45,669 bases of DNA from a virus, in the IMG/VR virus record IMGVR_UViG_3300024262_000058, positions 1-45,669 of that record, one strand, 5' to 3'. A program made the translations under genes and the position numbers. The notes below the pieces were generated by a model that was not told the origin of the DNA, ran no database searches, and was given only the letters and a program-made list of their open reading frames with translations. This document shows, in pieces, positions 1 to 45,669 of this stretch. The first letter of the stretch is position 1. Each line of letters starts with the position of its first letter.

Positions 1-349
1 TTACTAATAATTGACGAATTGCCCGCTTACTCAGGCCGTGCGCTTCATTGATAATCACACACTTGCCGCCGCGCCCCCAAGCCAAAGTATAGAGAGTGTT
101 CTCAAGCTCGGCCAGTTTCCCCGATGTAGCTTGACCTGCGTCAATCTCGTCAATATATATATCCTCAGCCACAAGTGAAGCGATAATACGAGCAAGTGTG
201 GTTTTGCCTGTGCCGCTCTGTCCTGATAACCAGAAGGCCCGGCCAGTCAAACCACGTTTGCCGATTGTCTGGATCTGTCTGATTGCTTTGTCCTGCCCTA
301 CAACTTCGTCAAAAGTTTTCGGGCGGTATTGCTCGAATAGTGTCTTCAT
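1..349 (-). CDS. AAA+ clamp-loader-like ATPase, N-terminal part (cut by window start)
   Basis: This is the first 116 codons of the ATPase that is complete at 44267-44911. The reading frame is open to base 1, so the C-terminal part is missing because the contig ends, not because of a mutation. A Walker A motif of the form GQSGTGKTT and a Walker B-like stretch ending in NEAHGL are visible. Bases 1-127 are identical to 44563-44689; after that about 20 of 220 bases differ, mostly at third codon positions, so both versions look functional. The start ATG (complement of 347-349) is preceded by GAGGGGAA. The stop of the upstream 57-aa gene overlaps it as ATGA, suggesting translational coupling. Confidence 0.8.
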   Translation of the reverse strand, partial: MKTLFEQYRPKTFDEVVGQDKAIRQIQTIGKRGLTGRAFWLSGQSGTGKTTLARIIASLVAEDIYIDEIDAGQATSGKLAELENTLYTLAWGRGGKCVIINEAHGLSKRAIRQLLV

Positions 350-519
350 AATATTCCCCTCTCGGTCAATTCTACGACTATTCCATTTGTAATCGCCAAT
401 CGTCCATAAAAACCAATTTTCCCAAACTGTTCAATGTCAAGCAAAAGCATATTAATTGAGCTGGCGGGTAACTCAGCAAGTGCTTTGCCTATTGCTTCCC
501 GCATCTGTGATTCAGTCAT
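346..519 (-). CDS. hypothetical 57-aa protein
   Basis: I read 57 residues starting MTESQMREAIGKALAELP and ending ELTERGIL. No family is recognised. It has an amphipathic, helix-prone N-terminal half and no membrane segment. Its TGA stop overlaps the ATG of the clamp-loader-like gene by four bases, and an AGAGAAG ribosome site precedes its own start. At the equivalent place in the second copy of this locus, a different gene (44922-45203) is found, so this is a swappable cassette. The tight overlap with a recognised gene supports it being real. Confidence 0.6.
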   Translation of the reverse strand: MTESQMREAIGKALAELPASSINMLLLDIEQFGKIGFYGRLAITNGIVVELTERGIL

Positions 520-541
520 AATCTTCTCTTCAAATTAAAGT

Positions 542-628
542 TTAGCACAACGCCAAATAAGCAAATCCAGCGATTACAAAAATCTCGTACCACTCCGAAC
601 CGATTAGCTTTGTTAGTAAATATTTCAT
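542..628 (-). CDS. 28-aa single-span membrane peptide
   Basis: A 28-residue ORF (MKYLLTKLIGSEWYEI... ending AYLALC) with one hydrophobic segment at residues 16-28. It overlaps the stop of the upstream 46-aa gene (ATG at complement of 626-628). The second copy at 45230-45316 keeps the same length, start and end while differing at several internal residues (for example EWWPILAITLFAYL), which is the pattern of a gene under selection and not of chance sequence. Function unknown; a small membrane-acting early phage peptide is an inference. Confidence 0.55.
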   Translation of the reverse strand: MKYLLTKLIGSEWYEIFVIAGFAYLALC

Positions 629-765
629 GTGCAAAATCCTTTCTGATAGTAGTAGTTCATAAGAGCCTTCAAGCTCTTGTACTCTTGACTGTCATACGAG
701 CCGCCGCAAGCATGCAGCCTGCGCTTTACATCGGCATACTTAGTTTGGTATTGCTTCTTAGTCAT
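625..765 (-). CDS. hypothetical 46-aa basic protein
   Basis: I read 46 residues starting MTKKQYQTKYADVKRR and ending YYYQKGFCT. It is rich in Lys, Arg and Tyr and looks soluble and helical. The copy at 45313-45453 has the same length with two conservative changes (K to R and Q to S), supporting a real gene. Start and stop overlap the neighbours on both sides (four-base overlaps), so the three small genes 542-911 form a coupled unit. No known family. Confidence 0.6.
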   Translation of the reverse strand: MTKKQYQTKYADVKRRLHACGGSYDSQEYKSLKALMNYYYQKGFCT

Positions 766-911
766 TTTTTTATCCTCGAAAAGGTGATCGCATTCGTAAA
801 GCCCAATACAATCATTGCAAGTTCATGTTTGGGCGTAGTGAGTTCACACCAAACAAACACCCAACTAATAATCCAAGCCCAAAACAGAATAGTCAAATAT
901 AGTTTGCTCAT
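762..911 (-). CDS. 49-aa small membrane protein
   Basis: A 49-residue ORF starting MSKLYLTILFWAWII with two hydrophobic segments (about residues 4-21 and 31-42) and a basic end (SRIKK). The upstream sequence contains AGGGGCTG, a fair ribosome site. The second copy (45446-45601) is nearly identical but runs two codons longer because the end is rearranged. A membrane location is inferred from composition; function unknown. Confidence 0.6.
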   Translation of the reverse strand: MSKLYLTILFWAWIISWVFVWCELTTPKHELAMIVLGFTNAITFSRIKK

Positions 912-988
912 TTTTCAGCCCCTTAATAAGACCACTTAACCGAGCGCTGTATTTGCCGACGGGTTCCACGGCGCAAGGTTGAAAGGTT

Positions 989-1129
989 TTATACTTTTGT
1001 AATGGTTATATTTGTATAGCCTTCTCTGTTCTCGTAATACTCCGCGTCTAATGCCGCTGCTGTCCACATTGCGTATTCTTGCCGCAACACTACGCGCCCA
1101 TCTTTTGCAACAACAAGCAATTCATACAT
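989..1129 (-). CDS. hypothetical 46-aa protein, first gene of the leftward operon
   Basis: I read 46 residues starting MYELLVVAKDGRVVLRQ and ending TNITITKV. The pattern of alternating hydrophobic residues suggests a small beta-alpha fold. GAAGGGGATTG precedes the start as a good ribosome site. It is the promoter-proximal gene of the leftward block: the promoter at 1179-1207 lies about 50 bases upstream. The ~75 bases between it and the next gene (912-988) hold nothing recognisable. No family assigned. Confidence 0.6.
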   Translation of the reverse strand: MYELLVVAKDGRVVLRQEYAMWTAAALDAEYYENREGYTNITITKV

Positions 1130-1178
1130 AATCAATCCCCTTCTTAACTTGTCAAATAAGCTTTACATCACTGAATAT

Positions 1179-1207
1179 AGTATAACATAATTACAATGCA
1201 AATGCAA
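1179..1207 (-). promoter_or_regulatory. leftward sigma70-type promoter with extended -10
   Basis: On the minus strand TTGCAT (complement of 1202-1207) is separated by exactly 17 bases from TATACT (complement of 1179-1184), and TG lies one base upstream of the -10 (TGtTATACT), the extended -10 arrangement. It points at the leftward genes beginning at 1129. Assigned by sequence match only. Confidence 0.6.
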
Positions 1208-1262
1208 GCAAATAATAATATAATTCCAATACATATCTATTGCAACATAGCATTGAAAGTCT

Positions 1263-1298
1263 CACTTACTAAGTGTCATCCATAGGTCATAGTCCTAT
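1263..1298. promoter_or_regulatory. two adjacent inverted repeats, possible operators
   Basis: CACTT-ACT-AAGTG occupies 1263-1275 and ATAGG-N7-CCTAT occupies 1282-1298. Both lie in the AT-rich ~290-base gap between the leftward promoter and the rightward terminase gene, where a repressor or activator would be expected to bind. No protein partner can be named from sequence. Confidence 0.35.
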
Positions 1299-1403
1299 AA
1301 GTCAAGGCTAATCATTGACAAACTAACCACAAAATAAAATAAATAAAAATCGTCAAATATATGATATATAAAAGACTTATAGCAATTGTTAAGATTTCCC
1401 GAC

Positions 1404-1432
1404 TTGACGGACACTTGGTAAATGAATATATA
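1404..1432 (+). promoter_or_regulatory. possible rightward promoter for the small terminase gene
   Basis: TTGACG at 1404-1409 and TATATA at 1427-1432 are 17 bases apart. If used, transcription would begin near 1440, which fits an ATG at 1443 or 1449 better than the ATG at 1422. The rest of the 1299-1403 stretch is AT-rich with no gene. Confidence 0.35.
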
Positions 1433-1991
1433 CTGTAGTAACATGGTCATGCGCGAAAGAGATAAACTGTTATCACCAAAGCAAGCGCGTTTCGTAGATT
1501 GCTATGCCAATCCAAACGGCCCGACTTTCGGCAACGCTACACAATCCTATATCGCCGCTAAATATAAAGCAAGAGGGCGAATTGCGCAACAAGCAGCCTG
1601 CCGTTTGATTCAAAAAAACAAGATAAAACAAGCCATTGAACTGTATCAACCCGAAACACTTGCAAAGAGGGCTGAAATAAACCGAGAATATGCGTTCAAT
1701 AAGTGGCAAGAGCTATACGATAGATGCTATGCAGACCGCGACTCCACAAACTGTGTTGCGCTTATCAGAATGGTATGGCAACAGCAGGGATTGCTTGACA
1801 ATAAGTTAGTGATCAACCTTGAAGATTCACGTCAATTAGAGGAAGGGCATAGAGAGGCAGCACGGCGCATAGGAGCACACCTATTATCGGCGGGTATATT
1901 AGATGCAGTGTTCGAACCAATCACTAATAATGATGGCGATGAAGTGCCGAATAACGACAACTCCGATAATATCATTGAATCAATTGAATAA
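1422..1991 (+). CDS. terS: terminase small subunit-like protein
   Basis: A 189-residue protein carrying the N-terminal signature LSPKQARFVDCYA followed by NATQSYIAAKY, which matches the Terminase_2 style of phage small terminase subunits (a helix-turn-helix DNA-binding segment). The C-terminal third is acidic and Asn-rich (residues ~165-189). The family recognises the packaging site and recruits the large subunit, here encoded far away at 13019. No good ribosome site precedes 1422; ATG at 1443 or 1449 brings the N-terminus closer to the family and is an equal alternative. It stands alone, apart from the other packaging genes. Confidence 0.6.
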   Translation: MNIYCSNMVMRERDKLLSPKQARFVDCYANPNGPTFGNATQSYIAAKYKARGRIAQQAACRLIQKNKIKQAIELYQPETLAKRAEINREYAFNKWQELYDRCYADRDSTNCVALIRMVWQQQGLLDNKLVINLEDSRQLEEGHREAARRIGAHLLSAGILDAVFEPITNNDGDEVPNNDNSDNIIESIE

Positions 1992-2255
1992 AAGCACATC
2001 GAATGCAACATAATAAATATTATAGGACTAACCTGTAATATCATCACTCAATCATTATCGTGCTTGTTATTATTGGACTATGCACACGCACCCTGCATAA
2101 TTGATTGACTGCTATTCATGCTCTATTTGCGCCCTGCTTCATTATCATAACACCTGAGAATATCGGACTCAAATAACTATATGCGCGACCCCTATGACCC
2201 CCCAATGGCCGGGCCTGCTAATCTATATACCCTCCCATCCCAACTCTCGTTGGTT
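1992..2255. other. non-coding gap upstream of the early rightward promoters
   Basis: No ORF with a plausible ribosome site is present in these 264 bases. The stretch 2030-2160 is relatively pyrimidine-rich on the plus strand with several TGC/ATGC runs, and 2190-2240 is C-rich. I see no iterons or terminator. It leads directly into the tandem promoters at 2256 and 2317. Confidence 0.5.
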
Positions 2256-2284
2256 TTGGAATTGTATATACAATTTAGTATAAT
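2256..2284 (+). promoter_or_regulatory. promoter with a 16-bp perfect palindrome in its spacer
   Basis: TTGGAA (2256-2261), a 17-base spacer and a consensus TATAAT (2279-2284). The palindrome AATTGTATATACAATT at 2260-2275 overlaps the -35 edge and fills most of the spacer, the usual position for a repressor operator. It points to the gene at 2389. Confidence 0.6.
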
Positions 2285-2316
2285 TTGCTCAATTTCATTT
2301 TTTTTCAGGAAATGTA

Positions 2317-2345
2317 TTGACAAAGTATTTTGGATATGTTATGGT
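2317..2345 (+). promoter_or_regulatory. early promoter, extended -10 (TTGACA-N17-TATGGT)
   Basis: A consensus TTGACA at 2317-2322, 17 bases, then TATGGT at 2340-2345 with TG one base upstream. The same layout with the same GGATATGyTATGGTG core recurs at 4268-4296. It lies 43 bases before the gene at 2389 and is the second of two tandem promoters. Confidence 0.65.
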
Positions 2346-2388
2346 GGGTTTTGGATTATTGATGAGGGTTTTTTAAGGAGCGTGTTCA

Positions 2389-2721
2389 ATGTTTGGATGG
2401 TTAAAATCTTTATTTACACCCAAGAAGGAACCCCAAGAGGGCCGTATGTACGATTTACGGGAGCGATATTGGGGTCATAGTATTAAGTTTAATGGCAACG
2501 GCAAATTACCTAATTCGCATAGCGTATATGGTTTTCTTACTCCTTCTGCAAGCAATGGCGATACCTTTCTTTTTCCGGCAACGAATGGGCTTGCGGTGTG
2601 GGCATTGTTGGAAGTAGATAATTGCGATGATCCCCGTGATATGTTTTTTGCCGAAGCGGGCGTGATACGTTACGCTACAGAAGATGATTTGATGAAGGTA
2701 GAGGGGCTTCGTTTTGTTTAA
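2389..2721 (+). CDS. hypothetical 110-aa protein
   Basis: 110 residues starting MFGWLKSLFTPKKE, an amphipathic N-terminal helix of the kind that can lie on a membrane, then a soluble mixed segment and the end EGLRFV. TTTTAAGGAGCGTG is a strong ribosome site eight bases before the ATG. It is the first gene behind the tandem promoters at 2256 and 2317, so probably an early-expressed protein. I recognise no family and propose no function. Confidence 0.65.
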   Translation: MFGWLKSLFTPKKEPQEGRMYDLRERYWGHSIKFNGNGKLPNSHSVYGFLTPSASNGDTFLFPATNGLAVWALLEVDNCDDPRDMFFAEAGVIRYATEDDLMKVEGLRFV

Positions 2722-2766
2722 CAGAGATATGTTATGTTGGAACCATTTAATTTGGGAGATTGTTTG

Positions 2767-3372
2767 ATGAAGGCAAGAATTTTATTTATTGAACCTGTGT
2801 TAGGTACGTTGGCTGGGGATCCGGAAATTGCGAAGGAGTTTATTTTATCGAAGCATCCGGAGGGGATTTCTAATGATGAGGTTGAGGCTCTGACTTCTGA
2901 TGAGGCCCTTGCGAAGGCGTGTACTGTATTCCCTCGGATAAACGGTCAGCCGTTTATTTGGGATTATCAGTGGAAGGGATTTTTCAAGGAGGCGTTTCTG
3001 GCGTTCACGATGAGCGACAGGTACACACAGGACAGCCTAAAGAAGGTACGGTTGACTAAATACCTACTCAAGCGAACTGTTGACCTGATGATTTTCATCA
3101 AGCCTCGCAGGGCGATACTGGATTTGAACGGCGGGGCGGTAACCTGGTGCGAGCGTCCTTTGGTTGGTCAGACGATGCGTGGCGAGCGGATAAGCCTTGC
3201 ACGGTCTGAGGAGTTGCCTGAAGGGACCACATGCGAAATTGAGATTTCTACTATGAATCAGAATCTTTGGCCTTACATCAGAGACGCCCTCGATTACGGT
3301 GAGTTAAAGGGTATGCTCCAATGGCGAAACAGCGGCAAGGGGCGGTTTGTTTGGGAAAAGGTGGATGAATAA
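2767..3372 (+). CDS. conserved phage protein of unknown function (201 aa)
   Basis: The start at 2767 is preferred over the upstream in-frame ATG at 2734 because GGGAGATTGTTTG precedes it. The sequence has LGTLAGDPEIAKEFILSK near the start, WDYQWKGFFKEAF around residue 74, PRRAILDL around residue 115, ERPLVGQTMRGERI in the middle and GMLQWRNSGKGRF at the end. This set of blocks is familiar from a conserved protein in Firmicutes phages and mobile elements that has no assigned role. Its TAA is immediately followed by the ATG of the next small gene. Family recognition is from memory of the pattern, not from a search. Confidence 0.65.
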   Translation: MKARILFIEPVLGTLAGDPEIAKEFILSKHPEGISNDEVEALTSDEALAKACTVFPRINGQPFIWDYQWKGFFKEAFLAFTMSDRYTQDSLKKVRLTKYLLKRTVDLMIFIKPRRAILDLNGGAVTWCERPLVGQTMRGERISLARSEELPEGTTCEIEISTMNQNLWPYIRDALDYGELKGMLQWRNSGKGRFVWEKVDE

Positions 3373-3537
3373 ATGCTGGGCATGAGCAAGCATAGAAAAA
3401 GCGGCCATTCCCACAATAACAGTCATTTTACAGGCAAAAAAACAAGGATGACTGCATATAACAAAAACCGCAAACAAAAACTTACCGTAAAACAAAAAAA
3501 GGAAAAACGTGGAAGCCATATAAATAAATATGCTTGA
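3373..3537 (+). CDS. 54-aa highly basic small protein
   Basis: An ORF of 54 codons beginning directly after the stop of the previous gene (TAAATG). The product starts MLGMSKHRKSGHSH and is dominated by Lys, Arg, His, Asn and Gln, with almost no acidic residues; it ends HINKYA. Such composition suggests nucleic-acid binding, but no family is recognised. Direct coupling to the conserved upstream gene is the main support; no independent ribosome site is obvious. Confidence 0.45.
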   Translation: MLGMSKHRKSGHSHNNSHFTGKKTRMTAYNKNRKQKLTVKQKKEKRGSHINKYA

Positions 3538-3569
3538 AAAAGCAATGGTAGATTCGTCTGGGAAGAAAT

Positions 3570-3965
3570 CGAGTAAAGGTGGGGTGTCGTGTTGTGCTGT
3601 CTTGTTGCGTATGGGTTATGTAATGTCTCGTGGTGTTCAGTAAGGGTTGTGTATAGTGAAGTAGAGGTATCGTCAAGTGTTGTTCGGTGTCGGCGACGTC
3701 TTGTGTTGTGCTGTGGTGTATCGGTAAGGTGAGGTCTTGTAGTGTTTGGTAATGTGAAGGTGTAGTGAAGTGTCGTAATGGTGTGGTGAAGTCTGGTTTA
3801 GTGAAGGTAGCGTAATGTGGCGTGTAGCTTGGTAAAGGTAAGGCGAGGCGTGGTATGGTGCCGTATTGGTAATGCAATGTAGCGTTGAGTGGCGCAGAGG
3901 TGAGGTAGGGTCAAGTAAGGTAATGGTGATGTGATGTGAGGTGGAGTATAGGCAAAGTGGTGTTC
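3570..3965 (+). repeat. degenerate GT-rich pentanucleotide tandem array
   Basis: About 400 bases in which the plus strand is nearly all G, T and A and C is rare. Read in steps of five, one phase keeps recurring units such as GGTAA, GGTGA, TGTAG and GTGAA, clearest at about 3726-3765 and 3900-3950. All plus frames are full of TAA, TGA and TAG. The minus strand has an open frame (3482-3877) that is only a by-product of the stop-poor complement. No gene is supported here. Confidence 0.7.
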
Positions 3966-3974
3966 AGTGAGGTT

Positions 3975-4214
3975 ATGGAGTCAAAGCTATTGATTGAGCT
4001 ATTTGGCACAATATCGACAGTCCTTGCTATAGTTGGGGTTCTGGCGAACAACAGGCGTCTCAGATGGTGTTTCTTGGTATGGATGGTGTCGAACGCTCTA
4101 AGTATGGTTATTCACGCTCGGGCGCGAATCAGGAGCCTCACGGTGCGAGATGCGATCTTCCTTGTTTTGGCTATTGAGGGCTGGATTAGGTGGGGTGCTA
4201 CTGATGGAGGTTGA
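3975..4214 (+). CDS. 79-aa membrane protein, PnuC-like fold
   Basis: The start at 3975 (MESKLLIELFG) has AGTGAGGTT before it; the upstream in-frame ATG at 3936 lies in the repeat array. Three hydrophobic segments are visible at about residues 4-22, 27-46 and 52-68, and the end reads AIEGWIRWG. The LRWCFLVWMVSNAL segment followed by an EGW-x-RW end resembles the small phage membrane proteins related to PnuC nicotinamide mononucleotide transporters. A transport role is only an inference, since the protein is about a third of PnuC length. Confidence 0.55.
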   Translation: MESKLLIELFGTISTVLAIVGVLANNRRLRWCFLVWMVSNALSMVIHARARIRSLTVRDAIFLVLAIEGWIRWGATDGG

Positions 4215-4267
4215 CCGGATAAAAGGAGTGCTATTTTGACTTTTTTAATTTTGTGCATACTTTTGTA

Positions 4268-4296
4268 TTGACATTTATATCGGGATATGCTATGGT
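4268..4296 (+). promoter_or_regulatory. early promoter, extended -10 (TTGACA-N17-TATGGT)
   Basis: TTGACA at 4268-4273, 17 bases, TATGGT at 4291-4296, with TG at 4288-4289. It is a near copy of the promoter at 2317-2345, sharing the GGATATGyTATGGTG core. The ATG of the next gene lies eight bases beyond the -10, so the predicted transcript would be leaderless or nearly so. Confidence 0.65.
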
Positions 4297-4303
4297 GAAT
4301 TTT

Positions 4304-4486
4304 ATGACAAGTAAACAAATTATCAATAAAAGCCTCTCATTGTTGGCGGCCTGCGAATCGGCCAAAGAAGATGTGATGAATGTTCTTGACGATGTTAGAA
4401 AAAACGTCCACGAAACAAACCTTATGCGGCAGGCTTTTCAAGAGGAGCAAAAAAGGGTTCGTGTAACTTACAAGAAGCAGGAATGA
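4304..4486 (+). CDS. hypothetical 60-aa helical protein
   Basis: I chose the ATG at 4304 because the promoter -10 ends at 4296, leaving the upstream in-frame codons untranscribed. The product starts MTSKQIINKSLSLLA and is strongly helical, with heptad-like spacing of Leu, Val and Met (residues 8-50) and a basic end (VTYKKQE), consistent with a short coiled coil. No Shine-Dalgarno sequence fits, which agrees with a leaderless message. Function unknown. Confidence 0.5.
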   Translation: MTSKQIINKSLSLLAACESAKEDVMNVLDDVRKNVHETNLMRQAFQEEQKRVRVTYKKQE

Positions 4487-4527
4487 TATGCTATATAGTG
4501 ATTTTTGCAAGTGAGGAATGTTTGATT

Positions 4528-4695
4528 ATGGATAAAAAAGAAGAAATTCGGTGCTTTTGGTGTGGCAAGTTGCTGGAGGTCAAGGAAACCAAAGGGAATG
4601 AAATAACACAAACAAAAGTAGGCGTCTGCACTTGCCCTGGCTCAGGGCGTGGAGCTAATAAAGTGGCAAAAGACATTGCAAGTGTTGTGGCCTGA
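4528..4695 (+). CDS. 55-aa zinc-ribbon protein
   Basis: Starts MDKKEEIRCFWCGKLLEV; CFWC and the later CTC give a likely zinc-binding knuckle pair (Cys 9, 12, 37 and 39 approximately). GTGAGGAATG precedes the ATG at 4528. A longer version beginning at 4483 overlaps the previous stop as ATGA and is the alternative start. Phages often carry such microproteins; target unknown. Confidence 0.55.
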   Translation: MDKKEEIRCFWCGKLLEVKETKGNEITQTKVGVCTCPGSGRGANKVAKDIASVVA

Positions 4696-4716
4696 TTAAG
4701 AGTAAGGGTTGTCGCG

Positions 4717-4758
4717 GGGCCTGCGTTGTCGGGAGTGGCGTTCATACGGCGCAGGCCC
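4717..4758 (+). other. 9-bp perfect hairpin in an intergenic leader
   Basis: GGGCCTGCG (4717-4725) pairs with CGCAGGCCC (4750-4758) around a 24-base loop. No T-run follows, so it is not a standard terminator. It sits between the zinc-ribbon gene and the gene at 4785 and may be an RNA processing or protection element. Confidence 0.45.
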
Positions 4759-4784
4759 ACTATTAGAAAGGGTGAGATGAGATA

Positions 4785-5063
4785 ATGCCCACAGATGAAT
4801 TGCGAGCAAATGAACGAATACGCGGTGCCAAGGAGCGTAAAGCGAAAAGGGACCGTCATCTTGCGTGGCGTGCGAAATTTCACACACAGCAGGCAATTGC
4901 CAAAAAAAGGGTAAGTGTCCTGTTAGGTTCGTCTCATATTTCCAAGACGGATTGGACTTGTCTTTATGTGATCAATAACAATAGACGTGGGCCGCGTATG
5001 GATCAAATAAAGAGAGTTGATAAATTGTGGGTTAAGTATGGGTATGTAAAAGGAGAGGGATGA
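4785..5063 (+). CDS. hypothetical basic 92-aa protein
   Basis: 92 residues starting MPTDELRANERIRGAKERKAKRDR: a very basic, helical first half (residues 1-42) followed by a more mixed part with SKTDWTCLYVINNNRRG. The strong positive charge suggests nucleic-acid binding, but no fold is recognised. GGTGAGATGAGATA precedes the ATG. It is followed almost without gap by the coiled-coil gene at 5065. Confidence 0.55.
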   Translation: MPTDELRANERIRGAKERKAKRDRHLAWRAKFHTQQAIAKKRVSVLLGSSHISKTDWTCLYVINNNRRGPRMDQIKRVDKLWVKYGYVKGEG

Positions 5064-5064
5064 A

Positions 5065-5229
5065 ATGAAAATGAAAATTGAAGAAATAATCGAATTTGGT
5101 GAAAGCATCATCAACAGAAAAAGGGAACTGGTAGAAGATTTAACCGAAAGTGAGTATGTGTTGATTGCGGCTTGCAAGGCTCTCAGGGAACTCCAAGCCG
5201 AGAACAAGGAACTAAGAGACGCCTTTTAA
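5065..5229 (+). CDS. 54-aa coiled-coil protein
   Basis: Reads MKMKIEEIIEFGESI and ends AENKELRDAF; nearly all helix-forming with a leucine-containing heptad region in the second half (residues 30-52). AAAAGGAGAGGGATGAA is a strong ribosome site. The phrase LQAENK, and its DNA CAAGCCGAGAACAA, recurs in the next gene (5251-5535), hinting at a partial duplication. Function unknown. Confidence 0.55.
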   Translation: MKMKIEEIIEFGESIINRKRELVEDLTESEYVLIAACKALRELQAENKELRDAF

Positions 5230-5250
5230 TGAACAAACAGGAGAATGAAA

Positions 5251-5535
5251 ATGGACAGAATAAAATGTAATGTCTGTAAGGCCGAGTCAGTCAACCTACC
5301 AAAGACTAAATTGGTGTGTATTGAGTGTTATCGCAAACTTCAAGCCGAGAACAAGGGGCTGGAAGAAGGTGATGCAATTTGTTCTTGGCAATGGATAACT
5401 ACAGCCAAATATCTGCCGAAGAAAATATATGAAGAAATTAAGGCTGAGCGAGCCCTGAAAGCACAGCCAGAAGAAAATCATTCGACAAATTCATTCAATC
5501 CAAATGATTACCCATTGAAAAGGGAAACAAAATGA
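5251..5535 (+). CDS. 94-aa zinc-finger-like protein
   Basis: The ATG at 5251 follows CAGGAGAATGAAA with good spacing; the ATG at 5245 is too close to the ribosome site. Starts MDRIKCNVCKAESV; CNVC at residues 6-9 and CIEC about residues 24-27 form a likely four-Cys zinc site, followed by a helix with LQAENKGLEE and an Asn/Pro-rich tail. Its stop overlaps the next start by four bases. No named family. Confidence 0.6.
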   Translation: MDRIKCNVCKAESVNLPKTKLVCIECYRKLQAENKGLEEGDAICSWQWITTAKYLPKKIYEEIKAERALKAQPEENHSTNSFNPNDYPLKRETK

Positions 5536-5981
5536 GAGTAAATAGAATGAAGACAATAAACACAATACTTTGGCTGATATTTGCTTTCTTCTGCCCTACC
5601 TGTGAGGCCGTACAGAAGGTCTGCGAATCCGAATTAGACACGATTGTACGAGCTGCGATTCGGAATGAGTGCACCGGCAAAGAAAACTTCAGAATACTCT
5701 TGGCTGTAAGACTACAGGAAAACGGAGGGCCGGGTAAAGAGTTTGGGATTAAACATCCGCGAGCTTGGGGAACCGATTTAGACACTCAAGCTGGATGGGC
5801 TGCTGCCACTATCACCAAGAGTAGGTTTCGTTGGAGAGTGGCAGGGAGGCCCTCTGAATTTATTTACTTTCTGGCCGACCGCTATTGTCCAAAGGAGTGC
5901 GATAGGGTCGGCCATATAAACTGGAAAAAGAACGTCAAGTATTGGTTTGAGAGACTGAAAAATGGTAACGACACTATTTGA
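5532..5981 (+). CDS. exported lysozyme-like / endolysin-type protein
   Basis: 149 residues. An N-terminal signal segment (residues ~6-26, ending in CEA) is followed by a domain with LLAVRLQENGGPGKEFG, then QAGWAAATITKSRFRW, FIYFLADRYCP and NWKKNVKYWFERL. This block order is known to me from phage proteins annotated as lysozyme-like or peptidoglycan-degrading; the Glu in LQENGG would be the catalytic acid. Signal-driven export fits an endolysin that does not need a classical holin channel. The substrate is not proven. It sits in the accessory block, far from the membrane protein at 36738. ATGA overlap with the upstream gene. Confidence 0.6.
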   Translation: MRVNRMKTINTILWLIFAFFCPTCEAVQKVCESELDTIVRAAIRNECTGKENFRILLAVRLQENGGPGKEFGIKHPRAWGTDLDTQAGWAAATITKSRFRWRVAGRPSEFIYFLADRYCPKECDRVGHINWKKNVKYWFERLKNGNDTI

Positions 5982-6264
5982 CCAGCCGAGAACGTTATCC
6001 GATTTTGAGCGGTACGATAAAGAGCACCCTGAAATCTGGAATCTATTTGTAAAGATAACGTTTAAGCTTATCAGAAGGGGCAAAAAGCATTACGGAGCGA
6101 AGGCGGTGTTTGAGATTATCCGGTATCACAGGGTTATACAGTACAACGATTCGGAGTTTAAGGCTAATAACAGTTATACCGCTTACTACGCGAGAAAGTT
6201 TATGAAGATGTATCCGCAGTATGACGGATTTTTTGAGACGCGGAAAGCAAAGGTTAGTCTTTGA
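5962..6264 (+). CDS. conserved phage protein of unknown function (100 aa)
   Basis: Contains FERYDKEHPEIWNLF, RRGKKHYGAKAVFEIIRYHR and a C-terminal NNSYTAYYARKFM ... FFETRKA. This combination is typical of a small widespread phage family whose role is unknown. It overlaps the upstream endolysin-like gene by 20 bases. Mixed alpha-helical, basic, likely cytoplasmic. Followed by the RNA cluster at 6307-6584. Confidence 0.6.
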   Translation: MVTTLFDQPRTLSDFERYDKEHPEIWNLFVKITFKLIRRGKKHYGAKAVFEIIRYHRVIQYNDSEFKANNSYTAYYARKFMKMYPQYDGFFETRKAKVSL

Positions 6265-6306
6265 AAAGTTAATATGCCAGAGATGGCAATTCGTGAGTAG
6301 ATAAAT

Positions 6307-6408
6307 GGGCCGGTAGCTTAAGGGTAAGCAAGCCGAAAAGCGCATCGGTAGGTATGGGAAAACGCAAGAGTGCGCATTATTGCGGGTTCGAGTCCCCCCC
6401 GGCCCACC
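6307..6408 (+). tRNA. tRNA-like RNA, non-canonical anticodon region
   Basis: A 7-bp acceptor stem (GGGCCGG 6307-6313 with CCGGCCC 6399-6405) is followed by ACC. The D arm is GCTT/AAGC (6316-6329) with a GGG loop. The T arm is GCGGG-TTCGAGT-CCCCC (6382-6398), canonical loop with one C-C mismatch, abutting the acceptor as in a tRNA. The anticodon arm is odd: GCCGA/TCGGT (6332-6349) encloses an eight-base loop without U33. A 32-base variable region carries a small CGCA-AGAG-TGCG hairpin. At 102 bases it is longer than a normal tRNA. No anticodon can be assigned safely; it could be a decayed or intron-bearing tRNA. Confidence 0.45.
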
Positions 6409-6416
6409 TAATTTTA

Positions 6417-6584
6417 TGCCAGCGGCGGCGTGTGTGAAACGCAGAACTCGGTAACGATTTAAGTGCTATGGAACTGACGCGTGAAAGCCGGTGCCTAATG
6501 GGATGATATACAGGTTGAGAGTGCCGGAACGCCTGTCATCCAATAAACCGCATAGCAAGCAGGTTAGAATCCTGCCCGTTGGCA
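6417..6584 (+). ncRNA. second tRNA-like RNA with a large insert (~168 nt)
   Basis: TGCCAGCGG (6417-6425) pairs over 9 bp (one G-U) with CCGTTGGCA (6576-6584). The 3' strand directly abuts a perfect 5-bp T-arm-like hairpin GCAGG-TTAGAAT-CCTGC (6559-6575), exactly the stacking seen in tRNAs and tmRNA. A D-arm-like GCGT/ACGC lies at 6428-6442. A long hairpin GGATGA...TCATCC with inner CAGG/CCTG spans 6501-6541. The T loop lacks the usual C56 and no CCA follows (GCA). No tag peptide is seen, so not an obvious tmRNA. Confidence 0.4.
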
Positions 6585-6611
6585 GCAATAATAACTTGAA
6601 AGGAAATGAAG

Positions 6612-6875
6612 ATGGGGTATAGAAAAAGATACAAAAAGCAATTAGCTTTATGGGTTAGTGGAAAGTCTGTCCATGTGCCTAACGGAATATGTTGTCCTGA
6701 TTTTTCATGTTGTGTGCCAGAGTTACAAGCCCCCAAAGAAGAACGCGAATTATTCCAAGAACTATATTTAGCAAAAAAACACAATGAATATGAGAGAATG
6801 TTGATGATGTTTTTGGGGCGAGCACTGCCCTTGATGACAGATAAAAAAGTTTATATCGCAGGTGGTAAATCCTGA
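6612..6875 (+). CDS. conserved phage protein with CCPDFSCC motif
   Basis: The ATG at 6612 is best spaced from GAAAGGA; ATG at 6606 is an alternative. Product starts MGYRKRYKKQLALWV and carries VPNGICCPDFSCCVPEL at about residues 23-39, a Cys-rich motif I know from small phage proteins of unknown function, likely metal-binding. The remaining part is helical (EERELFQELYLAKKHNE). It begins 27 bases after the second tRNA-like RNA. Confidence 0.6.
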   Translation: MGYRKRYKKQLALWVSGKSVHVPNGICCPDFSCCVPELQAPKEERELFQELYLAKKHNEYERMLMMFLGRALPLMTDKKVYIAGGKS

Positions 6876-6885
6876 AAGGAAAATA

Positions 6886-7128
6886 ATGGGTAAACTTGAT
6901 ATACCATATACCAAAAGGATTACCACGATATATAATAATAATTTTTGGTGTCAATGGTGTTGTGATTGCGGCTTGAGACATTTGTATCATTTTAGAATTA
7001 TTCGTGGCAAAACGCCTGCGGACGATAAGGTGGAACTGATTATCGATTGCGATGATTGGGCCACCCTTGCCGCAAAAACGATAGCTAAACTCAAGAAACA
7101 AGTTAATCGCCTGAAAGGAAAAAAATAA
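6886..7128 (+). CDS. hypothetical 80-aa Cys-rich protein
   Basis: Start chosen at 6886 (MGKLDIPYTKRI) after CTGAAAGGAAAATA; the in-frame ATG at 6862 lies within the previous gene. WCQWCCDCGLRHLYHF at residues ~21-36 is a compact possible zinc site, and the C-terminal helix is basic (KLKKQVNRLKGKK). Phage-type small early protein; no family assigned. Confidence 0.55.
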   Translation: MGKLDIPYTKRITTIYNNNFWCQWCCDCGLRHLYHFRIIRGKTPADDKVELIIDCDDWATLAAKTIAKLKKQVNRLKGKK

Positions 7129-7129
7129 C

Positions 7130-7315
7130 ATGGACGCGGAATTAAAACGCAAGCTATTATTAAGCATTCGGGCGCCGGGGTATGGCAAACGCGACAAGTT
7201 TATCATGTTGCGCGTGAGCGGCAAACAGAAGGCCGAGATACAAAAAACAGCGAAGAAACTAAGATGTAACGTGAGCCGGTATTTGTTGGGGCTACATGAG
7301 GTTTTTGATGAATAA
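7130..7315 (+). CDS. ribbon-helix-helix-type small DNA-binding protein
   Basis: 61 residues starting MDAELKRKLLLSIRA. From residue 25, FIMLRVSGKQKAEIQK followed by KKLRCNVSRYLLG matches the strand-helix-helix plan of Arc/MetJ-like (RHH) proteins, which bind operators as dimers. This is the only candidate transcription repressor I see in the rightward block and could act on the palindrome at 2260-2275; that link is inference. The stop is followed directly by the leader of the lipoprotein gene. Confidence 0.5.
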   Translation: MDAELKRKLLLSIRAPGYGKRDKFIMLRVSGKQKAEIQKTAKKLRCNVSRYLLGLHEVFDE

Positions 7316-7339
7316 ATGATATTTCAAAAGGGAGATAAA

Positions 7340-9142
7340 ATGATGAAAACAATAACGAAAAAAGTTTTGCCCGTTATGCCCGTTATGATTATTGTGTTGT
7401 TCATCGGGAGCGGGTGTATTGATGGCTCCCCGGTTGTACGGCTTGTTCAGGGCATAGAAATTATATTATTTGACGGATACGGAGAGGATTTTGAACGATT
7501 GGACGCGTGGGATACTGATGGGGTAGAAAAGATTTACGGAGCGGCGTTTGGATATTTATGCCGCGTACAAGCCGATGGTGTACCCGTGGCGGGTATTAGA
7601 GTCGAATGTCGTATTATCGCCCACCATGATCCTCTGGATATTGGAGAGGATATATGGGACAGGCAGGCCCCAAACGGAGAAAGATATGGTTATGTGCATC
7701 CTGTGCCTGATGGTAGTTGGGACAGGGACGAGGGGGTAGCGGTGGCCCACACAGACGCATCGGGAGCATGTGTTTTTCTAATTGGATTAGGCGATCCAGA
7801 CGTAGGCTTTGGGGCGATGCCGGATAGTGGTTATTTATGGCCTTCAGGTTCCGATGGTGTGTCAACGGCAGTGGAAGTGCAATTTGTCATTCGAAAAGCA
7901 AGCGGTGATATTGTAAGTGATTGTTCTATGGTGTTTTTTAGGTCGCAATATCAGAACTTTTGGGAGCCGTATGCAGGTATTTTTGGGAATTCCTTCTCTA
8001 CCTTGTATCCGTGGACTGGTTGGAAAAGTTTAGATAAAAACGGCGACACTACAACTACGGAAGTTAATTTTGGTCCGATTGGAGAATTGGAATTAGACGA
8101 AGTAGGATTGGTAAGAAAGTTTCCGTATCCGGGATTGCTTGATAAGAGTGGTTTACCTTCGCCGGATTGGATTGTGATTTATGACCCAAACTGTATTTTT
8201 ATAGCAGGTCCGCTTGTTCCAGACCCGAACTGTCCATATATCGTTGACCCGAATTGCCCGTGGTCGAATATCGTCAATCCTATTCCAGACGCAAACTGCC
8301 CTTGTTATATGAGAGGCCCCGACTGCCCTGACTATCCAGACCCTAATTGCATGATTCCAGACCCGAACTGTATGGTCCCGGACCCGAACTGTTATATTCT
8401 TGACCCCAACTGGCCGTGGGTGGAGGGGCCTATGGTTCCAGACCCGAATTGTTATTCGTACATTGATCCTAATGAAATTGGTCCAATTGTTCCGGGCGAT
8501 GAGCCAATGTCCGGTGAGGGATGGGAGTTTGTGGGATATTCCTGGCGAAAGTGGTATCCGGGTTGTGGTTGGTATTACATAAACGGCATGGTGGCTACAT
8601 GGCTTTCAGATATTGACGATCCAGATGCGGTCATGCTTGCTATGGACTTGTCTCAACCTTATGTGTTTTTATGTGTATTTAACGTAGATGATGTCCAGAA
8701 CATAAGGACGTTTGAACATACCGGCATATTGGTAAGCAAGAATAGCTTGGGACAGAAAGTTTCTCAGATGCCTATAAAATTGTATGCATATGGATTATCG
8801 GGTAGTTGGGTTTATCTGGCTACGAACTTTATTTTGCCGATGGAATTTCCTGAACAACAAGGCGAATACTATGACAGTTGGGGAAATTCTTACGCTGCTA
8901 TTTATGTCCCTGATGGCGGACATCTTGAAGTTGTAAAAGATGGTTTTTATGGCGACTTTAATTATGACGGTTATGTGGATAATCGGGATTATGGAATGTT
9001 TGCTGCAAGATGGAGCAAGGATGTGTTTGGGTTATATGATCCTAACAAAGCATACGACCTGATGTATGATGCCGATTATGACGGCCAAACGGATATGTCG
9101 GATTTAATGGACTTTTCAGATAATTGGTTGGAGATGAGATAA
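7340..9142 (+). CDS. large lipoprotein with DPNC repeats and a dockerin-type C-terminus
   Basis: 600 residues from the ATG at 7340, preceded by AAAAGGGAGATAAA. Residues 1-27 form a signal with a lipobox-like end (FIGSGC). The body has a beta-rich region (~30-280), then about ten D-P-N-C or near units (~281-378) with Pro and Cys, and a second beta-rich region. Near the end two calcium-loop segments appear: GDFNYDGYVDNRDYG (~537-551) and YDADYDGQTDMSD (~575-587), each followed by W-containing helix ends as in type I dockerins. Dockerins normally anchor to cohesins on cell surfaces; in a phage this suggests surface modification of the infected cell. It looks host-derived. Function untested. Confidence 0.65.
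   Translation: MMKTITKKVLPVMPVMIIVLFIGSGCIDGSPVVRLVQGIEIILFDGYGEDFERLDAWDTDGVEKIYGAAFGYLCRVQADGVPVAGIRVECRIIAHHDPLDIGEDIWDRQAPNGERYGYVHPVPDGSWDRDEGVAVAHTDASGACVFLIGLGDPDVGFGAMPDSGYLWPSGSDGVSTAVEVQFVIRKASGDIVSDCSMVFFRSQYQNFWEPYAGIFGNSFSTLYPWTGWKSLDKNGDTTTTEVNFGPIGELELDEVGLVRKFPYPGLLDKSGLPSPDWIVIYDPNCIFIAGPLVPDPNCPYIVDPNCPWSNIVNPIPDANCPCYMRGPDCPDYPDPNCMIPDPNCMVPDPNCYILDPNWPWVEGPMVPDPNCYSYIDPNEIGPIVPGDEPMSGEGWEFVGYSWRKWYPGCGWYYINGMVATWLSDIDDPDAVMLAMDLSQPYVFLCVFNVDDVQNIRTFEHTGILVSKNSLGQKVSQMPIKLYAYGLSGSWVYLATNFILPMEFPEQQGEYYDSWGNSYAAIYVPDGGHLEVVKDGFYGDFNYDGYVDNRDYGMFAARWSKDVFGLYDPNKAYDLMYDADYDGQTDMSDLMDFSDNWLEMR
8183..8474 (+). repeat. in-gene repeats encoding DPNC units
   Basis: The codons for Asp-Pro-Asn-Cys (GACCCGAACTGT and variants) recur about ten times at irregular 12- to 45-base spacing, often preceded by a codon for Pro. 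A few units are altered (DANC, GPDC, DPNW, DPNE). The repeated cysteines could form a disulfide-linked stalk outside the cell. Confidence 0.7.
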
Positions 9143-9357
9143 TGCTTTATCAAGAATTGTTGCTTTTCAAAGATGCGGTCGAAAGAAGATGCGGCAAAAT
9201 TATTCGTATAACCTTTGATGAAACGGGAAAAGCGGAATTGCTAAAAGAAATGAAAGGCAGAGACCCTTCGGTTTTTGACGGAAGCGTGATGCTTGGTATT
9301 CAGATAGATGCGGTTAAAAATTGTCCCACTTGCGGGCGTGAGTTGGAGATAAGATAA
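9142..9357 (+). CDS. 71-aa protein with a CPTCGR zinc knuckle
   Basis: Starts at the ATG that overlaps the lipoprotein stop by one base (TAATG), with GGAGATGAGA as ribosome site. Reads MLYQELLLFKDAVERR and ends with NCPTCGRELEIR; only one CxxC pair is visible, so a zinc site would need a dimer or partner. The stop overlaps the next ATG (TAATG). No family recognised. Confidence 0.6.
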   Translation: MLYQELLLFKDAVERRCGKIIRITFDETGKAELLKEMKGRDPSVFDGSVMLGIQIDAVKNCPTCGRELEIR

Positions 9358-9680
9358 TGAAATTGGCAATGAAAATCCTATTGGTCGTAGTCTTAATTTT
9401 TTGTTTTGAGGCTGTGGGTTTTTGGGCGGGCAGAGATAATCCTCGCGTAAATTATTACGCCACATTTGAAAACGGCTTTGCAGTAAAAGTGGACAGTATA
9501 GTTGCAGTTCCGATTTGGTCTGAAGAACAAGTAAGTATGATATGGCCTGAGTATTATGCCGAAACAAAAATCAAAGTTGAGGGTAATGAAATAATTTTGC
9601 GTTCGAGACCGTTTCTGTTTTGTGATAGCCCCGGAACAGCGGGGAGTTATAAAGACAGAAACGTCTATTGCCTTGATTGA
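9357..9680 (+). CDS. 107-aa membrane-anchored or exported protein
   Basis: Starts MKLAMKILLVVVLIFCFEAVGFWAG: a typical signal or N-terminal anchor over residues ~5-24. The exported part is beta-rich and ends RNVYCLD with Cys at two places. Coupled to the two previous genes by one-base overlaps, so it likely acts at the envelope together with the lipoprotein. Function unknown. Confidence 0.6.
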   Translation: MKLAMKILLVVVLIFCFEAVGFWAGRDNPRVNYYATFENGFAVKVDSIVAVPIWSEEQVSMIWPEYYAETKIKVEGNEIILRSRPFLFCDSPGTAGSYKDRNVYCLD

Positions 9681-9703
9681 CAAAATAGCACATCTCCTCC
9701 TCC

Positions 9704-9741
9704 GGGGGGCGGCTCAGGGAAGCCGGGGCCGTCCTCTTTTT
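9704..9741 (+). terminator. possible imperfect intrinsic terminator
   Basis: A G-rich run and CGGCT-CAGGGA-AGCCG hairpin core with outer GGC/GCC pairing (one GGG bulge) ends in CTTTTT. It lies between the lipoprotein operon and the HNH gene, where a transcription boundary is plausible. The stem is not perfect. Confidence 0.4.
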
Positions 9742-9760
9742 GTGGTAAAAAAGGTTTTTT

Positions 9761-10063
9761 ATGGACAAAAAATCAACGGGATTAAATTGTGAAATATGCG
9801 GGAAAACTATCTCGTATGGGTCGCAGAGGGCTTATCGATACAAACGAGGTCAAGTGCAAGGCAAATGCACTGCCCGAAGGCACCATGTTGCGCCTAAGCG
9901 TTACGGTGGCACGGATGACACCGAAAACATTGTTTATCTTTGCAGCGCTTGCCATGGGGAATTACGCGGCCTCTACCACTTCAAGGCCCTTTCCCTCGTT
10001 TTTAACCAAAATAGTTTGTTTTTTCAACAGTGCCTGGAGGAGTTGCGCAATGAAAAAGAATGA
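9761..10063 (+). CDS. HNH endonuclease
   Basis: 100 residues. CEICGK (residues 10-15) and LCSACH (residues ~60-65) supply the zinc knuckles; RHHVAPKRYGGTDDTEN gives the HH pair and Asn of the HNH active site. Short free-standing HNH proteins in phages cut DNA for packaging or act as homing-type nucleases. AAAAAAGG precedes the ATG. It overlaps the start of the replisome organiser gene, so it is a normal operon member and not an insertion inside a gene. Confidence 0.75.
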   Translation: MDKKSTGLNCEICGKTISYGSQRAYRYKRGQVQGKCTARRHHVAPKRYGGTDDTENIVYLCSACHGELRGLYHFKALSLVFNQNSLFFQQCLEELRNEKE

Positions 10064-10766
10064 TGGTAAGCGCCCGAGTTTCCAATTTTATCCTGCGGAT
10101 TGGATGAAAGACCCAGCATTGAAATTGTGTAGCCATAATGCAAAAGGTATATGGATGGATTTAATATGTATTGCCTTTGAAATGCCAACAAAAGGAGTGT
10201 TTTTGATTTCAAAAAAGCCAATTTCTGAAATCAAATTGCTCCAAATGTTGAACGGAAATGAAAAATCAAAGAAAAGCGGCTTCCAAGAACTGAAGAGGCA
10301 CGGTGTTATAAAACGAAATAAAGATAACGTCTTTTACTGCAAGAGGTTATACAACGATATGCGGCTGAGCGAAATTCGCAGAGAGGTGGGAAAGCTCGGT
10401 GGCAATCCTGATTTGCTTAACCAAAACGACAACCAAAGTCCAACCCCTTCATCTTCCTCTTCTTCTTCCTCTTCTATTTCATCTTTTAATAACCCCCCTA
10501 TGCCCCCCAATGGGTTCGAGCAGTTTTGGAAAAAATATCCTCGAAAGATAGGAAAACAAGCCGCCCTTAAAGTATGGAAAAAAATCAAACCATCAGAAGC
10601 GTTTGTGGCAAAAATCATCACTGCCGTTGAACAACAAAAAAAATGTGAACAGTGGTTGAAAAACGGGGGCCAATACATACCACATCCTAAAACGTGGTTG
10701 AATGAAGGCAGATGGGATGATGAAATGCAATCCAAGAAAACCATAGCGGAGATCATGGATGGATAA
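10050..10766 (+). CDS. phage replisome organiser / replication initiation protein
   Basis: The ATG at 10050 follows GGAGGAG; the longer frame from 9789 overlaps the HNH gene and is rejected. Residues ~10-95 (SFQFYPADWMKD ... GIWMDLICIAFE ... KPISEI) are the winged-helix origin-binding type domain of phage replisome organisers. A Pro/Ser linker with a run of serines (~131-142) follows, then FEQFWKKYPRKIGKQAALKVW and YIPHPKTWLNEGRWDDE, the C-terminal block usual in these proteins that contacts the helicase or loader. The role is to open the origin and recruit the host DnaB helicase. Confidence 0.75.
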   Translation: MKKNDGKRPSFQFYPADWMKDPALKLCSHNAKGIWMDLICIAFEMPTKGVFLISKKPISEIKLLQMLNGNEKSKKSGFQELKRHGVIKRNKDNVFYCKRLYNDMRLSEIRREVGKLGGNPDLLNQNDNQSPTPSSSSSSSSSISSFNNPPMPPNGFEQFWKKYPRKIGKQAALKVWKKIKPSEAFVAKIITAVEQQKKCEQWLKNGGQYIPHPKTWLNEGRWDDEMQSKKTIAEIMDG

Positions 10767-11199
10767 AGATGAGTTCACAAAATTCATGGAAACAGAAATA
10801 GAGGGCCGTTGGCCGGATTATAAAATAACGAAAGCGCGTTTGGCTGATTGGTGGAAGATAGTCTGTCATCGTACTTACGAAGATGCGGTTCAGGGGATCC
10901 AAAATTACTCAATGGTACAACCCTGGAAAGATATTAACATCAAAGACGCCAAAAAGTATATTTGGGCGATTCAGAAAAAGGAATACAAAAGAGAGTGTTG
11001 TTTGCAAAAAGAAGGGACAACGCAATTTACACATTTTGTGGCAGCGTCCTTTCGGCCAATCTCAGACGAAGCTTTGAGGAGAGTGGCGGTAAATTTCGCC
11101 CAAAAATGTTCGAGAATGTATGGCGGCAATTGGATAGTTCGTATTGGCATGAATTCGAAGGAAGGAAAAAATGTTAGTTCTAAAACCCAACAAAGATGA
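10759..11199 (+). CDS. helicase-loader-like protein
   Basis: 146 residues; overlaps the organiser gene by eight bases. The N-terminal RWPDYKITKARLADWW and YEDAVQGIQNYSM resemble the N-terminal domain of small phage helicase loaders of the SPP1 G39P kind, and position directly behind the organiser supports this. The C-terminal half (KEGTTQFTH ... SRMYGGNW) is not recognised. No ATPase motif, as expected for that class. Assignment is moderate. Confidence 0.5.
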   Translation: MDKDEFTKFMETEIEGRWPDYKITKARLADWWKIVCHRTYEDAVQGIQNYSMVQPWKDINIKDAKKYIWAIQKKEYKRECCLQKEGTTQFTHFVAASFRPISDEALRRVAVNFAQKCSRMYGGNWIVRIGMNSKEGKNVSSKTQQR

Positions 11200-11368
11200 A
11201 AGTATCATAATAAAAGACACGGTTGCGGGTGAGATTATTGTTGAGATAGTATTTTTCTATCAAGGGATGGGGCACTTAAAAACGCCGTCCAGACGATTGG
11301 GATTTACGGCGGACAAAAGATATAACATCTATCGAGAAAAACATAAACCGGAAAGCGAGGTTAAGTAA
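11171..11368 (+). CDS. csrA: CsrA-like RNA-binding regulator
   Basis: 65 residues. It begins MLVLKPNKDESIIIKD, matching the start of CsrA proteins (MLxL...ESI.I.D), and has RRLGFTADKRYNIYREK near the end, matching the CsrA RxG..A....V.RE segment including the RNA-contact Leu4 and the late Arg. About ten extra residues (around GEIIVEIVFFYQG) separate the two halves, so the match is divergent. CsrA binds GGA in mRNA leaders and blocks translation; many leaders here contain GGA. GAAGGAAAAA precedes the ATG, which overlaps the upstream gene by 29 bases. Confidence 0.6.
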   Translation: MLVLKPNKDESIIIKDTVAGEIIVEIVFFYQGMGHLKTPSRRLGFTADKRYNIYREKHKPESEVK

Positions 11369-11448
11369 TGGATTGTGATAAATGATAGGGCGGGATTTGT
11401 TCGGAAAAGATTATAAGGTGAAGGAGCAAAAGAAATGAAAGGCGGTGA

Positions 11449-11775
11449 ATGATGGCGGGAAAATATACTTTAAGCGAAGTAAGGCAACTCAAAGGTCCAG
11501 CTCGGTCAAGGGAGAGTGCCAAAGATAGAAAGAAGGCGTTTTGGAAGGATTTAGACAACATCGAAGAAAGTATCTCAGCGTTTGCAGAACTTATGCTGGA
11601 CAAAATGTTTGACAAGGCTGCCGAAGGATATTCGGGGTGGGATGATGAAGAAAACAAAGAGTATTTGGAAAAACAAATTAGAAGCCATATAGAAAAGGCT
11701 GACTATGTTGACGTTGCAAATATAGCCATGATGTTGCATTTGATATGTCCCAAGCAAGAGCAGAAAGCGAGGTGA
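11449..11775 (+). CDS. conserved phage protein of unknown function (~108 aa)
   Basis: Starts MMAGKYTLSEVRQLK at tandem ATGs, preceded by AAAGGCGGTGA. The middle reads MFDKAAEGYSGWDDE and the end YVDVANIAMMLHLIC; the VDVANIAMM signature is common in a small phage family often seen near nucleotide metabolism genes but without a proven role. Its stop overlaps the leader of the next gene. Confidence 0.6.
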   Translation: MMAGKYTLSEVRQLKGPARSRESAKDRKKAFWKDLDNIEESISAFAELMLDKMFDKAAEGYSGWDDEENKEYLEKQIRSHIEKADYVDVANIAMMLHLICPKQEQKAR

Positions 11776-11946
11776 ATGATGTTTAATTTATTTTTAGTGG
11801 TATGGGTTGCTGGTTCATTTGTTGGGGGACTTGTTGTGTTGGCGTGGAATTCGGCCGATTTGCCTACTGCAATTGGTTTGCCTCTTTTAATATGGATATG
11901 GGGTGGGCTTGTTGTCGGAGGTTTTTGGGCGGCCCACGAAGAATAA
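11776..11946 (+). CDS. 56-aa two-span membrane protein
   Basis: Starts MMFNLFLVVWVAGSF and has hydrophobic spans at about residues 3-23 and 31-51, ending AAHEE. The start shares the GGTGAATGATG initiation module with its neighbours. No family recognised; a small inner-membrane protein by composition. Confidence 0.6.
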   Translation: MMFNLFLVVWVAGSFVGGLVVLAWNSADLPTAIGLPLLIWIWGGLVVGGFWAAHEE

Positions 11947-11970
11947 CAAGAACAGTAAAAAGGGCGGTGA

Positions 11971-12207
11971 ATGATGGATGCAGAACTTGCATTTGCGATA
12001 GTTATTGGAATTATTAGCCTGAGTGCTTTTGTGGTTCTTGTGGTGATGGAAATTCTAAATATATTTTCATCGAATCGTTGGTTCTGCGACAAAGTGGGCT
12101 GGCATTTAACTCCTGATGGAATAGGTTTTGATGGTTGTAGTTTTACTGGTATTTGTCCGAGGTGTGGTGAAAAGGTATTACAAGACAGCCAAGGGAATTG
12201 GTTTTGA
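11971..12207 (+). CDS. membrane-anchored zinc-ribbon protein
   Basis: 78 residues: an N-terminal transmembrane span (residues ~5-31) followed by FCDKVGWHLTPDG, GCSFTGICPRCGEKV and the end QDSQGNWF. Cys and the CPRC pair would bind zinc in the cytoplasm. The end block is recurrent in phage proteins of unknown function. Preceded by AAAAGGGCGGTGA and tandem ATG. Confidence 0.6.
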   Translation: MMDAELAFAIVIGIISLSAFVVLVVMEILNIFSSNRWFCDKVGWHLTPDGIGFDGCSFTGICPRCGEKVLQDSQGNWF

Positions 12208-12227
12208 ATAAAGCAAAAGGACGGTGA

Positions 12228-12461
12228 ATGATGACTGATGAATCAGAAACAATGAAATACGGACCTTCGAGTATAAACATATCTACAAACAAGCTCCAAG
12301 CCGAGTTTGAGTTGCTCCAAACCGAGATTTACGAAACGCTGGATTGGATGATTAAGTCGCTGGAATTTACAAATCAAAATACAGGAATGAACGCCGAGGA
12401 CAGCCCGGAAATGAAGGCTGCTAAGATACTGCGGGCCAAACTAAAACCGGAAAGGCGGTAA
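12228..12461 (+). CDS. hypothetical 77-aa helical protein
   Basis: Starts MMTDESETMKYGPSS; residues ~22-50 (NKLQAEFELLQTEIYETLDWM) form a probable coiled coil, and the end is basic (RAKLKPERR). Initiated by the same AAAAGGACGGTGA-ATGATG module. No family recognised. Confidence 0.55.
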   Translation: MMTDESETMKYGPSSINISTNKLQAEFELLQTEIYETLDWMIKSLEFTNQNTGMNAEDSPEMKAAKILRAKLKPERR

Positions 12462-12464
12462 GTA

Positions 12465-12722
12465 ATGGAAACATGCGAAAGTTGCAAATTTTATTTCCCT
12501 GTGGATAAAACTGGAAATCAGGGCCAGTGCAGATTAACCCCGCCGAAAATCTTTGCTTTGCCGGGGCCTTCCTCTGTTGTCAGTGGCCAGCCCTCGATTG
12601 CGTTGCAATCTCTTTGGCCTTCGGTTCGCTCCGGCGCGTGGTGCGGGCGATGGGAAGTACCGCGATTGCCGCCTGGCACAGTTGTTGAGATAGTGCCAGA
12701 AGATGAAAAGCGATTTTTATAA
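12465..12722 (+). CDS. 85-aa Cys-rich phage protein
   Basis: Starts METCESCKFYFPVDK; CESCKFY, QCRLTPPK and AWCGRWEV supply four to five cysteines in a pattern I know from small phage proteins with a single metal-binding fold. The Pro-rich middle (ALPGPSSVVSGQPS) is flexible. AAAGGCGGTAAGTA precedes the ATG. Function unknown. Confidence 0.6.
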   Translation: METCESCKFYFPVDKTGNQGQCRLTPPKIFALPGPSSVVSGQPSIALQSLWPSVRSGAWCGRWEVPRLPPGTVVEIVPEDEKRFL

Positions 12723-12738
12723 TAAACATAAAAGAGGA

Positions 12739-12768
12739 TTGCCAGACTCATAATATCTGTGCTAAGAT
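12739..12768 (+). promoter_or_regulatory. possible promoter for the packaging block
   Basis: TTGCCA at 12739-12744, an 18-base spacer and TAAGAT at 12763-12768 with TG one base upstream (extended -10). It lies about 44 bases ahead of the small basic gene at 12812 and the large terminase. Confidence 0.5.
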
Positions 12769-12811
12769 ATATGCGACACATAAAACCGTAAAACAAGAAA
12801 GGAGCACAATT

Positions 12812-13018
12812 ATGGCAAAGAAATTCAAACGAAAGCGAATATGGGAAGCTATTCTCGGTGGACGATTATATAAAAAACGAAAGAATCTCATTCCACGCAC
12901 AATACAAACAAAGGAGCAATTACATAGTGGCCCACGGTCCCCGCTGGGGCCGCTCGATATGCCGGATGATGAAGAAAGACGAAGGCGAGCCGAAATGAAG
13001 AAAAAGAAGAAGAAATAA
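12812..13018 (+). CDS. 68-aa very basic protein next to terminase
   Basis: Starts MAKKFKRKRIWEAIL and ends in a run of lysines; about 40 percent Lys plus Arg with a Pro-rich centre (PRSPLGPLDMPDD). AGAAAGGAGCAC is a strong ribosome site. Its stop abuts the terminase ATG (TAAATG), so the two are translated together; DNA binding during packaging is an inference. Confidence 0.6.
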   Translation: MAKKFKRKRIWEAILGGRLYKKRKNLIPRTIQTKEQLHSGPRSPLGPLDMPDDEERRRRAEMKKKKKK

Positions 13019-14761
13019 ATGCCTCAAACAGCCGAAATTCCGATAACACCTGAATCCAAGGCGTACTTCGAGTCCAAAACATCGGAGGAAAAAGCAAAGC
13101 TGTTGGCTGAGGGTAACGCCTGCGTTTGGGCTGTATATCACAAACTGAAACTTCAATCCGGTCCATTTTCACTTAAAGGCCGGGAGTATCTTATGGAGTG
13201 GATTTATGGGCCGGAAAACAAAAAGAGAAGGGCAAGAAAACGATGCGCAATGAAAGCTCCGCAGGATGGTTTTAGTATCAGCGAAGCAATTAGTAATCTT
13301 CATGGCATGATAACCGGCATGTTTCGACAAGGGGTGCTTCACCTTTTACCCACGAAGGCCGCGGTGGAGGAATTTGGTAAAGCCAAATACGGCCCGTTGA
13401 TTGCCAAGAACAGAGCGGCTATCGGCAGATATATTAAAACCGGCATAAAAGGTTCCGACTCTGCCTCACTCAAACAAATCGGCGATGCTTTTCTCTACCT
13501 GAGAAGTGCAACGCTAAGCGCAGATGCAGGGGGCGATGGGAAAACATCTGTCCCGTTATCGAATATTTCCGTGGACAAAGTTGATTTTGACGAAATAGAA
13601 TTGATGGACACCGAATCTATTGCTTTGGCGATAGGGCGCATGGGGGCATCGGAAGTTCACGAAGAAGTTTATATCGCAAATCCGCTCGGCGAAGATTCGG
13701 GTATTGATTTAATATACAAACAATCCGACATGCGGCATTGGCACAGAAAATGTTCGTGTGTCGGCGGCGATCTGAGTGCGTGGACATGCGCCGAATTGGA
13801 CTTCCCTGATTGCATCAAAGAATATCCCGATGCCGATGAACGGGAACGCGAAGGAAAACACAGGGGCTTTATCGCATGTAAAAAATGCGGCAAGCCCGTT
13901 CCGATATGGGCGGGGCCGGGGACGGGCATGTGGATACCGGACAAACCCTCCGTGATAGATTTTGAAGGTTATCAAAAAGGACACCTAACCAGCAACTTCC
14001 ATGACCCTATTACAATTCTTAAAGAATTTGAAGACCCGCCTTATGGCAATTTAGGCGGTGTATATCGTATGCGTCTTGGTATGCCATTTTCGTCCGCAGA
14101 GGATAAACTCCGAGAGAATGTTGTTTTGGCAAACTGTGGAAATCACATTATGCCTACGAAGCATTCCGGCCCCTGCGCTATGGGGTTGGACGTGGGGATT
14201 ATTAAGCATATCATCATCGGTACAAGACTCGACAAAGAGCGATACGACATAGTTCGAGTGGCGCAGATAAAATCGTTCGATGATGCTTATGACATGTGTT
14301 TGAAATATGGTGTTAGATTCGGAGTAGTCGATATACGACCCTACGAGGATTCGGCAAGGGATTTTCAAAAGAAGTGCATGGCTAAGGGCATTACAATCTT
14401 TTTGTGCCAATACAACGATAGTCCGGTTCAAGAACAAGACTTCAACGATAACACGGGCGTTGTAAAAACTTATCGAACGGGAATCTTCGATCGCTCACAC
14501 AGAGTATTATCGAACGGTTGGATTATCCTGCCACGACAGGATTCGGCCATAAAAAAATTTGCTCAACAGTGTTGCAACTGCGAAAAATATCCTACACAAG
14601 ACAGGATCGGGGCTACCGTGATGCGATATAGAGTTTGTGGTAATCTCCGACAGGGAGACCATTATCGCAATACGCTGAATTACTTTTTGCTTGCGGCGGG
14701 CAGAACGCCGACTGTGAAGAAAAAAGGGTTTATAAGACAAACGGTTTGTATAAATGAATGA
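13019..14761 (+). CDS. terL: terminase large subunit
   Basis: 580 residues; packages DNA into the prohead by ATP hydrolysis and cuts concatemers. A deviant Walker A of the K-A-P-Q-D-G-F-S type is at residues 79-86 (the Lys stands at the start, not in GKT), and a Walker B-like VDFDE ends near 192. A Cys cluster (CSC at 245-247, C257, C265, CKKC at 287-290) suggests an inserted zinc ribbon, as in GpA-like terminases. Nuclease acidic residues are likely D391 (GLDVG) and D438 (VVDIRPYED), with D in GDHYRN near the end. Length is normal. It is separated from the small subunit by 11 kb. Confidence 0.85.
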   Translation: MPQTAEIPITPESKAYFESKTSEEKAKLLAEGNACVWAVYHKLKLQSGPFSLKGREYLMEWIYGPENKKRRARKRCAMKAPQDGFSISEAISNLHGMITGMFRQGVLHLLPTKAAVEEFGKAKYGPLIAKNRAAIGRYIKTGIKGSDSASLKQIGDAFLYLRSATLSADAGGDGKTSVPLSNISVDKVDFDEIELMDTESIALAIGRMGASEVHEEVYIANPLGEDSGIDLIYKQSDMRHWHRKCSCVGGDLSAWTCAELDFPDCIKEYPDADEREREGKHRGFIACKKCGKPVPIWAGPGTGMWIPDKPSVIDFEGYQKGHLTSNFHDPITILKEFEDPPYGNLGGVYRMRLGMPFSSAEDKLRENVVLANCGNHIMPTKHSGPCAMGLDVGIIKHIIIGTRLDKERYDIVRVAQIKSFDDAYDMCLKYGVRFGVVDIRPYEDSARDFQKKCMAKGITIFLCQYNDSPVQEQDFNDNTGVVKTYRTGIFDRSHRVLSNGWIILPRQDSAIKKFAQQCCNCEKYPTQDRIGATVMRYRVCGNLRQGDHYRNTLNYFLLAAGRTPTVKKKGFIRQTVCINE

Positions 14762-14772
14762 AAGGAATTTGG

Positions 14773-14988
14773 ATGAGTGCAGAATCAGAAATAAAAGTAT
14801 TAGCTGATTTTATTATGGCAGAAGTCGAAGGTGAGCCGAGCCAAAGCGAAGGGGCAGGCACAACTGCTATACGAATTATCAAGCGGTATAAAACTGCATT
14901 GGAAAAATTGGCAAGGCTTGGAAATGAACCGCACCTTGGTAATAGTGATGGCAATATAATTGCACAAAAAGCCCTGAAAGGAAAATAG
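14773..14988 (+). CDS. conserved small phage protein (71 aa)
   Basis: ATG at 14773 follows GAAAGGAATTTGG; an upstream in-frame ATG at 14758 overlaps the terminase stop. Starts MSAESEIKVLADFIM and has EGEPSQSEGAGTTAIRII, a block recurrent in small phage proteins of unknown role. Helical, cytoplasmic, lies between packaging genes. Confidence 0.6.
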   Translation: MSAESEIKVLADFIMAEVEGEPSQSEGAGTTAIRIIKRYKTALEKLARLGNEPHLGNSDGNIIAQKALKGK

Positions 14989-14991
14989 CTA

Positions 14992-15147
14992 ATGCCACTT
15001 TGTGCGATAGGCTTAATTTTGATTGTAATGTTCACTTGTTATGGTTTCTGGTATGTAACGAAAAATCTGTTTGATTGTTGGATGACTCTTTACGACATTG
15101 ACCACGCATGGAAAAGAAGGATTCTCAGGGATAACAATGGCATCTAA
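14992..15147 (+). CDS. 51-aa single-span membrane protein
   Basis: Starts MPLCAIGLILIVMFT; one hydrophobic span covers residues ~3-22, followed by a soluble tail with YDIDHAWKRRILRD. CTGAAAGGAAAATAGCTA gives the ribosome site. It overlaps the next start by 11 bases. Function unknown. Confidence 0.55.
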   Translation: MPLCAIGLILIVMFTCYGFWYVTKNLFDCWMTLYDIDHAWKRRILRDNNGI

Positions 15148-15343
15148 AACAAAAGAAATGCGTCAAAATGAGGAAAAAATCAAACAGGTGATTGTTTCCG
15201 GCCATCAGCGCGGGGTATGCGATAGTTACGGAAGGTCTGTGTTAAACGAGCACGGGCAGATGGTTGCGAAGCCGAAACCCCGCTCATCGGCGTCAAAAAC
15301 GTATGTCTTTGATAAGAAAAAAGGAAAAATGGTGGAAAAATGA
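15137..15343 (+). CDS. hypothetical 68-aa basic protein
   Basis: The ATG at 15137 (MASKTKEMRQNEEK) has TCAGGGATAACA before it; the longer frame from 15098 lies inside the previous gene. GHQRGVCDSYGR in the middle and a Lys-rich end (YVFDKKKGKMVEK). Its stop overlaps the next ATG. No family recognised. Confidence 0.55.
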   Translation: MASKTKEMRQNEEKIKQVIVSGHQRGVCDSYGRSVLNEHGQMVAKPKPRSSASKTYVFDKKKGKMVEK

Positions 15344-15618
15344 GTGCAGAAATCGAAATTATCGGAAATTGCGTATGTGGGCAAAAACTTGATTTAGAAA
15401 TAGATTTCGTTGATGGTGAGATTGTTGAGATTGTGTTGAGTGTAGAGCCGTGCAAGCAGTGTGTTGAAAAGGCCTTACAAGGCTTAGTGCATAACAGCTT
15501 ATACTCTTTATTCGAATCTCCTAAATGGTTGACTCCTCAACTTCTGGACGAACTCAAAAAAACAAAAATACTTTTAACCGTTACCAGCGAAGGAAAAGAA
15601 ACACAAAAAAAGACTTGA
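15340..15618 (+). CDS. 92-aa protein with zinc-ribbon-like cysteines
   Basis: Starts MSAEIEIIGNCVCGQK; CVC at residues 11-13 and CKQC at about 38-41 form a probable zinc site around a beta strand pair (LDLEIDFVDGEIVEIVL). The C-terminal half is helical. ATGA overlap with the previous gene. The stop lies inside the -35 of the next promoter. Function unknown. Confidence 0.6.
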   Translation: MSAEIEIIGNCVCGQKLDLEIDFVDGEIVEIVLSVEPCKQCVEKALQGLVHNSLYSLFESPKWLTPQLLDELKKTKILLTVTSEGKETQKKT

Positions 15619-15644
15619 CAAATAAAAGTCTATGTGCGCAGAAT
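15615..15644 (+). promoter_or_regulatory. possible promoter upstream of the portal region
   Basis: TTGACA at 15615-15620, an 18-base spacer and CAGAAT at 15639-15644. The -10 is weak. It precedes the gene at 15675 and the portal gene by 30 and 410 bases. Confidence 0.4.
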
Positions 15645-15674
15645 ATAAACTAATAATTATCAAAAAGGATTATA

Positions 15675-16043
15675 ATGATAAGTGATGAATTGAAATTCTA
15701 TTATCACGGTGAAATCTTCAAAGAAGAAATTCAGGCGTTTTATGATTATTTTGTGGAAAACGCCGAAGTACCGGAAAATGTTGATGTTGAAATATGGGGA
15801 TTAGCTGCTTTAAGCCAGTTTACAACGGTTCCCGCCGTACATATACAATGCCAATTAAATTGCGATATTAGGCATTTTATGAATCGGATGGAATTTACTT
15901 ATCGGATTCGAGAGGAATATGGCGATACAAGTTGGTTTGAAGGAATAGTAAATAGCTTTGAAATTCGACTTGGCAAAAAACTTGATATAATGCAGGACAA
16001 GATAGACAAGTTGAAAAATTCAATGACAAATATGCCGATTTAG
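15675..16043 (+). CDS. hypothetical 122-aa protein
   Basis: Starts MISDELKFYYHGEIF and is acidic and helical, ending in a short coiled coil (KKLDIMQDKIDKLKN). AAAAAGGATTATA is the ribosome site. It directly precedes the portal gene, but no virion family is recognised. Could be a minor structural or assembly protein. Confidence 0.55.
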   Translation: MISDELKFYYHGEIFKEEIQAFYDYFVENAEVPENVDVEIWGLAALSQFTTVPAVHIQCQLNCDIRHFMNRMEFTYRIREEYGDTSWFEGIVNSFEIRLGKKLDIMQDKIDKLKNSMTNMPI

Positions 16044-16055
16044 AAAGGCGATAAG

Positions 16056-17702
16056 TTGGCGGACAAAAAAGCAAAAGAGATTATAGCCGAATACAACCGA
16101 CAGGTAGGCAAACAATCCAATTCGCGTAGTTTATGGCAGCGCACCGGCGATAAGATGTGGCCTTATGTTCAAATAGATAGTGAATATACAATCGGCACGG
16201 ACAGAACAAAGGAAATACAGGACACTACGCCGATGCTCGATATGCTCGATATGGTATCCGGTTTCTTGCAAGTTCTTATACCTGCTGGCCAGACGTTTTT
16301 TGAAATTAAAGTTTCAGAGATATATTCACAAAACGATAGGATCCAGAGATACTTGTCTTATTTGACCGAAGCATCGCATGTGAAAATCTTCGCGTCTAAT
16401 TTTATGATAAAGATGGCTAAGGTATTGATTTCGATGATTACTTTCGGTCCCGGTTGCATCTTCTCGGAATGGAAAAGAAAAAAAGGGGGACTGAATTACA
16501 AAACTTCTAATATCGGTTCTTATGTAATTATCGAGGATGATTCAGAAAATGTTATCGGCTCAGTTCACCGGTTCCAATTGACCGCTCAACAGGCATATAA
16601 ATTATATGGCGATAAAGCAGGGCCGAAAATTACCAAGGCGATGGAAAAAGAAGAAACGATGCAGGAAGTGTTTTGGTTTTTGTATCGTGTTGTGCCCCGC
16701 GAAAATATCAATCCGCGTTTGTCCCGACAATTTAATTTGAACATGGAATATGACGCCTGCGTTGTACAAATCAAAGACGAACATACTGTGGAAGAAAGCG
16801 GCTTTCCTGAAAATCCTTATGCTATCGGTCGATGGATGAGGCCGGAATACGAAAAAGACGGACGCGGTATCGGGACTGAAATGTTACCGCAAATCAACGT
16901 GCTGTTCGATATGACAAAGAGTTTTAAGGAGGTTGGGAATAAATGGGGGAACCCGCCGCGACAAGCAAAAGTTCAAGGTGTGGAGGGGCCAGTAAGAGTA
17001 ACGCCCGGCGCCCTGAATTGGGTAACGGAGATGGACAACATAAAAGCACTCGATTCAGCAATGAACGGAAACTACCCGATAACCGAAAAGTCTCTTGAGC
17101 GGCAAACGGCAATTATTGACAGGGCATTTTTCAAACAAGCCTTCGATCCTCTTTCCGACCTGAAAGGCGATAGACGAACAACGCTTGAAATACAGGAACG
17201 GGTTCGAGGTACGTTGAAAAAACTGGGTCCGCCGGTCGGCAGATTATGGCTCGAATTGCTGACAAAGACGCTTGAAAGGTCTGTGTTGGAATTGATTCGC
17301 AACCGCGATGTAGAGCAACCGCCCGCTGAACTGACAGGCATTAGTTTTGGTATAGACTATGTTGGGCCTTTGGCTCTTGCCCTGAAAAGCGAACAAGCCA
17401 GAGGATTTCAGGAATGGCTTAACTTTGTCGGTCAAGCCCACTTGCAATTTCCTGAGAAGCATGTTGACGATAATATCGACTTCGATGATGCTATACCGCG
17501 TATGGGTAGGACGTTTGGCGTCAATGTTGAGGATATGGCGACTGTCGAAGAAAGAGAGGCGAAACGTGAGAAAAGAGCGCAGGATTTGCAGCAAGAAAAG
17601 ATGATGATGGCGGCTCAGGCGGCTGGAAAAGCATACAAAGATGCCTCCGGTTCGCCTGGTGAAGGTAGCCCGGCAGAGGCGGTTATGGCGGGGGCGGGAT
17701 AA
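16056..17702 (+). CDS. portal (head-tail connector) protein, T7-like family
   Basis: 548 residues, the usual size for podovirus connectors. Starts with TTG at 16056 behind GAAAGGCGATAAG. Blocks such as LWQRTGDKMWPY, DTTPMLDMLDMVSGFLQVL, GRWMRPEYEKDGRG and the long helix AQDLQQEKMMMAAQAAGKA near the end match the head-to-tail connecting protein family (T7 gp8 type). Twelve copies form the channel through which DNA enters and leaves the capsid. Followed by a TAATG overlap. Confidence 0.85.
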   Translation: MADKKAKEIIAEYNRQVGKQSNSRSLWQRTGDKMWPYVQIDSEYTIGTDRTKEIQDTTPMLDMLDMVSGFLQVLIPAGQTFFEIKVSEIYSQNDRIQRYLSYLTEASHVKIFASNFMIKMAKVLISMITFGPGCIFSEWKRKKGGLNYKTSNIGSYVIIEDDSENVIGSVHRFQLTAQQAYKLYGDKAGPKITKAMEKEETMQEVFWFLYRVVPRENINPRLSRQFNLNMEYDACVVQIKDEHTVEESGFPENPYAIGRWMRPEYEKDGRGIGTEMLPQINVLFDMTKSFKEVGNKWGNPPRQAKVQGVEGPVRVTPGALNWVTEMDNIKALDSAMNGNYPITEKSLERQTAIIDRAFFKQAFDPLSDLKGDRRTTLEIQERVRGTLKKLGPPVGRLWLELLTKTLERSVLELIRNRDVEQPPAELTGISFGIDYVGPLALALKSEQARGFQEWLNFVGQAHLQFPEKHVDDNIDFDDAIPRMGRTFGVNVEDMATVEEREAKREKRAQDLQQEKMMMAAQAAGKAYKDASGSPGEGSPAEAVMAGAG

Positions 17703-17959
17703 TGACAGATGACGAAAGGCAAATACTGATTTCTGATTGCAAGGCGATATTCACAAAAATTGATGCGGGCATGAATGTTTTGCAGTTTATATCGGATTTC
17801 TGTCTTGAACATGCTCAGACATTCATTGTAAACAGCGAAAGAAAGTCATGCTTCAATGAAGGTGCGAGAAGTGTGATTTTGAAGATTCGAGAATTGTTGG
17901 CGGACAAAGGAGAGCCGCGACAAACAGAAGTCGTAACAACAGAAACGAAGGAGCAATAA
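17702..17959 (+). CDS. hypothetical 85-aa protein between portal and scaffold
   Basis: Starts MTDDERQILISDCKA; helical, acidic, with two cysteines (CLEH, SCFNEGARSV). Overlaps the portal stop by one base and is followed after one base by the scaffold gene. Position suggests a minor head-assembly role; no family recognised. Confidence 0.55.
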   Translation: MTDDERQILISDCKAIFTKIDAGMNVLQFISDFCLEHAQTFIVNSERKSCFNEGARSVILKIRELLADKGEPRQTEVVTTETKEQ

Positions 17960-17960
17960 A

Positions 17961-18899
17961 ATGCCAGAAGAAGGAATGCAAGCAGCAGGCGGCGAAGGAC
18001 AGGCGGCAAGTAGCAGTGATTCTCAAGCTCAGGCCGTATCTCAGGCCGCGCAAGCAGACGCCGGAACCGCAACGATTGATTTTCATAAAGTAATCGGGCA
18101 GGATGGTAAGTTGCAAGAAGGCTGGAAAAATGCGTTACCAGAAGAACTTCGACACGAACTTACGCTGGACACTTACAGCGATATACCTGAGCTTGTCAAA
18201 CAACATCTTGGTCTAACCAAAATGACCGGCAAAGGCAAAGTGGTTATACCAACCGAGACATCTTCACAGATAGAGAAAGACGCTTTTCGTAAGGCATGGG
18301 GAGTGCCCACTACATCGGCTGAGTACAAGATGGAAGTGCCGGAAGAAACCAAAGAGTATTTCGATGAAACATTGATGGGGACGGCCCGTGAATTATTCCA
18401 CAGCATTAACCTGAACCAAACACAGGTTGATGGACTATGGAAGTTTGAGCAAGCGCGCATTGCTCAGGCCGCTAAGGAAATAGAGGATACCGAGCAAGCC
18501 GAATACGAAGCAGCCGAGAAAATTATCCTTGAAGAATCCGGCGAAGCGTTGGAAGATCAGAAACATTTTGCAAACAAGTTGATTGCCGATGAATGTCCCG
18601 ATGAAGAAAAACGGGCAAAGCTGTTGGAGGCAATCAATGATAACAATCTTCGGCCTTACTTATTCAATTTCCTGGCAGGCATTCAGCGAAAATATCGTGA
18701 GTCCCATGATGGTATCCCGCCTTCCGAAGGCGGGATGGCAATGACGCCCGGCATGATGGAATCGAAGGCAAAAGAACTTCAAGCAACGCCGGGATATATG
18801 GACGGGACAATGAGAAATAACAATCCCGAAGGATATAAAAGGTTGACACGGGAAATTACGGAGTTATATGATAGAGCAAGCAGAACAGTAACCAAGTAA
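17961..18899 (+). CDS. capsid scaffolding protein
   Basis: 312 residues, acidic, low in cysteines, with an Ala/Gln/Ser-rich unstructured N-terminus (to ~37), then FHKVIGQDGKLQEGW, the LPEELR segment and a long charged helical centre (EIEDTEQAEYEAAEK). The end has an expected basic C-terminal helix (YKRLTREITELYDRA) that in such proteins binds the coat. Location between portal and coat gene is diagnostic for podoviruses. EAAR: it is removed before DNA packaging in related phages. Confidence 0.7.
   Translation: MPEEGMQAAGGEGQAASSSDSQAQAVSQAAQADAGTATIDFHKVIGQDGKLQEGWKNALPEELRHELTLDTYSDIPELVKQHLGLTKMTGKGKVVIPTETSSQIEKDAFRKAWGVPTTSAEYKMEVPEETKEYFDETLMGTARELFHSINLNQTQVDGLWKFEQARIAQAAKEIEDTEQAEYEAAEKIILEESGEALEDQKHFANKLIADECPDEEKRAKLLEAINDNNLRPYLFNFLAGIQRKYRESHDGIPPSEGGMAMTPGMMESKAKELQATPGYMDGTMRNNNPEGYKRLTREITELYDRASRTVTK
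18843..18872 (+). promoter_or_regulatory. possible promoter for the major capsid gene
   Basis: TTGACA at 18843-18848, 18 bases, TATGAT at 18867-18872. It lies inside the end of the scaffold gene, about 190 bases before the coat ATG, where extra transcription would raise coat levels. Confidence 0.45.
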
Positions 18900-19060
18900 A
18901 CAATTTCGAGGTAGCCCGCTTTAATGGGTCTCGATGACAGCGAGAAAGAACGCCGCTCAGCAAGCGTAAAATGCAGGCAAGGTCTCCTTGTTGGAGGCAG
19001 CCGAGCCGAATACGGTAGTTTAATTTGGTTTGGTTGTTTTACAATTTAGGAGATTTAGAA
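18900..19060 (+). promoter_or_regulatory. structured 5' leader of the major capsid gene
   Basis: TCGAG...CTCGA with an inner GCCC/GGGT pairing (18905-18933), AGCG/CGCT (about 18939-18957) and CTCC-TTGTT-GGAG (about 18992-19004) are hairpins in 161 non-coding bases. TTTAGGAG ends it as a strong ribosome site. Probably controls stability or translation of the coat message. Confidence 0.45.
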
Positions 19061-20017
19061 ATGCCAGAATACACAGGAAGTAATCTGAACGGCAAACAGT
19101 TTTCGTCCACGATTCAGATGCTCTCTCAGCAAAAGGATTCCCGCTTTGGCGACAAAGTCAGAAACGAATCCGTCAACAATGCTGAGGAAGCGTATTTCAA
19201 CCTCTTTGACGAGATGGATGAACCCACTCAGGATACCGACCGCCACGGTTTAACCCCTTGGGGTGAGTACGAGGCGAATCGGCGAAAGGTAACTCCCTAC
19301 AAGTGGGAAAAGGGAACGATTATCGACAAGAAAGACGTTGCTCGTATGACCGTTGACCCACAAAACCCCGTTGTGCAGGCGCAGTCCATGTCATTCAGCC
19401 GCAAGCAGGACAAAATCATCTATGCGGCTATGCTCGGAACCGCCTACAAAGGCAAGGCAGGCACAACGGCAGTAACCTTCGCGTCTGAGTCCATCGGTAT
19501 CAACGCCGTTGGAACGGTAACGACTCTCGGTACTTTGGCGGGCAATGACACCGTAACCGAAGTGCCGATGACACTCTCGAAGATGTTGACTATGTTGACA
19601 ATTTTCAACGAAGACGATGTTGACCCTTCCATCAAGAAGTATTGGGCCGTTTCGCCCAATGACATCAAGCACATGCTTAACTTGACCGAAATCGCAAGCG
19701 CGGATTACCACACGGTGAAGGCACTTCAAATGGGGAAGGTAGAAGATTACATGGGCTTCAACTTTTTCTGGTGGAACGGATTGGACAGGGATGGAGATGA
19801 CGGCACCTGTAATCGCACAGTTGCATGGGCGCAAGATGGCGTGGTTCTCGCTAAAATCGGCGACTTCAAAACTACTGTTTCGATACTGCCGGAACACAAG
19901 TACAGTACCGGCGTGTATTCGGAGTTTGACCTCGGTGCGGTTCGCATGGAAGGCGCGAAAGTCCATGAGTGCTTGAACGAGGTAACGCAGACCTTGACGG
20001 CCAGTTCCGCTCGGTAA
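19061..20017 (+). CDS. major capsid protein
   Basis: 318 residues from the ATG at 19061 (MPEYTGSNLNGKQF), which follows TTTAGGAGATTTAGAA; an upstream in-frame GTG/ATG gives an implausible hydrophobic extension. Contains LTPWGEYEANRRKVTPY, DKKDVARMTVDPQNPVVQA, the YWAVSPNDIKHML block and AWAQDGVVLAKIGDF, a set typical of podovirus phage capsid proteins with the HK97 fold. It forms the icosahedral shell; the scaffold gene precedes it and a decoration-type gene follows. Confidence 0.85.
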   Translation: MPEYTGSNLNGKQFSSTIQMLSQQKDSRFGDKVRNESVNNAEEAYFNLFDEMDEPTQDTDRHGLTPWGEYEANRRKVTPYKWEKGTIIDKKDVARMTVDPQNPVVQAQSMSFSRKQDKIIYAAMLGTAYKGKAGTTAVTFASESIGINAVGTVTTLGTLAGNDTVTEVPMTLSKMLTMLTIFNEDDVDPSIKKYWAVSPNDIKHMLNLTEIASADYHTVKALQMGKVEDYMGFNFFWWNGLDRDGDDGTCNRTVAWAQDGVVLAKIGDFKTTVSILPEHKYSTGVYSEFDLGAVRMEGAKVHECLNEVTQTLTASSAR

Positions 20018-20085
20018 ACGGGAGTCGGTAAGTTATTGGTAAGTTATTGAAAAAACAAGAAAATCTTTTTTGAAAGGATATTATT

Positions 20086-20910
20086 ATGACAGTTGAAATG
20101 GGAGCATTACCAGCTACCCCACTTTTGCTTGGTGCAAGGCCAACAGACGAATCTATGTCCACCGAATTGAGCCAGTATTATGCTGGAACAACGCAGTATC
20201 ACGCTTTTGGTCGAAGGCTGATTACAAATGACGGAAAAGTTTTCCGGCATTCATTATCAAGCGGACTATGTTACACGGGCCGAGGTAATGTATTCAGCAG
20301 AGCCATAGATGATGCAACAGGGGCGGGCGGTATCGACTATGCTGTTTTGGCCGCCGATGCACCAGCGGGGAGTAATTTTGTCAAAATGACAAATACGGGT
20401 AGTTCTGCAATCGCTAAAAACGCGCTTGCTGGCGGCCAGATATTGATGAAGCCTACGGAAACTTACACAGATGCACATCTTATGATGCGTACCGTGATAG
20501 CCAATTCGGCAGCTGCCGCAACGAGTGGAGTCTGCACGATTCACCTTGACGCTCCAACTGAAACAGCATTGACGACCTCACATTATGCGTTTGTCATGCC
20601 ATCACCGTATAGTGATGTCAGTTACGATGCGTCATCCGTTGGAAAATCGTTTGCAGGACTTGCAGCCACTTACATTTCTGCGACCGGTTATTATTTCTGG
20701 GTGCAGACGTGGGGTGCGTGTTGGGTGGCTAACCAAAACGCTGTGGGGAGAACGTCTTTGTATCGGTCTGTTTACTGGCGTGAAGATGGTTCTCTTGACA
20801 TTCATTCTTCAATTGGAACAAATGTAACTGACCAAAGAGCCGGAATCATACTTGACAACAATGATTCCGCCAATGGTTCAACGGTCATTCGTCTTGAAAT
20901 GGACATCTAA
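20086..20910 (+). CDS. virion structural protein, probably head decoration
   Basis: 274 residues, Thr/Ser/Ala-rich and beta-strand-rich with few charged runs, starting MTVEMGALPATPLLL. Segments like YHAFGRRLITNDGKVFRH and VYWREDGSLDIHSS recur in proteins encoded next to the coat gene in metagenomic podoviruses. TTGAAAGGATATTATT is the ribosome site. It follows a short A/T stem and a tandem GGTAAGTTATT repeat (20029-20052). The decoration role is inferred from place. Confidence 0.55.
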   Translation: MTVEMGALPATPLLLGARPTDESMSTELSQYYAGTTQYHAFGRRLITNDGKVFRHSLSSGLCYTGRGNVFSRAIDDATGAGGIDYAVLAADAPAGSNFVKMTNTGSSAIAKNALAGGQILMKPTETYTDAHLMMRTVIANSAAAATSGVCTIHLDAPTETALTTSHYAFVMPSPYSDVSYDASSVGKSFAGLAATYISATGYYFWVQTWGACWVANQNAVGRTSLYRSVYWREDGSLDIHSSIGTNVTDQRAGIILDNNDSANGSTVIRLEMDI

Positions 20911-20913
20911 CAA

Positions 20914-21120
20914 ATGTCGCGATTTACGAATGAGATTGTTCCTGAAAATGTCAGTCGAAGTGATTTGATTGATGAATCGAATAAGCGGGCAGCCAGAGCG
21001 GGATATTGTTCTCGCTCTGGCGAACCGCTTCGCACTACGAAGATTCAAACGTCCGTCCCGTTTGGCAAAACGAAATTGAATGTTTGGCCGCGTGATAGGA
21101 ACGGGAAACTTATTGATTAA
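20914..21120 (+). CDS. hypothetical 68-aa protein in the head block
   Basis: Starts MSRFTNEIVPENVSR; basic, with AGYCSRSGEPLR and KLNVWPRDRNGKLID. Lies three bases after the previous stop with no clear ribosome site of its own, so probably coupled. No family recognised. Confidence 0.5.
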   Translation: MSRFTNEIVPENVSRSDLIDESNKRAARAGYCSRSGEPLRTTKIQTSVPFGKTKLNVWPRDRNGKLID

Positions 21121-21132
21121 AGGAGAAAATCA

Positions 21133-21516
21133 ATGGCTGTATTTACGGCAAATACTTATAACATGCGAACAATTCCATCGGCAGGTAAGGATTTTCATCT
21201 TTCTCTGCAAAACGAAGCTGCAAGCGGGTGCGAAGACATCTTGGCGGCTGAAACAGGATATTCTCATTATATAACAAAACTTAAAATCCGTGCCGATGCA
21301 GCGATGGACGTTTCTATTGGTTCGGGTGAGACCACCGGCGCGGTTACGACCGTTCATTTTGGCCCGATACCTCTTGCTGCGGTCGGTGGCTTTTTTAATT
21401 GGGAGGCTCCGCGTGGTATGGGGATAAAATGCACTGTCAGCCTTGCTATTACAGGGCTTTCCTCTGGCGATGGAACGATGTGGATAGAAGTGCACGGCAG
21501 AACCTGCAAAGATTAA
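21133..21516 (+). CDS. small beta-rich virion protein (127 aa)
   Basis: Starts MAVFTANTYNMRTIP; Gly/Thr-rich beta strands throughout (TGAVTTVHFGPIPLAA, CTVSLAITGLSSGDG), no signal. AAAGGAGAAAATCA precedes the ATG. Its length and composition resemble the 22633 product, so the two may be paralogous head or tail accessory proteins. Function inferred from location only. Confidence 0.5.
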   Translation: MAVFTANTYNMRTIPSAGKDFHLSLQNEAASGCEDILAAETGYSHYITKLKIRADAAMDVSIGSGETTGAVTTVHFGPIPLAAVGGFFNWEAPRGMGIKCTVSLAITGLSSGDGTMWIEVHGRTCKD

Positions 21517-21528
21517 AAGAGGTGGATT

Positions 21529-22410
21529 ATGTCCCTGACAGAAGCCGAAGTCGCTATCGTTAATCAAGCGTGCGATAGGGTAGCAATAGCACAAATTGCT
21601 TATGCGACACAGACGACCCTTCAAGCTCTCACGGCTATCCGTCATTACGAGCAAACGCGCAATTCTTTGCTCGAATCTTTTGAATGGCCGTTTGCTTGTG
21701 ATAGAGAAGAACTTGGCAAGATAAGCACGATAGTATTAGATGCCGAGCCTGGGCCGGATAATTGGGCTGTCGGAGATGTAATCACCGGAGTATCTTCTGG
21801 AACAACCGCCGAAATCCTGACAGTAACTTCCGGTACGGAATATGAAATAATCCATATTTCAGGCGACTTTACAGACGGAGAAAGAATCACGAACGCCACT
21901 GTTTATGACGTAACATGGGAAGGCATTCCCGTGGAATACGAAGATGAGACGGTTTGTTGGTATGATGATTCGGACGCCGATCAAATTACTTGTGGCACAG
22001 ATTATCCGGTAGTTGCCGAGATCACTCCTGATTTTGAATGGACACATCAATATCATCTTCCTAATGATTTCCTTCGCCTGAAAAGTATTTACGAGGATGA
22101 TGGCACTGATGAAGTTGATAATAGATGGATTAGAGAGGGCAAACGAATACTTACTAACTACGATACCTGTAATATCAGATACATCAAAGAGGTTACAGAC
22201 CCCGATGATTTTGACCCGCTATTCGTTGAGGTTTTGATTTTAAGAACAGCACTCAAGCTCTGTGCTCCGTTGGCCGGAACAAAAACAAATCCTCTCAGGG
22301 CCGATATTAAAGAAGACTTGCAAGTTGCCGAGACAAAGGCAAGGCTTGTGGCGGCTCAGGAAACAAACGTATCGGGACGAAGCGACTGGAATTTAGCGCA
22401 ATTAGGTTAA
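21529..22410 (+). CDS. tail tubular protein A / head-tail adaptor (gp11-like)
   Basis: 293 residues. The N-terminus (AEVAIVNQACDRV ... TALQALTAIRHYEQTR ... FEWPFACDRE) matches the adaptor that joins portal to tail in T7-like phages. An inserted beta-rich segment (residues ~70-145, WAVGDVITGVSSGTT and ISGDFTDGERITN) interrupts the usual layout. The last part (EVLILRTALKLCAPL) returns to the family pattern. AAGAGGTGGATT is the ribosome site. It forms the gatekeeper ring below the portal. Confidence 0.75.
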   Translation: MSLTEAEVAIVNQACDRVAIAQIAYATQTTLQALTAIRHYEQTRNSLLESFEWPFACDREELGKISTIVLDAEPGPDNWAVGDVITGVSSGTTAEILTVTSGTEYEIIHISGDFTDGERITNATVYDVTWEGIPVEYEDETVCWYDDSDADQITCGTDYPVVAEITPDFEWTHQYHLPNDFLRLKSIYEDDGTDEVDNRWIREGKRILTNYDTCNIRYIKEVTDPDDFDPLFVEVLILRTALKLCAPLAGTKTNPLRADIKEDLQVAETKARLVAAQETNVSGRSDWNLAQLG

Positions 22411-22428
22411 TTGTTGGAGAAACATAAA

Positions 22429-22608
22429 ATGGGTAAACCCAAAGCAGTAAAGCCACCGGCACCGCCACCGCCCGCCGCAACGCCAGAGGTTGCACCGGAA
22501 GCCGCGGAAACTGCAATCAAACAAGCGAGAAGGAAGGGTGGTTATCGAAAAACGATTTTGACAGGCGCTTTGTCGCCTGCGACCGGCAAGAAAACGACTT
22601 TAGGATAA
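22429..22608 (+). CDS. 59-aa Pro/Ala-rich virion protein
   Basis: The ATG at 22429 follows TTGGAGAAACATAAA. Starts MGKPKAVKPPAPPPPA and ends KTILTGALSPATGKKTTLG; the ILTGxL...KTTLG end is a hallmark I know from small podovirus proteins encoded beside tail-tube genes. Role unknown, probably a minor virion or assembly factor. Confidence 0.6.
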   Translation: MGKPKAVKPPAPPPPAATPEVAPEAAETAIKQARRKGGYRKTILTGALSPATGKKTTLG

Positions 22609-22632
22609 CTATAAAAACAAGGAGATTAGCGC

Positions 22633-23019
22633 ATGAGTGTGGACTTAAAAGAAAAAGCTGATTCATTATTATCAGCAACAACGTTATCGTTGGCGGCTGC
22701 GGCGGCTACAACGCTTTATACCGTACCGGCTGGTAAAAGGTGCGTTATAACAAAGGCTATTCTTGTGTCGGCGGGGACGCCGTTTGGCGGGACTTCTGCT
22801 TTGACTATCGGGCAGGTTGGGGCATTGACGGACTTTCTTGACACTCAGACGGTTAGCAACCTCGATGCTGAATACGATGCGGTTATTATGACCCCCGTGC
22901 CAAACGCTACTCCGGTAAAACAGAAATCCTATGCAGCAGCAACGGTTATTCAGGCTAATGTTACGACTGGCAACGGCGTTGCAGGTTGCACTTTGTATCT
23001 GTTCGGATTCCTTTATTGA
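22633..23019 (+). CDS. small beta-rich structural protein (128 aa)
   Basis: Starts MSVDLKEKADSLLSA and has TLYTVPAGKRCVITKAIL, a block frequent in phage decoration or fibre-associated proteins. Beta-rich, no charged clusters. AAGGAGATTAGCGC precedes the ATG. Lies inside the tail block. Confidence 0.55.
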   Translation: MSVDLKEKADSLLSATTLSLAAAAATTLYTVPAGKRCVITKAILVSAGTPFGGTSALTIGQVGALTDFLDTQTVSNLDAEYDAVIMTPVPNATPVKQKSYAAATVIQANVTTGNGVAGCTLYLFGFLY

Positions 23020-23023
23020 CCAA

Positions 23024-23509
23024 ATGGAATATGAAGCTAAATTTACATGGCGTTCAGGCCGCAATTTGGCATTCACCGCTTATCAACCATCCGGTGCGGG
23101 GCGTGGAATCCCCGACCAGCCGTTGACTGAGATTCGTCCCACCGGATATTACCGAGCTACACCTTTAACCGATTTTGTAGATGGTGATGTAGTTCAGGTT
23201 CACGAACTTTATACGGTTACATGGGAAGATGCCATTGTTACATATCTCAGCGAGGAAGCGCCGGTATATTGGGAGGGCGAAAGAGTCTTTTGCGATGAAG
23301 ATTGGGTGGCGGACTTGGACACTACTGTCAATGAATCAGTAACTTCAAAAAGCGAACCTGTCGGTTCTGGGGAATTTACTTTTGCAAGCGGAGACCTTTC
23401 CGACTTGGTTGATGACGTTGCCGATATATTAGTGGCGCAGCAAATGGTTGTTACTAATGTAGATGAAACTGAATCTGCGAAAAAAGCGGTTGTCTTGGGG
23501 AACTTATAA
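23024..23509 (+). CDS. hypothetical 161-aa tail-block protein
   Basis: The ATG at 23024 (MEYEAKFTWRSGRNL) is five bases after the previous stop, so translation is probably coupled. Middle: YYRATPLTDFVDGDVV; the acidic C-terminal half has FASGDLSDLVDDVAD. The end overlaps the next ATG by one base. No family recognised. Gene order places it just ahead of the tail nozzle. Confidence 0.5.
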   Translation: MEYEAKFTWRSGRNLAFTAYQPSGAGRGIPDQPLTEIRPTGYYRATPLTDFVDGDVVQVHELYTVTWEDAIVTYLSEEAPVYWEGERVFCDEDWVADLDTTVNESVTSKSEPVGSGEFTFASGDLSDLVDDVADILVAQQMVVTNVDETESAKKAVVLGNL

Positions 23510-23697
23510 TGGCAAACGTACCGATTGTAAAATCCAATGCAGGTATATTGACGCCGCAAATATTCAACAGGGATGATGTGGAGAAATACGGCGCAGGTTG
23601 TCGTCAATTGTCGGGCAAGATTCCGCGAATATATGGAAGTGCGGAAAGAAGGCCGGGCACTAAGTTTATTCATAAAAGCAAAGTGTACGATGTCTGA
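23509..23697 (+). CDS. N-terminal fragment of tail tubular protein B (nozzle, gp12-like)
   Basis: 62 residues starting MANVPIVKSNAGILT and containing RDDVEKYGAGCRQL and AERRPGTKFIHKSK. In T7-like nozzles this segment is the beginning of a single ~800-residue protein (pattern: GR.D..rY..GCR.l..f......RRPGTrFI). Here it stops at TGA after KVYDV, and the expected continuation (MVRMIPFIYSSE) is found 1 kb downstream at 24701 in another frame. So the gene is split by an insertion. Confidence 0.7.
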   Translation: MANVPIVKSNAGILTPQIFNRDDVEKYGAGCRQLSGKIPRIYGSAERRPGTKFIHKSKVYDV

Positions 23698-23731
23698 ATG
23701 GTTATAAAGGTGCGATTTATTTTGGCGCGTA

Positions 23732-25882
23732 ATGGCAACATACGAATATTATAGTGGTAATAATCCATTAGGGCTTCAAATTCCCTTTAATGTTAATGGC
23801 CCTTTGGTTGATGAACTTGGTCAAACATTTACTGTGCAGGCTGGGGAGGCACATAGTCTCAATAGAGTTAGGATTAAAATAGCAAGATATGGTACACCTG
23901 GAACAATATATGTGAAAATATATGCCACAGATGGTGAAACAGGCTATCCAACTGGGGACGCATTAGGCACATCTTCTGTTAATGGCGATACTTTAAGCGA
24001 AAGTGCTACATACGTAAGTTTTTACTTTGACCCCTATATAGATTTGACTGCTGAAACTACTTATGCCATTGTTCTCACTGTGCCAACTGGCACTTATGAG
24101 GTTTCAGGTAATGGGATTTATTGGTATAAGGGTTCAAGTGCTGGGTATATTTATGGAATACCTGTTAAATATAATTTGAATGAAACCCCAACTTGGACGG
24201 AAGTATCTGAAACGGATTTGTATTTTTATGAGTATGGCGAAACAGCGCCAGAAAAACCCATAAATCCTACACCAACAGATAGTGATACCGATACCGATTT
24301 TACGGATGGAACTTTGACTTGGGAAGATGGAGGCAGTAATGCCACAAGCTATGATGTGCGTATAGGGGCCACTGCCGGTGGGCTTGTGTTGGTTTCCGAG
24401 GGACAGGCTGGCTTATCTTATGAGTTGACCGAAGACAATATAACAGACTACTTTAGTGAGGGCGTACTTTACTGGAGAATTGATGCGGTAAATGAGGTCG
24501 GAACAACAACGGGAGATGTATGGGATTTTCAGGGTGGGCCTCCGTTTTGGATTGACGGTTATGGTTATATTGTTAATGATACCACAACCGGCTCTGATGA
24601 TAATACCTATATATGTATAGTTGATAATACATCGAGCACAGACGACAAACCTATAACCGGCGCAAACTGGGCTGATTATTGGCTTTTAGGAGACGAACTC
24701 ATGGTAAGAATGATACCTTTTATATATTCTTCGGAAATAGCTTATGAGTGTGAGTTCGGAGGTTCGTATATCAGGTTTTTCTATAACGGCGAAGCTCTTA
24801 TGGACGGGGATAGTCATGTCGAAGTCGTAGCTCCATATTTACAAACACACCTGTTTGAACTTAATTACGAGCAAGTCGGCGATGTTATGTGGATTACGCA
24901 TCCATCGTATGCTTCGAGAAAACTTACAAGGACAAGTGCAACAGCTTTTTCTCTTGACGAAATAGAGTTCAAGAAAGGCCCGTTTCTTTTAAGGAATGAC
25001 CTGATTGATCCTGATGTTCAGGACACGGCGAAGATGTCGATTTCCGGCCTGACAATAGCAACTGCAACGGCGGGGGCGGCAGGTGTCGGAACATTTACGA
25101 TTACGAGCGATACTGATATATCTTCTCTGTTTCCACCAAATAAACCTTTTGCCGTCTATGGATCAACGAGTAATGATGCCAACTATACTGTCCATGCAAC
25201 CACGGCCACTACTTACGTTACTGCAACGGTTACGATTTATGTAAATGAGGTTATAAGTAACGGCACGGATGACGGCGTGATTCTCGTTGTCGGTGCAACA
25301 GACACTTTGGTTTCCACGGGAGAAATCTTCGATGATGCTGACCACGTTGGGGCTTTATTCAAATTAGTTCATCCAAGATTATTAAAGGAAATTTCACTAT
25401 CAGGCGCAGGGACAACCAAGGCCATAGAAGTAAAAGGGACGGCGCGTTATGTAAGCACTGGAACATGGTTGGGAACCTGGCATGTCCAGAGGAATCAGAA
25501 TAGTTCCGGTTGGGAAAATTACAGAACATACAAAGGACTTACTTTAGGTGCAAGAAATGACAGTTTGGCTCTTAACGAAAAAGAGGATAATATATTCTAC
25601 CGCCTCAATGCCGTGGCCGGTATTTCGACTGGTTTTGGCGCTACCCTAACCATTGATAATCCTATCCAGGAAGGTATTGTTGAGATCACAGCCGTTACCG
25701 ATGCCAATAATGCTACGGTCGAAATTATAAAGTTACCGGCGAGCACGGTGGCGACAAGGCGATGGGCCGAAGGAGCATGGTCTCCGTTAAGAGGCTATCC
25801 CGCTTCGGTAACTTTCTCTCGCGGTAATAGATGTGTTTACGCAGGCGAATCTCCGATAGTTTCGCAGATTGTACCGGATTAA
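23732..25882 (+). CDS. tail nozzle middle part fused to inserted binding-type domains
   Basis: 716 residues. Residues ~1-165 form a beta-rich jelly-roll-like domain (GQTFTVQAGEAHSLNRVR, YAIVLTVPTGTYEVSG), ~175-270 a fibronectin type III-like domain (GTLTWEDGGSNATSYDVRIG), and ~275-320 a short repeat-like segment ending GANWADYWLL. From ~323 (MVRMIPFIYSSE, HPSYASRKLTR, GYPASVTFSRGNRCVYAG) it is tail tubular protein B. A ribosome site (TTAGGAG) and ATG at 24701 could also start the nozzle part alone. It ends at TAA 25880-25882, in frame with the next gene. Likely a virion adhesin-nozzle hybrid. Confidence 0.65.
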   Translation: MATYEYYSGNNPLGLQIPFNVNGPLVDELGQTFTVQAGEAHSLNRVRIKIARYGTPGTIYVKIYATDGETGYPTGDALGTSSVNGDTLSESATYVSFYFDPYIDLTAETTYAIVLTVPTGTYEVSGNGIYWYKGSSAGYIYGIPVKYNLNETPTWTEVSETDLYFYEYGETAPEKPINPTPTDSDTDTDFTDGTLTWEDGGSNATSYDVRIGATAGGLVLVSEGQAGLSYELTEDNITDYFSEGVLYWRIDAVNEVGTTTGDVWDFQGGPPFWIDGYGYIVNDTTTGSDDNTYICIVDNTSSTDDKPITGANWADYWLLGDELMVRMIPFIYSSEIAYECEFGGSYIRFFYNGEALMDGDSHVEVVAPYLQTHLFELNYEQVGDVMWITHPSYASRKLTRTSATAFSLDEIEFKKGPFLLRNDLIDPDVQDTAKMSISGLTIATATAGAAGVGTFTITSDTDISSLFPPNKPFAVYGSTSNDANYTVHATTATTYVTATVTIYVNEVISNGTDDGVILVVGATDTLVSTGEIFDDADHVGALFKLVHPRLLKEISLSGAGTTKAIEVKGTARYVSTGTWLGTWHVQRNQNSSGWENYRTYKGLTLGARNDSLALNEKEDNIFYRLNAVAGISTGFGATLTIDNPIQEGIVEITAVTDANNATVEIIKLPASTVATRRWAEGAWSPLRGYPASVTFSRGNRCVYAGESPIVSQIVPD

Positions 25883-25885
25883 ATT

Positions 25886-27085
25886 ATGGCAACAGAACAA
25901 AGAGTTTGGTTTAGTTACGTAGATGACTATGAGAATTTTGAAGAGGGCGTTAATGACGCCGATTCATTTTCGCTGGCTATTCCTACGACCAATACGATTG
26001 TATGGGTAAAATCGTTAAAAGATATTGTCGTAGGAACTTCAGGCGGTGAATGGAGCGTGAGTTCCAATGAAATCGGAACACCATTAACTCCGAATAATTG
26101 GTCTGTCGATGAGCAGTCAAATTACGGCAGCAAGAATATTCAGGCTATTAAAATAAACGAATCCATTTTCTTTGTTGATTTTGTCGGGCGCAAAATAAGG
26201 GAGATGACATATAGCGATTCGGACAGAAAATATGTCGCACCGGATTTGACATCATTGGCCGAGCATATCACGATGGGCGGTATTACTTCCATGGCATATC
26301 AGAAGAACCCTGATTCTATTTTGTGGGTTACACTTGATGATGGCTCTTTGATAGCTATGGTCTATGACCGTGAACAAGATGTTGTGGCATGGTCAGAGCA
26401 GCCTGTCGGCGGAACAAGCGTAGAGGTTCAATCGGTATGTGTAACTCCAGGCGCCAATGAGGATACAATAACTATTTCCGTCAAACGCACGATTAACGAG
26501 GCGGACACGATCTATATCGAACAATTAGCTTCGAGGACCTTCACGGCCATAGAGGATTGCTTCTTTGTCGATTCTGGAATAACAGTTGAAAATGACCCCG
26601 CTTCGGCTACTTTAGCTGGCCTTACACACCTTGTCGGTGAAACGGTTACAGTATTGGGCGATGGCGTTAAATACACGCCGACCGCCGTTGTCAATGCAAG
26701 CGGCGAAGTAACTATATCAACAGCAGTGGAAAAGGCACAGGTGGGCTTGAGCAAAGACAGTCTTTTACAGCCTATGCGTATTGTCCTTGGCGGGCAGGAT
26801 GGTACTTCTATGGGAAGTATAACCCGTGTCAACGAATTGGTTATTTCGTTCCTGAATACCGGCGCTGCAAAGTATGGTTCAAATGAAGATGATTTGCACT
26901 CCGTAGATTTTACCGATGAACGTTGGACAAACAGTTGTGAAATAACGGGACTATTTACAGGTGAGGTTGTTGTTAGTATGCCTGGTGGATTCGATCCATT
27001 GAATCCTATAATCATTACAAGTGATGGCCCGATGCCCTGTACGGTCAGGGCGATAGTGCCAAGGATGGACATTACCGGGCGGTAG
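25886..27085 (+). CDS. C-terminal part of tail tubular protein B (nozzle)
   Basis: 399 residues starting MATEQRVWFSYVDDYENF, the position where T7-like nozzles read W-S-x-x-D-Y-x-N-F. GGEWSVSSNEIGTPLTP, LAEHITMGGITSMAYQ and LDDGSLIAMVYDREQDVVAWS continue the family. It starts three bases after the stop of 23732-25882 and in the same frame (TAA ATT ATG), so one TAA separates the two parts. The nozzle forms the tip channel of the short tail. Confidence 0.7.
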   Translation: MATEQRVWFSYVDDYENFEEGVNDADSFSLAIPTTNTIVWVKSLKDIVVGTSGGEWSVSSNEIGTPLTPNNWSVDEQSNYGSKNIQAIKINESIFFVDFVGRKIREMTYSDSDRKYVAPDLTSLAEHITMGGITSMAYQKNPDSILWVTLDDGSLIAMVYDREQDVVAWSEQPVGGTSVEVQSVCVTPGANEDTITISVKRTINEADTIYIEQLASRTFTAIEDCFFVDSGITVENDPASATLAGLTHLVGETVTVLGDGVKYTPTAVVNASGEVTISTAVEKAQVGLSKDSLLQPMRIVLGGQDGTSMGSITRVNELVISFLNTGAAKYGSNEDDLHSVDFTDERWTNSCEITGLFTGEVVVSMPGGFDPLNPIIITSDGPMPCTVRAIVPRMDITGR

Positions 27086-27110
27086 ATTTATGGATTTTTT
27101 TATGACATTT

Positions 27111-27140
27111 ACGACAAATGGGTTCAACTTGTTTTATAAT
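27111..27140 (+). promoter_or_regulatory. possible promoter before the internal virion proteins
   Basis: A consensus TATAAT at 27135-27140; at 17-19 bases upstream ACGACAA (27111-27117) gives only a weak -35. It lies 24 bases before the gene at 27164. Confidence 0.4.
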
Positions 27141-27163
27141 ACAATAACAAAGGAATTTTGTCA

Positions 27164-27604
27164 ATGGAATCTTGCTCTGAACTAATTGAACTTCGTGATG
27201 CTACTGAAGAAGATTTGGCATACGTTCGATTATTCCCTATAAACCCTGAAGTAACGAAACATTTTGAGGATGTGAAGATTACCGGCTGGTCTAAAACTGG
27301 TTTGATAAATAATCAAATCTTGGGAGTTGGAGGCGTTGTTGTTTTCTGGCCGGGCACTGGTGAAGGATGGTATGCTCTTAGTGAACATGCCAATACCTAC
27401 AAAATTGCAGTGGCTATGTTTTTAACCAGATTTATTGACATCGCGGCTGCCGAGTTAAAATTACACCGATTCCAGACAACAATCAGAACGGATTTCGTGA
27501 AGGCTATTAAACTGATAGAAGTTGCCGGGCTTGTACGGGAAGGAACAATGCTACAATATACCGAAGACAAAAAAGACGCTCATATTTACGCAAAACTTTT
27601 TTAG
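27164..27604 (+). CDS. gp13-like / GNAT-fold virion-block protein
   Basis: 146 residues. The ATG at 27164 follows AAAGGAATTTTGTC; an in-frame TTG at 27158 is a weaker option. IELRDATEEDLAYVRLF near the start and HRFQTTIRTDFVKAIKLIE near the end fit the acetyltransferase-like fold seen in gp13-type proteins encoded between the nozzle and gp14. No clear acetyl-CoA loop was seen, so an enzyme activity is not claimed. Confidence 0.55.
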   Translation: MESCSELIELRDATEEDLAYVRLFPINPEVTKHFEDVKITGWSKTGLINNQILGVGGVVVFWPGTGEGWYALSEHANTYKIAVAMFLTRFIDIAAAELKLHRFQTTIRTDFVKAIKLIEVAGLVREGTMLQYTEDKKDAHIYAKLF

Positions 27605-27615
27605 GACATAATATC

Positions 27616-28116
27616 ATGGGACTTGAAGTTCTTGCATTAGCCGCAGTGGCAGGTCAGGCTTTCAGTCAATATCGGGCCGGTCAGGAGTTATCGGTACAAG
27701 CTGAATCTGAACAAAATATCGCAAATTACAATGCGCAAATACAGGAGCGAGAAGCAAAGGCCATTGAGCAGAGAACGGCCTTGGAGCAACGCAGGCAGGC
27801 CGAGGAGGCGGCAAGGCAACAAAGCACTCTCGAAGCCGGATCAGGGGCAGCAGGGGCCGTGTCAACAGCAGGTGCACCGCTTATGCTTCAAGCCAAGCAA
27901 GCCAGCGAATCCGAACTTGAGAACCTGAATATAGGCTATACCGGACGGGAAGAAGCAACGGCGGCAAGAACACAAGCCCAACTTGATATAATGGGAGGCA
28001 AACTTGCAAGGCAGAGAGGCAAAGCCGAAGCAAAAGGGCAGTATATAGGCGCGGGAACAACATTGCTTAGCGGATTCAGTTCAGGCATAGATAAAGGTTA
28101 TTGGGGAAAGAAGTAA
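27616..28116 (+). CDS. internal virion protein, gp14-like
   Basis: 166 residues starting MGLEVLALAAVAGQAFSQY and consisting mostly of Ala/Gln/Glu-rich helix (NYNAQIQEREAKAIEQR, EEAARQQSTLEAGSGA). The N-terminal hydrophobic part and long helix match the pore-forming component of the T7-type ejection machine that enters the host envelope during infection. It follows the gp13-like gene and precedes the gp15/gp16-like genes. Confidence 0.7.
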   Translation: MGLEVLALAAVAGQAFSQYRAGQELSVQAESEQNIANYNAQIQEREAKAIEQRTALEQRRQAEEAARQQSTLEAGSGAAGAVSTAGAPLMLQAKQASESELENLNIGYTGREEATAARTQAQLDIMGGKLARQRGKAEAKGQYIGAGTTLLSGFSSGIDKGYWGKK

Positions 28117-28117
28117 A

Positions 28118-29545
28118 ATGGCAGCGAACTTTCCAGCAATACAATATTCTCAGACAGTGCCGGGCGTTGTTAGACAACCACGCGCCTCGATGGATGTATC
28201 GACAGGTCAGGAAGCAATCTCAAGAGGTCTAATGCAATTCGGGGGGGCTTTGGCTGGCATTGCAGATACTATTCATCAGCAGGAATCAGCCGCCGAATAC
28301 TCTGGATTGAAACGGCAAGTTGATGAAAAAGGTTATGCCGCTTTTAATTCGGTAAGTGGCGATGAAGAAGCCGATGTGAAAATATGGGAGAACTTTCAAA
28401 AAGACCTTGCGCTCCTGCAATCGAAAAGGCCGAATGTGCAAGCGGCCCTGCAAGGCCATATCAACGAAGTAATACCGAATTGGCAGGATAGTTTCAATAA
28501 ACACAGTCTTGGTATAAGGAAAAAGAACGCCCACGATAAGTTTGAATTAGAGGCCGGGAATGCGTTAGCAAACGGAAATCTTTCAGAATACTATCAACAG
28601 TTGAACACGCGCTTGACCGTGAAAGATATAACCCAGGCCGAGTTTGATTTTAAGATGAAGAATGCTCCGAATGATAGTGTGCTTGGACAGGCGCATTCGA
28701 TGACTCTGGATGGAAACTATGTTGGGGCGGATAATAAATTAAGCGAACTGTCTAACCCGACAGACGAACAAAAAGCATACCGAAACAAAATTGCCAGCGA
28801 AGCGAGGGTTCAGGTAAAAGAAGCCGCAAGCGAGGCAAACAAACAGCTAACCGATCTGATGGCAAAGCAACAGTTGACTATACCGGAGATTCAGTTAAGA
28901 CGTAATGTTCTTGACGACAACGATTATGAATCGTGGACGAAGATAGCAATGAATCCGGCTGATAAGGCCGGAAACATTATACAGGCGACAGAACTAAAGA
29001 GCGCCGCGATGGACGTATGGAGAGGAACAACAACAAGGGACGAACTTGATAATAGAATAAGGGCTTCGCTTGCTAACGCCGATGGAATAAATGATGAACA
29101 ATACGCAAGCATAGTATCTGCTGCCGACACACAACTAAAACAATCTCAGGCCGCCGATATTAGAAGATTCTCGCGCGATGCGGCCAATGTAATACTTGGA
29201 CAGTATTCCGGCCTTATGCAATTTGATGCTCTTGGAAATCTGACCGGCGTAAACCTTGCGGGTCTGTCCGGTGATGAAGTCGAAGATACAAAATATCGTA
29301 TGCACTTCCTGAGTCTATACGAGCAAGGTTTAAGAGATTGGGTTGCTGATAATCCAACGGCTTCCGGTAAGGAATTTTATCAATTTGCCTCAGAAGAAAA
29401 AATGAGGTATTGGAACACTTCCCTTGAAAGAATGAAGGCAATTGCAAAGCAACCGATAATAAGAAAAGTTGAATACAAAACAGGCGATACCAGAATAATC
29501 AACGGCATTACTTTTACTTTTGACGGCACAAAATGGAATGATTAA
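28118..29545 (+). CDS. internal virion protein, gp15-like
   Basis: 475 residues, almost entirely helical, starting MAANFPAIQYSQTVPG, with GLMQFGGALAGIADTIHQQ near the start. It ends GITFTFDGTKWND. Long helical, no membrane segments, matches gp15-type tube proteins by position and composition (weak sequence conservation is normal). One base after the gp14-like gene; one-base-apart coupling to the gp16-like gene. Confidence 0.65.
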   Translation: MAANFPAIQYSQTVPGVVRQPRASMDVSTGQEAISRGLMQFGGALAGIADTIHQQESAAEYSGLKRQVDEKGYAAFNSVSGDEEADVKIWENFQKDLALLQSKRPNVQAALQGHINEVIPNWQDSFNKHSLGIRKKNAHDKFELEAGNALANGNLSEYYQQLNTRLTVKDITQAEFDFKMKNAPNDSVLGQAHSMTLDGNYVGADNKLSELSNPTDEQKAYRNKIASEARVQVKEAASEANKQLTDLMAKQQLTIPEIQLRRNVLDDNDYESWTKIAMNPADKAGNIIQATELKSAAMDVWRGTTTRDELDNRIRASLANADGINDEQYASIVSAADTQLKQSQAADIRRFSRDAANVILGQYSGLMQFDALGNLTGVNLAGLSGDEVEDTKYRMHFLSLYEQGLRDWVADNPTASGKEFYQFASEEKMRYWNTSLERMKAIAKQPIIRKVEYKTGDTRIINGITFTFDGTKWND

Positions 29546-32500
29546 ATGGCTTCTTTGACGACAGAGGAACTCGATTTATTAGAACAAAAACAAAGCGCTC
29601 GCTCCTATTCCACAGAAGAGCTCGATGCGTTGGAGCGGGGATCGCCGTTTGGCGATAATACCGATGCCATTCTTTCTGCGACAGAGCGAACAACTGATGA
29701 AATCAGAGAAGATTCAGGCCAAATTTATGATTATTCATTAGAAACCGGAATACCACTCAGGGAATCAGAGCGGGTATATTACGGCCTGAACAAACTTGAC
29801 AATCCCGAAAAGCCGTCCGGCGCCGGTCGTTTTATAAAACAACTCTATAACAGTACGGTTGCAAATACTATAACTGCGATAAGAACAAAATCAGAACTTG
29901 GCAAACTTGGTACTGATTTAGAAGTGGCCGCTTTAGAGAAAGAAGATTTCAGATATAGAGCGGAAAATGGATTGCCTGTAAGTATAGAAGAAATTGAAGG
30001 ATACACAGCGCCTTATAAAAAGAGCACCCTTGGAAGTATGTTTGGTTTGAAAAGGCCGGATTGGGCTATCAAAATACGCGAGGATTATGAGGCCGGAAAA
30101 ATATCCGCATCCTTAATCCCCAGAAAAACACGCGCCGAACATATTAAGCGTTCGCAGGAAATATATAATATTGCCGAAGCAAGGCATTTTCAGGCGAATG
30201 ATATTTCAGCTTATGTACCTGAGCCGGAAGGAGTCAAAGAGAAAATAATTGATGCAGGTGCGGGCATATTTGGATTTGTAGCACAAATAGCCCTTCTAAA
30301 AAGATTATCCCCGACAATGCCGGAAGCAATGGTTTGGGAAATGGTCAATGAAGCCAACGGCGGCAAGCCGGGCACTGGCGCCGCTATGCAGCTTACTCTT
30401 GCAGGAATAGGAAAGGCAATACCCGGCACAGGCATTTTGCCTGCTGCCGGCAGAGGTACGGCTGGAAGCATATTTTTCGGTACAACAACATATTTAGGTG
30501 GCGGCGATACGGTCGATATTTTGATAAACATGGGGATACCTTTTGCGTTTGAAGGCATGGGATTCACCAAGCAAAAATGGGCCGAATATGGAAACAAAAC
30601 AGCACTCATTCAGTCTATTAAATATAAAGCCCCGTCGTTAAAGAACCGTCCCAATATCGAAATTGAAAAAGCAGTATCAGATTTATTGACCAACATAACA
30701 ATCGAGGCGGTCCGAGGGTTAAAGACCAAAGAAACAATGCAGAAAGAGTTCAAGCCAACGGAAACTAAAAAGGTTGATATATCTGAGGAAGTTAAGCGAT
30801 ACACGCAAGGCAAGAGATATGATGAGCTTCTTGAAAAAGCCAACGAAGGCAACAAAAAAGCAATCCAAGAGTTGAACGATCTTGTTCAGGGCAAGAATAT
30901 CCCGACATACGAACAGTTACTTGAAAAAGGATACAACGGCGATGTAAAAGCGTTTGAACAAATACAGGAAGGCAATTATCAGGGTGGACCGGGTGCGAAG
31001 CCGGAACTCGAGATACCGAAAAAGAAGGTGGCAAAAGCTGAGGCCGTATCAAAGCCGCTTACAACTATAGAGCAGATGAAAGCCAAGGCCGAGATCATCC
31101 AAAACGATCTAAGACCGCCCGAAAAAATAGATGCCTTGAACTTGAAGAAAGCCAGGGAGCGCGGATTCATAACCAGCATCAAGGAAGTCCTGCCCAAACT
31201 GAAAATTGAGGGCCAGTACATTCCGAGAAGTACGGACGTTCTCGCCATCAAAGCCCGTAACTTGATTATAGACGATTTACCAAAAGCCGAGAAAGTGGCA
31301 TTAAAAGGCAATAGTGATGTATCAGTTGCAGTCGCTTCCGAGCTTATAAAATATTATGGCGAACAGGCGGCAAAGGCCAAAACAAAGGTAGAAGCGGATG
31401 CGCTTTATGAAAGAGCGGCTGTTATAGGCAATGATACCGCACGCAAACTTACTGAGGCTGGAAGAATAGTGCAGGCGGCTTTTATCCTCAGCAGATTGAC
31501 ACCTGAAGGGCAAGTTAGATTTGCCGCAAGGGAGATTCAGAAATACAACGAGAAGGTTGAAACGGAACGCGGCGGTCTTTTGGGTCTTAGAAAAAAGATT
31601 CCAGAACTAACCGGAAAACAGGCCGAACATATTTTGAAGGAGATGAGAGAAATTACAGCTATGCCGGATGGCAAGGCCAAGGTCATTCGATTCAACAAGT
31701 TACAGACGCATGTTTCGGAATTAGTGCCAACGCCATTATATAACAAGATCATCACTATTTGGAAGGCTGGTTTGCTTACAGGTATTAAAACACATGGTCT
31801 GAATTTATATGCAAATCTTTTTCACGTTGGAACTGAAACAATAAAAGATATTCCTGCAACTGCTGTCGATAAGATTGCTTCGATATTCACTGGAAAAAGA
31901 ACAGTAACACCGACTATTAAAGGAATTAAAGGCGGAGGGATAGAGGGACAAAGTAAGGGATGGGAATATATCAAAAGTGGTTACAGTGAAAGAGACATCG
32001 GCGTTAAACTTGATTTGAAAAAAGTCAATATGGGTAAGGGCAATCTTGCTAAGGCATTACAAGCATATACTGAAGGCGTATTTCGTCTTATGGGTGCCGG
32101 GGATCAGCCGTTTTATTATGCCACAAAAGTAAGGTCTTTGTGGCAACAAGCCAAAATCGCAGCAATCAATCAGGGATTAAAAGGCGCAAAAGCACAAAAA
32201 TTCATTGATAATCTTTTCCAGAATCCTACCGAAAAGATGGTTAAGAATGCCACCAAAGATGCCGAAACTGCGGTCTTTATCAACAATACAAAACTTGGTA
32301 ATATAGCGAGAGGAATACAGAAATTGCCAGGTGGCGAAATAATTGTGCCTTTCGGAAGAACGCCATCGGCTGTTGCTATGCAGATCGTAAATTACTCTCC
32401 TGTTGGAATTGCAAAAACTATCATTGAAAACATTGGCAAGGGCAGATTTGACCAAAGAGCTTTTTCGCAGGGAGTAGGCAGGGGGATCACGGGCACGGCT

Positions 32501-33469
32501 GTCTTGGTTATAGGCGCCGCTTTGTATGATAACGACCAAATTACATTAGACAGGCCAACAAACGAGAAAGAACGCAAACTCTGGGAAATTGAAGGCAGGC
32601 AGGCCAATACCATCAAAATAGGCGATAAGTGGCGAACCGTTCAAGCCTTCGGCCCTGCCGGAAATCTTTTGATTATCGGCGGTCATTTCAAAAGAGCCTT
32701 TGAGGAATCGGGCAGTCCCACGGAAGCCATATCAGAGGCAATTATAGGAAGTGGTAAATCTTTTACCGAGCAGACATTCATGCGGGGCGTTAATCAATTC
32801 GTTGGCGCGCTTGCCGACCCTGAACGCTCGGCTTCTTTTGTTGTTGGCAATACAATATCCTCGATAGTGCCGACAATCGTTTCTGATGTCGCAAGGGCAA
32901 CGGACGTTAAAGAACGCAGGGCCGAAACTGTTCCTGAAAAGATAATGGCAAGAGTGCCGGGTGCAAGGCAGGCTCTCGAGCCGCAAGTAACGGTGCTTGG
33001 CGAAGAAAAAGAGCCGACAGCAAATCCATTGGAGTTGATGTTAGACCCGACAAGGCCATCGAAAGAAATATCATCTCCCGTCATAACCGAATTAAGAAGG
33101 CTATGGGACGAAGGGTGGGAAGTATCTCCATCGCTCTTAGGTACGAGAACAGGATATGAAGTTTTGTCGAAACAGGAAAATACGCAGCTATGGAAACAGG
33201 CCGGTTCGATAACGAATGATGCTCTTGGCATATTGATAACGAATCCATTATATAACGACCTGCCCGATGAGACAAAGGCCGATGCAATCAGTAAAATTAT
33301 TACAGGTTCGCAAACCGCCGCTAAGACTGAAATGGTTGTTAAGAAGCTCACTGGATTAGACGGCAAGGAACTGAACGATATGATTTTTGAACTTCGCAAA
33401 TCAGGGCTTGCAACTCAGGATATTATCCCTGTTGCATTAAGCAAACGCAACCCCAGAAAGGCAAAATGA
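29546..33469 (+). CDS. large internal virion (ejection) protein, gp16-like
   Basis: 1307 residues, the largest gene in the window. It opens with a short repeated motif (TTEELDLLEQ and STEELDALERG, residues 4-33). The rest is mainly helical with possible hydrophobic helices near residues ~240-320. No lytic transglycosylase domain is evident, unlike T7 gp16, so cell-wall cutting during entry may be done by another protein. The central block GNIARGIQKLPGGEIIVPFGRTPSAVAMQ resembles sequence in related large ejection proteins. Starts directly after the gp15-like stop (TAAATGG). Confidence 0.65.
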   Translation: MASLTTEELDLLEQKQSARSYSTEELDALERGSPFGDNTDAILSATERTTDEIREDSGQIYDYSLETGIPLRESERVYYGLNKLDNPEKPSGAGRFIKQLYNSTVANTITAIRTKSELGKLGTDLEVAALEKEDFRYRAENGLPVSIEEIEGYTAPYKKSTLGSMFGLKRPDWAIKIREDYEAGKISASLIPRKTRAEHIKRSQEIYNIAEARHFQANDISAYVPEPEGVKEKIIDAGAGIFGFVAQIALLKRLSPTMPEAMVWEMVNEANGGKPGTGAAMQLTLAGIGKAIPGTGILPAAGRGTAGSIFFGTTTYLGGGDTVDILINMGIPFAFEGMGFTKQKWAEYGNKTALIQSIKYKAPSLKNRPNIEIEKAVSDLLTNITIEAVRGLKTKETMQKEFKPTETKKVDISEEVKRYTQGKRYDELLEKANEGNKKAIQELNDLVQGKNIPTYEQLLEKGYNGDVKAFEQIQEGNYQGGPGAKPELEIPKKKVAKAEAVSKPLTTIEQMKAKAEIIQNDLRPPEKIDALNLKKARERGFITSIKEVLPKLKIEGQYIPRSTDVLAIKARNLIIDDLPKAEKVALKGNSDVSVAVASELIKYYGEQAAKAKTKVEADALYERAAVIGNDTARKLTEAGRIVQAAFILSRLTPEGQVRFAAREIQKYNEKVETERGGLLGLRKKIPELTGKQAEHILKEMREITAMPDGKAKVIRFNKLQTHVSELVPTPLYNKIITIWKAGLLTGIKTHGLNLYANLFHVGTETIKDIPATAVDKIASIFTGKRTVTPTIKGIKGGGIEGQSKGWEYIKSGYSERDIGVKLDLKKVNMGKGNLAKALQAYTEGVFRLMGAGDQPFYYATKVRSLWQQAKIAAINQGLKGAKAQKFIDNLFQNPTEKMVKNATKDAETAVFINNTKLGNIARGIQKLPGGEIIVPFGRTPSAVAMQIVNYSPVGIAKTIIENIGKGRFDQRAFSQGVGRGITGTAVLVIGAALYDNDQITLDRPTNEKERKLWEIEGRQANTIKIGDKWRTVQAFGPAGNLLIIGGHFKRAFEESGSPTEAISEAIIGSGKSFTEQTFMRGVNQFVGALADPERSASFVVGNTISSIVPTIVSDVARATDVKERRAETVPEKIMARVPGARQALEPQVTVLGEEKEPTANPLELMLDPTRPSKEISSPVITELRRLWDEGWEVSPSLLGTRTGYEVLSKQENTQLWKQAGSITNDALGILITNPLYNDLPDETKADAISKIITGSQTAAKTEMVVKKLTGLDGKELNDMIFELRKSGLATQDIIPVALSKRNPRKAK

Positions 33470-33603
33470 TGGTTATAGACAGAATTACTCAAAACAGCCT
33501 ACGATGCCCCAGATTGAAAATGCCCCTATCGTACTGTCTTGAAATGGAGAACGCCCACAGGCGAGGCAGCAGCTAAGCCTGACAGAAGCAGGAAGGTTTT
33601 ATT
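33470..33603 (+). promoter_or_regulatory. structured leader before the fibre gene
   Basis: TACGAT...ATCGTA encloses a 22-base loop with two TGCCCC units (about 33499-33532), followed by CGCC-CACA-GGCG and a CTGTC...GACAG pairing. No ORF fits. CAGGAAGG precedes the fibre ATG. No promoter is recognised in it. Confidence 0.4.
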
Positions 33604-36558
33604 ATGCTTATAAATCCAGTTTATGAACCAATACCGCCCTTAGAAAACAATAAGCTCCTGACTAACGATGGTACGGATATGAGTTGGACGGACACACCGA
33701 CCGTTGCCGGCCTTATTTCTACCGGCGTAATCAGGGCCTCCGATTTTGCAAAAACAGGTTGGCCTATTGTAACCGGGGCAACTTTTTCTTTTAGTTACCC
33801 GACCTTTACCGTTACAGACGGCGGCTCGGCTTATTATTATATTGATGGAGTCAAGTACACGCTAAGTGGCAACAAGACGGTCAACATAACCGACACTGAA
33901 GGATTGTGGTATATCTATTTTAATGGAGCCACACTTACGGCATCTCAAACTATTTGGAGTTTTAGGGATGAGGATAAAGCCTTAGTAGCCTATTTACATT
34001 GGGATGCTACAAACAACAAAGAGATATTTTTAGGGTGGGAAGCACACACTTTTTACATGGACGGGCACACACACGCAAGGCTTCATTATGCCGGTGGTGC
34101 AAGATGGGAAACTGGACTACTCGTATCTGATGCGGGCTCTGAAACAGTGAATGTAGCAGCGGGGAATATGTGGGATGAGGATTTGAAACTATCCATAACA
34201 GACGGTGCCGGAGCCGCTCTTTTCGAGCAGGTCTTATCCCCCGCGGAACTCCCGATTTATTATCTCGATGGAGCAAGTAATTGGCGTATCTATGAAACTA
34301 CGGACAAAGCTAACGCAACCGATGCCGGATATGTGGATGGTTCCAATGATTTGAAATATAACAAACTGAACGGTACATGGGCTAATGCTACCGTAGGACT
34401 TAACAATTATGTAGCCTATTACGTTGTGGCGACTAATGAGCAAACTGAACCAATCGCTTTAATCATGGGCCAGCGAGTAGATAATAAACTTTCTGATGCG
34501 AAAGAGAACAATATATTTGGCGGATTGACACTTACCGGACTTCCTTTTCAAGAGATGGTTGTACTTGCCAGGCTTATATTAAAAGACACGGCAACTTATA
34601 CATTAGAGGAAGTTCTTGATTTGAGAGTATATAATATAAAAGGAAATATCACAAGTCCGTTAAGTCCAGATCATGGAGGACTTGCCGGATTAGCTGATGA
34701 CGACCATGTGCAATATCTTCTTGCCGACGGAACGCGAACATTGACCAGTTTGGTTCTTGGTGCCAATCCTTCTGTAATTTCCTCTGCGAATGCAATACAG
34801 ATTAAACCTTCCGGCGATACGGATGATTACTTGGAATTTTCTACGAGTTCTGATATTCCTCGAATTGGGATTAAGGGGGGTAACAACTTATACATAGTTG
34901 GAGATGTTAGCGGTGCAGGCATAAGATTAGTTTCGAGCACGAATTATAGTCAGATAAAATACATTTCAGGGTCTGATACTTTTCAAATATTAAGTTCTGG
35001 AGACATTCATCTTAGAACGGGCGATGGTACAATTGATTACTTATATATTCAAACGTGTGGGGATACGGACGATTATATTTATATGGCAACAGCAAACCAT
35101 GTCCCAACAATCGGTACAGTTGGTGCTTGCAATTTGAAGATAACCGCATCGAGTGGCGAGATAGATTTCGACAACGAAAATCTTTCCACAACGGGAGACA
35201 TCGCCGCTCTTACTCTCTCATCAGATACGTTCAGGTCCGCCGATGAGAGTATGAGCGTTGCCTGGGGCGATACTGCCGCCGGTTCACTGGTGTTGGATGG
35301 AGATGGTGATTATGTAACCACGACAACGGCCCCGACTCTTGACGTTGATAAAGGCTCTATTGCAATTTGGTTCAAATATAATGCTACAGTTGGGTCGGAC
35401 GGGGTCAATAGAATGCTCTTCGAGGTATCTACTTTATCGGGGGCAAATGTTGACCGCATTTCTTTGTATCGGGAAGGTGCCACACATGATGTGCAATTAA
35501 GATACCGAGAAGCAAGTACCAACAATGTTGTCGCGTCTGCTGTATTTGACACTACTACGGGTGAGGATACTTGGCATCTTCTCGTTGGTACGTGGGATGC
35601 CGATGATAATATAGACCTTTTCATTGATGGCTCTGAGGATGATGCGGGGACAGAGACAAGAGACGGCAACTGTACTCTCGCCAACCTTGACAGTCTGATA
35701 ATTGGCGCGGCACGTGTGTTATTAACTCAGGTATGGAAGGGCGAATTATCAGATGCCATGATATTTAATGATGAACTGACATCAGCCGAGATAGCTGCTT
35801 TATACGCATTAGGAATGAACCCTGCCGCGATTACCGCGGGTGCGGGAAGTGCCAAGCTAATCGGCTGGTGGCCTCTTACGGCAGATGCAACAGACTCGGT
35901 AGGAACCTCCCACGGAACCTTTGTCGGCAATGCTTATATTAACAGCACCTTGGTAATAGGTCTTAATACGAATGACCCGTTGTTGGTCAACGGAGCATTT
36001 ACTGTTGTGGGTGCGGGGAATGTAACGGGTAATTTTCGTGTCGCTGGTGAAATTTTAACAACGAAAGTAGTCGGTCAGGGCGATTTGTGGTTAGAGTCCT
36101 CTGATAAAGGTGCTTCAACTAATTTTGTTAAGTCTGAAACGATAAACGACCACACCACTGCCTCTGCTGCGAACATATCTATAAACAACGATGTTATTGA
36201 AAAATCAACGTCTGCGAAGCGGGATGGTTTGTGGAAAAAACACGTTGCATTGTTAGAACCAGATTCGAGTAAGTTTATGCAGTTAAGGCCTTCTATATTC
36301 AAATCTCGGCACAAGAACGATGACCAGGATAAACTCAGGTTTGGGCTGTATGCAGAGGAAGTGGGAGATGTTTATCCTGGCGTAGCTGTTTGGGAAGAAC
36401 GGGATTTTCTGGTTGAGCCTGTGTCTGATGGCGACCCTCCTACTGTTATTACTGAGCGTATCATAGTCAACTATGATACAAGAGAGCTTATTGCTTTAAT
36501 GGTCGCAGAAATACAGGCTCAGGAAAAACGAATTGAAATACTAGAAAAAAGAGTCTAA
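33604..36558 (+). CDS. tail fibre/spike with LamG-like domain and S74-type C-terminus
   Basis: 984 residues. The N-terminus (MLINPVYEPIPPLEN) is the likely virion anchor. The middle has beta-rich repeats (for example PSGDTDDYLEFSTSSDIP). Residues ~560-740 (VLDGDGDYVTTTTAPTLD, GSIAIWFKYNATV, LFIDGSEDD) form a concanavalin/LamG-like carbohydrate-binding domain. The end (AAANISINND, HVALLEPDSSKF, GLYAEEVGDVYPGV, ELIALMVAEIQAQEKRIEILEKR) matches the peptidase S74 intramolecular chaperone, which trims itself after trimerisation. It recognises the host surface. Promoter and stop lie as expected; 14 bases before the next gene. Confidence 0.75.
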   Translation: MLINPVYEPIPPLENNKLLTNDGTDMSWTDTPTVAGLISTGVIRASDFAKTGWPIVTGATFSFSYPTFTVTDGGSAYYYIDGVKYTLSGNKTVNITDTEGLWYIYFNGATLTASQTIWSFRDEDKALVAYLHWDATNNKEIFLGWEAHTFYMDGHTHARLHYAGGARWETGLLVSDAGSETVNVAAGNMWDEDLKLSITDGAGAALFEQVLSPAELPIYYLDGASNWRIYETTDKANATDAGYVDGSNDLKYNKLNGTWANATVGLNNYVAYYVVATNEQTEPIALIMGQRVDNKLSDAKENNIFGGLTLTGLPFQEMVVLARLILKDTATYTLEEVLDLRVYNIKGNITSPLSPDHGGLAGLADDDHVQYLLADGTRTLTSLVLGANPSVISSANAIQIKPSGDTDDYLEFSTSSDIPRIGIKGGNNLYIVGDVSGAGIRLVSSTNYSQIKYISGSDTFQILSSGDIHLRTGDGTIDYLYIQTCGDTDDYIYMATANHVPTIGTVGACNLKITASSGEIDFDNENLSTTGDIAALTLSSDTFRSADESMSVAWGDTAAGSLVLDGDGDYVTTTTAPTLDVDKGSIAIWFKYNATVGSDGVNRMLFEVSTLSGANVDRISLYREGATHDVQLRYREASTNNVVASAVFDTTTGEDTWHLLVGTWDADDNIDLFIDGSEDDAGTETRDGNCTLANLDSLIIGAARVLLTQVWKGELSDAMIFNDELTSAEIAALYALGMNPAAITAGAGSAKLIGWWPLTADATDSVGTSHGTFVGNAYINSTLVIGLNTNDPLLVNGAFTVVGAGNVTGNFRVAGEILTTKVVGQGDLWLESSDKGASTNFVKSETINDHTTASAANISINNDVIEKSTSAKRDGLWKKHVALLEPDSSKFMQLRPSIFKSRHKNDDQDKLRFGLYAEEVGDVYPGVAVWEERDFLVEPVSDGDPPTVITERIIVNYDTRELIALMVAEIQAQEKRIEILEKRV

Positions 36559-36571
36559 AGGAGAGAGTACA

Positions 36572-36793
36572 GTGTCGGAACAAAACCCAATCGAGAAAAT
36601 GACAAGTGAAGAACTGGCCTTGTTACTTGGTGAGCAGTATAAAATGGTAATGCAGTGCCAGAACAACATCGCCGCGATAAACAACATTCTTCAACAACGA
36701 AGACAACAAGCGCTACAGTTAGAAAAGGATAAGACGAATGGAAACGCAGGAAATCGAAAGATTAGCCGAACTAATATCGATAAAAACCTCTGA
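36572..36793 (+). CDS. hypothetical 73-aa protein, GTG start
   Basis: Starts with GTG at 36572 after AAAGGAGAGAGTACA. Reads MSEQNPIEKMTSEEL; a helical core with NNILQQRRQQALQLEKDK. It overlaps the next gene by 56 bases. Small, cytoplasmic, location fits the lysis region but no family is seen. Confidence 0.55.
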   Translation: MSEQNPIEKMTSEELALLLGEQYKMVMQCQNNIAAINNILQQRRQQALQLEKDKTNGNAGNRKISRTNIDKNL

Positions 36794-36953
36794 GAAATAT
36801 TTGAAAATCACTAAAGAATTTATTGATAATCAGATTATGCTTCACTCGGCACAATGCGAAGCTAAAAAATTTACGTCTGTCAAAAACTTTGTATCAGGCA
36901 TAATCGGCGGAATTGTTGTTGGTTTTGTTATTTGGATTATAAAACGTAATTGA
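36738..36953 (+). CDS. holin-like single-span membrane protein
   Basis: 71 residues starting METQEIERLAELISIK. A cytoplasmic helical N-terminus is followed by one hydrophobic span (residues ~49-66, FVSGIIGGIVVGFVIWI) and a basic end (KRN). One-span proteins of this size after the fibre gene are typical class III-type holins, but no holin family is matched. AAAGGATAAGACGA precedes the ATG. Confidence 0.5.
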   Translation: METQEIERLAELISIKTSEKYLKITKEFIDNQIMLHSAQCEAKKFTSVKNFVSGIIGGIVVGFVIWIIKRN

Positions 36954-36976
36954 ATAACATGTTTCCTTCTTTTTGC

Positions 36977-37018
36977 AAAGCCGTGTTAGTTGAATGGTTC
37001 AGCTTCACGGCTTTTTTG
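36977..37018 (+). terminator. strong intrinsic terminator between convergent blocks
   Basis: AAAGCCGTG (36977-36985) pairs with CACGGCTTT (37006-37014), with an inner 7-bp stem AGTTGAA/TTCAGCT around TGG, followed by a T-run (37012-37017). The A-run on the other side makes it usable in both directions. It separates the rightward late genes from the leftward block ending at 37193. The rest of 37018-37192 holds nothing recognisable. Confidence 0.8.
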
Positions 37019-37192
37019 TTACACATTATTCCATCGGCCAAACGTCCCACTCCAACAATAATGGGCCAATTCCTATCGTAAGATTCCAACGCCTTTTTAT
37101 AGATAAATCTTCCTTTTTATGGCCGAGCAACAGGCAAAACCCCAATGCCCACCTTCGCCATCCCCAAGATATTTTCATTACAGATATTTTCA

Positions 37193-37660
37193 TTACGGTT
37201 TCCTCGTTACCAAATCATACAAATCCTGCGGAGAGCACTTTTCCCCGCTCCATCGCGGCAAAGCACCGATCCATCTAAAGCCCATTTTTCTACGAAAAGT
37301 CTCGGAACAATAATCTTTGCGGGGGTCTTGTTTTATAAGCCCGAAAGTAGGCCATGCAAGCAAGCCCGCCCAATCATACTCAATTCGGCCATCATCCAGT
37401 TCACATAGCAGAAACAAACGCTCGACTTGGTATGGCTTGAATGCAACAGGGACTATATCCCATTTATCAGGATTGCCCGATATTACCTCAGAGACGAAAC
37501 CTCTGGCTGTGGAATGAAAACTTAGAGTTTCTTCCACATAATATTCATAGATAAATCGACCAGCTACATGGCAATACTTGCTTTTAGTCCACCAGCCGAT
37601 TAGATGAGAAATGGGATTCTTCTTGCCTTCGATTTTTCGGAATAATAATTCAAATCTCAT
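37193..37660 (-). CDS. permuted papain-like (YiiX/NlpC-P60 type) protein
   Basis: 155 residues from the ATG at 37660 (MRFELLFRKIEGKKN). The His of KYCHVAGRFIYEYY (about residue 31) and the Cys of DYCSETFRRKMGF (about residue 117) fit the His/Cys pair of the circularly permuted papain-like fold in YiiX and related hydrolases; the end SPQDLYDLV is also typical. This family may cleave peptide or acyl bonds in envelopes; whether it acts on peptidoglycan is unknown. Overlaps the lipoprotein gene upstream. Confidence 0.6.
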   Translation of the reverse strand: MRFELLFRKIEGKKNPISHLIGWWTKSKYCHVAGRFIYEYYVEETLSFHSTARGFVSEVISGNPDKWDIVPVAFKPYQVERLFLLCELDDGRIEYDWAGLLAWPTFGLIKQDPRKDYCSETFRRKMGFRWIGALPRWSGEKCSPQDLYDLVTRKP

Positions 37661-38004
37661 GGCGTTTTCTTCTTTCCATATTTGCCGCCCATAAAAGCAT
37701 TGGTGAGAAGTGAGGCCAATGCTATCCACGTTACAGGGTCTTTTTCTCTGCCCTTCAAACTTTCAATAGCAGCCACAGTTTCGGGCTTGATTACCGGCAA
37801 GGCCACACCATCTATCTCGCCTTCGATAAGCGCGGTTGTGGCGTTCAGTTCGTTCACCGCTGCTATGAAATTTTCCTGGGCTTCATCGCTCATAATCTTC
37901 ATCGCGGCAACGCCGCTGCCGAAACCAACCCCGTACTCTGCGCCACACCCGCCCAGAATAACTGCGGACACAATTAAACAAATTATCATTAAAACCTTTT
38001 TCAT
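37657..38004 (-). CDS. small lipoprotein (115 aa)
   Basis: From the ATG at 38004: MKKVLMIICLIVSAVILGGCG is a signal peptide with lipobox LGGC (Cys at about residue 20). The mature part has AAVNELNATTALIEGE and an end AFMGGKYGKKKTP. AAGGAAAAACGC is the ribosome site. It overlaps the papain-like gene downstream by four bases; together they look like an exported pair. Spanin-like function is possible, not shown. Confidence 0.6.
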   Translation of the reverse strand: MKKVLMIICLIVSAVILGGCGAEYGVGFGSGVAAMKIMSDEAQENFIAAVNELNATTALIEGEIDGVALPVIKPETVAAIESLKGREKDPVTWIALASLLTNAFMGGKYGKKKTP

Positions 38005-38044
38005 TGCGTTTTTCCTTCTAAATAAAGTTATTGTTATTATTGCT

Positions 38045-38062
38045 GCCCGCCCCTGTGCGGGC
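38045..38062 (-). other. GC-rich hairpin in the leader of the lipoprotein gene
   Basis: GCCCGC and GCGGGC (6 bp) enclose a six-base loop. On the minus strand it is followed by GGCAGCAATAATAAC, a sequence also present after the second tRNA-like RNA (6581-6595). No T-run adjoins it. Confidence 0.4.
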
Positions 38063-38225
38063 TGGATTTGAAACATTGCTATCTTGTTTCGCTTTCAGAT
38101 GTCTGTTTTTCTGGCCATTCTGACCTTTCTGTCGTGTGGTATCGACACCTGCAACAACAGCACTAAATTTCGGCTTTCACCGCCGCTGGCATAAATGGAG
38201 GGGGAAACTATGAAAAAATATATTA
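38063..38225. other. non-coding gap between leftward genes
   Basis: No leftward ORF with a ribosome site lies here. On the plus strand GGAGGGGGAAACT precedes a 15-codon ORF at 38210-38257 that overlaps the end of the next gene; probably chance. Nothing else recognised. Confidence 0.35.
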
Positions 38226-38540
38226 TTATTCTGTTTCCTTGTCGTCCTTCACTTTGACCAACTCATCCCGCGGCGTAATAGAAACTGTTACGCCGTTATA
38301 CGTAAATTTGATGACGCCTCCTTCGATCGGTTGTAATTTTGCTTCTTTTACAAGCTCAATAATCCGATGCTTGTATTTGACTTCATCGGCCAAAGCCGCT
38401 TGACGTACAGCCGAAGCCTTTTTGTAAAGCCGAGCCGCCGCCACAATAGGCTTGGCGTTTTCGGGTGCAACATCAATCAAATCAAGCTGTTCATCACTTT
38501 CTACCTTCGTTTCCCTCTTCGATGCTTTTTTCTTTGCCAT
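38226..38540 (-). CDS. hypothetical 104-aa protein
   Basis: Starts MAKKKASKRETKVES at 38540, behind AGGAGTATTTTA. A basic N-terminus, helical centre (IVAAARLYKKASAVRQ) and acidic end (KVKDDKETE). It sits next to the RuvC-like resolvase in the early DNA block. No family recognised; a DNA-associated helper is possible. Confidence 0.55.
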   Translation of the reverse strand: MAKKKASKRETKVESDEQLDLIDVAPENAKPIVAAARLYKKASAVRQAALADEVKYKHRIIELVKEAKLQPIEGGVIKFTYNGVTVSITPRDELVKVKDDKETE

Positions 38541-38568
38541 TAAAATACTCCTTTTGGTTTTATTGAAA

Positions 38569-39105
38569 CTATTTTTTTGTAAGTCTACAATATTCTGCTA
38601 TCAAAAGCGCATCAGCAACGGCGTGAGTTATTTTCAAATAAGGCCATAACCGCTGCGCTTTTGCCTTTGTGATATTTTTGTCGCCTTTGGTCTGGCAACT
38701 TAAAGCCTTTTGCCATTTTTGCGGAGACACGTAATCCCACGGGATTCGATGGGCTGTCAACATTCCGCGAAGATACCCAAAAGATACACCAAACTTGAAA
38801 CTACTGGCAACGCCCTGCTTCGGCATAGAATGAACTTTTTCAAGCAAAGCAAAAATGCTGTTTTCGTCCATTACACCTTTGAGGTCAGTCAAGAAATCGA
38901 ACATTTCTGATATATCGGCGTCTGTTTGGTTTTTGAACTTAAATGCTTTAACACAGTTTCCGGCTTCATTAAGAATTCCTATGCCGCCGCTTTGTCCGGG
39001 GTCAATGCCGATGTAGTATGATTCCATACTTTCCTTTACATATACCAACCCACCGGGCTGTGTTTTGACTTTGCCTTTAACACCATTAGTCGTGAGAGCC
39101 ATCAT
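38569..39105 (-). CDS. ruvC: RuvC-like Holliday junction resolvase
   Basis: From 39105 the protein has 178 residues; the first RNase H-like strand reads YYIGIDPGQSGGIGIL. Further blocks are LLEKVHSMPKQGVASSFKFG and HAVADALLIAEYCR, with acidic D33-like, E and D residues as in phage RuvC-type resolvases. It cuts branched DNA before packaging. An alternative start at 39027 (AAAGGAAAGT before ATG) would give 152 residues closer to the family; 39105 overlaps the upstream stop as ATGA. Neighbouring recombinase genes agree with this role. Confidence 0.75.
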   Translation of the reverse strand: MMALTTNGVKGKVKTQPGGLVYVKESMESYYIGIDPGQSGGIGILNEAGNCVKAFKFKNQTDADISEMFDFLTDLKGVMDENSIFALLEKVHSMPKQGVASSFKFGVSFGYLRGMLTAHRIPWDYVSPQKWQKALSCQTKGDKNITKAKAQRLWPYLKITHAVADALLIAEYCRLTKK

Positions 39106-39617
39106 CCTTGCTCCGAATCTTCTATTTGAAAGCTCTCAATCATTCTACACATGACTGCTTTGAAGTCTTTTCGTGAGCATATTTCGATGCAGTCATTTTT
39201 GCCTGCCTCCACCCCATCATCAATAAACATGGCAACTTCTCCAGTACAGATTATCTCAGCAGAAATTTCCAGTCCTATGTTTTCAATCGCCGTGGCTTTG
39301 TCAAATATGTTTTTGTCCGCCTTGAAGCATTGCCATCTTTTCTTACCTTCTTTGTGATGCAAAAAATTAACCAAATAAGGCGAAACCTCAAATTTCGAGT
39401 CAACACATTTGCTACATGGTGCGTTTATATGACAACTACAACTATAATCGTTGCCTGCGATAGAGCAGCCATAACAATATTCGTCATCGCCCTCATGCTG
39501 GCAGAAATCGCAATCTATTTCGTGTGCCCCTCGACGGTTCATTGCAGCCTCCAAAGCGGCAATCATATCATCGCCAGTAAGTAAAACGCTACCATTTCCA
39601 AATTCTTTCCTACTCAT
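39102..39617 (-). CDS. hypothetical 171-aa protein with clustered cysteines
   Basis: Starts MSRKEFGNGSVLLTGDD. At residues ~35-72 come CDFCQHEG, YCYGC, YSCSCH and APCSKC: at least eight cysteines plus His, enough for two zinc ions. The rest is a mixed fold with a GEVAMFIDDG segment. Overlaps RecT upstream by four bases (39614-39617) and the RuvC-like gene downstream (39102-39105), so co-translated with them. Function unknown. Confidence 0.55.
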   Translation of the reverse strand: MSRKEFGNGSVLLTGDDMIAALEAAMNRRGAHEIDCDFCQHEGDDEYCYGCSIAGNDYSCSCHINAPCSKCVDSKFEVSPYLVNFLHHKEGKKRWQCFKADKNIFDKATAIENIGLEISAEIICTGEVAMFIDDGVEAGKNDCIEICSRKDFKAVMCRMIESFQIEDSEQG

Positions 39618-40507
39618 TCTTTGGCCTCTTTGTGCCTATCTTCCACATCCCAATTAAGACAATGCGGGCACTGGAACAAGCCTTTTGATTCCTTTGCTTT
39701 ATCGCATTCATGGTCGCAGTCGGGACAGAAAAAGCGGACCTCCTGCATAACTTCCTGTGTTTGAGCAGGCTCAGGTTCCGGCTCAGGCTTCTTTTTCTTC
39801 TTAGTTTTGACATTTCCTTTACTTTTGGGTTCGACTTTGGTGGTATCTTCAACAACTTTTGATTCCACCGGCTTGCTGAGTTTTTCTTCCAGAGAAGAAA
39901 TTGGTCTTTTCCGTTCAGGTTCGTCAATATCCCGCAATTCCTCAACAGTAGGAAAGCCGAACGTAACTTCCGGGCAATAAGCCCTCGCCAAAAATACCGC
40001 CGATCTGTATCGAAACATTTGTGCGGGGATAGTGAGCCATTTTGAACCTTCTTTCTTGCTCCATCCTTCCGCTTCAACCATTTTCCATGTAATAGTTGCC
40101 TTACAAACGTTGCCTGTTATTTTATGGATGGCAAAGGCGGTGCATCGTTTCGGGTTTTCTTCATCGTCAAATTTCCACTCGATGGGACCGGTGAAGGGGC
40201 CGCGGGTATTCACCAGCGCAATAACCAGCTTGCCTTCCATCCCCGGCCTGCCATGCACAATATAGGTGTTCTGCATCAGCATTAAAGGTTCCAGGTTTAA
40301 TCGCATTGCCATCTGACAGGTCAGCATACAGTTTTCGGGCTTCCCCTTGTAGTGAGACGGGACTAAATCGCTCTTGGCAAAACAATTTGCAACCCGCCAT
40401 AAATGCTCGAAGCGGGCCGTATCCATCAAAAAAGAAAACGAACTGTCATCGACCGAAATGAGTTTGTCTGCGTCTCTTTTTTGAATTTGAGTTTCTTCTT
40501 CAGACAT
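39614..40507 (-). CDS. recT: RecT-type single-strand annealing recombinase with C-terminal zinc ribbon
   Basis: 297 residues. Blocks ANCFAKSDLVPSHYKGKPEN, MRLNLEPLMLMQNTYIVHG, WLTIPAQMFRYRSAVF and VEELRDIDEPERKR mark the RecT family, which anneals complementary strands. An unusual Lys/Pro-rich linker (KKKKKPEPEPEPAQ) connects to a zinc ribbon (FFCPDCDHECD and QCPHCLN, residues ~262-287). GAAAGGAATATT precedes the start. It acts with the exonuclease at 40982. Promoter is likely that at 43109. Confidence 0.8.
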   Translation of the reverse strand: MSEEETQIQKRDADKLISVDDSSFSFLMDTARFEHLWRVANCFAKSDLVPSHYKGKPENCMLTCQMAMRLNLEPLMLMQNTYIVHGRPGMEGKLVIALVNTRGPFTGPIEWKFDDEENPKRCTAFAIHKITGNVCKATITWKMVEAEGWSKKEGSKWLTIPAQMFRYRSAVFLARAYCPEVTFGFPTVEELRDIDEPERKRPISSLEEKLSKPVESKVVEDTTKVEPKSKGNVKTKKKKKPEPEPEPAQTQEVMQEVRFFCPDCDHECDKAKESKGLFQCPHCLNWDVEDRHKEAKE

Positions 40508-40542
40508 AATATTCCTTTCTTAAAGTTATTATTGCTAAGTTG

Positions 40543-40965
40543 TTAGCTTGGAAAGTTTTTTGATATTTGAATGTGTCTATCTTTGGGAGCCATTTCTAAG
40601 CCTTTTTCCCAACCGTTTCTTATAAACACGCTGGCGATATATTTTGCCGCACCAGCTTGCGCTCCACTAAGCCCTAATTTCTTGATAGTGGGGTCGGCCC
40701 ACATATATTCGTCCATTTCCTTGTTGAGTGGCTCAGGGTCTTCGTTTACTTCAGCCCAATTAATTTCTTTGTCTTTGAAACCTCTGATAAGTTCCATGCC
40801 TGCTATTTGCAGGGCTTGTTCATGGCCAGGCCCCAGCCCTCCCATTTCTACGGTAAATAAAGACTCGCCTTTGTCCCATCTTTCAATAGCTTCGTCGAGT
40901 GTTTGTGGGTGTAAGCTAATTTCTGGCCCCGAGCCTGCTATTTTATCACCTATTTGCTCATTCAT
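40543..40965 (-). CDS. hypothetical 140-aa protein in the recombination operon
   Basis: Starts MNEQIGDKIAGSGPE. GGLGPGHEQALQIAGMELI is a block I know from uncharacterised phage proteins near RecT/exonuclease genes. Acidic and helical. AAAGGAACGTGAAAA precedes the start. Located between RecT and the exonuclease; role unknown. Confidence 0.6.
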   Translation of the reverse strand: MNEQIGDKIAGSGPEISLHPQTLDEAIERWDKGESLFTVEMGGLGPGHEQALQIAGMELIRGFKDKEINWAEVNEDPEPLNKEMDEYMWADPTIKKLGLSGAQAGAAKYIASVFIRNGWEKGLEMAPKDRHIQISKNFPS

Positions 40966-40981
40966 TTTTCACGTTCCTTTC

Positions 40982-41863
40982 TTAAAGTTCATAAGGGCTG
41001 TATCCAGCCTTTTCCAGCGCGTGTAAGGGCATTTCAAGTATTTCTATTTCGTCTGAGTGCATAGGCCATTGGCCGCTATCCAGGCACTCTTTGTAAATAC
41101 TCAAGGCTTTATGCGCGGCTTTTTTGCCGGTTTCGAGACTTTTATCTCCGATTTCATAAGCGGCATGAACATATGGCTGTTCTTTTTCGATAGCGAATAT
41201 CGCCATAATAGGTTCATAACCTGTCAATGCTTCGTAGCCAATCGAATAAAAACCAAGCTGCTGATAATATTGAAAACGATATATCGCCCAGCCAAAACCG
41301 GACGGACTACAATCGGCTGCGCTTTTCAAGTCTGTTATCATCGGAATAGATTCGTTGAGATAATCCAGTCTTGCCTTGCATGTTAATCCTGTTTTTTTAT
41401 CTTCCCATACAATGCAAACCTGAGATTTGCCATCCCGAATCAATCGAATAGCTCTCGATTCGGACACAAGCGAGTATATTTCTTGTATCTTTGCATAATC
41501 ATCTGTGGTAATGATCTCCTGTCCGGGTTTCAATTTTGCTTCAAACTCAGCCTTGATCGCTTTGCCTTCTTTTGTTCGGCCATCAGCTTTAGGCATAACC
41601 AAATATATTTCCAGGAAACGCAGTGGCTCAAGGATATACGCATCTAATGCGCGCCCGAATTTCAACGCAGGGGTATCAGGCCGTCCGTTCAGCAAATAAT
41701 GTTTGCAGTGCGCCGGGCACTTCGTAGGGTCTGTTAGGAATTTCAAGGCGGAATTATTGATTGCATCCCACTCCTGATAATCAGAAAAGAGAACGCCTTC
41801 GTAGATTCCGGGCTTAATCTGTACCGGCTTTGCCTCTTCTTTTTGTTTTTCAGTTATTGGCAT
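40982..41863 (-). CDS. PD-(D/E)XK exonuclease, RecE/lambda-exo-like
   Basis: 293 residues. GIYEGVLFSDYQEWDAINNS, FGRALDAYILEP and the conserved MITDLKSAADCSPSGF (the D-x-K of the active site) mark the PD-(D/E)XK nuclease family that pairs with RecT. It degrades one strand of linear DNA to give single-strand tails. The stop is followed by 16 bases and the next start. The upstream DEAD-like residues are absent, consistent with a nuclease not a helicase. Confidence 0.75.
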   Translation of the reverse strand: MPITEKQKEEAKPVQIKPGIYEGVLFSDYQEWDAINNSALKFLTDPTKCPAHCKHYLLNGRPDTPALKFGRALDAYILEPLRFLEIYLVMPKADGRTKEGKAIKAEFEAKLKPGQEIITTDDYAKIQEIYSLVSESRAIRLIRDGKSQVCIVWEDKKTGLTCKARLDYLNESIPMITDLKSAADCSPSGFGWAIYRFQYYQQLGFYSIGYEALTGYEPIMAIFAIEKEQPYVHAAYEIGDKSLETGKKAAHKALSIYKECLDSGQWPMHSDEIEILEMPLHALEKAGYSPYEL

Positions 41864-41864
41864 T

Positions 41865-42059
41865 CTATTCCTCGCTTTTGTGGCTTTGTCCTTGTTCGGG
41901 GTCCTGTGTCTGTCTGTAAGACCAATCTATCAACTCCTTGATAGGGAGTTTTAGAGGAGCTTTCCCCGTAATCATTATAAAATCAGCCAGTAGCTCGTCA
42001 AAGTATCTGTGCAAAAGAATATGTTTTTCTTTGTGCTTTTTGTCATTCATTCGCGCCAT
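41865..42059 (-). CDS. conserved small phage protein (64 aa)
   Basis: ATG at 42059 follows GGGAGATAATCAA; a longer frame from 42164 lies in the upstream gene. Reads MARMNDKKHKEKHIL and LHRYFDELLADFIMITG with LPIKELIDWSYRQT; this ELLADFI...ELIDWS pattern is widespread in small phage proteins of unknown role. Overlap with the upstream gene is minimal. Confidence 0.6.
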   Translation of the reverse strand: MARMNDKKHKEKHILLHRYFDELLADFIMITGKAPLKLPIKELIDWSYRQTQDPEQGQSHKSEE

Positions 42060-42063
42060 TTGA

Positions 42064-42756
42064 TTATCTCCCGGCCGCAAGAATGTTTTCAGAATAAAAC
42101 TCGATTCCAGGCACTTCAAGCGAGCCTTTTGTTGACCTTGCCACTTCGCCCAACAGTTTCTCATTTGGCAGCATATATTCTTTCGGAAGCTGGCTCAGGT
42201 CGGTTATTCTAAATTTCCAAATTGTTTTAGTGGCAATACCAGCAACCTTTTCAACCTTACTTTGAACAACAGGAACAACGGCAGCGGTTTGCGCCGCCTT
42301 TGCCTTTAATTCTTCGGCCCTTGCTTGAGCGGCCTCTTTCGCCTTCTCTGTTTTGAACCGATTGGCCTTTTCTTCTTCCTCGCGCGCACGCCTTTGAAGT
42401 TCTTCGGCCTCTTTTTGCTGTGCCTTACGAATCTTGTCCTCCTCGGCGCGGCGGATGCTTTCTTGTTCTTCCTGCCATTTTAATATCGCCGACTTAATAG
42501 ATGCTTCGGCCATTGCTAAAAAGGCTAAAGGTTTTTTAAAAAACTCCATAATCCGCTTTTTGCTTTCATCCAAAGGTTTTGTCAGACTTTTTCGGAGTTC
42601 ATCGAGTTCTTTTGTTTTTGATTTAATGGCTTTGAGTTGGTCCGCCGCTCCACCGTAACCTTCTGCGGTAACGATTTTGAATCCCTGGAATTCCTCTGCC
42701 AATGATTCTGTTTCGGCTGCTTTTTGTTCTACACTTTGCGGTATAAGCTCATTCAT
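42064..42756 (-). CDS. coiled-coil phage protein next to exonuclease (230 aa)
   Basis: ATG at 42756 follows AAAGGGAATATGT. Starts MNELIPQSVEQKAAE; a central Glu/Lys/Arg-rich coiled coil (~85-165, EEEEKANRFKTEKAKEAA) and a C-terminal globular part (IWKFRITDLSQLPKEYML). This pair (coiled coil then short globular end) is common beside RecT/exonuclease genes in phages, without a proven role. Confidence 0.6.
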   Translation of the reverse strand: MNELIPQSVEQKAAETESLAEEFQGFKIVTAEGYGGAADQLKAIKSKTKELDELRKSLTKPLDESKKRIMEFFKKPLAFLAMAEASIKSAILKWQEEQESIRRAEEDKIRKAQQKEAEELQRRAREEEEKANRFKTEKAKEAAQARAEELKAKAAQTAAVVPVVQSKVEKVAGIATKTIWKFRITDLSQLPKEYMLPNEKLLGEVARSTKGSLEVPGIEFYSENILAAGR

Positions 42757-42883
42757 ACATATTCCCTTTCTTTGAAAAATAGCTGGCCTAAGCAAATCGT
42801 TTGCTTGCTAAACATAGTTTCATATTTCCTTGCGTCCCTTCGGTAAGGCCAGCCGACCTGATTCATTTCATAAAAACCTCTTG

Positions 42884-43066
42884 TCATGGATTAATGGCCA
42901 ATTCCATTGCCTGCATTAACGCGCGATATTCCGGCGTAGTTCTTAATATCGTACAGACCGTATCTCTGTGCGTTTCGCATTCAGAATGATGTTCAATAAA
43001 CAGCCGGTATGTTTCGGCATAAATTCCTTTGAGTTTTACTTGCAGATTGATATTTTTCGCGTCCAT
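42884..43066 (-). CDS. hypothetical 60-aa protein, first in the recombination operon
   Basis: Starts MDAKNINLQVKLKGI, ends MELAINP; helical, mixed charge, two cysteines. AAGGAGTTAAAAC is the ribosome site. The promoter at 43109-43137 lies 40-70 bases upstream, so it is the first gene of that transcript. The 42797-42883 gap is empty. No family recognised. Confidence 0.55.
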   Translation of the reverse strand: MDAKNINLQVKLKGIYAETYRLFIEHHSECETHRDTVCTILRTTPEYRALMQAMELAINP

Positions 43067-43108
43067 GTTTTAACTCCTTAATGATTTTCTCCTGAATTTC
43101 AAAACAGC

Positions 43109-43137
43109 ACTATACAAAATACGCAATGAAAAAGCAA
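43109..43137 (-). promoter_or_regulatory. leftward promoter of the recombination block
   Basis: On the minus strand TTGCTT (complement of 43132-43137), 17 bases, TATAGT (complement of 43109-43114). It sits in the ~120-base gap before the gene at 43066 and drives the leftward block to 37193. Sequence match only. Confidence 0.55.
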
Positions 43138-43188
43138 GAGAAAAACAAGAAATAATAATATATTTCATTAAATCCTTGTTTTTAGGGC

Positions 43189-43701
43189 TTATTCGGGCTT
43201 TTTTCCTTCGTGGCATTCCATGTCTCTACGAGGAAATTCGAGCGATAAAAGGTATGCTGCCATGCTGTCCCATGTTTTCATTTTCACCTTACTGGTCAAA
43301 AGCCTTTCATTCTTGAATAGTTTGGGATATGCCTCTTTGGCTTTTTTCCAAAAAATGTCTTGTTTTTGTTTCGGCAAAGTCGCCAATCGCTTGAGGATTT
43401 CGTCTCTTGCAGTTTTCCATGTGAGACTGAACCGCCAACTGTTGGCGTAAATGCGATTCTCGGTTTGTGTCTGGTTGAATGCAAGGTCTAAGGCCGCTTG
43501 TGGTTTTAGCACCGTCAACCATTCGTGGGATACGGTCAAGCGATGCTTAAAGCCTTCGATGTCTTGTTCTACGATAAAAGAAGTTAGACCATCTCTGCGA
43601 ATAACTTTTACGGGCACAATCGCATTAGGATCGCCCGAATAACCATCATTTTGTAAAACCAAGTACAACATTTGACCGCGTTTGATTTTCTTGTAATCCA
43701 T
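43189..43701 (-). CDS. hypothetical 170-aa protein
   Basis: Start at 43701 (MDYKKIKRGQMLYLV), after GAAAGTGAGGTATGAAGTT; the longer frame to 43761 overlaps the upstream gene. First half is SH3/beta-like with GQMLYLVLQNDGYSGD; second half is helical and basic. The leader shares the GAAAGTGAGG module with its neighbours. No family recognised. Confidence 0.6.
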   Translation of the reverse strand: MDYKKIKRGQMLYLVLQNDGYSGDPNAIVPVKVIRRDGLTSFIVEQDIEGFKHRLTVSHEWLTVLKPQAALDLAFNQTQTENRIYANSWRFSLTWKTARDEILKRLATLPKQKQDIFWKKAKEAYPKLFKNERLLTSKVKMKTWDSMAAYLLSLEFPRRDMECHEGKKPE

Positions 43702-43733
43702 AACTTCATACCTCACTTTCTGCCCTTGGGCGG

Positions 43734-43922
43734 TTAAGATATATGTTCGTAATCGTCGCACAGATTTAACAGGGCATTGACGAAATTCCAGTAATCTATT
43801 TCGTGAGCGCCTAAATCCTCATCGACGTAGTAATGGTCGTCCGCAAGTTTCTTGGATTTAGCTTGGGTTGACGATAATAATCGCTTGACGCGGGTTTTGT
43901 ATGTTTCGACCTTCATTTTCAT
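43734..43922 (-). CDS. hypothetical 62-aa protein
   Basis: Starts MKMKVETYKTRVKRL; basic N-terminus and acidic C-terminal half (YYVDEDLGAHEIDYW). The start follows TTAGCTAAAACTTTAATGAAAGTGAGGA, a leader motif shared with other leftward genes. No family recognised. Confidence 0.55.
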   Translation of the reverse strand: MKMKVETYKTRVKRLLSSTQAKSKKLADDHYYVDEDLGAHEIDYWNFVNALLNLCDDYEHIS

Positions 43923-43946
43923 TCCTCACTTTCATTAAAGTTTTAG

Positions 43947-44225
43947 CTAAGATTTATGGTAGCTGTGCGTAGCACCAAACCACGTCTTTTTATCACTTAT
44001 AGGGAGCGATGACATTACTTTTTCCCTTTTGGTTTTGGGGATAGCCACATGAATTCGTGGACCGCCGGTTGACGGACCCCACACAAGATTTTTCTTGCTA
44101 ACTCCCAACGCAAATATTTCGTCCGCTCTATTTCTTGCGGATTCATCGTTTACATAACCAATGTCGATTATCATCACATCCTTTTTTTTGTCCATTTCTA
44201 CGTCCATCCAATCAACCATCTTCAA
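43947..44225 (-). CDS. hypothetical 92-aa protein
   Basis: Starts MKMVDWMDVEMDKKK; mixed alpha/beta (DVMIIDIGYVND and RIHVAIPKTKREKV), likely globular. CTTAGCGAAG and GAAAGTGAGG precede it, again part of the common leader. No family recognised. Confidence 0.55.
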   Translation of the reverse strand: MKMVDWMDVEMDKKKDVMIIDIGYVNDESARNRADEIFALGVSKKNLVWGPSTGGPRIHVAIPKTKREKVMSSLPISDKKTWFGATHSYHKS

Positions 44226-44266
44226 ACCTCACTTTCATAAAAAACTTCGCTAAGCCTCACTAAAAC

Positions 44267-44911
44267 CTATTTTTTCAGCATCGCCCCGGACTCTACCGCC
44301 TGAAGCATAGCCCGCATATTGTTTCGATACGTTTGTGCCAAGCGGACATAATCTTTCATCTCCTGCCCGTTAAGCCCCTCTTTTGTCGCTATTTCCCTGC
44401 AACGCTTTGCAAAAGGCTTTGCCAAGTCGCGCCGTGCCAAGTCGATCCTAACGCAACGTGAAAGCAACGGTGCGGTATCCTCAGAACCGTCAAATAGTAG
44501 TTCCTGTCCTTCAATGGTTGTCGTGAATATAAAACAAACGTGAGATGGTAATCGTTCCAGCATTACTAATAATTGACGAATTGCCCGCTTACTCAGGCCG
44601 TGCGCTTCATTGATAATCACACACTTGCCGCCGCGCCCCCAAGCCAAAGTATAGAGAGTGTTCTCAAGCTCGGCCAGTTTCCCCGATGTCGCTTGACCTG
44701 CGTCAATTTCGTCAATATATATATCCTCAGCTACAAGTGAAGCGATAATACGAGCAAGTGTGGTTTTGCCGGTGCCGCTCTGTCCAGAAATCCAGAAGGC
44801 ACGGCCAGTCAAGCCGCGTTTGCCGATTGTCTGGATCTTCTGGATCGCTTTATCCTGCCCGACTACTTCGTCAAATGTTTTCGGGCGGTATTGTTCGAAT
44901 AGTGTTTTCAT
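44267..44911 (-). CDS. AAA+ clamp-loader-like ATPase (complete copy)
   Basis: 214 residues from the ATG at 44911 (MKTLFEQYRPKTFDEVVG), behind GAAGGGGAGACC; the longer frame to 44938 is not shared with the left copy, so the shorter start is preferred. Walker A GQSGTGKTT (~residues 40-48), Walker B-like VIINEAHG with the DEAD-box-like Glu, sensor-type FIFTTT. It lacks the C-terminal collar of clamp loaders (~300+ residues in DnaX/RFC), so it is a shortened RFC/DnaX-type ATPase. No DNA polymerase or clamp gene is seen in the window. Confidence 0.75.
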   Translation of the reverse strand: MKTLFEQYRPKTFDEVVGQDKAIQKIQTIGKRGLTGRAFWISGQSGTGKTTLARIIASLVAEDIYIDEIDAGQATSGKLAELENTLYTLAWGRGGKCVIINEAHGLSKRAIRQLLVMLERLPSHVCFIFTTTIEGQELLFDGSEDTAPLLSRCVRIDLARRDLAKPFAKRCREIATKEGLNGQEMKDYVRLAQTYRNNMRAMLQAVESGAMLKK

Positions 44912-44921
44912 GGTCTCCCCT

Positions 44922-45203
44922 TCAATTAGCCGCGGCAATGTTTTCTTTTAGTTGCTCAACGGTATCGAGCATGTGTATATTTCGGGATTCTGGCTTCGAC
45001 TGTGTAGTGTGTGCCGAAGTTGTACGAGAATACTTTTGCTTATGCCCGTACCATTGATTCTTAATCTTAGCCCAAATCGGCCAATAGCCATAAGAGTACA
45101 CGACATACAAAGTATCGGACACTCTCACGCCTGACAAGTTGTTACCTTGAAACGGTTGACATTTGTTTACAAACTGTTTACATTCGCTGTTGATTGTTTT
45201 CAT
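44922..45203 (-). CDS. conserved phage DUF8033-like protein (93 aa)
   Basis: Starts MKTINSECKQFVNKC and has FQGNNLSGVRV, LYVVYSYGYWPIWAK and KYSRTTSAHTTQ, the gNNL...YvVySYG..WP...ySrTTS pattern of a common small phage protein of unknown function. It takes the place that the 57-aa gene (346-519) has in the other haplotype. ATTAAAGTTTT leader module and GAAGGGGAGACT precede it. Confidence 0.7.
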   Translation of the reverse strand: MKTINSECKQFVNKCQPFQGNNLSGVRVSDTLYVVYSYGYWPIWAKIKNQWYGHKQKYSRTTSAHTTQSKPESRNIHMLDTVEQLKENIAAAN

Positions 45204-45229
45204 AGTCTCCCCTTCATTAAAGTTTTAGT

Positions 45230-45316
45230 TTAACACAACGCCAAATAAGCAAACAACGTAATAGCCAGAATAGGCCACCACTCACTACCGATTAGACTTA
45301 TTAGTAAATACTTCAT
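45230..45316 (-). CDS. 28-aa single-span membrane peptide, second copy
   Basis: Same length as 542-628; starts MKYLLISLIGSEWW and ends LFAYLALC. Several residues differ while hydrophobicity is kept. Overlaps the upstream 46-aa gene by three bases. Confidence 0.55.
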   Translation of the reverse strand: MKYLLISLIGSEWWPILAITLFAYLALC

Positions 45317-45453
45317 GTGCAAAATCCCTTCGAATAGTAGTAATTCATAAGAGCCTTCAAGCTCCTATACTCTTGACTGTCATACGAGCCGCCGCAAGCA
45401 TGCAGCCTGCGCTTTACATCGGCATACTTAGTTTGGTATTGCTTCTTAGTCAT
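45313..45453 (-). CDS. 46-aa basic protein, second copy
   Basis: Starts MTKKQYQTKYADVKRR, same length as 625-765, differing by K-to-R and Q-to-S. Located between the other two duplicated small genes. Confidence 0.55.
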   Translation of the reverse strand: MTKKQYQTKYADVKRRLHACGGSYDSQEYRSLKALMNYYYSKGFCT

Positions 45454-45601
45454 AATGTTTTATCCTCGAAAAGGTGATTGCATTCGTAAAGCCCAATACA
45501 ATCATTGCAAGTTCATGTTTGGGCGTAGTGAGTTCACACCAAACAAACACCCAACTAATAATCCAAGCCCAAAACAGAATAATCAAATATAGTTTACTCA
45601 T
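45446..45601 (-). CDS. 51-aa small membrane protein, second copy
   Basis: Starts MSKLYLIILFWAWII; same as 762-911 except T-to-I and an end IKHYD, because a short indel before the next gene shifts the stop. Two hydrophobic spans. Its promoter is beyond the window end. Confidence 0.55.
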   Translation of the reverse strand: MSKLYLIILFWAWIISWVFVWCELTTPKHELAMIVLGFTNAITFSRIKHYD

Positions 45602-45669
45602 TTTTCAGCCCCTTAATAAAACCACTTAACCGAGCACCGAATTAACGGCGCAAGGTTGAACAGTCTCAG

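Follow-up and report, generated by a model that had tools for sequence, protein, structure and literature searches.

The lipoprotein gene and its surroundings

The stretch of DNA analysed here, referred to as the window, is the virus record IMGVR_UViG_3300024262_000058 with its 45,669 bases. A PHROG search found in it terminase, head-tail adaptor, tail and internal virion protein families, a podovirus-like gene set in agreement with the preliminary description, and a Phage_capsid_2 protein is also encoded. The structural block extends from 13 to 36.6 kb. Outside this block, on the same strand as the structural genes and between the genes for the small (at 1422) and the large (at 13019) terminase subunit, lies the gene for a predicted lipoprotein of 600 amino acids, with the following parts and neighbors:

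7130..7315, + strand: 61-aa gene, NikA/ribbon-helix-helix-like (PF21983, 23.5 bits, below the cut-off of 27)
7340..9142, + strand: lipoprotein gene, open reading frame for 600 aa, stop codon included; full-length homologues in two related phages
7340..7417, + strand: signal peptide and lipobox, aa 1–26, with the predicted lipidated Cys26 (from the sequence; Cys26 invariant in the relatives)
7418..8029, + strand: N-terminal region, aa 27–230 (68% conserved; strands only in a very low-confidence model)
8165..8494, + strand: Cys/Pro-rich arm, aa 276–385, with degenerate xxPDPNC repeats (composition, 21-nt repeats, invariant cysteines)
8495..8929, + strand: second region, aa 386–530 (66–67% identity to the relatives)
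8930..9139, + strand: dockerin-type end, aa 531–600, with calcium loops at 539–550 and 577–588 (PF00404 score, loops, model)
9142..9357, + strand: 71-aa gene with a CxxC at its end (TAATG overlap with the lipoprotein gene)
9357..9680, + strand: 107-aa protein with an N-terminal membrane anchor and an exported part (conserved partner)

The ATG at 7340 is directly preceded by an AAGGGAG-like ribosome-binding site; an alternative upstream ATG at 7316 would yield a protein of 608 aa. The N-terminus has the features of a lipoprotein signal as judged by eye (a KK n-region, a hydrophobic core and IGSG-C26), and Cys26 is invariant in three phages, which bears out the earlier prediction of a lipoprotein. 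The DPNC repeats described earlier are likewise present. There are 7 DPNC and 10 DPN in the protein, and the arm (aa 276–385) contains 10 of the 17 cysteines and 26 prolines within 110 residues. At the DNA level seven degenerate 21-nt copies are found at 8174–8452, and a DNA pattern for the DPNC repeat with its 7-residue spacing matched no other viral contig.

Little can be said about the fold of the N-terminal and middle regions, for which the full-length model from three sequences (pLDDT 30) is useless. Aa 27–230 are probably beta-rich in this model, and the N-terminal and middle regions look Ig-like by appearance. In a whole-protein profile search no solved structure was matched, the second region (aa 386–530) has no Pfam or NCBIfam match, and Dockerin_1 is the sole family found for the lipoprotein in PHROG, NCBIfam and Pfam.

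Only two other viral contigs (L002 and L003), both related phage genomes of ~44 kb, encode the lipoprotein. Their copies are full length, 68% identical to that of the window and situated at the same genomic place. Contamination by a cellular contig was dismissed, since all three phage genomes carry the gene in the same position. The ends of the window (1–953 and ~44562–45643) are imperfect repeats of each other (94.6% and 89.2%), and end repeats are also found in the relatives, a perfect one of 114 bp in the L002 contig and one of 88.6% over 720 columns in that of L003. Because of these repeats all three appear to be complete genomes that are circularly permuted and were assembled from a mixture of strains. 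Searches for Rfam families and tRNAs found none, and promoter- and terminator-like patterns in the window were close to the shuffle expectation.

A gene-by-gene comparison showed that the majority of the small genes between the two terminase genes are not common to the three phages. The lipoprotein gene is one of the few that are; the others found in both relatives are those for a secreted protein (5532–5981), a 92-aa protein with only weak similarity to the relatives, the NikA-like protein (82% and 68% identity) and the 107-aa protein (66% and 61% in the part that matches), the last being encoded close downstream of the lipoprotein in both. In L002 the NikA-like gene and the lipoprotein gene are separated by an additional gene for 195 aa (9393–9980); judged by eye, its product may be an enzyme of DNA modification. 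Elsewhere in the window, the internal virion protein of 1307 aa (29546–33469, + strand) is 85% identical in the L003 genome and has no match in that of L002, and a second small predicted lipoprotein (37657–38016, − strand; ILGGC) was not found in the two relatives.

TAATG overlaps at 9140–9144 and 9355–9359 join the genes for the lipoprotein, the 71-aa and the 107-aa protein, as would be expected from the coupled three-gene unit with one exported product that had been proposed. The 71-aa gene is, however, not strictly kept: its identity is only 35% in L003, and L002 has no match to it. What is conserved as a unit is thus the lipoprotein together with the anchored 107-aa protein. For the latter no family match above cut-off was found in Pfam and NCBIfam; a 38% match in L032 lay outside any listed open reading frame and was dropped.

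A spanin pair consists of a small outer-membrane lipoprotein and an inner-membrane coiled-coil partner. The combination of a lipoprotein with a membrane-anchored protein recalls such a two-component bridge, and both are kept in a variable region alongside the secreted 5532–5981 protein, which is possibly lysozyme-like in appearance. The lipoprotein could thus act late, assisting in lysis or at the envelope, and join with the 107-aa protein to bridge the membranes or the wall of an unusual envelope in a spanin-like role. This is quite unlikely, however, as the lipoprotein with its 600 aa is far larger than known spanin lipoproteins, no coiled-coil is visible by eye, no lysis family was matched in Pfam, PHROG or NCBIfam, and the lysozyme-like appearance of the 5532–5981 protein finds no family match in Pfam or NCBIfam.

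The dockerin-type end

Dockerins are cellular plugs by which enzymes and surface complexes are assembled. The last 70 residues of the lipoprotein, seen as a two-loop dockerin-like end already in the preliminary description, do contain two strict calcium loops, DFNYDGYVDNRD at aa 539 and DADYDGQTDMSD at aa 577. At least one strict loop was present in 163 of 200,000 shuffles and two loops in none of them, and for this reason the two loops cannot be put down to composition. With the Dockerin_1 profile (PF00404) the last 70 aa scored 21.7 bits (E 2.4e-4), the whole protein 14.7 and the six-frame translation 20.5. The HMM check suggested earlier thus gave a match, which, however, just misses the curated Pfam cut-off of 22.9 bits, and the end is therefore called dockerin-type here and not filed as a member of Dockerin type I. 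Of the relatives, the L003 end scored 16.6 bits; a score for L002 is not reported.

A model of the 70-aa end (pLDDT 73, pTM 0.62) has one helix after each loop (helices 18–32 and 56–64). All 13 matches obtained with it by Foldseek against the PDB were dockerins or dockerin-bearing chains, none of them individually significant, and VIA-align to the type II dockerin 2y3n_B gave a Z of 8.2 and an rmsd of 2.2 over 58 residues. It should be noted that the alignment underlying the model comprises 12 phage-borne segments, dockerin-like sequences among them, so that the fold test is partly circular. In a search of the PDB with the profile from this alignment, dockerins ranked above troponin and calmodulin. 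Within the limits of this partly circular test, a dockerin-like fold of the end is supported by the modeling, the top matches being dockerins rather than EF-hand pairs. The end thus shares with dockerin modules (PF00404; 2y3n_B) the two D-x-[DN]-x-D-G-x-x-D-x-x-D loops, a helix after each, the C-terminal position and, in the model, the same fold. It differs from them in its sub-cut-off score, in being carried by a phage lipoprotein, in a longer inter-loop linker and in having no known cohesin partner.

The lipoprotein is under purifying selection, which is strongest in the dockerin-type end. Relative to the window copy, dN/dS is 0.12 for L002 and 0.11 for L003, with the signal peptide as the loosest part (0.57–0.61) and the dockerin-type end at 0.06–0.07, all of these ratios being approximate because dS is saturated, or almost so, in several cases. 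Identity is also highest in the end (80–83%), and Cys26, nine cysteines of the arm and the acidic residues of the loops are invariant in the three phages. This conservation has to be considered when asking whether the end has a partner at all. The loop starts are 38 residues apart, a wider spacing than that of the remaining phage-borne segments in the alignment, no cohesin was found in the three phages, and the score remains below the Pfam cut-off. All this would fit an end that is a calcium-stabilized cap with no cohesin partner, on a protein that aids the cell or the virus otherwise, as a surface adhesin or coat. We regard this explanation as less likely, since conservation is highest in the end, which suggests a binding surface rather than a mere cap.

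Dockerin-type proteins in other phage contigs

With a DNA pattern that describes a single dockerin-type loop, 33 viral stretches were matched. Exported dockerin-type proteins recur among them in unrelated phage contigs. For example, a 97-aa lipoprotein is encoded among tail genes (L040:10172–10462; PF00404 25.7 bits), an exported protein with LamG plus dockerin near a terminase (L041:1093–2220; 27.3 bits), and two further exported dockerin-type proteins near an RNA polymerase (L038:9579–10166; 20.0 bits) and near a terminase (L026:8214–8807; 17.7 bits), the signal or lipoprotein peptides of these four having been called by eye. The four resemble the lipoprotein of the window in combining a signal or lipoprotein peptide with dockerin-type loops on contigs with clear phage genes, and differ from it in an otherwise unrelated sequence. 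When these loci were compared with the lipoprotein profile, only weak matches were obtained and none at E 0.01 or better outside L043, where the match is a loop match. Judged by sequence, the four proteins are not relatives of the lipoprotein beyond the loops. Five contigs (L020, L027, L030, L037 and L043) encode a phage protein family with a common N-terminus (MNYLTNYYKNLSE...), repeated GDxNxDGxVDGxDLG loops and no obvious signal peptide.

In another phage, a baseplate-wedge-like protein carries two dockerin-type loops (L039:5759–8248). Such loops in a baseplate wedge protein would be in line with the lipoprotein being itself a virion component, e.g., a tail or surface decoration with a dockerin-type module for adsorption. 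The lipoprotein signal and the location of the gene outside the structural block speak against this, and we consider it very unlikely.

Origin and host

Dockerin-ended surface proteins are common in Planctomycetes, and the preliminary description had suggested that the gene was captured from such a host. The literature contains further points of contact. For freshwater Planctomycetes a non-cellulosomal cohesin/dockerin assembly has been proposed (PMC6461901), and the Planctomyces envelope is reported to consist of disulfide-held protein rich in proline and cysteine (PMC3035269). These observations would be compatible with the phage having acquired the gene from a planctomycete host only recently, its product still functioning as a surface protein of the host. 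The data obtained here do not favor a capture. Scans of GTDB with patterns for the whole protein and for the C-terminal third yielded candidate stretches, none of which was confirmed as a relative, although it has to be kept in mind that such scans rely on short peptide patterns, have a low sensitivity and miss distant relatives. The codon usage of the lipoprotein gene is within the range of the other genes of this phage. In addition, the gene is common to all three phages at 68% identity and with low dN/dS, so that any capture would be old; a recent one is highly improbable. The preliminary description had looked to a dockerin match or to host homologues for its reading; the dockerin match was found, if below threshold, and a host homologue was not. 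Nor was a relative of the lipoprotein found in the phage and plasmid collections, as far as the search methods could reveal one, and searches with terminase and portal added nothing to the phage group but short fragments, none of which extends to the lipoprotein gene.

A planctomycete as host is nevertheless plausible on circumstantial grounds, since an end of this style and a Cys/Pro-rich arm would be in keeping with this group. Like the Cys/Pro-rich envelope proteins of Planctomycetes, including the Cys-rich YTV wall proteins, the lipoprotein is rich in cysteine and proline and has an envelope location, here a predicted one (PMC3035269, PMC8567305). The likeness is, however, one of composition with no demonstrated sequence relation, and YTV proteins have been reported only in Planctomycetales (PMC8567305).

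Possible function in the host envelope

Our preferred explanation, which we put forward tentatively, is that the exported, lipid-anchored lipoprotein docks in the host envelope, alters the surface and probably shields against further adsorption or injection. The infected cell would make the phage lipoprotein, export it via Sec and anchor it at Cys26 in its envelope. The Cys/Pro-rich arm with its DPNC repeats is perhaps stiffened or cross-linked by disulfides, and the calcium-binding dockerin-type end would most likely plug into a cohesin-like domain, or an equivalent of one, that the host envelope provides. The 107-aa protein, encoded just downstream, may act together with the lipoprotein. The surface altered in this way would probably guard the infected cell, or the progeny once released, against additional adsorption or injection. 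The exclusion lipoproteins known so far, among them Llp, are small, and the 600 aa found here count against an exclusion role.

Such a role in exclusion or protection is proposed, with a perhaps, because of the analogy with phage lipoproteins such as Llp of T5, which excludes superinfection (PMC9586334). Ltp of a Streptococcus phage is another superinfection-excluding phage lipoprotein (PMC3952083). Common to Llp, Cor, Ltp and the protein described here would be that a phage-encoded lipoprotein is expected in the host envelope (PMC9586334, PMC3952083). Unlike these, the latter is large and modular and has a dockerin-type end, and a sequence relation to the Llp, Cor and Ltp families was not evident, with no PHROG, NCBIfam or other Pfam match. 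The tail fiber (33604–36558, + strand), which has a LamG domain, aligns over only 24–38% of its length in the relatives. The lipoprotein is kept although the tail fiber is mostly replaced, and a function linked to a single fiber-specific receptor is therefore somewhat less likely.

An unlikely but more far-reaching explanation is that the lipid-anchored protein plugs into the host's own cohesin-based assembly and in this way takes over or seals the surface of the (probably planctomycete) host, and that unrelated phages have adopted the same device. If a host partner exists, a virus would here be using the cohesin-dockerin plug, of which no report was found in the literature searched, and the host lineage would be indicated as well. 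Together, the conserved lipoprotein and the recurring exported dockerin-type proteins suggest that the surface assembly of poorly cultured bacteria is being exploited or imitated by their viruses.
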